Shown piece by piece: positions 1 to 44,773 of a DNA stretch of 44,773 nucleotides (position 1 is its first letter; every line of letters starts with the position of its first letter). The stretch is taken from NCBI GenBank assembly GCA_016196565.1, contig JACPXK010000017.1, forward strand, positions 1 to 44,773, read 5' to 3'. The notes beneath the pieces were generated by a model that was given only the letters and a program-made list of their open reading frames with translations, was not told the DNA's origin and searched no databases. A program made the translations under genes and the position numbers. The DNA comes from Candidatus Omnitrophota bacterium. Lineage in GTDB: Bacteria > Omnitrophota > Omnitrophia > Omnitrophales > Aquincolibacteriaceae.

Positions 1-735
1 AACATCGTCATTGCTTCGTCGGTTTTCCCCCCGGGCCTATCGGCCCTTGGGGCCGGAGGCGGCCTCCTCGCAATGACGATACTTTTTTGTGGCTTTTCGA
101 TATCTGCTTTTGCGGCAGACTTTAGTGGAAGAATTTTAGCCGCGAAAACTCCTGAAACAATTCCTGAAATTTCTGTCCCGAGCAAACATCAAGCTTCATG
201 CGGCGCGTCGCAACTTTCGCAAACGCTTCAAGTCAGCCCGGAAGGTTATTTGAAAAACGCGGTTATTTCTTTGGAAGGAAGTCCCGCTCTCACAGGCGGA
301 AAATTTTCACTGCCCTCCATGAATTTGCTGGATCAAAAGGATTGCCGGTTTTCTCCTCATATTCTTTTGACCGCCCAAGGAGAGCCTTTCAAAGTTGCCA
401 ATTCCGATCCGATGGCGCATGATGTGCGCGGATTTCGAGATGCTCAAATGCTTTTTCGCTTTGAAATGGACGAAGGAAGTAAGCCGGTTGAAAAGATAAT
501 TCCGGAGACAGGGCGTTTTTTGATACGTTGCGGCCTTCATCAATGGATGCACGCTTATGTCATTTCGGCGGAGCATCCTTATTATGCCGTGTCGGATGAA
601 AAAGGCTTTTTTTCCATCCCCGGGGTTCCGGAGGGAAACTATACGGTTAGAATATGGCATGAAATTTTAGGAGAAATAACTCAGCCGATTAATTTGACCC
701 AGTCGGTCTCAGATTTTAAATATGAGTATCGTTGA
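1..735 (+). CDS. Periplasmic cupredoxin-like / carboxypeptidase-regulatory-like domain protein (5' end probably outside window)
   Basis: The frame is open from base 1. The first in-window ATG is at 73, giving 220 residues, and lies in the right arm of a palindromic element (4-80), so the true start is probably upstream. The stretch LFCGFSISAFAADF looks like the core and cleavage site of a signal peptide, indicating export. Counting from the ATG at 73, His116 (MAHD) and the cluster Cys153-x2-His156-x2-Met159 (CGLHQWM) resemble type-1 copper ligands. The C-terminal part (FFSIPGVPEGNYTVRIWHE) looks like a carboxypeptidase regulatory-like beta-sandwich. Known relatives with this layout are annotated as plastocyanin-like or carboxypeptidase-regulatory-like proteins; copper binding here is inferred. 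Removing a 75-bp insertion (6-80) would restore a continuous hydrophobic core (aac ata ctt ttt: NILF), so the element appears inserted in frame. Confidence 0.7.
   Translation, partial: NIVIASSVFPPGLSALGAGGGLLAMTILFCGFSISAFAADFSGRILAAKTPETIPEISVPSKHQASCGASQLSQTLQVSPEGYLKNAVISLEGSPALTGGKFSLPSMNLLDQKDCRFSPHILLTAQGEPFKVANSDPMAHDVRGFRDAQMLFRFEMDEGSKPVEKIIPETGRFLIRCGLHQWMHAYVISAEHPYYAVSDEKGFFSIPGVPEGNYTVRIWHEILGEITQPINLTQSVSDFKYEYR
4..80. repeat. REP/MITE-like palindromic element inside a signal-peptide coding region
   Basis: Perfect 11-bp terminal arms, ATCGTCATTGC (4-14) and GCAATGACGAT (70-80), enclose a GC-rich interior with its own smaller palindromes (GGGCC/GGCCC type). The GTCATTGC/GCAATGAC core is shared with the element at 26922-26963. 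The frame is open through the whole element, so it is translated if the gene starts upstream. No transposase is encoded. Confidence 0.75.
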
Positions 736-766
736 AACTAGTCTCAGTGCCTTTTGGGGTTTGTTA

Positions 767-796
767 TTGACGTTTTAAGGGCTTTGGGTTTAAATA
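767..796 (+). promoter_or_regulatory. Putative sigma70 promoter for the TonB/rsmB gene
   Basis: TTGACG (767-772), an 18-bp spacer and TAAATA (791-796) lie about 30 bp before the GTG start at 829. The same TAAATA -10 is used in the suhB promoter candidate. Pattern match only. Confidence 0.4.
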
Positions 797-828
797 CAGC
801 ACATTCATTCAAAAAAAGGAGTTGTCCC

Positions 829-2589
829 GTGAAAAAAGTAATGATCCTCGCATTAAGTTTGTCTTTTTCTTTTGGTTTTCATCCCGTCTCCGGGTTGGCC
901 CAGGAAGCTATCAAAGAAATGGCTCCCGTAGTTTTTTCCGAACCGGCGCAAAACGGCAATCCTTTCATTTTCAAAATGACTTCTGACGGGGGAGTTTTGG
1001 CCAAACCCGGCGATGTTTTTACCGAAGGCGGCCATTATGAAAAAATGACCCTTCCTTACTTACTCGGTACTCCGGCTCCAATTCCTTATCCTCGTTGGGC
1101 CGTCCGTCAGGGATGGGAAGGCCGGTTTGACATTGCCCTTGAAATTCTAAAAGACGGTTCCGTGGGGCGCACGAAAGTCATGCGTTCCACCGGATATTCT
1201 TTACTCGATCAAGCCGCCGAAAAGTCCGTCAAGACCTGGAAATGCCTGTCCTTTTTCAGATTGAAAAGGATTAATCCCCGATTCCTTCATTCGCAGCTTA
1301 AAACAGCCGCGCTGGTTTGGCAGGAAATACAAAACAGTACGGAGCCGGCTGATCGCTGGCTCGCCCATTTTTTTTACCGTAACCGGAAGAAATTCGGGTC
1401 CCGTGACCGGCGTTTTTTTTCCGAAACGATTTACGCCCTTTTCAGGCATAAACTTTTTCTCGAAGCTTGGAGCGCGGCCTTAGGTTATGAAAAAGACGCT
1501 TCCCTCCTTGTTTTAATGGCGGCCGCCCGCGAAGATCTGATTTCCCAAGAAATATTTGAAGAGCAAATTAAGAATTCTTTTCCTCAAATCCGCATGGTGG
1601 AAACCGTTTACGCTTCGTTAAGAAATCACGCTTTCCCCGCCGGCCTTAGTTTTGATTCCGAAGAAGAAAAAATGTCGGTGGAATATTCTTTCCCTCTTTG
1701 GCTCGTCCGGCGCTGGCAAAAAAGATTTGGTGCCGAGGAATGCCGCTCGCTTTTGCAGGTCTCGATCGCACGGCCGCCGCTGGTGCTTCGCATTAATCCT
1801 TTGAAAATGACACGCGAACGTCAAATCGGAAGATTCGAAAAAATGGGATGGGAAGTTTTTCCCACCGAACGTTCGCCTTACGGCTTGGTCTTTAAAGAAA
1901 GGGCCCATCTTTTCGAAACCGAGGATTTTCAAAAGGGATTTTTCGAAATTCAGGACGAGGGAAGTCAAATCATCTGCCAAATGGTCGAGGCCAAGCCCGG
2001 CCAAACCGTTTGGGACGTTTGCGCCGGAGGAGGGGGAAAAAGCCTGCTTCTTGCCGCCCTCATGGAAAACAAGGGACGTGTGATTGCGACAGATATCCGG
2101 AAATGGAAACTCGAGGAGCTTAAAAAACGCTTTCGCAGGGCAGGGGCCATGAATATTTTTCCGGCCGATCTTGAAAGGATTTCCGAGGCGCAGGAGATGA
2201 AAAAGGGAGTGGATAAGATTTTGGTGGATGCCCCTTGTTCGGGAACGGGCACGTATCGCCGTAATCCGGACGCCAAATGGAAATTAAGCGAAGAAAAGCT
2301 GAAAAATTTTCATAAAGACCAAGTGGCCATTGTGGAGAAGGCCTTACCCTACCTTAAAAAAGGCGGAAGGCTTTATTATGTGACGTGTTCCCTGGAACCT
2401 GAGGAAAATGAAGAGGTGATAGCCGAAATCATATCTGGCCATCCCGAGCTCCAAAAGGTATCCTATCCTTATTCTAAAGACGGATTTTTCCGCCTTCTGC
2501 CTCATAAAAATCAAACCGATGGATTTTTTCTCGGCATGGCCGAAAATAAGATGACTCCCTCGGTAAATAATTCGAGGGAGTCATCCTGA
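829..2589 (+). CDS. rsmB: TonB C-terminal domain fused to RsmB-type 16S rRNA (cytosine-C5)-methyltransferase
   Basis: I chose the GTG at 829 because AAGGAG (815-820) lies 8 nt upstream and the protein then opens with a clean signal peptide (VKKVMILALSLSFSFG). An upstream in-frame ATG at 754 has no such signal. Residues about 75-138 match a TonB C-terminal domain (PYPRWAVRQGWEGRFDIAL, then TGYSLLDQAAEKSVKTWK). From about residue 145 the sequence is an RsmB/NOP2/Sun enzyme: a NusB-like helical domain, the SAM-binding DVCAGGGGKS near residue 396, DAPCSGTG with Cys470, and TCSLEPEEN with Cys520, the two catalytic cysteines of m5C RNA methyltransferases. A secreted TonB-like protein joined to a cytoplasmic rRNA methylase makes no biological sense, so two genes merged by an indel near 1240 are likely. 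The C-terminus runs into a palindromic repeat that supplies the stop codon. Confidence 0.75.
   Translation: MKKVMILALSLSFSFGFHPVSGLAQEAIKEMAPVVFSEPAQNGNPFIFKMTSDGGVLAKPGDVFTEGGHYEKMTLPYLLGTPAPIPYPRWAVRQGWEGRFDIALEILKDGSVGRTKVMRSTGYSLLDQAAEKSVKTWKCLSFFRLKRINPRFLHSQLKTAALVWQEIQNSTEPADRWLAHFFYRNRKKFGSRDRRFFSETIYALFRHKLFLEAWSAALGYEKDASLLVLMAAAREDLISQEIFEEQIKNSFPQIRMVETVYASLRNHAFPAGLSFDSEEEKMSVEYSFPLWLVRRWQKRFGAEECRSLLQVSIARPPLVLRINPLKMTRERQIGRFEKMGWEVFPTERSPYGLVFKERAHLFETEDFQKGFFEIQDEGSQIICQMVEAKPGQTVWDVCAGGGGKSLLLAALMENKGRVIATDIRKWKLEELKKRFRRAGAMNIFPADLERISEAQEMKKGVDKILVDAPCSGTGTYRRNPDAKWKLSEEKLKNFHKDQVAIVEKALPYLKKGGRLYYVTCSLEPEENEEVIAEIISGHPELQKVSYPYSKDGFFRLLPHKNQTDGFFLGMAENKMTPSVNNSRESS
1237..1274 (+). 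other. Probable frameshift junction between a tonB-like gene and rsmB
   Basis: After KTWK (ending at 1242), re-reading one base gives atg cct gtc ctt ttt cag att gaa aag gat taa (1242-1274). This encodes MPVLFQIEKD and a stop, which resembles the last beta-strand of TonB domains (IPVxFxIE). In the uninterrupted frame the sequence CLSFFRLKRINP has no TonB character. A TTG at 1261 in the rsmB frame could then start rsmB (LKRINPRFLHS), overlapping the tonB stop. The simplest account is loss of one A from a run of four before TGCC. Confidence 0.5.
2551..2584. repeat. Perfect 12-bp inverted repeat at the 3' end of rsmB
   Basis: ATGACTCCCTCG (2551-2562) and CGAGGGAGTCAT (2573-2584) flank a 10-nt AT-rich loop. 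It overlaps the left arm of the element at 2580-2640 and encodes the last residues of the rsmB product. No T-tract follows, so it is not a canonical intrinsic terminator. Confidence 0.7.
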
Positions 2590-2640
2590 GCGAAGCGAAG
2601 GATCTCAGAGATCCTTCGGGCTTTCAGCCCTCAGGATGAC
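2580..2640. repeat. REP-like palindromic element (GTCATCCTGAG...CTCAGGATGAC)
   Basis: The 11-bp arms GTCATCCTGAG (2580-2590) and CTCAGGATGAC (2630-2640) surround an interior hairpin made from GGATCTC/GAGATCC. It contains the rsmB stop codon (TGA 2587-2589). The half-element GCTCAGGATGAC recurs at the ygfZ stop (about 25818-25829). Sequences of this type are widespread intergenic repeats in several bacterial phyla. Confidence 0.75.
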
Positions 2641-2662
2641 GAATAATATAGGAGATAAAATT

Positions 2663-3031
2663 ATGTTAAAAAAAATAATGATCATTACCTTTTTTATTCT
2701 TATGGGGTTTGTCCCATTTTGTTTGGCCGGCGTCGATGGCCACACCGAGAAAGGTGTCTGGGCCCGGGAAGCGACTGTGATCGGAAGAGGGCTGGGAAAT
2801 ATTATCGGGCTTCCGCTTGAAATTCCGCGCGCTTTCCAAAGAGAGACCGGCACTCATTCCAGGGTTTGGCCCATTACTTTTATCCCTCGCTTATTGACGA
2901 ACCTCGCCGTTCGCCTGTCCTCTATCTTTAATGATCTTGTCGTTTACCCTTGGGTTGCTCCCTTTACGGATGATCTTTCTCCTTGGACGGAATCCTACGA
3001 TATTCCCGAATATCCCTGGCAAGGAAATTAA
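2663..3031 (+). CDS. Exported TIGR04073-like (exosortase-system-associated) small protein
   Basis: The ATG at 2663 has AGGAG (2650-2654) 8 nt upstream and is preferred over the in-frame ATG at 2636, which lies in the REP element. The 122-residue product starts with a signal peptide (MLKKIMIITFFILMG to FCLAG). The mature part carries the pattern R-x-GRGLGNIIGLPLEIPRA, which resembles the GRG(L/A)xN...LEIP core of TIGR04073, a family noted in genomes with exosortase systems and of unknown function. A second member lies at 23826-24296. Six bases separate it from cobO, so they may be cotranscribed. The family call is from motif memory and is moderate. Confidence 0.6.
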   Translation: MLKKIMIITFFILMGFVPFCLAGVDGHTEKGVWAREATVIGRGLGNIIGLPLEIPRAFQRETGTHSRVWPITFIPRLLTNLAVRLSSIFNDLVVYPWVAPFTDDLSPWTESYDIPEYPWQGN

Positions 3032-3037
3032 AGCGTT

Positions 3038-3613
3038 ATGTCCGCGCGAGTTGATAAGGCCCCTCGTATTCATGAGGAAATCAAGGAGTTTAAGAAAAAA
3101 GGTTTGATCCTTGTCAACACCGGAGACGGCAAAGGCAAAAGCACCGCGGCTTTTGGAACGGCCCTTCGTGCCATTGGACGCGGGTATCAAGTGGCCATGG
3201 TCCAGTTCATCAAGGGGAAATGGAAGACAGGAGAAGTGGAGGCCGCTAAAAAATTCGGGGACCAGTTTCAAATTGATATTATGGGAGAGGGATTTACCTG
3301 GGACACCAAAAATTTCGACCAGGATGTGCAAAAGGCGCGCGAAGCCTGGGAAAGATGCAAACAAATTCTTCATGATAAAAAACATCAGCTTGTGATTTTT
3401 GACGAAATTAATTATGTGATGAAATACAATTTTCTTGATGCGAAAGAAGTTGTCGAAGAACTCAAGAAAAAGCCCCCTTTGAAACATGTCATCCTCACCG
3501 GAGGAGGGGCCCCGCCGGAACTTATCGAAATTGCCGACCTTGTCACCGAAATGAAATGCATCAAGCATCCTTATGCCCAAGGCATAAAAGCGCAACCAGG
3601 AATTGAATATTAA
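3038..3613 (+). CDS. cobO: ATP:cob(I)alamin (corrinoid) adenosyltransferase, CobO/BtuR family
   Basis: The product has 191 residues, close to the usual 180-200. The Walker A motif GDGKGKST is at 30-37 after a short amphipathic N-terminus, followed by TAAFGTALRAIGRGYQV and MVQFIKGKWKTGE, typical of the CobA/CobO/BtuR fold. VIFDEINYVMKY is the Walker B region, and a conserved TGGGAPPELIEIADLVTEM block lies near the C-terminus. It transfers adenosyl from ATP to cobalt of corrinoids, making or salvaging adenosylcobalamin in the cytoplasm. A B12-binding radical SAM enzyme at 33631-35178 is a possible cobalamin consumer in this window. No Shine-Dalgarno is seen, and close spacing to neighbours suggests coupled translation. 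Confidence 0.92.
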   Translation: MSARVDKAPRIHEEIKEFKKKGLILVNTGDGKGKSTAAFGTALRAIGRGYQVAMVQFIKGKWKTGEVEAAKKFGDQFQIDIMGEGFTWDTKNFDQDVQKAREAWERCKQILHDKKHQLVIFDEINYVMKYNFLDAKEVVEELKKKPPLKHVILTGGGAPPELIEIADLVTEMKCIKHPYAQGIKAQPGIEY

Positions 3614-3616
3614 AGA

Positions 3617-3988
3617 ATGCCCATTCGTTGTCCCAAATGCGGAATGAAACATGATGTGGTGGAATTCGAAAGCGGACGGCGCCTCAAATGCCGTTGCGGG
3701 CTCAAACTCGACATTTCCCTCATGCAAACGGTGGAAGATTTCCTGCGCTATTTCGAAAGCGAAGACGAGCGCAAGAAAGCCAAAGAAATCCAGGACGACG
3801 CCCAGCTAATCTGCCAAATGATTCTGGACGAAAATTGTCCACCCGTGGATATTGAAATCGCCAAAGATCAGCTCAAGGCGAAAGTTGAAAACTTTTTCCC
3901 CGACAAAATCGAAGTCTACCGCATGATTTATGAATCCCGCTTCAATCGTCTCTGGGAGCAATTTAGAACAAGCAGGCCCTCCGAATAG
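3617..3988 (+). CDS. Small zinc-ribbon protein of unknown function
   Basis: A 123-residue protein starting 3 nt after the cobO stop, so almost certainly in the same transcript. Cys5-x2-Cys8 (CPKC) and Cys25-x-Cys27 (CRC) near the N-terminus form a probable zinc ribbon. The rest is charged and helical (EDERKKAKEIQDDAQLICQ), ending in a Trp/Phe/Arg-rich tail. No enzymatic motif, signal peptide or TM segment is present. It could be a nucleic-acid or protein-binding adaptor; the sequence gives no specific function. Confidence 0.7.
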   Translation: MPIRCPKCGMKHDVVEFESGRRLKCRCGLKLDISLMQTVEDFLRYFESEDERKKAKEIQDDAQLICQMILDENCPPVDIEIAKDQLKAKVENFFPDKIEVYRMIYESRFNRLWEQFRTSRPSE

Positions 3989-4063
3989 CAGTCCAAGATT
4001 AGACGCCGGAATTAGCTGATGTTTGCTAATGCTATATTGCAAAATCAGCCGCCAATAAGGCGG

Positions 4064-4092
4064 TTGACTTCCTTCTATTAATAAGTTATTTT
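4064..4092 (+). promoter_or_regulatory. Putative sigma70 promoter of the giant gene
   Basis: TTGACT (4064-4069), a 17-bp spacer and TATTTT (4087-4092) predict a start near 4099 and a leader of about 42 nt before the ATG at 4141. The -35 box is flanked by a small GC-rich hairpin (4047-4065). Confidence 0.5.
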
Positions 4093-4104
4093 CCATTTTC
4101 ACAA

Positions 4105-4129
4105 AGTTTCAAAAAAGTCATTTGAAACT
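4105..4129 (+). promoter_or_regulatory. Perfect inverted repeat in the leader of the giant gene
   Basis: AGTTTCAAA (4105-4113), a 7-nt loop and TTTGAAACT (4121-4129) end 11 nt before the ATG. No Shine-Dalgarno is present, so the stem sits where ribosome binding would be expected. It could be an operator near the transcription start or an RNA stem-loop affecting initiation or mRNA stability. Confidence 0.5.
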
Positions 4130-4140
4130 ATCAAAACCCA

Positions 4141-7100
4141 ATGAAATCAAAACTTAAAACCCCAGCGGCCTTAAAGCGCCTACTTTCATTTTGGATTTTA
4201 ATAGTCTTCCTTATAAGCAATACTTTTCCATACCCTGTTTACGGCGCAAGTCCAGCAGTTGAAGCCAGTTTAAAGATTTCCCCCGAAAATCTAGCTGCCA
4301 TTCAAATTCCCCAAAATATCGGAAAGATTCAGGAATTCCATCAAGGAAAATCCAGCCAGGTCGTCGTGCTCGTTCAAGATGCCCATGCCATTCCGGATGC
4401 CCAGCGAAGCATTCAGAAAATCATCGAGCATTTTCAAAAAGAGTATGGCGTCGGCTTAATCGCCCTTGAAGGGGCTTCCGAGGAATTAGACGCGCGCATT
4501 TTTAGAAGTTTTCCGGACAAAGGGATTCTCAAGCGTGTTTTCGAGGAGTATTTTGAAAAGGGTGAATTGAGCGGAAGTGTTGCCGCCGCCATTTTCTCTA
4601 ATGTCGGTGGCGGCAAGCCGGCCTTTTTTAAAGGCGTTGAAGATTGGCCGCTTTATGAAGAAGGTATCGGTCTTTATCTTAAGGCCTCAAAAGAGGAAGG
4701 GTCTTACGGGGCGAAAATCGCGGAATTAAAAAAAGAAATTCAGAAGAAAAAAGCCGAGGTTTATTCCAAAGAGCTTCTGGACTTAGACCGTTCCCTGGAA
4801 AGCTTTCATGCCCGTCACGAAAACCTGGCCGCCGTATTAAAGAAGTTTGCTGCTATACGCCTGCCTGAAAAAGGCACCGAGCTTGCCTTGCTGGTAGAGG
4901 AAATTCTTCGGGAAGGGGAAGACAAAAAGCTTCTGGAGTCGGAGGTTGAAGGTTTAGCGAAAAAGATGCAAACGTTATTGAAAAAAGGCCGGAAAGATAT
5001 TAAGGCATTTGATCGAAACGCATTTAATCAAAAATATCAGGAATTCCAGACTTCTCAAATTGCCCCGGAGGCCTTCGCCCTTTTTCTTAAGGAAATCGCG
5101 GCCAAACAAAATCTTCCCCTTCGATTTTCTCCTTATGTAGAGGAACTTATCCATAAACAAAAACAGATGCGAAATATTGAAGGGACCGAGATCTTCCGTG
5201 AGTTCGAAGTTTATAGCCGATCCGTTAAAGAAAGCCTTTTTCGCAGCGATGAGGAAAGAAAACTGGATCAATCCAGCCATGAGCTTGAACTTCTCGAACG
5301 TTTTGCCCGTTTAGAGCTAAGCCGCGAGGATTGGAATGAATTAAATGCTTTGTCCTTGCGAGCCCCGGAGGGGCGAAGCAATCTCAGAGAAAATCTAAAA
5401 TCTCATTTCAATTTTTACCGCAATGCCCAAAAAAGGGAATCGGCGCTTTTCGGCAATTTGCTTTCGCTGATGAAACAAAAAAAGTCGAACGCTTCGATTT
5501 TTGTGGCCGGCGGATTTCACACCGAAGGCCTGACCCGGTTATTGAAGGAACAAGGTATTTCTTATCTTCTTCTGATGCCCCAAATTAAGTCCCTTCCCGA
5601 AACGGATTATTACCGCGAGCATATGAATGGAAATGTTTCCTGGAAAAATTATTTAAAGGCCGAGAACGGAAAAATCAATTTGTATCAAGCCTTTGTGCGG
5701 GCGACCCGTGACAAACTTCTTACTGGTCACTCGTCACTTTTGAAAATTTGGCGCGATCAAATCATCCGGGATTTGGCCGTGGAAAGGCGCGCCGCAGCGG
5801 CCCATGACTACACGGCTTTTATTGATGAAGTTTCGAAAAATAAAAGGGCGGACCAATTTCTGGCTCCCTGGCAAATCAAAGTCGATCGTTTTCTTAAAAA
5901 TCTCCGCCGGCTTGAAGAAAACCATCAACTCACCGAACAAAATGTCCTTAAAATTTTAAATCCGTCTATGGCTATCGGACTTTTGGATGTGGCGCCTTTC
6001 CAACGCCGCCTTTTTGTTCCCGATGATCTCATCGGCCTCGATTCCCGCTCTGAAACGCGGATGGAGAGCGAAAATCCTTACTTAAATAAAGATCTTATTC
6101 CAAAGCATAAACAGGCATTTTTAGAAGCTATTCACCGGCTTGAAAGAGAGCTTTTTGACAAAAAAGGAATAACCTTCGATCAAAATCCCTCGGTTAAAGA
6201 TCTTGCAGAAGTGATTCAGCCGCCATCTTCGGGCTTAGAGCTTGTTTATGCAAAAGCGTTTTTTAATATGGGCAAGGTTCTGGGTATTTGGGAAATTGCT
6301 GAGGCGGAAAAAGGAGACGATGCCGGGGCTACGATAAAAATCCAAAAGGTAAATCGGAATATTCTGCCGTCCTTGACGGATTCAGAAGAAGTCATGGCAG
6401 ATGAAACCGTTCAGGGGATGAGGGCCGGGATCCATAGAATTAAGCAAATACTCGAACATCGTGCTAAAGGAGGAAAACCTATCGTATTAACTTTATTGGG
6501 CGGAAACGATAAAACCTCGGAAAAATTGGCGCGAGAGATTTCAACAAGCGGGATACCCGGTATTCCGAGTATTGTGGTGATGCCTGGTGCTGAGTTTGTA
6601 GCTCGTGGAGGGATACGAGATGGTGGCGGCGAGAATTTTTTCTTTTTCTCAAGCCAGCCGGACAGTTACTTTATCCCTAGGACTTCTTTTGCGGAATATC
6701 CAGAAAACTGGTTAGATTTCAACGGATTTCAAGGTCGCCTTGCCCAAGCTTTAAGCTTCCACTCGCTTGTTATTTTGACAGGAGTTCCAAGCGAAGTGCT
6801 TTTAAGAAACAGCGATGTTTCTCCTTTGCGTGTGAGAATACTTTCTTCTTCTAAGAGAAGCGAACTTCTTGGATATTTACAAAACGCCATTGATATTTCG
6901 AAAGCGGATTTGATGATTACCGAAAATTTTCCAACCGATGAGGAAGGAATCTCCCGCTCCGAAACGCGAACCCCCCTCCCCCTCAAATTTGATACGATCA
7001 AGGCGCTTGAGACGGAGCTAAAAGAGCGAGGGGTAGACGAAGAGGTCTTCACTGCAGTTCTTTCCACGGTAGTTGCTTCCCTTAGCAAACCCCTGAATAT

Positions 7101-10100
7101 TTCAATCGTCTTAACGCCTCGTGGCAATAGCGAGCAAACCATTTTAATTTATGACCGTAAAAACGGCGATCTTTGGTTATTACCTTTTAATCCTTTTGAT
7201 AACACCGGCAGAATGGTTGGCAACAATACAAAAAAGCTAATGAATGTTGGCAAGGTTCCTAACATTGGGGCTTTTAATTTAATATTGGAGAATGGCTGGA
7301 AACCATATGTCCTTGCGTTTAATTATGATAAAAAGCAGGTCTTTTATTTTGAAATCCCGATGGGTAAAGGATCTAAAAAACCTTACAATTTAAGTTGGAA
7401 CATCGGACCGATTTCTGACAACACGCCGCCCTACAAACTTCGATTAGATGATCGATATGTTTCTGTGGGAGGAAAAAGCTATTCGGTTTATGGAGAACTT
7501 TATGACGGAAGGATCGATGATAGCCCTGTACTTACGGGTTCCAGCGACGATTATAAAGGCCAGAATCCCTATCACCAACCGACATTTCCACCTGATCCGA
7601 AAGAAAAAACCGCATATTATTCGTTCCTACCCGATGGTGAATTAGCTGCAGGAGTGGGAGGCCGAGCGCAAGTCTTGACCGACGCACAATTGACGGAAGC
7701 TAAGCAGCAACTTGCCCCATTTTTAAATAAAATTGGCTTTTCCGAAGAACAGCTTGTTTCTCATCTGGGCGGGGATCTCGATGGTTGGACATTAGAAGGG
7801 TTTTATGTGGAAGGCGATATAACTCAAGGCATTTTTGAAACTGAAGATCTTCCATTTAAATGGAAAGTAAAAGATTGGCATCTGTTATTTCGCGAAAAAG
7901 AAACAGTCACTCCACAATTAGAACAAAGAGGCGAGAAGCTATCAGTATTAGGAAGAACGGAGTATGTTTATTTGGTTGATCAAAATGGAAAGACGCAACA
8001 TGTTGATTTGGGCAGCAACTTACTCACGACTCATTACCGAATTTTCTCCATTCATGACCAAGCCGATTTACAATTCCTCGCTAATCTGAAAAATCCTTAC
8101 AACGCAAAAGAACTTAACCGCTCCGAAACGCGGACGATGCGAAGAACGGCGTCTGCCCTTATTCTCCTTTTTGGTGCCGGGATTACCGCTGCCGTAGCGC
8201 TTCCTCTGCATGCGGGGTTGACAAAGTTTTTGAATATCGAGCCCAACGGCTTGCTAAGTGATGCAGTTTTGGTAATAACCAGCACTTCTACTATCGGCGG
8301 CTTGATTTTATTGGGCCGATATCTAACACGCCGCAGGCCTGATAAAGATTTTCCTCCCGACAATTCCCGCTCCGAAACACGGGCGACCAAGCAGAGACGA
8401 ATAGTAACCGAAAAAGATTTCTTAAAGAGAAATAGAAACATCCTAAACGCCGCATTGTCTGATTTCTTGCAATTCTCAGCGTCTGGCAATGATGAATGGA
8501 AATATTCATTTTCTGATCTCCCACAATTCGTAGCTTCTGGCTATAAATCGAAATCTTCTCGTTATCAAACTGCGATCGAGACTTTTCTTCGTCTAAGAGT
8601 TAAAGGGGCCATCCCTTTCTTAATAGAACAGATCAATCTTCTAATAAGCCATACAGAGATTTATGGATACGATAAAGAGAATAAAGATGATGTGAAAAGA
8701 AATGAAGATTTTAAAAAGATTAAAAGTATGCTTGAATTGCTTTTCGTGGAAGAAGGGCATGTTCCGTACGTTTCATGGTCAGGAATAGTAGGAAACCCGA
8801 TGGCATTTTTGTTGTTAGACGAAGAACTAGAGACCCTCGTAGAAGAATTAGAGAATCAAAAGATCACAAGAGTCAATGAAGACAAGCTGTTGGAGGCCAA
8901 CAGGCCGGTCTTTAGTACCGCAATATTTAATTTATCGAAATTCTTACATTGGTCTAATGGTGGTGAGTTCATTTCTTATCCGTGGAACGCACACTCTGAA
9001 GCCTTGGAAACATTCTTAAGTTCTAAAGACAAACCGGGACTTTATCGAGACGCGATCATGACTTTTTTTCGTCTAAGAAATGAAGGCGCTATTCCTTACC
9101 TAATCGAGCAAATCACTTATTTCCAACGCGGAACTGACAGTAGAATGCTTTACAAAACATTCGCCATACTTAACCTTTTACGCTCCGAAACGCGGACGGA
9201 TAAAAAGAAACTCTCCACATTGGATGAATTGGTTGCTTATATGGATAGCCGCCGGGATTTTTCTACCTATGATGGGACTAGGCGTTATTACCCAACCGGC
9301 GAACCGGAAGTCAGCGAAGAGCACCCCTATAGAGAATGGCTTAAGGCGGAACGGCCGGTGCTGACTTATCACAACTTAAAACTTAAAGATGATAACGACC
9401 GGCGATTCGGTGACTTGGAGTTTTATACGGAGTCGTCAGGCACCGCCGCGTCTAAGCAAATTTTTCAATTTAATTTTATTTTGTATCCGGAGACCGGGAA
9501 AAGAAACAACGCGCTCTCTATTGAAATTTTCGATTCAAAAGAAGGCCCCCGGACGGATAAAGAAACCTCATTTGATTTGGAAGTTGATTCCTTTGAAGTT
9601 CCTCTAGACCCTTCACTGCCTCTCCATCTTGTTTTTAATGTGCCGTCCGTCCCTCAAGGATTGGCCGAAATATTTCGCAGCGCCGGCCTTGATATGGGGC
9701 ACTTTGACCTCAAAGTCCAGGGCATGGAGGAGGCTGCGGGCGAATCGTCAGAATTTGTTTCTACGGACATTACCGTTTCCATTGTGGAACAGGGGCAACG
9801 CTCCGAAACGCGGGCAAATGCCGATAAAAAAGTTCCTGTGCAAGTAATTTCTCTTCCTAGTAAAAGAGAATTAATGAGGCTGCTGGCAAATCGATATTCC
9901 GCGGGAAAAATGTTTAATTTCTACGGATCGAGCATGGAGTGGAAATCAAAGGGGAGAACGATCGCTATTAAACAAGGAAGCTATACGGATGATATTCCTT
10001 ATCTTTTTCTGAGTATCTCTTTGCAAGGAAAACGGGTTTTGACGGGCCGGGGGCGTTCAGAAGAAGAAAAAACAGTATTCGACAGTTATGTTGATGAGGG

Positions 10101-13100
10101 GTCACCCTATGGTGAAGGGGGTTCTGGATCCGTATCTTTTAATTCTCCCGAAACAAACGTGTCTTTCGGGGTGAAAAATCTGCAAAAAGCAATTTATCTC
10201 GTTGTGACGGCATCAGAATTAGGCATCCCATCCTCAGCAGGTAATATCGAAATTCTTTTTCTGGACACGCATTCGCGTTCCTTGAAACATTCCCGGGTTT
10301 TACGTGTCGCCGAAGACTTGTTCCAGTACCACAATGGCCAGAAATCGTATCACCTAAAGAAACAAAAAAATGTTCGCTTTGTCGTTTTTGCAAATTTAAG
10401 CAAATATGCTAGTTCCGCTCCCGACCAGACGCCAGAAAGTAGAAGATATTATGCTCTTATAAAAGTTTTGAAACCTTTGATCCCCCGCTCCGAAGTGAAG
10501 AGCGAAACGAGAACGGGAAAAAAAGATTCAGATATCGATAAGGCGCTTATTGACGTGGTAAGGCTGGGGCAAAACGTTAGAGATCGAGTTGCCGCCATTG
10601 AAGCATTGGGGAATCGAAACGTCCGTGCCGTTGTGCCGGTGCTTCATCGGATTTTGAGTGATTATTCTAATAGAAACAAAGAAGAAACCGGTCCCAATCA
10701 AAGGGCCGTGAAATTAAAATTGCCATTAGGCGCGGAAGAAGAAAACCAGTTAATCAAAGCCAGCCTTGAGGCACTCGGAAAAATTATGGACCGGCGTTCC
10801 ATCCCTTATTTGATTAATTTCGCAAAAGTTGTACAACCGGTACTTGATTGGTATGAATTGAAATTAAAGGTACTGGCTATTCTGGCGGATTTTCGCGATA
10901 TCCGGGCAGCCGGGGTTTTTGCCGTCTTTGTTGAAGATTTGACAGGCTCGATTTCGCGCCGCACGGAAGAAGAAGACAAGGTGCTTGGTAATATTGCCGG
11001 GGCTTTTTATGCCATGAAATCTTCGCCGGAGATTATTGACATTATCATTAATTTTCTCAGAAGCCCTGTTTCGCAGTGGGAGACCCAATCTAAGGATTTA
11101 TTAAGCGTTGCTGTCAGAATTCTTGCCGATTCCGGCGATCCTCGTACCGAACAAATTTTCCGGAATATTTTACGCAGCACATCAGACTATAGACTAAAAG
11201 GCGGCGATTCGCTTTTTCCGGGTTTGTACAACATGGTTTTGGATGCTTTGAGCGGTGTGCGTACTCTCGCGGCGGAAAAGCTTTTAAAAGATGTGGTTGT
11301 GAGTGCTTCAAAGCCAAAGCAAGGAAGATCATCCGTCACCAAAAATTTAAGTGACGAAAAAAGATGGAACGCAGGATTTGATAGCGCCGAAATTCTGTTG
11401 AAGGATTTTAAAAGCCATGAGGCTGAAAGAATCGCAATCCGGTTCGCGATTTCAAGCAGCATTGTACATTCCGAATCGGTTCGATCTCTTCTAGTTCGTC
11501 ATGGCCGGGCTGAAGCGGCAATCCCGGAGCTCGTTGGCTTGTTTCGAACCTCCGGCATACAAGGCATGCACTTTTATCAAAACATACGCTTTGCCGTCAA
11601 AACGCTTCATGATTTTAACTGGCAGCCGGAAGGCGTCATACCGGAACTTTTAAAATTGCTTCGAAGCCCCCAATGGGAAATCCGGCAATTTGCCGCGGAA
11701 ACAATACGGGATTTTAAACTGGAACCAAAAGATGGCCAAGACCGTATCCATTATTTTTTTGGTCTTGGATCTTGGAAAAATCTTGTTATGGCTGGACCTA
11801 GCGCCCTTCCTCTATTGAGAAAAGCCTTACGAGATTCTAATGAAAATATTAGTCTAGGCGCCGCTCGAGCAATTCTTGAAATGGCAACCGGCTCCAAAAC
11901 GGAAGGGGCCGATGAATCGGCAGGGCCTCAATTAGCTGCGGGCGGACAAGCGAAAAGCGAAGTACGCGCAGGGCGAACGGACATTCCGGCAAAAAGTCAA
12001 TTAAGCCCGCAATTTTCCCCCAGAAATTATGGTTATGTAGAGACTAGCGAAGGTGTCCCGGCGGGTCAGGAATATGACCGGGTTCAGCGGCCGAGCGATC
12101 ACTTTACAGATTATGCCGAGGAGCATTCCCCCAAAATCGCCATTTTTCCCAGTTCACTGATTGCATCCAGCAAAAAGCTTTCCCGGGATATTCGCCGCGC
12201 GGGAGAATTAGAAGTCAATGTGCCTCAATTTAGAAATTTGCTGGGTAAAACACTTCTTCACCTTCTTAATAAAAAGGCGCGAAGCCCCGAAGAAGATAAA
12301 ATTCTGAGCTATTTTCAACTCATACAATCCGTTTTTCAAACCACGGGTTTTTCGGGACCTTTCTTGGACCAAATGCAGCAAGCGCGCGATTTATCGATTT
12401 TGGAACAAACGGAAATTCAATTAAAGGTGGAAGAAGGGGTTAAGGCTTATTTCACGCAGCCGACGCAGCAAGATTTAATCAGCTATTTTATGCCGCATTT
12501 TGCCCGCAATTTTAAAGAAGCCATCGTTGATCTTGCCAAGGCCCAAGGTTTTTACGGCGAAAACGCCATGCTCGCGGCCTATTACCGCGCCTTTCAACTT
12601 TTAGTAGGCATTACTTTTCCTCTCGACCCTCCGGGCAAGCAAAATTTCGGCGGCCAAAAACCCGCGCTTTCTCCCAAAGAAAGCCTGAAACTCGGTTTGA
12701 CTTTCTTCCGCGTACTTTATCAATCCGGAGCCTATGAAGAAATCGCCAAAGAGCAGGATTATTTGTCCGATGTCGGCCCTGAAAATTATGCCGCCAACCT
12801 TACCCGGATTTTGCGCGAAAATGATTCTATTCTCATTGAAGCCATTCAAGGTAGCGGCGATCTTACTGATTTTATTAATGCTCATTTTGATCATCTGGTG
12901 GAAAAACTTGCTTCGGAACCTCGCGTTGGAAAAACAGAAGCCGGAATGGCCCTTAATATCGATGGAATTCCCGTTGTGTTTTTCGAGGGAGGGCGGCCGT
13001 CCGGTTTTACCCCGCTCACTCAGATTGGGAGTATGGACGCCAAAATCATTCAAAACGTAGGCGCGCAAAAAGTCCGTGCTTTAATGGAAAAAATCAAACT

Positions 13101-16100
13101 AGAGAGGAATCTTGAAGCGGCAGATATTCCCAAATTGATTGAGGCCGGTGCCGCCAATTTGAATTGGGTGACGGATCTTGCCGAAGCAATGGCGGACAAA
13201 CCCATGGCACATCTTACCCCGGCGGAAGTACTTTTAAAAGCTGAAGGGGTCGCCTTAAAAACCGCCAGAGATCATTTTTCCGAAGGGGCTTACGATCTTT
13301 ACAGGCTTTTGGCGGCTAGCGATTATCTTCTGGATGCGGAACAAACAGTCAAAGCCCGTCAAAGAGCGATCGTTTATGAAGAAACTGTGGCCATGGCTTC
13401 ATTTGGTGATTTCGAATCTGTTGACGTCAGGCGAGATCCCGATATGGTTTATGTTCCCATGCTCCCGGATGTTTACAGCCTTCTTGGGCTCGCTGCGGCA
13501 AAGGAGGGGAAGCATTTGAAAAAATATTTTGGCCGGATTCCTACCGGCATTCCTTCCGCTAGGAAAATCACGGCGAATCTAGAAGCCCTTCAAGAACTTC
13601 AAGAAGTTTTCCAAACCCTTACGGCTGAAACGCGTGGTTGGGAAGCCGCAACTCAGGGCAGAAAAGACCGTGAACAATTAGTTCCCATTGAAAATCGTGA
13701 CCTCGTAAAACGCCTTTATGAGAACTGGCTTCGCCGCGGCCGAATCGCGAACGCGAAACCCGTCACTTTTCCGGCCATGACTTTTGGAATTCATGACATT
13801 GATTCTGGGGTTCATTATGAAGGCCAGGTGATGTTTGCCGTGGGCGGCCCCTTAGAGGGAACTGTCCGTACGATGGATGGGCAAGATGCCAATTTTGCCG
13901 CTTATCATCTTTGGCGCATGGTCAATGACGGCGGCGAAACGATTACTACGGCCGAACATACGAATCTTATTAATGAACCTCGAAATGCCGGCGCTTTCCA
14001 GACGGACCAAGGCATTGCCGAACTTTATAAAGTCCGCCTTGCCGAAACTTATAATCCCGGGAATATTCTTTCCGTTTCTCGCTCCGAAGCGAAGAGCGAA
14101 ACTCGGAGTGCGGATCAAATGCTTCAACGCAATGCGCAAGTTTTTGCTCATCGTAAAGGTTATGCAGCATCGACTACAGGCAAACAGGTTTGGCAAGGAG
14201 TTCATAGCCGTTTAAGCGCAGTACAGTCTGAGGACGACGTTCCCATCGGTCCCCGCGAATGGCGTGAATTTCTCCGGCCTATTTTGGAAGCGCTTAACAT
14301 TCCGGATTGGCTCGACACTTATTTATCCGAGGTTGTACAAGAGGCCAAATTACAACATGTTCAGGCAGCGATTAAGGCCTTACGATTTATTCGGGGTAAG
14401 GCCCAACGAGCCGGTCAAAATGAAATTTTATCTCAGGCCGGTCAATTCTTGTCCGTGCTTACAGGGGATGACTCTGCGGGGCATGACTATAGCGAAATTG
14501 ACGATGCAACAATTGAAACAGTCCGAAGGTTTATTGATGACCAGTGGTGGAAAGGGCTTTACCAAGAAAAAGGCGTTTATCCTCCGATTGCCAGGACCAT
14601 ACTTGGGAAACTCATTCCTCCGGGAAAGCCCAGCGGATCCAATGATTTGGATTTGCCGTTTGTTTCTTTTCGCCAAGATGGGCCTAACAGTCAGCTTGAT
14701 CCTCATGAAGAAGTGATATTGATTCAAACGATGGGAACGCCTCGCGGCATTTATGACCGGCTTGGCGTTCAAATTTTATTTCCAAGAACCGGCTTGGCGT
14801 ATTGGGCCATTCCCGAATTGGACTCGACCTTGAGCGGATTTCAGGCCATACCGCCTCTTGAATACCTGACTCATGGACATCGCCATCTTGACGGCAATCA
14901 AGACCTATGGTTTCGAGAAAACTTTGATACGCTTTTTGCCGATGTGGTTGTCCGGCCCGAAAATCAAGATGGTTTATTATCCTTCGTCTCCAATTTTTCG
15001 TCCTCCCATGGAATTCCGATTCAAAATATTTTGAGATTGAAAATTACGGGTCAAGTGGGATTGGATTTGACAGATTCTGATTGGGAGCAAAAGGCCCGTG
15101 AGCGGCGGGTTGATTCTTCTGACGAAATTACTCTCTTTTACCGCCCTTATCAAGGTCCCTTGACCATTCAGCTAGCGCCAGAGCCGCATAAGGGCGCTCT
15201 CGCTCCCGAGGGCGACGATTTACAAAAATTGCAGCGGGGCCAATATTATGAATTCATCACCGATGGCAGTGGTATGCAAAGAGCTATTTATTACCGGATT
15301 GCTGAAAATACCAATTTAGGAAACGTTCTTCAGGCAGTACGGGAAGCCACAAGGTATTTTTCTGCCAGGCTCGTAAGTACTGAAATTGGTTCTGAAGATC
15401 CCCGGCGCAGGGAAGAAATTTTTCATCGAGCCCAAGAATTTCAACAATCTCAACAACCTCACAAATTAATGCCTCTCTTTTCTGGCGACATTGCGATCTT
15501 TGAATTTAATATTTCTTTACGCCAAACCGAAGAGCCGTGGTTTTCAGAAAATCCACCGCTCGTTGTCAGATCTGAGACACGCATGCCGGGATGGCAAATG
15601 ATGATAGGGTTGGCATTCATTGGCGGGCTTTGGATTGGGCAAGGAGGCATCGCAGAAGCCCAAAATATTAAAAATTTGAATGCGGAAATCAGTTATGTGC
15701 AGTTTGGATTAGACTTTAATACCGGAGAACTTGCCCGGCTGGTTAAGGAAGGCAAATTAATCCGGCAAGCGAAGAGCGAAACGCGGTCCCTCTATGATGA
15801 GGCAATGAATGCTTTCACTCAAAGATTGGAGAGCTTGGAGCAAAGAATCAACGCGTTTCTTCGGCATACGCAGTCATTATCTTTTTATCGGATTTATCTT
15901 ACGGCCTTAGGACATTTAGATATAAGGCATTCTGACACAAAGGCCCAATTGGCGGTGTTCGGAACGATGGGAGAAGGAGCGATTATCGATATTAGCAAGC
16001 TTTACCCCACTTCCCTGGTAAGTCACGTGCTTAACTCCTATTTGAGACCTCCGTCTCAAAAATGGGAGGGAGAAGTTCGGCCCCATGTTTTTCTCGTGCC

Positions 16101-19100
16101 GTTTTGGGTACCAAGAGCTGCTTTTCAAAATATTTTTGCGGCTGTAGAAGATGCCCTGTCCGATCAAGCAAACTTCTTTTTTGAAGAAAATCCAACCTGG
16201 AAAAAAATAGTAGGAAAATACAACGCAGAGCAGAATCGTGTTGCCGTGGATATTTGGGACGACGCAGGAAAAACCGTTATTGATTTGATCGATTGGAGGA
16301 AGCCCGGAGACGAAACTCACAGCGGACTTCCTAAACTTGTAAGAGCACGGGAAGAGACAAACAACGAATTGGTCCAACAGCTCAACTTGGCTTTCACAGC
16401 TTTGGGTTATAATTCCGATCATATTATTGCGTTTCCTTCGCGCGATCCTAAGGTCATTGAGTTTCGATATAACGATCCTGAATTTGAAAGAATCCCTTCT
16501 CGTTTTAATTTGACAACGGATTTAGAGGCCCTCGAAAATTTCCTTGAGCGCGCCCTTAATCTCTCCGAAAGCCCGCTTGAGCGCTCCTCCCGCTCGGAAG
16601 CGCGCATAAAGTTGAAGGTGCTTGTGGGAGAATTGGCTTCGGTGAATGTGAAAGGAGAGCCTGAAGTTATTGATTATAGTTCTGACAACGGGCAAACATT
16701 CGCGGCCAGGTTAGAAAAGCTGGCGATGCAGAGCCATTACGCTGCCATCGCGGTTGCGATGTCGGCAAGCGTGCGTGACGATTTAATCCGGGAACCTTTT
16801 AGAAGCAAACAATTAAAAGTCCTTGAATGGTTCATACTTCCTGCAAAACCCGCTCAAAGAAAAAAAGAGATCCTTAGTATTTTAAGTTTTATTCATGATG
16901 GCCGCGCAAAACAGAAAACCCGCCGGCTTGGTTCTTTGCCCACGCATTATCAAATCGATAAAAATGTTGAATTTAGGGTAGACGAAGGGAAGTCCGTACC
17001 TAGAGATTTAAAAACCGGGGTTCACTCAATGCTTTTGATAAGCCCGGCAAATTTGGGACCGGAGCCGGTTCCTGAAGCCGCAAAAAAAGGCGGCCGCGGA
17101 CCTAAAGGAGATACCGGCGGGCTGCCTTCCAAACGTCCTAAATTTCCTCCGGGGAAATCCGGAAGTGAAGCGAAATCCGTACCGCCGCCTTCTGAAGAAA
17201 TTGAAACAGGGTCTTCTTCCGTTGAAGAAGGAATTCGTGAAGGTCTGAGGCCCGTATCTCGTAGCGGATCAAGTTCCTCTCCCCGCTCCGAAACGCGGTT
17301 GACGGTTGAAGAGTCCCCGGTAGAACCCAAAGGCATTCTTGGGCCTCAAGGGGATGAGTTGTCAAGATTACAACGGGGCCAATACTATCATTTCGAAACA
17401 GATGCAACCGGTTTGCTACAAACGATTTATTACCGGGTTGCCGAAACTCCCATTTTAGGACAAGTCATTTCTGCGATAAGGCAGGCCACAGGGTATCGTT
17501 CTTCCAAAATTGTAGGCACTGAAGTTGGCGCTGAGGATCCTGAGCGAAAGGCTGAAATCGAGCGTCAATTTGAAGAGATCAAACAATCCCCCTCTTTATT
17601 GCCCTTGCAGCCTGGTGATTTAGTTTTATTGAAATTTAATACTTCCTTATTCGAATCTGCGTCAGTCGAAACTGCATCGTCCTCCCGCTCCGAAACACGG
17701 ACTTTAAAGCCTCAAATAGGCGTAGAAATACTTCAATACGAAGAATTATTTCAAGCACCTGAACCTAAAGAAAACGTGCTGCCTTTAATCGTTGATGGAT
17801 TGGCTAGATTGGCTGACCGCTATAACGACGTTCAGGCTGTAGGAATTACTGAGGCCAAGGATATTATGAGAAATGGCATGCCTGATCCTGAGGACCTGAA
17901 AGATAAAATAGCTTGGTGGCCCGGAGGAGATCTTTCCGAAGTTAAGAAATATTTACAGCAAAACTATCCGTCAGACCAAGGATATTCTTATGGAATTCTT
18001 ACCTTGAATTTTACCGGGGAGCATTATGAAACAGGATATGAATTTGGCCGGATGATTACGATTATCCCGATTCGCAGGACGTGGAAACGTTTCGTGGGGG
18101 TTGGGGCGTTTGATAGCCGCGATGTTTTGATGGATCTTGTGAAGCATCAGCCGGTTGGTTCCGAAGATACGGGATATCCGAAAGTTAACGTGAGATATGA
18201 TGAGCAGGGGGACAAATTCATCTTTAACAACGAACTCGAGCTTAGATTCGGTCCGAAGGGCCCTTGGGCACGTCCCATTTATATCTCGCATCTTCAAGGG
18301 TCATTGATTTATACCGTCAATGAGTATCTTTTGGGGATTGGAGAAGGCTGGCCGGAATCAAATGGTTCGGGCGAAGTTTACAGTCCTATCGGACTCGTTT
18401 TTTGGCGTTCCCCAAAACAAGCTTTGGAGAAAAGGACAATTAAATTCTCTCCGGCCATTCGTATTGAAGAAGCCTCTGGCCCCATTTTCGGATTCGAAAC
18501 ACCCTCTGATTTTATAGAAAGTCCTCAAAGAAGAAATTACTTGTTCCGCACCGGGCAGATTCGTTCCGGTCGGATCCGCTCTGAGGCGCGGATGCAAGAA
18601 GGGCCTTTTGTTGGATTTGACGGTTTCTATCCTCCCGTTGTGCTTGATCGGTTAGATTATCGGGTGGTGAAACGTGATAAAGAACCCGCGACCTATGTTT
18701 TTAAAAGGGAGCTTTACATTCGATTTCAGGCACCGGTTTATGACGACAAGGGCAATCCGGAGATTTCGAGACTCACGATGGAAATTTGGAAAAAGGATGA
18801 GGAAGACAATAAAGTTGTCCTTAACATCAATTCTCTACGCGGCATTGGAAATGGAGACATTGACAAAATCATTTTATATTTTGACAAATCCGCCGTGGAG
18901 CAGCTTAATGCGAAGGGTATTCAGTCAGGGGGAAAAGTACAGATAGAAGTTTCTTCTCCGATCGGTACCTCCAACCAACGCCAATCGGAGATGATACAAA
19001 ATAATCCGCCTCTTGTTAAGAAACAGCGGCCAGGGGACAAGGTCAAACAAGCGCGAACAGTCAGAAAAGCGGCAAAAGCAGTTCAAGAATTAGAAAAGGC

Positions 19101-21714
19101 ATCTTTATCCAGACAAAGAGTAAACGTCACGAAGCCGATGAAACAGCATGGAATCTTGTACATTACGGAAACCATAAGAGAATTTGCCAATGATTTTGAC
19201 GGCCGGTTTAATCCAACGCCTGAGATTCGCAATGGCTTTAATGTGCAATCGCTGGCTGTCAGGGATCAGATGATAAAATTTGCCTTGGAACAATCCCGGC
19301 AGAACGTGCCGCTTGCGTACGGCCTCCTAAAATTCTTAACGGGTCAAATCATGCAAGCCCCCAAAAATACTGCCTATCACAAGGCTATTTATCAACGTTA
19401 TTTAGATTTGCTGAGAATTGCGAATGTCAGTGTTAAACGCACAGGGCAAACGGGAGCGCATAATCGGAAACTTGAAATACTGATTCGCGCACCCGAAAAA
19501 TCTAACTTGAAATGGGAATCTTTGATTAGCATCACAGACATTGGCAACAAATCCTTCGGGCAAGTGAATTCGGAAATTGTGGAGGAGCTTCGCCGAATTC
19601 GGAAAAACGGTTTTATTCAGGAAATAGTCCCGATTACTTTTAATTCCGGTACCATTCAATTCGGCCCTAAAGAAGAATCCCGTGCCTTAAAGGTTACCAA
19701 TGATGATAATCAGCTTGAACAGTTGCTTTCAATGTCTCTGCACACTCTAGGCCGCTCTGAGGCGCGCAAAGATGAAAATGAGCTGACGCCGTCGTTATTA
19801 ACCAGCCCCGTTGAGATTGAGGCGCAAGAACATTTTGATTTCAGGTATCGAGGGTCTTTCGAGGTTTCTCCGCGAGGAAAGCAAACCCTTCAATTTAGCT
19901 ATGATTCTGCCGCCCGTTTATTTGGCTTTACGGTAAAAGGTACCCCACACAACCAGGGAGTCGTAAAAACTCAATCTTATCAAATCGAGATTGTTCCGGG
20001 AGATGAGGAGCCTGTGGTTCGGGTTACCAATTTGAATAAAAAAGATGAAGGTGAAGCTTCGTCCGGAAAAAACGTCACCGTGTGGCCGGTGACGTCGCCT
20101 ATTCTTACGCCGGGACCAAGCTCCGATACGTTGGCGGACGCAGCCCTCGAATTAAAAGATATTACCGATTCCTCTTCATCGGCGTCCCCATTGCCGCCGG
20201 CGGCTGAACAGGAAGAGCAAAAAAGTGAAAGTCAGGTCATGACCGAGGCCCTCGCACCCCTTCGGGCTGTGATGGAAAGAGCACGGGTCATTGCCGACAA
20301 TACTTGGAATGTGGATCATGCCAATATTTATTATGACATCACGCATACGGCGTTTGATTTAATGCTCCGCCTCAAACAAAGCGGAAGTGTTGATGACGCA
20401 AAAAGCGCCGTGGAAATTTTTCTCGAAAAACAAATAGACATGCCCGCAGGGATGAATCAAAAAGCGGCCGTGCGCACCTTAAAAGAAGTCGTCGCCAATC
20501 CTCCTCCTGCCGTTCCTCAATCCCGCTCCGAAGCGAGAAAAAAGACGAAGGATCAATTATTGGATAGTAAAGAGAAAGAATTGACGCAGCATGGTGTTGG
20601 TACTCGCAATGTTTATCAAGGAGAATCTTTGCATTTCGAAAAAGGCGAAGAAAGAGAGCTTGAGCTTTTTGATGGAAATAACCCAAAACCCCTTACAACG
20701 GTTTCCTTGCGTAGCCAAAAGGAAAGAGATGCTGTTTGGGCAAAAATTAAAGAATTTGGCCGTGTTGAACGCGTTATGTCTCATTATTTTTTATTCACGA
20801 AGATGAATTTGCTCAGGGTTGTTAATGGAAAAGTTAAGGTCCTAAACTTTCAAGGAGATTGGCTTGGCCCATCTTCAGTCGATCTCGTTCTTGATGACCA
20901 GCAGAGAGGTTATGGCGCTTACTCCGAGATGCGGGTTCGGCGGGCGGCCAATATCGTGGCCCGTTCTTTCATGGGAGAAGCGCTGGCTACGCGATCTGAA
21001 GCCAGGGAAATCGCAAACGCGGGTTTTCGTGGTTTTGAGGGGCCTCTTCGGCAAGCTGAAAAAAGATTTGCAAGAGAGGATCTTATAAAAGCCGGGCGGG
21101 GATTTGATTCCGTCACGCGGGGAATTAATCAGCCGGTTATGCTTCACGATCAACCCTCGGAAGATCAGTTCCGTGTTATGGGTGCTGATGATGTTGAAAC
21201 ATGGGTAAGTTACGCGAGGGGTGCCGTTAATTCAAATAAATATGTTACGGTCCGTTTGCCCAATTACGCGGTTGCGGGCTCCAACCGGAAAGTCGCGGAT
21301 TTAGTGGCAAGCCAGAAAACGAATAAAAATGATCCTGTGGAATGGAAACCTGTTCCGGGAAGCGATGACATTGTTCTTTATCATAAAGACCGCCCTGGCG
21401 GTGTTTCTTTCGCCGAAGAGCCGACGCTTGTCATACGCTCCGAATCGAGAAATGACGGAACATCCCGGCTTGATCCGCATAAGTACTTCACGGGCGCCGC
21501 GGTTTCTTCTAAAGACAGGCCGGGATTTATTATGGCGGGGCTTCTTTTAATCGCAGATTCCCTTCACAAGCAAATTCCAGATTTTATTGCCCGGTCTGAG
21601 GCGCGTGACGGCGCAGGTTTTGTTTACCATCTTAGGAATGCCGATTCTTTGTCACGCTTGTCCCAGCTTGGCAACCTGCTTGTCTTCAGGCGAGCCACCG
21701 CATCCGCCGCTTAA
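4141..21714 (+). CDS. Giant secreted multi-segment protein (5,857 aa) punctuated by RSETR-type motifs
   Basis: One uninterrupted 17.6-kb frame. It opens with Lys-rich MKSKLKTPAALKR and a hydrophobic stretch ending at VYGA, a signal peptide or anchor. Residues about 70-530 form a ChaN/TraB/Tiki-like region (LVQDAH, IALEGASEE, VAGGFHTEG). Residues about 740-930 contain a degenerate P-loop-like GGNDKTSEKLA; no kinase activity can be claimed. Two TM-like helices lie at about 1335-1403, and a second signal-like hydrophobic stretch at 3815-3841. HEAT-like repeats cover about 1415-1680 and 2125-2600. Duplicated 105-residue modules lie at about 3687-3793 and 4400-4505, and a Pro/Ser/Gly-rich linker at about 4300-4381. 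Many remaining segments are beta-rich and unrecognised. Twenty RSETR-like motifs split it into 21 segments. No PEP-CTERM or other C-terminal sorting signal is seen. Omnitrophota are known for giant proteins; adhesion, predation or polyprotein roles are speculation. Confidence 0.9.
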   Translation: MKSKLKTPAALKRLLSFWILIVFLISNTFPYPVYGASPAVEASLKISPENLAAIQIPQNIGKIQEFHQGKSSQVVVLVQDAHAIPDAQRSIQKIIEHFQKEYGVGLIALEGASEELDARIFRSFPDKGILKRVFEEYFEKGELSGSVAAAIFSNVGGGKPAFFKGVEDWPLYEEGIGLYLKASKEEGSYGAKIAELKKEIQKKKAEVYSKELLDLDRSLESFHARHENLAAVLKKFAAIRLPEKGTELALLVEEILREGEDKKLLESEVEGLAKKMQTLLKKGRKDIKAFDRNAFNQKYQEFQTSQIAPEAFALFLKEIAAKQNLPLRFSPYVEELIHKQKQMRNIEGTEIFREFEVYSRSVKESLFRSDEERKLDQSSHELELLERFARLELSREDWNELNALSLRAPEGRSNLRENLKSHFNFYRNAQKRESALFGNLLSLMKQKKSNASIFVAGGFHTEGLTRLLKEQGISYLLLMPQIKSLPETDYYREHMNGNVSWKNYLKAENGKINLYQAFVRATRDKLLTGHSSLLKIWRDQIIRDLAVERRAAAAHDYTAFIDEVSKNKRADQFLAPWQIKVDRFLKNLRRLEENHQLTEQNVLKILNPSMAIGLLDVAPFQRRLFVPDDLIGLDSRSETRMESENPYLNKDLIPKHKQAFLEAIHRLERELFDKKGITFDQNPSVKDLAEVIQPPSSGLELVYAKAFFNMGKVLGIWEIAEAEKGDDAGATIKIQKVNRNILPSLTDSEEVMADETVQGMRAGIHRIKQILEHRAKGGKPIVLTLLGGNDKTSEKLAREISTSGIPGIPSIVVMPGAEFVARGGIRDGGGENFFFFSSQPDSYFIPRTSFAEYPENWLDFNGFQGRLAQALSFHSLVILTGVPSEVLLRNSDVSPLRVRILSSSKRSELLGYLQNAIDISKADLMITENFPTDEEGISRSETRTPLPLKFDTIKALETELKERGVDEEVFTAVLSTVVASLSKPLNISIVLTPRGNSEQTILIYDRKNGDLWLLPFNPFDNTGRMVGNNTKKLMNVGKVPNIGAFNLILENGWKPYVLAFNYDKKQVFYFEIPMGKGSKKPYNLSWNIGPISDNTPPYKLRLDDRYVSVGGKSYSVYGELYDGRIDDSPVLTGSSDDYKGQNPYHQPTFPPDPKEKTAYYSFLPDGELAAGVGGRAQVLTDAQLTEAKQQLAPFLNKIGFSEEQLVSHLGGDLDGWTLEGFYVEGDITQGIFETEDLPFKWKVKDWHLLFREKETVTPQLEQRGEKLSVLGRTEYVYLVDQNGKTQHVDLGSNLLTTHYRIFSIHDQADLQFLANLKNPYNAKELNRSETRTMRRTASALILLFGAGITAAVALPLHAGLTKFLNIEPNGLLSDAVLVITSTSTIGGLILLGRYLTRRRPDKDFPPDNSRSETRATKQRRIVTEKDFLKRNRNILNAALSDFLQFSASGNDEWKYSFSDLPQFVASGYKSKSSRYQTAIETFLRLRVKGAIPFLIEQINLLISHTEIYGYDKENKDDVKRNEDFKKIKSMLELLFVEEGHVPYVSWSGIVGNPMAFLLLDEELETLVEELENQKITRVNEDKLLEANRPVFSTAIFNLSKFLHWSNGGEFISYPWNAHSEALETFLSSKDKPGLYRDAIMTFFRLRNEGAIPYLIEQITYFQRGTDSRMLYKTFAILNLLRSETRTDKKKLSTLDELVAYMDSRRDFSTYDGTRRYYPTGEPEVSEEHPYREWLKAERPVLTYHNLKLKDDNDRRFGDLEFYTESSGTAASKQIFQFNFILYPETGKRNNALSIEIFDSKEGPRTDKETSFDLEVDSFEVPLDPSLPLHLVFNVPSVPQGLAEIFRSAGLDMGHFDLKVQGMEEAAGESSEFVSTDITVSIVEQGQRSETRANADKKVPVQVISLPSKRELMRLLANRYSAGKMFNFYGSSMEWKSKGRTIAIKQGSYTDDIPYLFLSISLQGKRVLTGRGRSEEEKTVFDSYVDEGSPYGEGGSGSVSFNSPETNVSFGVKNLQKAIYLVVTASELGIPSSAGNIEILFLDTHSRSLKHSRVLRVAEDLFQYHNGQKSYHLKKQKNVRFVVFANLSKYASSAPDQTPESRRYYALIKVLKPLIPRSEVKSETRTGKKDSDIDKALIDVVRLGQNVRDRVAAIEALGNRNVRAVVPVLHRILSDYSNRNKEETGPNQRAVKLKLPLGAEEENQLIKASLEALGKIMDRRSIPYLINFAKVVQPVLDWYELKLKVLAILADFRDIRAAGVFAVFVEDLTGSISRRTEEEDKVLGNIAGAFYAMKSSPEIIDIIINFLRSPVSQWETQSKDLLSVAVRILADSGDPRTEQIFRNILRSTSDYRLKGGDSLFPGLYNMVLDALSGVRTLAAEKLLKDVVVSASKPKQGRSSVTKNLSDEKRWNAGFDSAEILLKDFKSHEAERIAIRFAISSSIVHSESVRSLLVRHGRAEAAIPELVGLFRTSGIQGMHFYQNIRFAVKTLHDFNWQPEGVIPELLKLLRSPQWEIRQFAAETIRDFKLEPKDGQDRIHYFFGLGSWKNLVMAGPSALPLLRKALRDSNENISLGAARAILEMATGSKTEGADESAGPQLAAGGQAKSEVRAGRTDIPAKSQLSPQFSPRNYGYVETSEGVPAGQEYDRVQRPSDHFTDYAEEHSPKIAIFPSSLIASSKKLSRDIRRAGELEVNVPQFRNLLGKTLLHLLNKKARSPEEDKILSYFQLIQSVFQTTGFSGPFLDQMQQARDLSILEQTEIQLKVEEGVKAYFTQPTQQDLISYFMPHFARNFKEAIVDLAKAQGFYGENAMLAAYYRAFQLLVGITFPLDPPGKQNFGGQKPALSPKESLKLGLTFFRVLYQSGAYEEIAKEQDYLSDVGPENYAANLTRILRENDSILIEAIQGSGDLTDFINAHFDHLVEKLASEPRVGKTEAGMALNIDGIPVVFFEGGRPSGFTPLTQIGSMDAKIIQNVGAQKVRALMEKIKLERNLEAADIPKLIEAGAANLNWVTDLAEAMADKPMAHLTPAEVLLKAEGVALKTARDHFSEGAYDLYRLLAASDYLLDAEQTVKARQRAIVYEETVAMASFGDFESVDVRRDPDMVYVPMLPDVYSLLGLAAAKEGKHLKKYFGRIPTGIPSARKITANLEALQELQEVFQTLTAETRGWEAATQGRKDREQLVPIENRDLVKRLYENWLRRGRIANAKPVTFPAMTFGIHDIDSGVHYEGQVMFAVGGPLEGTVRTMDGQDANFAAYHLWRMVNDGGETITTAEHTNLINEPRNAGAFQTDQGIAELYKVRLAETYNPGNILSVSRSEAKSETRSADQMLQRNAQVFAHRKGYAASTTGKQVWQGVHSRLSAVQSEDDVPIGPREWREFLRPILEALNIPDWLDTYLSEVVQEAKLQHVQAAIKALRFIRGKAQRAGQNEILSQAGQFLSVLTGDDSAGHDYSEIDDATIETVRRFIDDQWWKGLYQEKGVYPPIARTILGKLIPPGKPSGSNDLDLPFVSFRQDGPNSQLDPHEEVILIQTMGTPRGIYDRLGVQILFPRTGLAYWAIPELDSTLSGFQAIPPLEYLTHGHRHLDGNQDLWFRENFDTLFADVVVRPENQDGLLSFVSNFSSSHGIPIQNILRLKITGQVGLDLTDSDWEQKARERRVDSSDEITLFYRPYQGPLTIQLAPEPHKGALAPEGDDLQKLQRGQYYEFITDGSGMQRAIYYRIAENTNLGNVLQAVREATRYFSARLVSTEIGSEDPRRREEIFHRAQEFQQSQQPHKLMPLFSGDIAIFEFNISLRQTEEPWFSENPPLVVRSETRMPGWQMMIGLAFIGGLWIGQGGIAEAQNIKNLNAEISYVQFGLDFNTGELARLVKEGKLIRQAKSETRSLYDEAMNAFTQRLESLEQRINAFLRHTQSLSFYRIYLTALGHLDIRHSDTKAQLAVFGTMGEGAIIDISKLYPTSLVSHVLNSYLRPPSQKWEGEVRPHVFLVPFWVPRAAFQNIFAAVEDALSDQANFFFEENPTWKKIVGKYNAEQNRVAVDIWDDAGKTVIDLIDWRKPGDETHSGLPKLVRAREETNNELVQQLNLAFTALGYNSDHIIAFPSRDPKVIEFRYNDPEFERIPSRFNLTTDLEALENFLERALNLSESPLERSSRSEARIKLKVLVGELASVNVKGEPEVIDYSSDNGQTFAARLEKLAMQSHYAAIAVAMSASVRDDLIREPFRSKQLKVLEWFILPAKPAQRKKEILSILSFIHDGRAKQKTRRLGSLPTHYQIDKNVEFRVDEGKSVPRDLKTGVHSMLLISPANLGPEPVPEAAKKGGRGPKGDTGGLPSKRPKFPPGKSGSEAKSVPPPSEEIETGSSSVEEGIREGLRPVSRSGSSSSPRSETRLTVEESPVEPKGILGPQGDELSRLQRGQYYHFETDATGLLQTIYYRVAETPILGQVISAIRQATGYRSSKIVGTEVGAEDPERKAEIERQFEEIKQSPSLLPLQPGDLVLLKFNTSLFESASVETASSSRSETRTLKPQIGVEILQYEELFQAPEPKENVLPLIVDGLARLADRYNDVQAVGITEAKDIMRNGMPDPEDLKDKIAWWPGGDLSEVKKYLQQNYPSDQGYSYGILTLNFTGEHYETGYEFGRMITIIPIRRTWKRFVGVGAFDSRDVLMDLVKHQPVGSEDTGYPKVNVRYDEQGDKFIFNNELELRFGPKGPWARPIYISHLQGSLIYTVNEYLLGIGEGWPESNGSGEVYSPIGLVFWRSPKQALEKRTIKFSPAIRIEEASGPIFGFETPSDFIESPQRRNYLFRTGQIRSGRIRSEARMQEGPFVGFDGFYPPVVLDRLDYRVVKRDKEPATYVFKRELYIRFQAPVYDDKGNPEISRLTMEIWKKDEEDNKVVLNINSLRGIGNGDIDKIILYFDKSAVEQLNAKGIQSGGKVQIEVSSPIGTSNQRQSEMIQNNPPLVKKQRPGDKVKQARTVRKAAKAVQELEKASLSRQRVNVTKPMKQHGILYITETIREFANDFDGRFNPTPEIRNGFNVQSLAVRDQMIKFALEQSRQNVPLAYGLLKFLTGQIMQAPKNTAYHKAIYQRYLDLLRIANVSVKRTGQTGAHNRKLEILIRAPEKSNLKWESLISITDIGNKSFGQVNSEIVEELRRIRKNGFIQEIVPITFNSGTIQFGPKEESRALKVTNDDNQLEQLLSMSLHTLGRSEARKDENELTPSLLTSPVEIEAQEHFDFRYRGSFEVSPRGKQTLQFSYDSAARLFGFTVKGTPHNQGVVKTQSYQIEIVPGDEEPVVRVTNLNKKDEGEASSGKNVTVWPVTSPILTPGPSSDTLADAALELKDITDSSSSASPLPPAAEQEEQKSESQVMTEALAPLRAVMERARVIADNTWNVDHANIYYDITHTAFDLMLRLKQSGSVDDAKSAVEIFLEKQIDMPAGMNQKAAVRTLKEVVANPPPAVPQSRSEARKKTKDQLLDSKEKELTQHGVGTRNVYQGESLHFEKGEERELELFDGNNPKPLTTVSLRSQKERDAVWAKIKEFGRVERVMSHYFLFTKMNLLRVVNGKVKVLNFQGDWLGPSSVDLVLDDQQRGYGAYSEMRVRRAANIVARSFMGEALATRSEAREIANAGFRGFEGPLRQAEKRFAREDLIKAGRGFDSVTRGINQPVMLHDQPSEDQFRVMGADDVETWVSYARGAVNSNKYVTVRLPNYAVAGSNRKVADLVASQKTNKNDPVEWKPVPGSDDIVLYHKDRPGGVSFAEEPTLVIRSESRNDGTSRLDPHKYFTGAAVSSKDRPGFIMAGLLLIADSLHKQIPDFIARSEARDGAGFVYHLRNADSLSRLSQLGNLLVFRRATASAA
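5352..5387. repeat. REP-like element inside the giant gene
   Basis: GTCCTTGC (5352-5359, one mismatch to the GTCATTGC arm elsewhere in the window) is followed by a GCGAGCCCC/GGGGCG palindrome and GCAATCTC. It is translated as part of SLRAPEGRSNLREN in the first segment of the giant protein, with no frame disruption. Confidence 0.6.
8119..8382 (+). other. Short two-helix membrane-like segment between two RSETR motifs
   Basis: Between motifs at 8119 and 8368 the protein reads TMRRTASALILLFGAG with a following hydrophobic run, then a second run (AVLVITSTSTIGGLILLG) ending in RRR. These are two predicted TM helices in a 78-residue segment, with positive charges at both ends. It resembles a small membrane protein captured within the giant frame. 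Confidence 0.55.
8452..8643 (+). repeat. Internal HEAT-like duplication, copy A
   Basis: It encodes LSDFL...AIETFLRLRVKGAIPFLIEQI. Copy B at 8929-9123 has NLSKFL...AIMTFFRLRNEGAIPYLIEQI. The shared core FxRLRxxGAIPxLIEQI points to a duplication of about 65 residues inside one segment (residues 1415-1680). Confidence 0.7.
8929..9123 (+). repeat. Internal HEAT-like duplication, copy B
   Basis: Partner of the copy at 8452-8643. The segment ends about 20 residues later at the next RSETR motif (9181). This part of the giant gene is noticeably more AT-rich than its flanks. Confidence 0.7.
10513..11952 (+). other. HEAT / PBS-lyase-like repeat region of the giant protein
   Basis: Residues about 2125-2604 contain repeated units of helix-turn-helix type: VRDRVAAIEALGNRNVRAVV, LIKASLEALGKIMDRRSIPY, AIPELVGLFR, VIPELLKLLRSPQWEIRQFA and ALPLLRKALRDSNENISLG. 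Such repeats form solenoid scaffolds for protein binding. The region is bounded by the long motif RSEVKSETR and the variant AKSEVR. Confidence 0.7.
15199..15519 (+). repeat. Duplicated 105-residue module, copy 1
   Basis: Residues 3687-3793, beginning LAPEGDDLQKLQRGQYYEF and ending GDIAIFEFNISL. Copy 2 (17338-17655) starts LGPQGDELSRLQRGQYYHF. Both copies sit just before an RSETR motif, so the module and motif were probably duplicated together. The function is not recognised; it looks like an alpha/beta ligand-binding domain. Confidence 0.8.
15568..15786 (+). other. Short segment with signal-peptide-like start between two motifs
   Basis: Directly after RSETR (15568-15582) comes MPGWQMMIGLAFIGGLWIG followed by AEAQ, which looks like a complete signal peptide with an AxA-type site. 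The 62-residue segment ends at AKSETR (15769). It resembles the N-terminus of a formerly independent secreted protein. Confidence 0.6.
17338..17655 (+). repeat. Duplicated 105-residue module, copy 2
   Basis: Residues 4400-4505. It shares RLQRGQYYxFxTDxxG, IYYRxAE, A(I/V)RxAT and TE(I/V)GxEDPxR with copy 1 at 15199-15519. It is bounded on both sides by RSETR motifs (17284 and 17686), so a whole segment is essentially this module. Confidence 0.8.
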
Positions 21715-21720
21715 TCCACA

Positions 21721-22497
21721 TCATTTAATTTGAGTCTGCAGTAATCCGGGATTATCGGAAATAATTCCGTCCGCGCCTTTTTCTTTAAGGTCTTTCATCA
21801 TAGCCGGCTCGTTGATCGTCCAATAGAAAACGTGAATTTCCCTTTCGTGAAGAAAATCCATCCATTTTTTTGAATCCAAAGAAATTCCGGAAGATTTTGT
21901 GGGAATCGAAGCGACAAGCAACGGGTCTTTTTTGATGCCGGGCTTAGGCTTTCGAGAATCAAAAAGAAGGGAACACACTTCTTTTTCGGAGGCAAAGCGG
22001 TGGGTCTCGGGATATTTGTTTTTCATGGTTTTTGAAACAATGTCGTGTTTTGAGCCGACAATCGAACGTTTTAGGGCATCATGCTTTTTGACGAGCTCCA
22101 TCACTTTATCGGTGAGTTCTGCCGAGCGCGGTTTGATTTCGACGGCAAAAAGGCCTTTAGGGAAACCGGAAAGGACTTCTTCGAGGGTGGGAATGCGGAT
22201 CCCTTTTCCGCGATGGGGAAAAGATTGATTTTTATCCGGATCGAAGTAAAATCCGGCATCGAGTTTTCGTATTTCTTCGAGACGGTGATTGGAAACATAA
22301 CCTTTGCCGTTGGTGGTCCGTTCCAGGCGCTCGTCATGAAGGATCACCGGAACGCCGTCTTGGGTGATATGGACGTCGAATTCAATCATGCCGGCTTTTA
22401 ATTTTTCCAAGGCCAGAGAAAAAGACTCGAAGGTATTTTCCGGCATCAGGGCCGCAGCGCCGCGATGCCCAATCACAAGAGGTTTGGTTTCAAACAT
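21721..22497 (-). CDS. Glycerophosphodiester phosphodiesterase
   Basis: The start is the ATG at 22497 (MFETKPLVIGHRG). The open frame extends upstream, but that part is only the complement of the divergent methyltransferase gene. The protein has 258 residues, a normal size for the bacterial cytoplasmic family. Catalytic features are H11-R12-G13, PENT (19-22), EFDVHITQDGVPVILHD (metal-binding Glu/Asp and His), VEIKP and the terminal GADGIISDNP. It hydrolyses glycerophosphodiesters to glycerol-3-phosphate and an alcohol in phospholipid turnover. No signal peptide is seen. The stop lies 6 bp from the giant gene stop in convergent orientation. Confidence 0.92.
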   Translation of the reverse strand: MFETKPLVIGHRGAAALMPENTFESFSLALEKLKAGMIEFDVHITQDGVPVILHDERLERTTNGKGYVSNHRLEEIRKLDAGFYFDPDKNQSFPHRGKGIRIPTLEEVLSGFPKGLFAVEIKPRSAELTDKVMELVKKHDALKRSIVGSKHDIVSKTMKNKYPETHRFASEKEVCSLLFDSRKPKPGIKKDPLLVASIPTKSSGISLDSKKWMDFLHEREIHVFYWTINEPAMMKDLKEKGADGIISDNPGLLQTQIK

Positions 22498-22506
22498 GGA
22501 CGTATT

Positions 22507-23238
22507 ATGATCATGAATTCTTCCATTGCAATCATTTTGGTCGAAACGGAAACGCCGGACAATATCGGCGCGGCGGCCCGTGCCATGAAGAATATGGGGC
22601 TTTCGGATCTCCGGCTTGTCAGGCCTCCCGCCCATTGGAAAAGAAAGGGCAGGAAAATGGCCATGTCCGCCCGCGACGTTCTTCAAAACGCCCGGACTTT
22701 CAAAACCCTTCCCGAGGCCGTCCGTGACAGGCATTTTGTGATCGCCGCTTCGCGCCGGCAGGGAAGGCGCCGCGGCAGGCTGCTTGGTTTTGAGGACGCC
22801 CTTCAAACCATCGAGCAAATCATTCGTTCCGGCAAGAAAGCCGCGATTGTTTTCGGCAAAGAATCCAAAGGGCTTTCCAACGAGCATCTTTTATTTTGTG
22901 ACACAGTCACAACTTTTCCGGCGCATCCTGCCTATCCTTCCATTAATTTGGCGCAGGCCGTCATGATTATGGCTTTTTCCTTATTCGCGAGAACGGATGT
23001 TAAATCCAAAACTGAAGACCTGCCCTTAATTTCAAAAACCGAAATGGAAACAGCGCTTGAAGCCTTTAATCAGGGAGTAAATGCCTTGGATTATAAAGAG
23101 GAAGTGGCGCTTCGGGTTCATAAAACATTTCGGGCCCTTATCAAAAGAAGCGGGCTTCTGCCAAGCGAAGCCCAAATGCTTAAAGGCCTCAGCCGTCGCG
23201 TTCGCGAAAGAACTGGTAGAAATACAAAAGGTAACTGA
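22507..23238 (+). CDS. trmJ: TrmJ-type tRNA/rRNA 2'-O-methyltransferase (SpoU/SPOUT family)
   Basis: The ATG at 22507 or 22513 opens M(IM)NSSIAIILVETETPDNIG, the first SPOUT motif (usually VEPxxPxNIGAAARAMKNMG). Motif 2 is AIVFGKESKGLSNEHLLFC and motif 3 is YPSINLAQAVMIMAFSLF, which build the SAM-binding knot. The C-terminal helical extension of about 75 residues matches TrmJ proteins, which 2'-O-methylate tRNA position 32; substrate here is inferred. Its start codon is only 9-15 bp from the divergent diesterase start, with no visible Shine-Dalgarno. pyrE follows 33 bp downstream on the same strand. Confidence 0.85.
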   Translation: MIMNSSIAIILVETETPDNIGAAARAMKNMGLSDLRLVRPPAHWKRKGRKMAMSARDVLQNARTFKTLPEAVRDRHFVIAASRRQGRRRGRLLGFEDALQTIEQIIRSGKKAAIVFGKESKGLSNEHLLFCDTVTTFPAHPAYPSINLAQAVMIMAFSLFARTDVKSKTEDLPLISKTEMETALEAFNQGVNALDYKEEVALRVHKTFRALIKRSGLLPSEAQMLKGLSRRVRERTGRNTKGN

Positions 23239-23271
23239 TAGAATAACGGCATAATCTTGGGAGCTAAACCA

Positions 23272-23817
23272 ATGGATGAATCAAAGCTAAAAGAAAATCT
23301 GCTTCAAATGATCAAGGAAAAAGCCGTGGTGCGGGGCGAGCGCACGCTTGCCTCCGGCAAAAAATCGAATTTTTATATTGACGGCAAACAAGTCACTTTA
23401 GATCCCCAAGGTATTTTGGTGGTGGGAAAACTTATTCTTTCCATGATTCAGTCCCTGAATGCGAATGCGATCGGAGGGCCTACGCTTGGGGCCGATCCTA
23501 TTGCCACGGCCGTGGCGCTTCTCAGTTCCCAAACCGGTAAACCCTTAAAAGCCTTTATTGTCCGTAAAGAAGCCAAAAAGCATGGCATGCAGAAAATGAT
23601 TGAAGGTCCGGCCATTCAGGAAGGGGATCGTGTGGTGATGGTGGAGGATGTTATCACTACCGGCGGGTCGGTACTCACTGCGATTCAGGAAATCGAGAAA
23701 TTAAAAGCGCGGGTGGTCAAAGTGATTTGCCTTCTGGACAGAAACGAAGGGGCCAGCGAAAAGCTGGCCCCTTATCAATACACGCCTATTTTTTCAATTC
23801 AAGATTTGGGTGTTTAA
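23272..23817 (+). CDS. pyrE: Orotate phosphoribosyltransferase
   Basis: GGGAG (23259-23263) lies 8 nt before the ATG at 23272, which decides the start over an upstream TTG at 23257. The 181-residue product has RGERTLASGKKSNFYID, the conserved N-terminal orotate/PRPP region, GPTLGADPIA, FIVRKEAKKHG, and the PRPP loop VMVEDVITTGGSV. It makes orotidine monophosphate from orotate and PRPP in pyrimidine synthesis. A strong GC-rich hairpin lies inside the 3' part of the gene. It converges with the gene at 23826 with an 8-bp gap. Confidence 0.95.
   Translation: MDESKLKENLLQMIKEKAVVRGERTLASGKKSNFYIDGKQVTLDPQGILVVGKLILSMIQSLNANAIGGPTLGADPIATAVALLSSQTGKPLKAFIVRKEAKKHGMQKMIEGPAIQEGDRVVMVEDVITTGGSVLTAIQEIEKLKARVVKVICLLDRNEGASEKLAPYQYTPIFSIQDLGV
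23747..23773. other. Perfect 11-bp hairpin inside pyrE
   Basis: AAGGGGCCAGC (23747-23757), loop GAAAA, GCTGGCCCCTT (23763-23773). It encodes EGASEKLAP in frame. It resembles the GGGGCC/GGCCCC terminator-like palindrome at 36974-37000 but lies about 45 nt before the pyrE stop, so it is not a simple terminator. Confidence 0.6.
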
Positions 23818-23825
23818 AGTCTTCC

Positions 23826-24296
23826 TTATTTCTTCACGTATTTCATGGCATCATGCTTCGAATGCCCCGCTGTGGTGCTTACAACCGTTTGCGTGCCGTC
23901 TTCTTGCGGAACAATTTCAGTGCTGGTGGCTTCATCGACTTCTAAGCAATTGGAATAAGATTTTGCAACCGGAAATCCGTTAAAACCAGGAACCCACGAA
24001 GTTAACACGTCCAAAGCACCTGAAGTAACACGCAAGGCTGTGCAGCCTATTCCGCTTCCAAGTCCTGTTAAGGTTCCAACCAAAGGAGGTCCTTCCTGAG
24101 TGCCTTCAACCGTATGTTGAATTAAATCCACAAAACAGGTCGCAACATTAAGCAACCCCCGGCCCAGCATGCCTTGAAATTTTGTTCCGTATTTTTCGGA
24201 TTTTGCCATGGTCCAGACATCGTCTCCGGCATAGGCTTGTGAAGCGAAAAACAAAACGGACAGCAAGGCAAAGATAAAAATGCTTTTTTTCTTCAT
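23826..24296 (-). CDS. Exported TIGR04073-like (exosortase-system-associated) protein
   Basis: A 156-residue protein with a classic signal peptide (MKKKSIFIFALLSVLFFASQ to AYAG). AAGGAG lies about 9 nt before the ATG on the minus strand. The mature part has KFQGMLGRGLLNVATCFVD, then alternating Gly-rich stretches (GTLTGLGSGIGCTALRV) and DVLTSWVPGFNGFPV, which closely follow the TIGR04073 layout (GRGLxN..., Gly-rich middle, PxPxGxxP end). The C-terminal 45 residues are polar and end MKYVKK. It is a paralogue in type of the protein at 2663-3031. Function unknown; periplasmic or envelope location inferred. Confidence 0.7.
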   Translation of the reverse strand: MKKKSIFIFALLSVLFFASQAYAGDDVWTMAKSEKYGTKFQGMLGRGLLNVATCFVDLIQHTVEGTQEGPPLVGTLTGLGSGIGCTALRVTSGALDVLTSWVPGFNGFPVAKSYSNCLEVDEATSTEIVPQEDGTQTVVSTTAGHSKHDAMKYVKK

Positions 24297-24364
24297 TGAG
24301 GCGTCTCCTTTTTGGTTGCGGATGTTAGGGTGTTAATCATGATGGCGAAAACAATAATGGCTAA

Positions 24365-24393
24365 AGAATATGATATTTATACGATTGAAGCAA
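24365..24393 (-). promoter_or_regulatory. Putative promoter for the TIGR04073-like gene
   Basis: On the minus strand, TTGCTT (24388-24393), a 17-bp spacer and TATTCT (24365-24370) lie about 70 bp before the start. The match is moderate. Confidence 0.3.
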
Positions 24394-24474
24394 TATTTTT
24401 CTTTATTGTGCCATAACCTATAGGGAATAAACGAGTTAGCTTCAGGAAAGTCATATAAAAATAACTATCAATAC

Positions 24475-24503
24475 TTGACTTTATATAGTAATCATTGTAA
24501 TAT
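24475..24503 (+). promoter_or_regulatory. Strong sigma70-type promoter for the HTH-epimerase pair
   Basis: TTGACT (24475-24480), exactly 17 bp, TAATAT (24498-24503) in a very AT-rich tract. The predicted start is near 24510, giving a leader of about 54 nt. An imperfect palindrome (24512-24530) overlaps the start region and could be an operator. The rest of the 267-bp gap 24297-24563 shows only these opposed promoters. Confidence 0.65.
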
Positions 24504-24563
24504 TTCGTCTAGATTATAGTTATAACAATCAACAACATCATAAAAACAAACAGGAAAAAGACA

Positions 24564-24776
24564 ATGGAACAGCCTAAAAATGAATACCCGGTAAAAAGAC
24601 CCGAGCGCACTCAAATCATGACGCCTAAAGAAGCTGCAAAGTATCTTGGCTTCCATCTCGTCACGATTTACCGTCTTCTCAAGAAGCGTGATATTCCTGC
24701 TACCAAAATCGGCGGCCAGTGGCGCTTTAAAAAAGACGTATTGGATGCTTGGCTTTTAGAGCGGATGAGACGTTAA
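24564..24776 (+). CDS. Small helix-turn-helix DNA-binding protein, excisionase/HTH_17 type
   Basis: A 70-residue protein. After a polar N-terminal arm, the sequence MTPKEAAKYLGFHLVTIYRL followed by LKKRDIPATKIGGQWRFKKDVLDAWL is the standard MerR-like winged helix of excisionase-family proteins. AGGAAA (24552-24557) precedes the ATG by 6 nt. It stands 7 bp before a nucleotide-sugar epimerase and shares its strong promoter. No integrase or phage gene is near, so a role as a small transcription factor, possibly controlling this sugar cluster or itself, is more likely than excision. The target is unknown. Confidence 0.85.
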   Translation: MEQPKNEYPVKRPERTQIMTPKEAAKYLGFHLVTIYRLLKKRDIPATKIGGQWRFKKDVLDAWLLERMRR

Positions 24777-24783
24777 TGTTCGA

Positions 24784-25797
24784 ATGAGTTATTGGCGCGA
24801 CAAAAAAGTGCTTGTGACCGGCGGCGCCGGATTTATCGGGTCCTATTTATGCGAACTTCTAGTTCAGGAAGGCGCCGAAGTCACGGTGGCGGATAATCTC
24901 GTCCGCGGCACGAAAGACCGTCTTGATTCCATTCTCGATAAAGTCCATTTAAAAACGGCCAATCTTTACGATTTCCGCAATTGCCTCAAAGTTTGCCAGG
25001 GCCAACAAGTGGTTCTGAGTCTTGCCGCCAAAGTCACGGGCATTGAATACAACCGGTTTAATATGGCCGATATGTTTGAATCCAATATGACATTACAAAT
25101 AAATGTCCTGCGCGCGGCCCATGAATCGGGCATCAAACGTTTTTTACAAGTGAGTACGGCCTGTATTTATCCTCATGACGCCAAGGTGCCGACGCCTGAA
25201 TCCGAAGGGGATCGCGGGACGCCGGAACCCACCAATGAAGGCTATGGATGGGCTAAGCGTATGGGAGAAAAGTTGGCACTTTATTATGTGCGCGAAAAAG
25301 GGATGGAAGTAAAAATCGCAAGACCGTTTAACGCTTATGGCCCCCGCGACCATTATGATGAAGCCACCTCTCATGTCATTCCCGCTTTGATCAAACGTGT
25401 TTTAGACGGAGAAGATCCGGTTGCCATTTGGGGATCGGGAAATCAATCGCGGGCTTTTGTGCATGCCAAAGATTTCGCGCGCGGATTGATGCTCGTGGCA
25501 GAAAAGGCGCCTGCCGGCGTTCCCATCAATGTAGGGCATGATCAGGAAGTCACGATCAAAGAACTTTTCGCCATCATCTGCAAAGTCATTGGCAAAACTC
25601 CCAAACCGAAATTCGACACCTCAAAACCGGACGGTTATCCTCGCCGTGCGGCCGACACAACGCTCCTTCGTAAATACACCGGATTCGTTCCCTCGATTTC
25701 GCTCGAAGAAGGAATCAGAGAAATGGTCGAAGCTCTGCGGCCCTCTCCCTTTAATTCCAAAAAATCAAGCTCTACAAAAGTTGCTGCAAAAAGATAA
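24784..25797 (+). CDS. NAD-dependent nucleotide-sugar epimerase/dehydratase (GDP-fucose-synthase-like)
   Basis: A 337-residue extended short-chain dehydrogenase. The Rossmann motif TGGAGFIG is near residue 12, VSTACIYP carries the catalytic Ser/Thr region, and GYGWAKRMGE holds the Tyr-x3-Lys pair. RPFNAYGPRDHYDEATSHVI, WGSGNQSRAFVHAKD and KPDGYPRRAADTTLL are substrate-side blocks most like GDP-L-fucose synthase/WcaG relatives. The C-terminus is Ser/Lys-rich and dispensable-looking. Probable role is making a sugar nucleotide for surface glycans; exact substrate unresolved. A second epimerase at 35980-36972 has a related but distinct sequence. Confidence 0.85.
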   Translation: MSYWRDKKVLVTGGAGFIGSYLCELLVQEGAEVTVADNLVRGTKDRLDSILDKVHLKTANLYDFRNCLKVCQGQQVVLSLAAKVTGIEYNRFNMADMFESNMTLQINVLRAAHESGIKRFLQVSTACIYPHDAKVPTPESEGDRGTPEPTNEGYGWAKRMGEKLALYYVREKGMEVKIARPFNAYGPRDHYDEATSHVIPALIKRVLDGEDPVAIWGSGNQSRAFVHAKDFARGLMLVAEKAPAGVPINVGHDQEVTIKELFAIICKVIGKTPKPKFDTSKPDGYPRRAADTTLLRKYTGFVPSISLEEGIREMVEALRPSPFNSKKSSSTKVAAKR

Positions 25798-25816
25798 AAA
25801 ATCTCGCTAGAGCCTC

Positions 25817-25829
25817 CGCTCAGGATGAC
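25817..25829. repeat. Half REP-like element supplying the ygfZ stop
   Basis: CGCTCAGGATGAC matches the right arm of the element at 2580-2640. On the minus strand it reads GTCATCCTGAGCG, and the TGA within it (25820-25822) terminates ygfZ. The left arm is absent, so it is a partial or decayed copy. Confidence 0.6.
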
Positions 25830-26833
25830 AGAGTCAAAGGTATAAAAGGAAGGCGCGTAATCTTTGCTTTTAAGGTGCCTTGAGAGGATTGAATCGTGAC
25901 GGGAATTTCGCGGTCAAAAAATCCTTTTTGAAGATAAGCCAGGGCAATTCCTTTTTGAAGTGTAGGAGAAAAAACGGCGCTTGTGATCCACCCGATTTCT
26001 TTATCTTCGTTATAGACTTTATCTTTTCCGAACGGCACGGGGCCTTTTTCGAAAATAAGGCCGGTCATTTTTTTTGTATGTCCTCCGTACGTTTTCATTC
26101 TCGCAACCACCTCTTGTCCGGGATAACAGCCTTTGGTTTCGCTCGAGGAGAGATCCTCGAGGCCTGTTTCCGGCAAAGCGATTTGATCATCCACATCAAT
26201 GCCGTAACGCAAAATGCCGGTTTCAATCCGAAAAATTTCCCAAGCCTCCGAACCGATAAAAATCAAACCATAAGATTTCCCAAAGTCTAAAAGAGAGCGA
26301 ATCATTTTTGCCGCAGCTTTCTTTTCGATGAGAAAATCAAAACCGGATTGGCCGCGCATCACGTAACGAATTGCCATGAGCTGATTTTCCCCAAACTTAA
26401 TTTCGCGATTTCCGAAAGGAGGCAAAAACTTCAAGGAGGCGTGACCGAATGATTCTACACAAAGGCCGGCTTTGGGGCCGCGCAAGGCAAGCAAAGAAAA
26501 TTTTTCTGTGACATCTTCAAGCCTAACATCTTCCGTGATTAAAAATTCGTCTAAGAGACCGATAAGTTTTTGTGCTTCATGATCTTTGGTGATAAGCAGG
26601 ATATGATTCTGCAGGACATAGACAGCCATCATGGCAAGCACTTTTCCTGCGGCCGAAAGAAACGCGGCATACGTTCCTTCTCCGGGTTTTAGGCTTTCGA
26701 TATCCTGACTCAGCATACGATGAAGAAAATTTACGCGGTCTTCACCCTTGACCATGATTTGGCTGCACCAGGGTTTTTGAATCAGCGCAGCATGATTTCG
26801 AATTGCCGCATATTCGGAAATAACATTAGGCAT
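25820..26833 (-). CDS. ygfZ: YgfZ/GcvT-family folate-binding protein
   Basis: The start is the ATG at 26833 (MPNVISEYAAIRNHAAL), overlapping the mutY stop by 8 nt; longer upstream readings lie in the mutY frame. The 337-residue product has the GcvT-like domain (GEDRVNFLHRMLSQDIESL) and the family signature KGCYPGQEVVARMKTYGG with its invariant Cys. A C-terminal barrel (GKDKVYNEDKEIGWITSAVF) follows. YgfZ proteins bind tetrahydrofolate and support Fe-S cluster enzymes and tRNA modification. The pairing with mutY, an Fe-S glycosylase, is fitting. The last residues (LTLSS) and the stop read into a partial REP element. Confidence 0.9.
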   Translation of the reverse strand: MPNVISEYAAIRNHAALIQKPWCSQIMVKGEDRVNFLHRMLSQDIESLKPGEGTYAAFLSAAGKVLAMMAVYVLQNHILLITKDHEAQKLIGLLDEFLITEDVRLEDVTEKFSLLALRGPKAGLCVESFGHASLKFLPPFGNREIKFGENQLMAIRYVMRGQSGFDFLIEKKAAAKMIRSLLDFGKSYGLIFIGSEAWEIFRIETGILRYGIDVDDQIALPETGLEDLSSSETKGCYPGQEVVARMKTYGGHTKKMTGLIFEKGPVPFGKDKVYNEDKEIGWITSAVFSPTLQKGIALAYLQKGFFDREIPVTIQSSQGTLKAKITRLPFIPLTLSS

Positions 26834-27875
26834 GATTTTGCAAGATTTCTTGGGCGATTTTTTGATGAGGAGAGGGAAGGGCGAGTTTTTCAAGATCGGA
26901 AATTTTTATCCACCGGTTCGCGCTGTCATTGCTTCGCTCACTTCGTTCGCTCGCAATGACAGCTTCAAACACATCCAAACGAACACGGTATTTAGTGAAT
27001 CCATGAAAAAGGGTGAAGCGGCGCGCAAGGTCGTCAGGTTGTAGAAGGAATTTTTTTGCCAGGGATTTTTTATCTTTATCGAAAGGAAACATCCAAAGTC
27101 CACCCCATCTTTCATGTCTCTGCTGTTTTTTGACAAGCACCTTGCCGTTACGTCGCAGGATTAAGGCCGCGGTCCTCATTTTTTCAAGAATCTCTTTTTG
27201 TTTTTTGACGGGGAAATCCGTTTGGCGTTTCATTTTATGGGCCGCGCATAATTTCGCCACCGGGCAAAGAGTGCATTTCGGATTTTCGGGAAGACAAATC
27301 GTGGCTCCGAGTTCCATCATGGCTTGATTAAAATCGCCCGGATGATTTTCCGGCGTTAACCCTCCGGCGATTTCCCAAAGAGCTTCCAAAGTTTTTCCGG
27401 AAGCAATATCTCCAGAATACGCCTTAAATCTCGTGAGGACACGAATGACATTTCCATCCAGCACCGGAGTTTTTTCGCCAAAAGCAATGCTGGCAATAGC
27501 GCCTGCCGTATAACGGCCGATGCCGGGAAGTTTTCGAAGTTCTTCCGCCGTTTGAGGTAATTGGCCGCCGTGATTTTTAACCAGAATTTTCGCTGTTCCG
27601 TGAAGCATGCGGGCACGCCGGTAATAGCCAAGGCCGGCCCAATATTTCATAACTTCATGCCCAGAGGCGCGCTCAAGGGAAGAAACATTGGGAAAGCGTT
27701 TAATCCATTTTTGATAATAAGCCGTAACCGTTCTAACCTGGGTTTGCTGAAGCATGATTTCGGAAATCCATATTTTATAAGGATCATCCGTTTTGCGCCA
27801 CGGCAGGTCTCTGGCATGAAGGCGGTACCACGCCAGAAGAAGATTTTGAAAGCGTAGAATATCCCGGCTTTGCAT
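26826..27875 (-). CDS. mutY: A/G-specific adenine DNA glycosylase
   Basis: I prefer the ATG at 27875 because AAAGG lies 8 nt upstream; an ATG at 27917 would overlap the preceding gene more. Motifs are SEIMLQQTQV with catalytic Glu, helix-hairpin-helix LPGIGRYTAGAIASIAFG, VLDGNVIRVLTR with catalytic Asp, and the 4Fe-4S ligands Cys194-x6-Cys201-x2-Cys204-x5-Cys210. A NUDIX-like 8-oxoG recognition domain follows (AALILRRNGKVLVKKQQ, RHERWGGLWMFP). It removes adenine opposite 8-oxoguanine. Residues 305-318 (AVIASERSERSNDS) are encoded by a 42-bp palindromic element inserted in frame in the NUDIX domain. The protein remains full length. Confidence 0.95.
   Translation of the reverse strand: MQSRDILRFQNLLLAWYRLHARDLPWRKTDDPYKIWISEIMLQQTQVRTVTAYYQKWIKRFPNVSSLERASGHEVMKYWAGLGYYRRARMLHGTAKILVKNHGGQLPQTAEELRKLPGIGRYTAGAIASIAFGEKTPVLDGNVIRVLTRFKAYSGDIASGKTLEALWEIAGGLTPENHPGDFNQAMMELGATICLPENPKCTLCPVAKLCAAHKMKRQTDFPVKKQKEILEKMRTAALILRRNGKVLVKKQQRHERWGGLWMFPFDKDKKSLAKKFLLQPDDLARRFTLFHGFTKYRVRLDVFEAVIASERSERSNDSANRWIKISDLEKLALPSPHQKIAQEILQNHA
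26922..26963. repeat. 42-bp palindromic element inserted in frame in mutY
   Basis: Perfect 11-bp arms GCTGTCATTGC (26922-26932) and GCAATGACAGC (26953-26963) surround a 20-bp TTCGCTC-rich interior. The length is a multiple of three and it contributes 14 residues to MutY. The core arms match the element at 4-80, while the outer three bases differ yet stay complementary within each copy. Confidence 0.85.
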
Positions 27876-27903
27876 GGGCCAAACCTTTAATTTTAGGATT
27901 TGT

Positions 27904-28641
27904 TTAACGCCAAGCACAAATAAAAATGGAACCTGCCAATTCTCTGACGAGGGGAATTTTCTCTAAAACTTGTCCTAATGCTTTGACGAACGGGATCATA
28001 GGAGCTGGTGTCCACGGGTGAAGCCAATCAAAAGGCGTGATTTCGATTTTAGAAAAACCGGCTTTTTTTAATTTAGAAGCCAGCGGAAACCGGATGTAAG
28101 CGGTTTCGTCCGGGCTGTCCCCAAGAGCCTTTTTAAGCCAAGGGATATTTTTTTGCAGCAATATTTGTGGATTCAGCATGTTCGGCTCGCTGAAGCACAT
28201 CACGCCGCCGGGTTTAAGCAACCGGTAGATTTTATTCACGCAGAAATCGATATCAAGATGATGAAGAATAGAGCATCCGACCACCGCATCAAAAGACCCG
28301 TCGTCGGGAAGATCTTCAAAACCTTTATGAATAAAATGGACATTTTCAGCCGAACACCTTTGCCTTGCGCGTTCAAGGAGTTCTGCCGAAATATCGACCG
28401 CATGAATTTGAGCGCCGCTTTTTGCAAATTCCTGGGAGAAAAGCCCCGTACCGCAGCCAATCTCAAGAACCTTTTTGGGAGGTTTTAAATCAGCTTTTTC
28501 TATCATTAAATCCACGCGGCGGTGGAGCCGTAATCGGCCCGCGGGTGTCCCCCAACCCCAAATTACCTCGGGGTCATTCTCGGCCAAAAATTGGCCGTGT
28601 TTAATTTCAGATTGTTGGCGGAGTAAAGTATCTTTATTCAT
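27904..28641 (-). CDS. SAM-dependent methyltransferase (class I)
   Basis: The ATG at 28641 (MNKDTLLRQQSEIKHGQFLA) overlaps the preceding stop by 8 nt (ATGAATAA), indicating coupling. The 245-residue product has motif I VLEIGCGTGLFSQEFAKSG, IHAVDISAELLERARQRC (acidic SAM ribose contact), DAVVGCSILHHLD and LLKPGGVMCFSEPN. It probably methylates a small or lipid-linked substrate. It is the third methyltransferase in a minus-strand run that starts with a methyltransferase-glycosyltransferase fusion, so a role in surface glycan or lipid tailoring is likely. mutY starts 28 bp downstream. Confidence 0.85.
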   Translation of the reverse strand: MNKDTLLRQQSEIKHGQFLAENDPEVIWGWGTPAGRLRLHRRVDLMIEKADLKPPKKVLEIGCGTGLFSQEFAKSGAQIHAVDISAELLERARQRCSAENVHFIHKGFEDLPDDGSFDAVVGCSILHHLDIDFCVNKIYRLLKPGGVMCFSEPNMLNPQILLQKNIPWLKKALGDSPDETAYIRFPLASKLKKAGFSKIEITPFDWLHPWTPAPMIPFVKALGQVLEKIPLVRELAGSIFICAWR

Positions 28642-29419
28642 GGATTTTCTCGATTTCAATGAAATAAAACATTCCAAGCAAAGGATTGAGCGGTGAGATT
28701 AAAAATTCAAATCCTTTAGCGATGGGATAGGCCCATGAAGGTAACAACTGCCGCATGGTAAAGCCGCCGCTAAAAAGATAGAGAAAAGGGGTGTGAGCTG
28801 TCATTTTTTTTAATCGCAAAGCGGGGATTTCTTGTTCGATTTTTTTACGATCGCGAACGAAAAAAATCCAGGGCAAAGCGATATTGGCACTGGAAAGGCG
28901 GCCTTTGCCTTTAAGCTGCCATCCGCCATTCAAATCAAAATCTTCATGATGAAAGTTTTGATAAATGATGCGGCCCCAAAAAGTGTTTGCGGGCTCTATC
29001 ATGACAATTCTTCCGCCCGGTTTTAAACAGCGGTTTAACTCTTTTAAGGCGGCCAAACCATCCGGCAGATGATGAAAGACGTCAATCAAGAAAAAAACGT
29101 CAACCGACCGGTCTTCGAAAGGCATATTGACCGCTGAAAAACAGCGGTCAACATGCGGAAGGTCGACCACATCTGAGGTGACCACATGAGGGATGAACTC
29201 TTTGATAAATCCGGCGCCGCTTCCGATATCGACGCAAAATTTTGATTCGATGTCAGGAACTGAATTTTTGATCATGCGGTAAAAATCGGCATAGAGCTCA
29301 CGCAAAAAAGGTTTTTTTTGAATGATTTGCCGGTGCAGAACCGTTGTTTCCGCGGAGTCTGAATCACGAACCGTTTTCGATTCGGGAAGGCGCAGAAAAT
29401 CGAGAAGTTGGGGCATCAT
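28634..29419 (-). CDS. SAM-dependent methyltransferase (class I)
   Basis: The start is the first of two adjacent ATGs (29419 or 29416), overlapping the upstream TGA in an ATGA arrangement. The 261-residue protein has CVDIGSGAGFIKEFIP as motif I, VTSDVVDLPHVD, VDVFFLIDVFHHLPDGLAAL and LKPGGRIVMIEPANTFWGRI. The C-terminal half has hydrophobic stretches (LLPSWAYPIAKGFEFLISPL), suggesting membrane-lipid contact. Similar proteins sit with polyprenyl-phosphate glycosyltransferases. Substrate unknown; a lipid-linked sugar is a reasonable guess from the neighbour at 29416. Confidence 0.85.
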   Translation of the reverse strand: MMPQLLDFLRLPESKTVRDSDSAETTVLHRQIIQKKPFLRELYADFYRMIKNSVPDIESKFCVDIGSGAGFIKEFIPHVVTSDVVDLPHVDRCFSAVNMPFEDRSVDVFFLIDVFHHLPDGLAALKELNRCLKPGGRIVMIEPANTFWGRIIYQNFHHEDFDLNGGWQLKGKGRLSSANIALPWIFFVRDRKKIEQEIPALRLKKMTAHTPFLYLFSGGFTMRQLLPSWAYPIAKGFEFLISPLNPLLGMFYFIEIEKIHE

Positions 29420-30858
29420 GCAAATTTGAGTTTTTTCATGGCCACCCAGCACATTTTTAAAAGAAGCCAGCCGTGGGCAAAACGCCGGATTTTGGTGATG
29501 CCGTAAGCACGGTCCTTGTACCGTATGGGGAGCTCAATAATTTTTAAATTTTGTCTTGAAGCGCCGAAAATAAGATCGAAATCTCCGAAAGGATCAAAAT
29601 CCCCGAAATAAGAACGGCCTTCTTTGATTTTTTCATAACTTTTGCGCAGCAATACTTTGGTGCCGCAAAGCGTGTCCGTAAACCGGGCATCCAGCAAATA
29701 ACTGAACGCAAGCCCGAAAAATTTATTTCCCAGTAAATTAAGAAATCGCATGGCTTCTTTTTCCATAGGATAAACAAGCCTTGTACCGATGATAAGATCA
29801 CCTTTTCCTTCTCCGAGGGCTTGGAAAAATTTGGGAAGATCTTCCGGGGGAACCGTCAAATCGGCATCGAGAATCATAAACACATCGCCTGTGGCGCCGT
29901 CAAAACCTTTGCGCAACGCGTCATTTTTGCCTTTAGCCTCTCCCTGATGAATTAAACGGATGGATCGATCGGGATATTGTTGTTGAAGGCGCTGGATTTC
30001 TTCGACCGTTCCGTCTGTGGAATTTCCGTCGACAAAAATGAGCTCGGTGGCGGAACCCATGAAAGGAGTGCGTAGAACGGCATCTTCAATATTGCCCCGT
30101 TCGTTGCGGCAGGGGATGACAACACTGCAATTAAATTTTTCCGCCTGGGGCAGGGAACCGATAGGTTTGGCAATGAGCCATTGGACAAGGCAAAGATTCC
30201 GTATGCCGGGAAGTTTGGCGATGAAACGATTCAAAAAGGTGGAAAGAAAAGGAATTTTTAGCGGTACGAGAAGCCGGTGCCCTTTTTTGACCACTTCGAA
30301 ACCGGATAAATAAAGAAGATTTTGAATGTCTTTTAAAGGAAGCCAGTTTGCCATGGGTTCCGGCATTTTTAGACCGGCGAGTTCCGCAAGCTTTAATAAA
30401 GGTTCCCATAAATAATTGTAATAAGTAATAATAATTCTGCTGTCGATGGTGGTCACGTGCCGGAGTTCAGTAAACGCCTTTTGAACATCAGAGAAAAAGC
30501 CGATCGTATCGGAAAGAATGACCTTATCGTAAGTTTTTCCCTTGGGAAGGTCTTCTGCCCTGCCGATTTTCCATTCCACATGAGAATATTTTTGGCGGGC
30601 GATCCGAATCATTTCCTCGCTGATATCAAGGCCGGTTGCCGATTGAGAGTCCAGAGAACCGAGCAAATTCCCGATGCCGCAGCCGATATGAAGAATATGA
30701 TCGGAAGGAAGGATATTGGAAGCGACAAAGGCGCTTATGTCATCATGATAATATTGGTTTTTACGGATCCAGACTTCCCGCTGGGACGCGATGGCGTTAT
30801 GGAAGTTTTTGATCCGCGACGACAATTCGCTGATCGGCTCGGCATTTACAGTTTGCAT
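29416..30858 (-). CDS. Bifunctional methyltransferase - family 2 glycosyltransferase (DPM1-like)
   Basis: A 480-residue fusion. Residues about 50-160 form a class I methyltransferase (ILHIGCGIGNLLGSL, ATGLDISEEMIRIARQKY). Residues about 245-480 form a GT2 domain: CSVVIPCRNERGNIEDAVL, LIFVDGNSTDGTVEEI, FMILDADLTVPPEDL with the metal-binding DAD, DTLCGTKVLLRKSYE and a terminal DRAYGITKI block. It resembles dolichyl/polyprenyl-phosphate mannose synthases. AGGAGG lies about 13 nt before the ATG, a long but workable spacing. It heads a three-gene minus-strand operon with overlapping ends. Likely role: synthesis and methylation of lipid-linked sugars at the inner membrane. Confidence 0.9.
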   Translation of the reverse strand: MQTVNAEPISELSSRIKNFHNAIASQREVWIRKNQYYHDDISAFVASNILPSDHILHIGCGIGNLLGSLDSQSATGLDISEEMIRIARQKYSHVEWKIGRAEDLPKGKTYDKVILSDTIGFFSDVQKAFTELRHVTTIDSRIIITYYNYLWEPLLKLAELAGLKMPEPMANWLPLKDIQNLLYLSGFEVVKKGHRLLVPLKIPFLSTFLNRFIAKLPGIRNLCLVQWLIAKPIGSLPQAEKFNCSVVIPCRNERGNIEDAVLRTPFMGSATELIFVDGNSTDGTVEEIQRLQQQYPDRSIRLIHQGEAKGKNDALRKGFDGATGDVFMILDADLTVPPEDLPKFFQALGEGKGDLIIGTRLVYPMEKEAMRFLNLLGNKFFGLAFSYLLDARFTDTLCGTKVLLRKSYEKIKEGRSYFGDFDPFGDFDLIFGASRQNLKIIELPIRYKDRAYGITKIRRFAHGWLLLKMCWVAMKKLKFA

Positions 30859-30990
30859 GAAGAGATTGAGGCCTCCTTGAAAAGAGCCACAGTCTACCTT
30901 AAATCATAAGATTTGTGAATAAGTTGTATGGTGCCGGGGGCGGCCGTCGTTTTGTCTGATTTATTCCTAGATTTACCGGGCGTTGTTTTC

Positions 30991-30996
30991 TATAAT
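30991..30996 (+). promoter_or_regulatory. Consensus -10 box ahead of the membrane glycosyltransferase-like gene
   Basis: An exact TATAAT lies 10 nt before the ATG at 31007, so a start 6-8 bp after the box would leave a leader of only a few nt. The best -35 at 17 bp (TAGATT, 30968-30973) is poor. Confidence 0.35.
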
Positions 30997-31006
30997 CAAC
31001 CGCTTT

Positions 31007-32647
31007 ATGAAACCGAAATATTTTATATTTATCCCCGCGTTAATTCTAATTTATTTTTCCTTTCTCGCCTTTTTTAACATCGAGAAGCAGGGCTTGCTTT
31101 ATCACGATGCCGGAATTTATCTGCTCGAAGCGAAATTTTTGCAGGAGGGTGCGGATCTTGTTTTACAGCACAAAGTTTCCCGGGAGATCGGTTTTTGGAA
31201 TAAGATCAAGAAACAGACGCAAGGCGTTCCGATTCATTGCGGCAAACCGGGATGGAATTTGATGCTGGCCGCCTCCGGCTTGTTTTTGGGGTTTCAAGAT
31301 TACCTTTCCGCCAAAATCACGGCTTCTACAGGGGTTTTGATTTTAATCCTGGTTTTTATTCTTTCAAAACAGGCCGGCGGAAATCGTTCCGCTGTTTATT
31401 CAATGGTTTTTTTAGCCTCTTCAACCTTTTATTTAATTGCTTCGAGAAACGGACTTCCCGATCAAGCTGCCTCCCTTTTTTTTATTTCGGCCCTTATTCT
31501 TTATTTTTTTACGAAACCGTTCGTGCCGGTTTCTTCGGATCCTCCGTCGTGGAAAAAAAACCTCCTTTTTTATTCGGCCGGATTTTTAATGGGATTTGCT
31601 TTTGCCTGTAATCAATGGCGCACGCTTTATCTCTTTGCTTTGCTCATGGGCATGGTGGCTGCGCGAATGTTATTCGAAGAAAAACGGTTCGATATCTTTT
31701 CGCTGATTTTTATTTTTTCGGGGTTTTTAACTCCGATTATCGCTTTTCAAATCCCTTATTGGATCGTCAAGCAGATCGCGGGCCCCCTCCCCTTCCGCGA
31801 TTACTGGCAGCAATTGGTCGAAAGATATTATACGAAGGAAGGAATCATCTGGTTCTTTTCACCGGGTCAATTAAGTCAAGAATTCTGGAAAGTGGAAGGC
31901 CCCCTTTTTTCTTCGGCCGTTATTTTTTCTTGGATGTTTCTTTCGATCCGATTTTTTGTCCTCAAGCGCCCGCAGGATTTGTTTTTGCTTTTTTTTTCAT
32001 TGATTCCTTTCCTGTATTTTTCGGCAATGACTTGGGGCGGCGAAGCGCTTCCGAGAACCGTGTTCAATATTTTACCCGTGGCCTGCATGGCTGCCGGAGA
32101 GACTATGGCTTCTATTCACCGGTTCTTAGAAAAACGATTTTCTTGCCATAAAAATTTCCGCCCTGTCATCACCGGCTTACTGTCATTGCTGTTCTTATTT
32201 TTTGGATTCGCCCGCCAAAACGCTTTGGGAATTACCGCATCAGGGTACTCTGAGGCCAGCGATTTTTTTAAAAAAGAACCCCGCCAGCGGTTAATGATTT
32301 TGGGATTAGAACCTATTTGGCGTTTCTATTTGGGGCGGGTTGCTTACGAACCCTATAACCGCCCAAAGACATTGCGGGCGGCTTTGGACATTGCTCGAAG
32401 AGAAGGGATTAAATATCTTATCGTGGACTACTCAACCCTTCACTCCAAGTACCGGGCCGGATTCACCAGGGATTTTTTAAACAAAGCTGAGCCGGTAGCC
32501 GTTTTCCTAAATCCGCGCGGAACGGCTTTTGCCTATCTTTTAGACGAGTATGGCCTTTATAAAGCCGAAAAAATCAGCCGTGATAATACGAGCGGAAAAA
32601 TTTATATTTTTTCATTGCCGGAACTCTTAAAAAGATATTCCCTATGA
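31007..32647 (+). CDS. Polytopic membrane protein, GT39/ArnT-like glycosyltransferase family
   Basis: The ATG at 31007 (MKPKYFIFIPALILIYFSFL) is preferred; a TTG at 30983 is the alternative. The 546-residue protein has about ten hydrophobic segments spread over residues 5-410 and a soluble C-terminal part of about 135 residues. After TM1 comes an acidic loop YHDAGIYLLEAKFLQEG, which resembles the Asp-containing first periplasmic loop of GT-C enzymes using polyprenyl-phosphate sugars. It would transfer sugars from lipid carriers to an envelope acceptor. The family is inferred from topology and loop, not a strong motif. FkbM overlaps by 4 nt downstream. Confidence 0.65.
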   Translation: MKPKYFIFIPALILIYFSFLAFFNIEKQGLLYHDAGIYLLEAKFLQEGADLVLQHKVSREIGFWNKIKKQTQGVPIHCGKPGWNLMLAASGLFLGFQDYLSAKITASTGVLILILVFILSKQAGGNRSAVYSMVFLASSTFYLIASRNGLPDQAASLFFISALILYFFTKPFVPVSSDPPSWKKNLLFYSAGFLMGFAFACNQWRTLYLFALLMGMVAARMLFEEKRFDIFSLIFIFSGFLTPIIAFQIPYWIVKQIAGPLPFRDYWQQLVERYYTKEGIIWFFSPGQLSQEFWKVEGPLFSSAVIFSWMFLSIRFFVLKRPQDLFLLFFSLIPFLYFSAMTWGGEALPRTVFNILPVACMAAGETMASIHRFLEKRFSCHKNFRPVITGLLSLLFLFFGFARQNALGITASGYSEASDFFKKEPRQRLMILGLEPIWRFYLGRVAYEPYNRPKTLRAALDIARREGIKYLIVDYSTLHSKYRAGFTRDFLNKAEPVAVFLNPRGTAFAYLLDEYGLYKAEKISRDNTSGKIYIFSLPELLKRYSL

Positions 32648-33510
32648 AATTTACCGAATTACAGCACGCTCTTTACCGGAATAAAATCATTCCTCCCATT
32701 CTCTCCTTTTTAAACAGCGTCAAATTTCCTTTTTTGAAATATCCCGTTTTGATTTCGGGTATGCGCATGCACGCTCATTCTTTCGACCGTTATCTCGCCC
32801 TTTGGATAAAAAAAATCAATTTAGCAAACTCTTTCGAGATTAAATTGATAGAAAACTTTTGCCGGTCCGGAATGTCCGCCGTCGATATCGGCGCTAATAT
32901 CGGATTTTATTCGATGATGTTTTCACGGGCAGTTGGTCCTGAAGGGAAGGTTTGGGCCTTTGAGCCGGATCCTTTAAATTTTTCCATGCTTGAACGTAAT
33001 CTCAGTCAAAATGCAATTCAAAATGTTTATGCCGTAAATAAGGCCGCCGGCCCGAACTCTGGGGCCAGTTTCCTCTATCAATCGAAATGGCATACGGGAG
33101 ATCACCGTATCGTTGATCATGGTGAGGGCCGGGAAAAAATTCCTATAAAGATCCTTGCATTAGATGAATTTTTCGCTGACAAAAACATTGATTTCATAAA
33201 AATCGATATTCAAGGAGCCGAGGGCATGGCGCTGGAGGGGATGAAGAAGACGCTGGCGCGCAATCCCAATGTGGTTATTTTAATGGAATTTTGGCCGATG
33301 GGAATACGGGAATGCGGTGGCGTGCCCGAAGATGTTTTAATTCATCTGCAAGATTTGGGATTCGTGATCGAAAATATTGACGAACACTCCAATGTTTTGG
33401 AAAAAATAATGAATCCCAAATCTTTCGTTTATTCGTTAGGCAATCAAAACGCCACTGATCTTTTAGTGCGGCGTCCCAATCCAATAGGCCATACGCTTTT
33501 TCCTCAATAA
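32644..33510 (+). CDS. FkbM-family SAM-dependent methyltransferase
   Basis: The ATG at 32644 overlaps the upstream TGA (ATGA), so the two are translationally coupled. The 288-residue product has VDIGANIGFYSMMFSRAVG as motif I, KVWAFEPDPLNFSMLERNL, IKILALDEFFADKNIDFIKI followed by DIQGAEGMALEGM, and VVILMEFWP, the usual FkbM order. FkbM enzymes O-methylate sugars or polyketides. The coupling to a membrane glycosyltransferase-like gene points to methylation of a surface glycan. The following gap (33511-33630) holds no gene or clear terminator. Confidence 0.9.
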   Translation: MKFTELQHALYRNKIIPPILSFLNSVKFPFLKYPVLISGMRMHAHSFDRYLALWIKKINLANSFEIKLIENFCRSGMSAVDIGANIGFYSMMFSRAVGPEGKVWAFEPDPLNFSMLERNLSQNAIQNVYAVNKAAGPNSGASFLYQSKWHTGDHRIVDHGEGREKIPIKILALDEFFADKNIDFIKIDIQGAEGMALEGMKKTLARNPNVVILMEFWPMGIRECGGVPEDVLIHLQDLGFVIENIDEHSNVLEKIMNPKSFVYSLGNQNATDLLVRRPNPIGHTLFPQ

Positions 33511-33630
33511 GCTTATTGTCCTCGCAGTAGTAGCATTGCGCGTCTTCATCACATAAGGCTTGCGAAAAACATCCTTTGCTTGCGGCAGGCCTCTGGGGCA
33601 GCAGAATTTATATTTTTAAAATCGAAGGTA

Positions 33631-35178
33631 TTATGCGGCAGGCGAAAGAGGAGGCGTTTGCCGGGAGTTTGGCTTAAGCCATTTGCGGCGTTTGACAAAA
33701 AGTTCGGCAAAAAGACGCATATAGCGCGTGTTTTCCACCCCTTGGGTAAAAAATTCCGTGAAATTTTTCACCACCCGCCAGGGCCTTCGTAAAAATGAAA
33801 GGGCATAAAAGTTTAAATACATCCAAAGCATCCAAAAATAAAGTTCCCGGGCCGAAACAGACCGGCAGTAAGAAGCATTCGCGCTGGAAAAAAAATTCAT
33901 CACCGCACTTAAATCTTTGACATCTGCCGTTATTTTCCCTTCCTTTTCAAGGTCCTTAAAATAATCCGACCCCGGATAAGGCGTGAATTTTGACACTGTC
34001 ACGTCATGGACGCCCATCCAGGCCAATTTTCGAATCAGGCGCAGGCTTTCTTTGAGTGTCGCCCGGGTGTCTTCCGGAAAACCGATGACAAAATAGCAGC
34101 CGATATTCATTGTGGTTTTTAAAACGGTTTTTACGGCGGTCAAAAAATCTTTCAATTTGATTTGTTTGCGTATGGCTTTCAAAATTTCTTCCGAGCCTGA
34201 TTCTGGCGCGAAGGCGAAATTACGCAAGCCCGAACGGTCGAACAGAAAAGCGAGTTCTTCATCGAACGCCTCACATCGGGTTCCGGCAGGCAGTTGATAG
34301 TTAAGGCCGAGGTTCCGGTCGATAAGTTCTTGGGCAAAAGCCTTTAGCTTCGTCCGGTTTACGGTAAAAGTAAGATCCATAAAGGTAAAGCCGGAAACTC
34401 GATATTTGTTTTTAAAATATTCCATTTCGTCTGCCAAGCCTTTGGCGCTTCGCATCAAATAGCGGCGTGTCCACATGCCTTCATTGGAACAAAAGGTGCA
34501 GTCATAAGGACAGCCGCGGCTGCCCAAAATCGGCATCGCACGTCCTAAATTCACTCCGGTAACTTGGCCGCGTTCGATATAAGCTTCGAGGCACCAGGAG
34601 TCCCAATCCGGATAAGGAAATTGATCAATATCCGTGACGCGGGCGCGCGCTGGATTCTGCCGGAAAACTTCTCCTTCAAGATAAGCGATGCCGTGAATAT
34701 CTTTCCAATTTTTTCCTGCGGCAACGCGTTGAACGAGCTCTAAAAAAGTCTCTTCGCCTTCTCCCATGACGACGACATCGAAAAGTCCGGTACGAAGAGA
34801 AGGCTCTGGAATGGCCGTGCCGTGTTCTCCTCCCAGGACAAAAAGGGCTTGAGGAAATTGATTCCGTATCGCTTTTGCCATATCGATGACAAGCGGCCAG
34901 CAATGACTGAATAAACACGTAAAACCGAAAATCCGGGTTTTATCGGGAATTCTTTCCATGACCTGTTCGACCGTAAGGCCTTGAACATAAACATTTTTTA
35001 ATTTGGGATAAAGGCGGATTTGATTCATGGCAAGCCCGCAGGCGTCGATGGCGGTGTAATCAAAACCGTTTTTTTTGAGATAAGCCCCGAGATAAGCCAG
35101 GCCGATGGAGGGCGAAGGGGATTGGAGTTGAATGTCTTTTAAGACTTTAAGCCCCTGATGATTAATGAGGGTAATCAT
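33631..35178 (-). CDS. B12-binding-domain radical SAM protein
   Basis: I place the start at the ATG 35178 (MITLINHQGLKVLKD); the upstream extension to 35208 would run through the -10 box. The 515-residue protein has an N-terminal cobalamin-binding-like domain (PSIGLAYLGAYLKKNGFDYT, FVLGGEHGTAIPE, VVMGEGEETFLEL). The radical SAM core is GCPYDCTFC with Cys223, Cys227 and Cys230, then FTFMDLTFTVNRTKL, FAPESGSEEILKAI and YFVIGFPEDT. The C-terminal 100 residues are basic and aromatic. Such enzymes perform methylations or rearrangements on lipids and secondary metabolites; the substrate here is unknown. cobO at 3038 could help supply the cofactor. Confidence 0.9.
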   Translation of the reverse strand: MITLINHQGLKVLKDIQLQSPSPSIGLAYLGAYLKKNGFDYTAIDACGLAMNQIRLYPKLKNVYVQGLTVEQVMERIPDKTRIFGFTCLFSHCWPLVIDMAKAIRNQFPQALFVLGGEHGTAIPEPSLRTGLFDVVVMGEGEETFLELVQRVAAGKNWKDIHGIAYLEGEVFRQNPARARVTDIDQFPYPDWDSWCLEAYIERGQVTGVNLGRAMPILGSRGCPYDCTFCSNEGMWTRRYLMRSAKGLADEMEYFKNKYRVSGFTFMDLTFTVNRTKLKAFAQELIDRNLGLNYQLPAGTRCEAFDEELAFLFDRSGLRNFAFAPESGSEEILKAIRKQIKLKDFLTAVKTVLKTTMNIGCYFVIGFPEDTRATLKESLRLIRKLAWMGVHDVTVSKFTPYPGSDYFKDLEKEGKITADVKDLSAVMNFFSSANASYCRSVSARELYFWMLWMYLNFYALSFLRRPWRVVKNFTEFFTQGVENTRYMRLFAELFVKRRKWLKPNSRQTPPLSPAA

Positions 35179-35184
35179 AGCGGA

Positions 35185-35213
35185 ATTATACGAATCTGGA
35201 ATCGTCATGTACA
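35185..35213 (-). promoter_or_regulatory. Leaderless-type promoter for the radical SAM gene
   Basis: On the minus strand, TGTACA (35208-35213), 17 bp, TATAAT (35185-35190), then only 6 nt to the ATG at 35178. Transcription would start at or next to the start codon. Confidence 0.6.
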
Positions 35214-35225
35214 GGCGGATTCAGC

Positions 35226-35254
35226 TTTACCGAGGATTATTCCCTGGCTATAAT
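35226..35254 (+). promoter_or_regulatory. Promoter for the GT2-epimerase operon
   Basis: TTTACC (35226-35231), 17 bp, TATAAT (35249-35254). The predicted leader is about 24 nt and contains AGGGGA before the ATG at 35285. It is back to back with the promoter at 35185-35213. Confidence 0.6.
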
Positions 35255-35284
35255 ACGCCTCCCAAAGAGGGGAATTAACACTTT

Positions 35285-35998
35285 ATGGAGCGTTCGGCAT
35301 TGTTTATTTCCGCTTTGAATGAAATCAAAGGACTCACCAAGCTTTTCCCCCAATTACCCCTTGCCCAATTTGATGAATGTTACGCCCTCGACGGGGGATC
35401 GACGGACGGTACCGTGGAATTTTTCGAAAAACAGGGAATCCCCGTTATGGGTAAAGTCAAAAAGGGTGAAATTTTTAATGCTGCCGCCAAACTTACTTCC
35501 TGCGAGAATCTTGTATTTTATGCCCCGGACGGCAATGAAGATCCCAAAGACATTCCCTCTCTTTTGGGCAAATTAAAAGAAGGCGATGACATGGTCATTG
35601 CTTCCCGGTTCCTTAAAGGCGCGCGCAATGAAGAAGACGGCCAGCTTTTTAAATGGCGCAAATGGGCCAATCAAACCTTCACCTTCCTGGTGCGTTTGAT
35701 CTGGGGTGGAAAATTGAGCGATACGATTAATGGTTTCCGCGCATGCAAACGTTCCAAAATTCTGGAAATGAATTTGGAAGCTACCGGTTTTGATATTGAG
35801 TTTCAAATGAGCATACGCGCTTTAAAGCTCGGTTATAAATTAAGCGAAATTCCTACGCTGGAAGGCGACCGTATCGGCGGCAAAAGCACGGCTTTCGCGA
35901 TTTCCACCGGCAGCCTCGTTTTGAAACGCCTTATTCGAGAAATTTTTTTGGGCAATTTCTTTATTCAAGAAAAGGCCGCATGCGCCGCGCTATCGTAA
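35285..35998 (+). CDS. Family 2 glycosyltransferase (DPM/DPG-synthase-like)
   Basis: A 237-residue soluble GT-A enzyme: FISALNEIKGLTKL, YALDGGSTDGTVEFFEKQ, VIASRFLKGARNEEDGQLFK, DTINGFRACKRSKIL and TGFDIEFQMSIRALKLGYK. In place of the usual DADxQ motif it has APDGNEDPKD, which may still bind the metal through Asp/Glu. The terminal EGDRIGGKSTAF block resembles the R-x-GxSK end of polyprenyl-phosphate sugar synthases. Its last 19 nt overlap the start of the epimerase gene, so the pair is coupled. Likely donor sugar is a GDP- or UDP-hexose made by the partner. Confidence 0.85.
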   Translation: MERSALFISALNEIKGLTKLFPQLPLAQFDECYALDGGSTDGTVEFFEKQGIPVMGKVKKGEIFNAAAKLTSCENLVFYAPDGNEDPKDIPSLLGKLKEGDDMVIASRFLKGARNEEDGQLFKWRKWANQTFTFLVRLIWGGKLSDTINGFRACKRSKILEMNLEATGFDIEFQMSIRALKLGYKLSEIPTLEGDRIGGKSTAFAISTGSLVLKRLIREIFLGNFFIQEKAACAALS

Positions 35999-36972
35999 CC
36001 GGAGCCGGCGGTTTTATCGCCCACCATTTAGTCAAACGCCTCAAAAAAGAAGGCACTTGGGTACGCGGCGTTGACATCAAATCTCCTGAATTTTCAAAAA
36101 CATCTGCTGACGAATTCCTCATCGCCGATCTTCGCGACCCCGCGCAGTGCAAAAAAGCCTTATCCGGGGCCGGTTCTTTGGATGAGGTCTATCATTTAGC
36201 TGCTGACATGGGAGGAATGGGATTTATTCATTCGGCCGAATGCGAAATCATGCGCAACAGCGCCTTGATGAACATTCATATGATTGCCGCGGCCAGTGAA
36301 ATAAAAATCCCCCGTTATTTTTTTTCATCCTCTGCCTGCGTTTACCGGGACATGAAACCCGGAGAACCCGAAATGACCGAAGAAGGGGCCTATCCTGCCA
36401 TGCCCGACAACGAATACGGATGGGAGAAGCTTTATGCCGAGCGTACGGCCGCGGCTTACGGGCGCCGCTATGGAATCACCATTCGTATTGCCCGTTTTCA
36501 AAATTGTTACGGCCCCGAAGGCACATGGCAGGGCGGACGTGAAAAAGCGCCGGCCGCTATTTGCCGCAAAGTTGCGGAGGCCGAGGACGGCGGCACCATC
36601 GAAGTTTGGGGAGACGGCTCTGCGATTCGTTCTTACACTTATGTGGATGATTTGGTGGATGGAATTTTTCGCCTTATGCAGTCGGGTCTTGAAGGGCCTA
36701 CGAATATCGGAAGCCCGGAATATAACAGCGTCGATGAGCTTGTCCATACGGTCGCTAAAGTTTCAGGAAAGAAAATTAAAATTAAACATATCGATGGACC
36801 TGTCGGAGTTCAGTCGCGGAATTTCAGTAATGAAAAGCTTTATACCACCGGCTGGCGCGCGAATTTTGATTTAAAGAAAGGGATCGGCCTCACCTATCCC
36901 TGGATTTTGGAACAAGTTAAAGCCGCTAAAACGCAAAAGCAAAACCCTTCTTACTCCGCTACTTCGAAATAA
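35980..36972 (+). CDS. NAD-dependent epimerase, GDP-mannose 3,5-epimerase-like
   Basis: A 330-residue protein. TGAGGFIAHHLVKRL is the NAD-binding Gly-rich motif, AADMGGMGFI is characteristic of GME-type enzymes, SSSACVYRDM holds the active-site Ser/Cys region and EYGWEKLYAE the Tyr-x3-Lys. QNCYGPEGTWQGGREKAPAA and WGDGSAIRSYTYVDD are very close to GDP-mannose 3,5-epimerase. That enzyme converts GDP-D-mannose to GDP-L-galactose or GDP-L-gulose. The start overlaps the GT2 stop by 19 nt, without its own clear Shine-Dalgarno. A strong terminator-like palindrome follows 2 bp after the stop. Confidence 0.88.
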   Translation: MRRAIVTGAGGFIAHHLVKRLKKEGTWVRGVDIKSPEFSKTSADEFLIADLRDPAQCKKALSGAGSLDEVYHLAADMGGMGFIHSAECEIMRNSALMNIHMIAAASEIKIPRYFFSSSACVYRDMKPGEPEMTEEGAYPAMPDNEYGWEKLYAERTAAAYGRRYGITIRIARFQNCYGPEGTWQGGREKAPAAICRKVAEAEDGGTIEVWGDGSAIRSYTYVDDLVDGIFRLMQSGLEGPTNIGSPEYNSVDELVHTVAKVSGKKIKIKHIDGPVGVQSRNFSNEKLYTTGWRANFDLKKGIGLTYPWILEQVKAAKTQKQNPSYSATSK

Positions 36973-36973
36973 A

Positions 36974-37000
36974 ATCAAAAGGGGCCTGGCCCCTTTTGAT
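36974..37000 (+). terminator. Palindromic terminator after the GT2-epimerase operon
   Basis: Arms ATCAAAAGGGGCC (36974-36986) and GGCCCCTTTTGAT (36988-37000) are perfect, with the T-run inside the right arm. The sequence is near symmetric, so it could act on both strands. Confidence 0.7.
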
Positions 37001-37010
37001 ATCCTTGCCT

Positions 37011-37054
37011 AATTGGCCCGCCGGCGGGCCAATTCACCCGCCAGCGGGTGAATT
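37011..37054. repeat. Two adjacent perfect palindromes sharing an AATT
   Basis: A 24-bp perfect palindrome (37011-37034: AATTGGCCCGCC and its complement) is followed by AATTCACCCGC (37031-37041), CA, GCGGGTGAATT (37044-37054). The AATT at 37031-37034 belongs to both. They lie between the operon terminator and the amrS promoter region. Confidence 0.8.
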
Positions 37055-37067
37055 GGGAACACGGGTG

Positions 37068-37073
37068 TATAAT
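37068..37073 (+). promoter_or_regulatory. -10 box ahead of amrS
   Basis: TATAAT lies 22 nt before the ATG at 37096. The expected -35 position falls in the right palindrome arm and has no TTGACA-like match. Confidence 0.35.
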
Positions 37074-37095
37074 CATTGCCAGGAGATTCGATCCC

Positions 37096-38202
37096 ATGGC
37101 GGAACAAAACCTCTCAGACATTTTGGCCCAAAATACGAAGGAAGGCATTCTCTATAAGAAAATGCCGGACGGTCGAATCCAATGTTTTGCCTGCGGGCAT
37201 CGCTGCCCCATTCCCGAAGGCAAGGCGGGCATTTGCCGCGTGCGTTTTAATGAAGGCGGCAAGCTCTATGTTCCTACCGGTTATGTCGGGGCCATTCAGG
37301 ATGACCCCATCGAAAAAAAGCCTTTTTTTCATGCCATGCCCGGGGCCCGCGCGCTCAGCTTCGGTATGCTCGGATGCGATATGCATTGCCTTTATTGCCA
37401 AAATTGGGTGACGAGCCAGGCTTTAAGGGATCCGGTGGCCGGGGCCCCGCCTCTTAAAATCGGTCCGAAAGAATTAACGGAAATCGCGCTAGAGCGCGAC
37501 TGCGAAGTGGTGGCCAGTACTTATAACGAACCTTTGATTACCAGCGAATGGGCGGTTGAAATTTTCAAGGAAGCCAAAAAGGCCGGGCTGGTCACGGCTT
37601 ATATTTCCAACGGAAACGGAACCCCGGAGGTGCTTGATTTTATCCGGCCGTGGGTGGATCTTTACAAAGTGGATCTCAAAAGTTTTGACGACCGCCATTA
37701 CCGCGAGCTTGGCGGCACACTCGAAAACGTATGCCTTACCATTGGCGACCTTTATGAACGTAAATTCTGGCTGGAGGTTTTGACTTTACTCATTCCCGGC
37801 TTTAACAGTTCCGAGGATGAAATCCGCCGGCTCACCGAATTTCTGGTTTCGGTTTCTCCGGATATTCCCTGGCATGTGACTGCCTTTCATAAAGATTACA
37901 AAATGATGGATAATGACAACACCACCGCGCGTGATTTAATCCGTGCCGCAGAAATCGGAAAAAAATCCGGGCTTCATTATATTTATGCCGGCAATCTTCC
38001 CGGCATGGTGGGAAATTGGGAAAATACCTATTGCCCGGATTGTCATGAGCTTTTGATTGAGCGCTATGGATTTCAGATTATACAGGATAAACTATCTTCA
38101 AACGGCGGCCGTTGTTCTAAATGTCAAAAAGAAATTCCGGGATTCTGGAAAAAGGAAAATTCCCATAGAAAATCGGACGGACATATCAAACCTGTATTTT
38201 AA
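37096..38202 (+). CDS. amrS: AmmeMemoRadiSam-system radical SAM enzyme (AmrS-like)
   Basis: AGGAG (37081-37085) sets the start at the ATG 37096 (MAEQNLSDILAQ), giving 368 residues. N-terminal CFACGHRCPIPEGKAGICRV is the Cys-rich block found in this family. The radical SAM cluster is CDMHCLYC with Cys94, Cys98 and Cys101, followed by QNWVTSQ, STYNEPLITSEW, ISNGNGTPEVLDF and DLYKVDLKSFDDRHYRELGG. WHVTAFHKDYKM and the late CPDC and CSKC pairs complete the pattern. These enzymes are homologous to pyruvate-formate-lyase activases. Their AMMECR1 and Memo partners are not in this window, and the reaction is not known with certainty. Confidence 0.9.
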   Translation: MAEQNLSDILAQNTKEGILYKKMPDGRIQCFACGHRCPIPEGKAGICRVRFNEGGKLYVPTGYVGAIQDDPIEKKPFFHAMPGARALSFGMLGCDMHCLYCQNWVTSQALRDPVAGAPPLKIGPKELTEIALERDCEVVASTYNEPLITSEWAVEIFKEAKKAGLVTAYISNGNGTPEVLDFIRPWVDLYKVDLKSFDDRHYRELGGTLENVCLTIGDLYERKFWLEVLTLLIPGFNSSEDEIRRLTEFLVSVSPDIPWHVTAFHKDYKMMDNDNTTARDLIRAAEIGKKSGLHYIYAGNLPGMVGNWENTYCPDCHELLIERYGFQIIQDKLSSNGGRCSKCQKEIPGFWKKENSHRKSDGHIKPVF

Positions 38203-38205
38203 AAA

Positions 38206-38988
38206 ATGATAAGGTGGTTGATAGGACTTATGGTTACTTCCATGATATTTTTCCCGGAAAAAACACATTATGAATTTCCGGCCGATTACGGATTTAAATA
38301 CGAAGATGTTTCTTTCGAGACCACGGACGCCGTCAAACTTCACGGCTGGTTTCTCGAGGCCCCGAAGGCCCGCGGCGTTATTTTATTTTTTCACGGCAAT
38401 GCCGGCAATATTTCCGGCCGGCTTTACAAAGCCAAAGGATGGATCACACGCGGCTTTTCAGTTTTTCTGATGGACTATCGCGGCTATGGATTAAGCGAAG
38501 GCAAGATGGAGCATGGAGATGATATTCTCCGGGATGCCCATGCGGCCCTTGATTGGCTTGTGAAATCCAAAAAGTTTTTGCTTTCCGGGATTATTTTATA
38601 CGGAGAGTCGCTCGGCACTTATCCGGCCATTCGTTTGGCGGCGGAGAACAAAGTTGGAGCTATGATTTTAGAGTCGCCCTTTACTTCCTTTGTAGAACTT
38701 GGAAAAATTCACTATTCTTTGATTCCCGGCATGGAATTACTCCTTCGTGATTTTTCATTCCGCAATCAGGATTGGATCGGCCAAATCAAAACCCCGCTTT
38801 TTGTCCTGCACGGAACCCGCGACGAAATTTGTCCTTATGCGATGGGGGAGAAACTATTCGAACAAGCCCCTGAACCCAAGGCCTTTCTTTCCATTGAAAA
38901 TGGGGCGCATAATGATCTTCCATTTATCGCGGGAGAAGACTATTGGGAAAAGCCGCGCCAGTTCCTCGAGCGGCATTTTAAAATTTAA
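38206..38988 (+). CDS. Alpha/beta hydrolase with N-terminal membrane anchor (ABHD13/BEM46-like)
   Basis: It starts 3 bp after the amrS stop, so probably the same transcript. The 260-residue protein begins with a short hydrophobic segment (MIRWLIGLMVTSMIFF). FFHGNAGNISGRLY is the oxyanion-hole HGxxG-like motif. The nucleophile is Ser135 in YGESLGTYPA, the acid is Asp in HGTRDEICP, and the base is His in ENGAHNDLP. DYRGYGLSEGK is typical of serine hydrolases of this group. Substrate not determined; acyl esters or peptides are possible. Confidence 0.88.
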   Translation: MIRWLIGLMVTSMIFFPEKTHYEFPADYGFKYEDVSFETTDAVKLHGWFLEAPKARGVILFFHGNAGNISGRLYKAKGWITRGFSVFLMDYRGYGLSEGKMEHGDDILRDAHAALDWLVKSKKFLLSGIILYGESLGTYPAIRLAAENKVGAMILESPFTSFVELGKIHYSLIPGMELLLRDFSFRNQDWIGQIKTPLFVLHGTRDEICPYAMGEKLFEQAPEPKAFLSIENGAHNDLPFIAGEDYWEKPRQFLERHFKI

Positions 38989-39149
38989 TCCCCGAACCAG
39001 GAAATGTCGTCCACCCAGGTTTTCTTCTTCTTTTTTTCTTCGGAACGTTTGTAGATTTTAGCGGAAGGTTCCACGCGTTCTCTGGGATTGATTTCCCAGA
39101 CGTGGCGGGGTTTGGGCAGGGGTTTTTCTTTCTTTTTTTTGGCGGTCAT
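38985..39149 (-). CDS. Small Lys-rich protein of unknown function (54 aa)
   Basis: The ATG at 39149 and TAA at 38985-38987 define a 54-residue product. It starts MTAKKKKEKPLPKPRHVWEI, continues NPRERVEPSAKIYKR, and ends KTWVDDISWFGD. The central pattern W-x-INPxxRVxxSxxIY is organised, and the sequence avoids stop codons despite base bias. I believe similar short proteins exist in related genomes but cannot verify it. Its stop overlaps the convergent hydrolase stop by two bases. It lies just downstream of suhB, separated by a hairpin. No Shine-Dalgarno is visible. Nucleic-acid or ribosome binding would fit the charge but is speculation. Confidence 0.6.
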   Translation of the reverse strand: MTAKKKKEKPLPKPRHVWEINPRERVEPSAKIYKRSEEKKKKKTWVDDISWFGD

Positions 39150-39157
39150 AATTTTTT

Positions 39158-39191
39158 AAAAGGGGACAAGTCTTAAACCCTGTCCCCTTTT
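39158..39191 (-). terminator. Hairpin at the end of suhB, possibly an attenuator before the small gene
   Basis: AAAAGGGGACA (39158-39168) and TGTCCCCTTTT (39181-39191) form an 11-bp stem with a 12-nt loop that contains the suhB stop codon (39173-39175). On the minus strand it ends in TTTT followed by an A/T tract and then the small gene start at 39149. Confidence 0.65.
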
Positions 39192-39976
39192 CCTATATGC
39201 CGGAAAGGTTTCATGACCTCCAGCATTTCCTTATGGATGCGTCCGTTCGAAGCGACGTTCTGAACGTCTTCCAAAGTTAACGGCTCGCCGGAAAAATTGC
39301 TTAAACTTCCGCCGGCTTCTTCCACAATGAGCATGGCCGCCGCTTTGTCCCAAGAATTAAGTTTGGCTTCCCAATAGCCGTCGTACCTGCCGCAAGCCAC
39401 GTAACAAAGATCCAAGGCCGCGGCACCGAGACGGCGTATGCCCTGGGTTTTGATGACAAAGGACCTAAACAGCGGGAGATATTCATCGATTTTTTCGCGC
39501 CGGTCATAAGGAAATCCGGTGCAGACAAGTGAATCATTGAGCTTGAAAGTTTTAGAAACTGAAATTCGTTTTCCATTCAGCGTTGCCCCTTGGCCGCGCT
39601 CGCTAAAAAAAAGTTCACCACGGAAGGGATCCAGCACACCGCCCATGATAATTTTATGATTTTCTTCATAAGCGATGGAGACACAGGCGATCGGAAAGGT
39701 ATGGGCAAAATTGGTGGTGCCGTCCAAAGGGTCGATAATCCAGCGCGAAGCCGAATGCCCCCGTTCCGGCGATTCCTCCGTCAAAATGGCGTGGTCCGGA
39801 AAATTCTTTAAAATCGTTTTAAGAATGAATTTTTCTGACTTTTCGTCACTGGCCGTAACAATGCTGAGCTCGGACTTTTTGGCGGTGATTTTACGTTCCA
39901 TGAGGGAGGATCCCAGTATCGATCCTGCCCCGGAAAGCGCATCCAAGAGTGTCCTTTTAATTTTGAGTCGGTTCAT
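39173..39976 (-). CDS. suhB: Inositol monophosphatase family protein
   Basis: A 267-residue protein. Metal-binding motif 1 is WIIDPLDGTTNFAHTFP (Asp82, Asp85), preceded by LTEESPE with its catalytic Glu. Motif 2 is NSWDKAAAMLIVEEAGG. FSERGQGATLNGKRISVS and RRLGAAALDLCYVACGRYDG are also family standard. It dephosphorylates inositol monophosphate or related sugar phosphates; SuhB members can also act in rRNA maturation, so the true role is open. Its promoter leaves only a short leader. The stop codon lies in the loop of the hairpin at 39158-39191. Confidence 0.92.
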   Translation of the reverse strand: MNRLKIKRTLLDALSGAGSILGSSLMERKITAKKSELSIVTASDEKSEKFILKTILKNFPDHAILTEESPERGHSASRWIIDPLDGTTNFAHTFPIACVSIAYEENHKIIMGGVLDPFRGELFFSERGQGATLNGKRISVSKTFKLNDSLVCTGFPYDRREKIDEYLPLFRSFVIKTQGIRRLGAAALDLCYVACGRYDGYWEAKLNSWDKAAAMLIVEEAGGSLSNFSGEPLTLEDVQNVASNGRIHKEMLEVMKPFRHIGKGDRV

Positions 39977-39991
39977 ATAGAATGAGCCCCG

Positions 39992-40020
39992 TATTTAATC
40001 ACGAAACAATCGAAAGTCAA
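39992..40020 (-). promoter_or_regulatory. Sigma70-type promoter of suhB
   Basis: On the minus strand, TTGACT (40015-40020), 17 bp, TAAATA (39992-39997). About 15 nt separate the -10 box from the ATG at 39976, so the leader should be under 10 nt. It lies in the 68-bp divergent gap shared with icd. Confidence 0.6.
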
Positions 40021-40044
40021 GAAACGCTTTAACGAAAGGGCTCG

Positions 40045-41142
40045 ATGAAAACTCATACCATTACCTTGATTCCCGGAGATGGTGTCGGTCCGGAATTGGC
40101 CGAGGTGGCCAAGAAATGCATTGATGCCACCGGGGTTTCCATTGATTGGGACATTCAGCATGCCGGCATCGATGTAATGGAAAAAACCGGAACACCTCTT
40201 CCGGATAGCGTTCTTGAATCCATTCGTAAAAATAAAATCGCCATCAAATCTCCCATTACCACTCCGGTGGGAACCGGATTCCGCTCCGTCAATGTGGCTT
40301 TAAGAAAGGCACTCGATCTTTATGCCTGCCTTCGTCCCTGCAAATCTTATCCCGGCGTGCGCGGACGTTATCACAATATCGATCTTGTCATTGTGCGTGA
40401 GAATACCGAAGACCTTTACACGGGCATTGAATTCAAAAAGGGGACTCCGGAAGCGGCTGAAATTATCGGCGATATTGAAAAACTCGCAAAAACAAAAATT
40501 CGTCCCGATTCAGGAATCAGCATCAAACCAATTTCCGTTTTCGGAACCGAGCGCGTGGTGAAATTTGCTTTTGAATATGCCCGCCAGTATAAAAGGAAAA
40601 AAATCACCGCCGTTCATAAGGCCAATATCATGAAATTCACGGACGGGCTTTTTCTGGAAGTGGCGCGCGAAGTGGCCAAAAAATATACCGATATCGAATT
40701 CGAAGACCGCATTGTGGACAATATGTCCATGCAGCTTGTGCAGGTGCCGGAACAATACGATATGCTGGTCCTTCCCAATCTTTACGGGGATATTCTCTCT
40801 GACCTTTGCGCCGGACTTATCGGCGGACTCGGGGTTGCTCCGGGGGCCAATATCGGTAAAGATTATGCCCTTTTCGAACCGACCCATGGTTCGGCTCCCA
40901 AATACAAAGGCTTGAATAAAGTCAATCCCATCGCTCTTATTCTTTCCGGCGTTTTGATGCTTCGCTATATTAATGAAAAAGAAGCCGCCGACCGGCTGGA
41001 ATGGGCCGTGGCGGAGATTATCCGTGAAGGAAAAGACGTGACTTATGATATGAAGGAAAATCGCAGTGATCCCACGGCGGTCGGCACCAAAGAAATGGGC
41101 GAAGCGATCATACGCAAAATGAAGTCCTACGTGAAAAAATAA
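40045..41142 (+). CDS. icd: Isocitrate dehydrogenase, NAD-type (isocitrate/isopropylmalate dehydrogenase family)
   Basis: A 365-residue protein starting at ATG 40045 with AAAGGG a few bases upstream. [19 protein letters not shown] is the family start. [20 protein letters not shown] carries the isocitrate phosphate-binding Ser/Asn and Arg, and LRPCKSYPG the second Arg. [16 protein letters not shown] distinguishes isocitrate from isopropylmalate enzymes. [25 protein letters not shown] and [12 protein letters not shown] bind metal and cofactor. The size and sequence fit the short NAD-dependent bacterial/mitochondrial-like class. It converts isocitrate to 2-oxoglutarate. It leads an operon with mdh (1 nt gap) and acn, a coherent TCA unit. 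Confidence 0.92.
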
Positions 41143-41143
41143 T

Positions 41144-42076
41144 ATGCCTTATCGACTCAAAGTGACGGTGGTTGGAGCAGGATTTGTCGGGGCGACGACT
41201 GCCCAGCGGCTGGTTGAAAAAGACATTGCCGATGTGGTTTTAATCGATGTGGTGGAAGGCCTGCCTCAGGGCAAGGCCCTCGACATGATGGAATCCGCCC
41301 CGATCGAAAGATTTCAAGCATCGATCATCGGGACCAATCAATATCAGGACACCAAAGATTCGGATGTGATTGTCGTCACAGCGGGTCTTGCGCGCAAACC
41401 GGGCATGAGCCGCGATGATTTACTTTTCAAAAATGCGGAAATCGTTTCGGGGGTCATTACCGAAAGCGCGAAATATTCTCCGGAAGCCATATTTCTTATC
41501 GTCACCAATCCTTTGGATGTGATGACTTATCTTGCCTGGAAAAAATCCGGATTTCCGCCGCATCGGGTTTTCGGCATGGCCGGCGCGCTCGACTCGGCGC
41601 GCATGGCGTATTTTATCGCCGAGGAACTCGAATGCGTTCCGCATGAAGTCGATGCTATGGTGCTTGGCGGACACGGCGATGAAATGGTGCCGGTTCCCGC
41701 GCATACCAAAGTGAAGGGGACGCCGATCACCCAGCTTCTCGGTCCGGAAAAAATCGAAGCCATCAATCAAAGAACGCGTGATGGCGGCGCCGAAATCGTA
41801 AAACACCTTAAAACCGGCAGTGCTTTTTATGCGCCGTCTTCTTCGGTGGTGCGCATGGTTCGCGCCATTTGGGAAGATAGCGGTGAAGTCATTCCTTCTT
41901 GTGCTTATATGACCGGCGAGTACGGCATTAAAGATGTTTATTGCGGCGTTCCCGCTCAGCTCGGACGCAAAGGAGTGCGTGCTGTCATGGAAATTCCTCT
42001 TACGGAAAATGAAAAGGCCGCGCTTCGCCAGTCCGCCGAGCATGTGCGCGAAAATTGCGCAAAACTTAATTTGTAG
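41144..42076 (+). CDS. mdh: Malate dehydrogenase (LDH-like type)
   Basis: A 310-residue protein starting 1 nt after icd. [17 protein letters not shown] is the Gly-rich NAD motif, and VLIDVVEG has the Asp that selects [16 protein letters not shown] carries the mobile-loop Arg residues; Arg rather than Gln at the discriminating position supports malate over lactate. [29 protein letters not shown] and GGHGDEMVP with the catalytic His follow. It interconverts malate and oxaloacetate. An 8-nt gap leads to acn. Confidence 0.95.
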
Positions 42077-42084
42077 TCTTCCGA

Positions 42085-44766
42085 ATGAATTCCTTCAATT
42101 CTAAATCCCAATTAAAACTAAGCGACGGTTCTTTCACGGTATTCCGGTTGGACGCCTTGGAAAAGGCAGGCTTTAATCTTGCCTGGCTTCCTTATTCGAT
42201 TCGGATTTTGCTGGAAAATCTGCTTCGTCATGAAGACGGCAAAAATGTACGAAAGGCTGACATTGAAGCCCTGGCCGGATGGAACGCAGAAGAAAAATCC
42301 GAAAAAGAAATTTCCTTTTCTCCGGCGCGTGTGATCTTACAAGACTTTACCGGCGTTCCGGCGGTGGTGGATCTTGCCGCCATGCGCGATGCCATCAAGG
42401 CTTTGGGCGGGGACCCCAAAAAAATCAATCCTCTGGAACCGGTGGATCTTGTCATCGATCATTCCGTGCAAGTCGATGCCTTCGGAACGCCCGAGGCTTT
42501 TAAAATCAATGTGCAAAAAGAAGTAGGACGCAACCGGGAGCGTTATGAATTCCTGCGCTGGGGGCAAAAGGCTTTTTGCGATTTTCGTGTGGTGCCGCCG
42601 GGAACGGGCATTGTTCATCAGGTGAATCTGGAATATTTGGCCGGGGTGATTCTCACCAAAAAAGTTCAAAATGAAATTTTTATATATCCGGATACTTTGG
42701 TGGGAACCGATTCTCACACCACCATGATCAATGGACTCGGCGTTGTAGGGTGGGGCGTCGGCGGCATTGAAGCCGAAGCCGCCATGCTGGGCCAGCCGAT
42801 TTCCATGCTGATTCCTGATGTGGTGGGTTTTCGTTTAAGCGGAAAACTGACGGAAGGAACCACGGCCACGGACCTTGTGCTTACCGTGACACAAATACTG
42901 CGCAAAAAAGGGGTGGTGGGAAAATTCGTGGAATTTTACGGTCCTGGGCTTGACGAACTTGCCTTGGCTGACCGCGCCACCATCGCCAATATGGCTCCGG
43001 AGTACGGGGCGACGATGGGCTTTTTTCCGGTCGACAGCCAAACCATTGATTATTTGCGCCTGACAGGCCGCGATGAAAAACACGTTCAGCGTGTCGAAGC
43101 CTATTTCAAAGAACAGGGACTTTGGCGCAGCAAAAATTCTCCGGAGCCGGTTTTTTCGGACCACTTAGAGCTTGATCTGGCAAAAGTAGAGCCGAGCCTT
43201 GCCGGCCCCAAACGTCCGCAGGACCGGGTTTCTTTGACTTATGTGCAAACTTCTTTTCGCGAAGCGCTTCCTTCCATGTTGAAAGACCCGGTAGCGGGAG
43301 GGAATCCTTTAAAAGTTTCTGTGGCCGTAGAAAATGCCGGAGAAAAATTTGATATTCATCATGGTTCGGTGGTGATTGCGGCGATTACCAGCTGCACCAA
43401 CACGTCTAACCCTCAAGTGATGATCGGGGCCGGCCTCTTGGCCAAAAAAGCGGTGGAAAAAGGTTTGAAAGTAAAACCCTGGGTGAAAACCAGTTTTGCT
43501 CCGGGCTCGCAAGTTGTCATGGAATATTTAAATAAAACGGGCCTGATGCCTTATTTGGAAAAATTACGTTTTAATTTGGTGGGTTATGGCTGCACGACTT
43601 GCATCGGGAATTCCGGACCTTTGGCCGAATCCATTGCTGCCGGAATCAAAAAAGGAAATTTGGTGGCGGCCGCGGTTTTGTCAGGAAACCGCAATTTCGA
43701 AGGCCGGATCAATCCTCATGTGCGGGCCAATTATCTTGCCTCGCCGCCCCTTGTAGTGGCTTATGCCTTGGCCGGTTCCATGGATTTGGATATGGTGAAA
43801 GATTCTCTCGGAAAAGATCTAAAGGGGAATCCTGTATACCTGAAGGATATTTGGCCGAGTAATTCCGAAATCGAAGCGGCGATGAAAAATTTGAGATCCG
43901 AAATGTTTCAAAGCCGTTACGCCAATGTTTTTGAGGGCGATGAAGAATGGAAGAAAATCAAAACCCCCTCGGGCGATACTTTTGTTTGGGATGAAAAATC
44001 CACGTATGTCAAAAAACCGTCTTATTTCGAAAATTTTCCGCTAACGCCAAAATCCCTTAAAGATATTAAAAATGCCCGCATGCTTGTGATGGTGGGAGAT
44101 TCAGTCACGACCGATCATATTTCCCCGGCGGGTTCCATCGCCAAAGACGGTCCGGCCGGAAAATATTTGATAGAACACGGCGTTAAGCCTGAGGATTTTA
44201 ATTCATACGGCCCGCGCCGCGGCAATCATGAGGTTATGGTGCGCGGCACCTTTGCCAACATACGGCTGCGGAATTTACTGGCCCCCGGAACCGAAGGCGG
44301 TTTTACCCGTCATTTTCCGGACGGAGAAATCACGACGATTTTTGAGGCCTCCGAAAAATATCAAAAAGAAAATATTCCTCTTATTGTGGTTGCCGGAAAA
44401 GAATATGGTTCAGGATCTTCCCGGGATTGGGCGGCCAAAGGGCCGGCGCTTCTTGGAATCCGGGCGGTGATCGCGGAAAGTTTCGAACGCATTCATCGCA
44501 GCAATTTGATCGGGATGGGGATTTTACCGCTGGAATTTCTGGCCAGCCATACCCGCGACAGCCTCGGCCTTACGGGGGAAGAGCTTTTTACCATTGAAGG
44601 CATAGAAAAAGACCTTTCTCCTTCTAAAAAATTGACGGTGACGACGCGGGGCAAAAGCGGCGAAAAGAAATTCGATACCCTCGTGCGCATTGACACACCC
44701 GTGGAACTTTCCTATTATCAACATGGCGGCATTCTTCCCTATGTGCTGCGGCAGTTAATTAAATAA
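42085..44766 (+). CDS. acnA: Aconitate hydratase A
   Basis: Full-length, 893 residues, ending 7 bases before the window edge. The 4Fe-4S ligands are Cys437 (SCTNTSNP) and Cys503/Cys506 ([14 protein letters not shown]). [20 protein letters not shown], the swivel-domain [36 protein letters not shown] and [21 protein letters not shown] are all intact. It isomerises citrate to isocitrate through cis-aconitate; the AcnA/IRP1 branch is indicated by length and domain order. With icd and mdh it forms an operon that would supply 2-oxoglutarate. Citrate synthase is not in the window. No clear Shine-Dalgarno is seen, so translation is probably coupled to mdh. Confidence 0.97.
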
Positions 44767-44773
44767 GAAAATG

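Follow-up and report, generated by a model that had tools for sequence, protein, structure and literature searches.

Giant proteins in part of the phylum Omnitrophota are divided at irregular intervals by a short peptide, which is referred to here as the separator. This sequence, which broadly reads [RKHQ]-x-E-[LMVATI]-R, is real. It occurs in a minority of Omnitrophota genomes, where, as judged from sequence, it is best explained as a mark of leader-bearing giants. The separator may be the cleavage site of an Arg-directed endoprotease, in which case the giants would be polyproteins; this reading is given a probability of about 0.5. The analysis starts from a stretch of 44,773 nucleotides of Candidatus Omnitrophota DNA (the window) and extends to giants from other genomes of the phylum.

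All of the copies in the window are carried by a single open reading frame (ORF) of 5857 aa (17.6 kb; positions 4141–21714, forward strand). The initial annotation had counted 20 copies of [RK]SE[TAVS][RK] in this protein, and the motif search returns the same number of non-overlapping copies, every one of them in frame, over the span 6046–21606. The composition of the protein predicts 0.14 copies, and the maximum reached in 2000 shuffles is 3. Counting overlaps raises the number to 22, as two of the sites are doubled (RSEVKSETR at 10486–10512 and RSEAKSETR at 14080–14106). One extra match, at 17241, is out of frame, and the opposite strand contains none.

The ORF opens with a leader (aa 1–635; 4141–6045), which combines a conserved domain with an N-terminal hydrophobic stretch and is followed directly by the first separator, RSETR at 6046–6060. 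The same spelling recurs at 6955–6969, 8119–8133, 8368–8382, 9181–9195, 9799–9813, 15568–15582, 17284–17298, and 17686–17700. The remaining single copies read KSEVR (11953–11967), KSETR (15772–15786), RSESR (21436–21450), and RSEAR (16591–16605, 18577–18591, 19753–19767, 20524–20538, 20992–21006, and 21592–21606), the last of which is followed by a 35-aa C-terminal tail; all of these features are on the forward strand. Among the modules that lie between the separators, one of 78 aa (8134–8367) begins with TMRR and contains a predicted membrane (or signal-like) helix. HEAT-repeat families alone exceed the curated Pfam cut-offs in this ORF, and their best stretches fall inside one inter-separator segment (10513–11952). 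The unit LQRGQYYEF, noticed by eye in the translation of the module at 14107–15567, recurs as LQRGQYYHF in a 129-aa module with a separator on each side (17299–17685). A module of 63 aa (15583–15771) has a Met start and a stretch that looks signal-peptide-like by eye and was not flagged by the hydropathy scan. Nothing in the window reaches the gathering score of an Rfam family. Searches with aa 641–5640 of the giant recovered no homologue at E 0.001 in the protein collection, the phage collection held no near match to the window modules, and aa 641–3313 had no match in 26 motif-rich genomes, where an empty result is uninformative. Elsewhere in the window, an ORF at 754–2589 encodes an RsmB-like methyltransferase, of which residues 112–163 also match the TonB C-terminal domain model.

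Many of the copies in the window had been described as having nearly fixed codons. The mean identity of the separator codons is 0.49, compared with 0.30 predicted from the gene's own codon usage and a top value of 0.38 in 300 simulations, while the flanks of the separators share no further fixed residues. It was also correctly stated that the motif is not a tandem repeat, as no array is found within the ORF and the head-to-tail repetition that characterizes a tandem-repeat protein is not seen.

The separator extends beyond this one gene. A second locus contains two giant ORFs with 11 copies of RSEL[RK], another contains two copies of [RK]SEMR, and the whole genome to which the former locus belongs (G001) has 218 matches to a DNA pattern for RSE(L or F)R, compared with 14 for the reversed pattern. 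When 384 Omnitrophota genomes were scanned at the DNA level, 37 were motif-rich, defined as at least 60 pattern matches and 2.5 times the control; this general pattern covers CGN and TCN codons only, such that other spellings and AT-rich genomes are missed, and three genomes below the threshold (G030, G060, and G100) contain the motif at the protein level. Among words of its kind, RSE.R ranks first in 13 of the 19 sets of giants (18 genomes and the window), second in four (G074, G014, G064, and G020), and below fourth in two (G050 and G036). The giant of G050 has few separators (3 [RK]SE.[RK] in 6666 aa). An apparent 35,113-aa frame with a leader in this genome (L061) is of unreliable length, and its readable part is separator-poor.

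These comparisons show that the motif had been defined too narrowly by the initial annotation, as the real motif is wider and its residues 1, 2, and 4 differ by lineage. G001 uses RSELR and other genomes a mixed RSE[MVTALS]R; forms of the RAE[VA]R type are also used, with RAE.R found additionally in G014, G064, and G020. The fourth residue is Leu in almost all G001 copies and in those of G036, and is mixed in most other genomes. The fifth residue is Arg in all but six of the 334 copies (328) and Lys in those six, and Glu is at position 3 in every form found, although the search patterns require Glu there. Six below-threshold genomes that have a candidate protease (see below) and a leader were also read. 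The separator is [HR]xELR in G060 (29 R.ELR against 0.6 expected, and 16 H.ELR against 0.24), [RK]xELR in G030 (18 against 1.0 expected and 14 against 0.6), and [RQK]SE[LM]R in G100; the giants of the other three (G185, G254, and G186) have no separator-like word among their top words. Such a word is likewise missing from the giants of G039, G041, and G063, three motif-poor genomes, with a single [RK]SEF[RK] in G063. Single giants of G063, G092, and G018 match the broad pattern 0, 1, and 1 times, respectively. Several giants were read in G001, G030, G060, G100, and G185, and one stretch in most other genomes. Where several were read they agree, with RSELR throughout G001, [RKH]xELR-like forms in G030 and G060, and none in G185. 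The presence and type of the separator thus follow the genome rather than the single giant, which suggests one trans-acting reader. G185 has 42 leader matches, and its sampled giants (L155–L162) lack the known separator forms; they may use another device instead.

The conservation of the separator is at the level of protein. In 96,914 aa of G001 giants, from stretches that were chosen from motif matches, there are 129 copies of RSEL[RK] within 105 different 15-mers and no other fixed position. That the residues hold while the spelling varies indicates that selection acts on the protein. Across the 19 sets, TCN codons encode the Ser of RSE[LMVTAIS]R in 285 of 292 copies, compared with 58–72% of the other Ser codons of those giants. 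This bias may reflect either copies that are linked by descent or single-base steps from residues with NCN codons (Ala, Pro, and Thr). Taken together, the diversity of spelling and the Ser-codon bias are consistent with the spread of a short sequence that purifying selection subsequently kept. The residue that follows the motif is Ser, Thr, or Ala in 145 of 334 copies (20% expected, p = 5e-22), a preference that persists when G001 is left out (74 of 206, p = 1e-7), and Met is slightly enriched at this position (14 of 334, p = 0.006). Aromatic residues and Cys are depleted around the motif, the flanks are rich in Ser, Pro, and Gln and are disorder-like, and some G001 sites lie 9–30 residues apart. 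The Glu-x-Arg core after a mostly basic residue, together with these flanks, the small next residue, and the doubled sites, suggests something that looks like a processing site.

The positions of the copies were compared with conserved blocks, which were obtained from an all-against-all comparison of the sampled giants. Only one separator lies within the non-leader blocks (9,496 aa; 14.9 expected) and none within the leader blocks (18,152 aa; 28.5 expected). The claim that the copies sit exactly at changes of sequence character is therefore supported by homology, as conserved blocks are nearly free of separators, and weakly by composition (Jensen-Shannon divergence of 0.131 at 321 separators and 0.125 at 1200 random places in the sampled carrier giants, p = 0.004). 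Block ends are no closer to separators than are random places, most of the matches being leader to leader. Ordinary genes were also considered. In 18 stretches of G001 (282 ORFs, 113,182 aa), RSELR occurs twice, in ORFs of 4362 and 1029 aa, and [RK]SE.[RK] occurs four times where 7.7 are expected. Equal frequency of the motif inside folded domains and in other proteins, which the initial annotation had named among the grounds for refutation, is not seen in the homology blocks or in the ordinary genes of one genome, and this comparison does not refute the proposal. As in a polyprotein, borders within one ORF are marked by the site, the site is nearly absent inside modules (as represented by the conserved blocks), and it is rare in other proteins (as represented by the ordinary genes of G001).

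The leader contains a conserved domain that is common to giants of other Omnitrophota, including giants larger than that of the window. Residues 1–635 of the window giant match two loci, both on Candidatus Omnitrophota contigs, and the relatives of the leader in the protein collection are named as Omnitrophota, Omnitrophica, or plain 'bacterium'. Its N-terminus reads as a hydrophobic, signal-like stretch, which a 12-residue hydropathy window detects in 18 of 24 leader sequences; a helix scan with a longer window flagged few. The leader has a weak match to the fold of EreC and HopBA1, with a Z score within the range that unrelated models can reach, and Foldseek returned no match for it at E 0.001. 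A long helical insertion sets the leader apart from this EreA/ChaN/Tiki-like fold. Stand-alone leader-domain proteins of 702–710 aa are present in four motif-rich genomes (L204–L207), two of them with one broad-pattern match each, and are possible ancestors of the leader of the giants. The proposal that the separator is confined to giants with a long leader match was rejected, as the separator is also present in most of the short-match giants of G030, G060, and G001; one short-match G030 giant is near expectation (6 separators, 4.6 expected).

The segments between separators (n = 334) have a median length of 354 aa and include 18 HExxH motifs. The clearest case of a module bounded by separators is shared by G066 and G068, where 296 alignment columns are 31% identical, RSE[MV]R stands on both sides in both genomes, and the linkers are unalignable. 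An RHG motif suggests that this module is a histidine phosphatase. In G001, a Pfam scan of 113 of the 119 segments of at least 80 aa (80 in set A1 and 33 in set A2) returned 40 families for A1, of which 25 were listed, and nine for A2, with those listed found in one or two members each. The families include enolase, UDP-glucose/GDP-mannose dehydrogenase domains, PPDK, PEP-utilising domains, HPr, and response regulator, as well as methyltransferases, HAD hydrolase, Fic, and SNF2; PP2C, methyltransferase, and HAD domains are found in other G001 segments. Many segments have no Pfam match, including seven of the ten that were scanned singly. One 886-aa segment (L044:15945–18602) contains a circularly permuted enolase (C domain at 292–576, N domain at 617–808) that sits behind a weak M50-like stretch and whose catalytic residues, by eye, appear to be kept. 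An ordinary enolase is also encoded in G001, indicating that the enolase of the giant is a paralogue. The suggestion that a membrane or signal helix opens the modules was not borne out, as a helix is predicted in 32 of the 334 segments and the first one falls no more than 40 residues from the separator in 3, compared with 3.7 expected.

The initial annotation had offered three roles for the motif, namely a dedicated linker, a site for an Arg-directed protease, and an anchoring tag. Of this proposal, a dedicated separator stands, and it is concentrated in giants, avoids conserved blocks, and has processing-site features that end in Arg. In the preferred reading, a trans-acting Arg-directed endoprotease would recognize the separator and cut after its last Arg and before a small residue. 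The giant would be a polyprotein in which a leader with a signal-like start is followed by tens of modules that are released as separate proteins, and the doubled sites would be redundant cuts. A more far-reaching version, in which each genome makes hundreds of proteins from tens of leader-bearing giants strung from unrelated modules, enzymes among them, through one lineage-specific five-residue code and a single trans protease, with code and pocket drifting together between lineages, is less likely than not. Several observations weigh against cleavage: no protease is present in every carrier, the fourth residue of the separator is mixed in most genomes, some giants (in G050 and G030) have few separators, the signal-like leader implies export and yet several modules resemble cytoplasmic enzymes, and the features of flanks and spacing would also suit an exposed binding linker. 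The evidence for a sequence-specific reader suits a binder as well as a protease, and the motif could be an uncut linker that docks a chaperone, a secretion factor, or a surface-assembly factor while the giant works intact. Omnitrophota giant products are treated as whole proteins with roles in coating, adhesion, and predation in the part of PMC10066038 consulted. An uncut linker, however, poorly explains the Ser, Thr, or Ala after the last Arg, the overlapping doubles, and the closely spaced sites of G001, and is considered rather unlikely.

The TCN spelling of Ser and the likeness of codons in the window imply that the copies are historically connected, as would be expected of an assembly scar, that is, a separator that travels with duplicated or recombined modules and persists because it serves as a homology seed in module shuffling rather than because it is read in the protein. 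The single-base NCN steps would, however, also explain the Ser codons, and a scar does not account for the 105 15-mers among the 129 G001 copies in which the residues are held, or for the in-frame position of 20 of the 21 matches in the window and their absence from the other strand; a scar is thus improbable. Separate proteins could also arise from one ORF through a protein-level motif by co-translational separation, in which the ribosome skips or stalls at the peptide, but the overlapping doubles and the small next residue are better suited to proteolysis. To our knowledge, the separator is unlike the known ribosome-skipping peptides, and co-translational separation is given very little weight. 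Chance or a low-complexity artefact is refuted by the 22 copies observed against 0.14 expected, as well as by the recurrence of the separator in other genomes, and its probability is negligible.

Proteases that could act on the separator were sought in these genomes. The results do not support the Arg proteases of clan CD as the common processor: caspase C14 is found in 2 of the 28 motif-rich genomes and in 1 of the 27 motif-poor ones, clostripain C11 in none of 55 (0 of 28 motif-rich), and gingipain C25 in none of 25 motif-bearing genomes and 1 of 8 others. A search for trypsin found matches in 33 of 55 genomes, which point to one small protease encoded by frames of approximately 240–320 aa. 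This protein has a Trypsin_2 domain with a His-Asp-Ser triad that is invariant in 27 aligned members, and its sequence reads as having a hydrophobic start. The PDB sequences that it matches best are of the HtrA type. Like HtrA/DegP (S1C), the protease has Trypsin_2 and the triad; it differs in that no PDZ family was found in the eight members scanned and in its active-Ser motif, which is mostly GDSG[S/C/T/A/G]P (one GNSGVP, in G186), whereas HtrA-type matches read GNSGGP (G014), GNSGGA (G022), and GSSGGA (G044). Among the best 120 of 806 matches in the protein collection, its close relatives number about 50 and rank ahead of the PDZ-bearing HtrA types; the seven of them that are named by organism are six Omnitrophota/Omnitrophica and one Verrucomicrobiae. 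In one motif-poor genome, a weak trypsin match (G095:C3:65233–65691) lies in an apparent 37,731-aa frame.

The distribution of this protease was compared with that of the separator. By the DNA criterion, 18 of the 37 motif-rich genomes have it, as do 24 of the 347 others, and these 24 include the motif-bearing G030, G060, and G100; this and the other genome-wide family comparisons ignore relatedness, and for the protease only the best candidates per genome were scored. At the protein level, 16 of 21 sampled genomes have it, and G014, G022, G046, G052, and G064 lack it; G052, which also has no enolase match, is perhaps an incomplete genome. Among eight genomes in which the sampled giants are motif-free, five are without the protease and three, which had been picked for having it, are with it. 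The residue six before the catalytic Ser was taken as the putative S1 residue by counting back in sequence rather than from a structure. An acidic residue stands there in 13 of the 23 proteases from genomes with the motif, six of these genomes being called motif-bearing by DNA count alone, compared with 2 of 25 in the other genomes (p = 0.0004, uncorrected for relatedness). The other 10 of 23 have His, Lys, Asn, Ser, or Gly at this position, and Glu is found there in G185, a genome without the motif in its sampled giants. Additionally, 10 of the 19 motif-rich genomes without the protease have no profile match even at E 0.001. Given these exceptions on both sides, the small PDZ-less trypsin-fold protease stays a candidate only for the enzyme that cuts the separator, and a doubtful one.

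The giant ORFs of Omnitrophota have been described as very long, poorly conserved, and sparse in annotated domains (Seymour et al. 2023, PMC10066038). The giants described here are from the same phylum; the window ORF, at 17.6 kb, falls below the 20 kb mark used in that study, and the separator motif, the leader family, and processing are not mentioned in the part of it consulted. The Lipocone paper (PMC12419801) reports Omnitrophota giants that combine polysaccharide enzymes, signalling domains, peptidases, methylases, and membrane segments, a mix much like that of the modules here; its consulted sections do not mention a separator or cleavage. More generally, the separator is not described in the sections consulted of the literature on Omnitrophota giants and bacterial polyproteins (PMC10066038, PMC12419801, PMC12057145, and PMC11573180).

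The separator is of practical use in that it predicts the putative cut points of each giant, which allows a direct test by mass spectrometry, and gives module borders for annotation and structure prediction. If cleavage is true, the bacterium would run polyprotein expression on a genome scale. The gingipain and HagA adhesin polyproteins of Porphyromonas gingivalis are exported, multi-domain proteins that are cut by Arg- and Lys-directed proteases. The giants of Omnitrophota differ from these in that C25 proteases are found in 0 of 25 motif-bearing genomes and in that one five-residue motif is common to unrelated giants. In viral polyproteins, one ORF encodes many modules with a short linear motif at their borders and a dedicated protease to cut them. 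In contrast to the viral case, the protease here is only a candidate and the system is cellular, with many giants per genome that carry unrelated cargo behind one type of separator.
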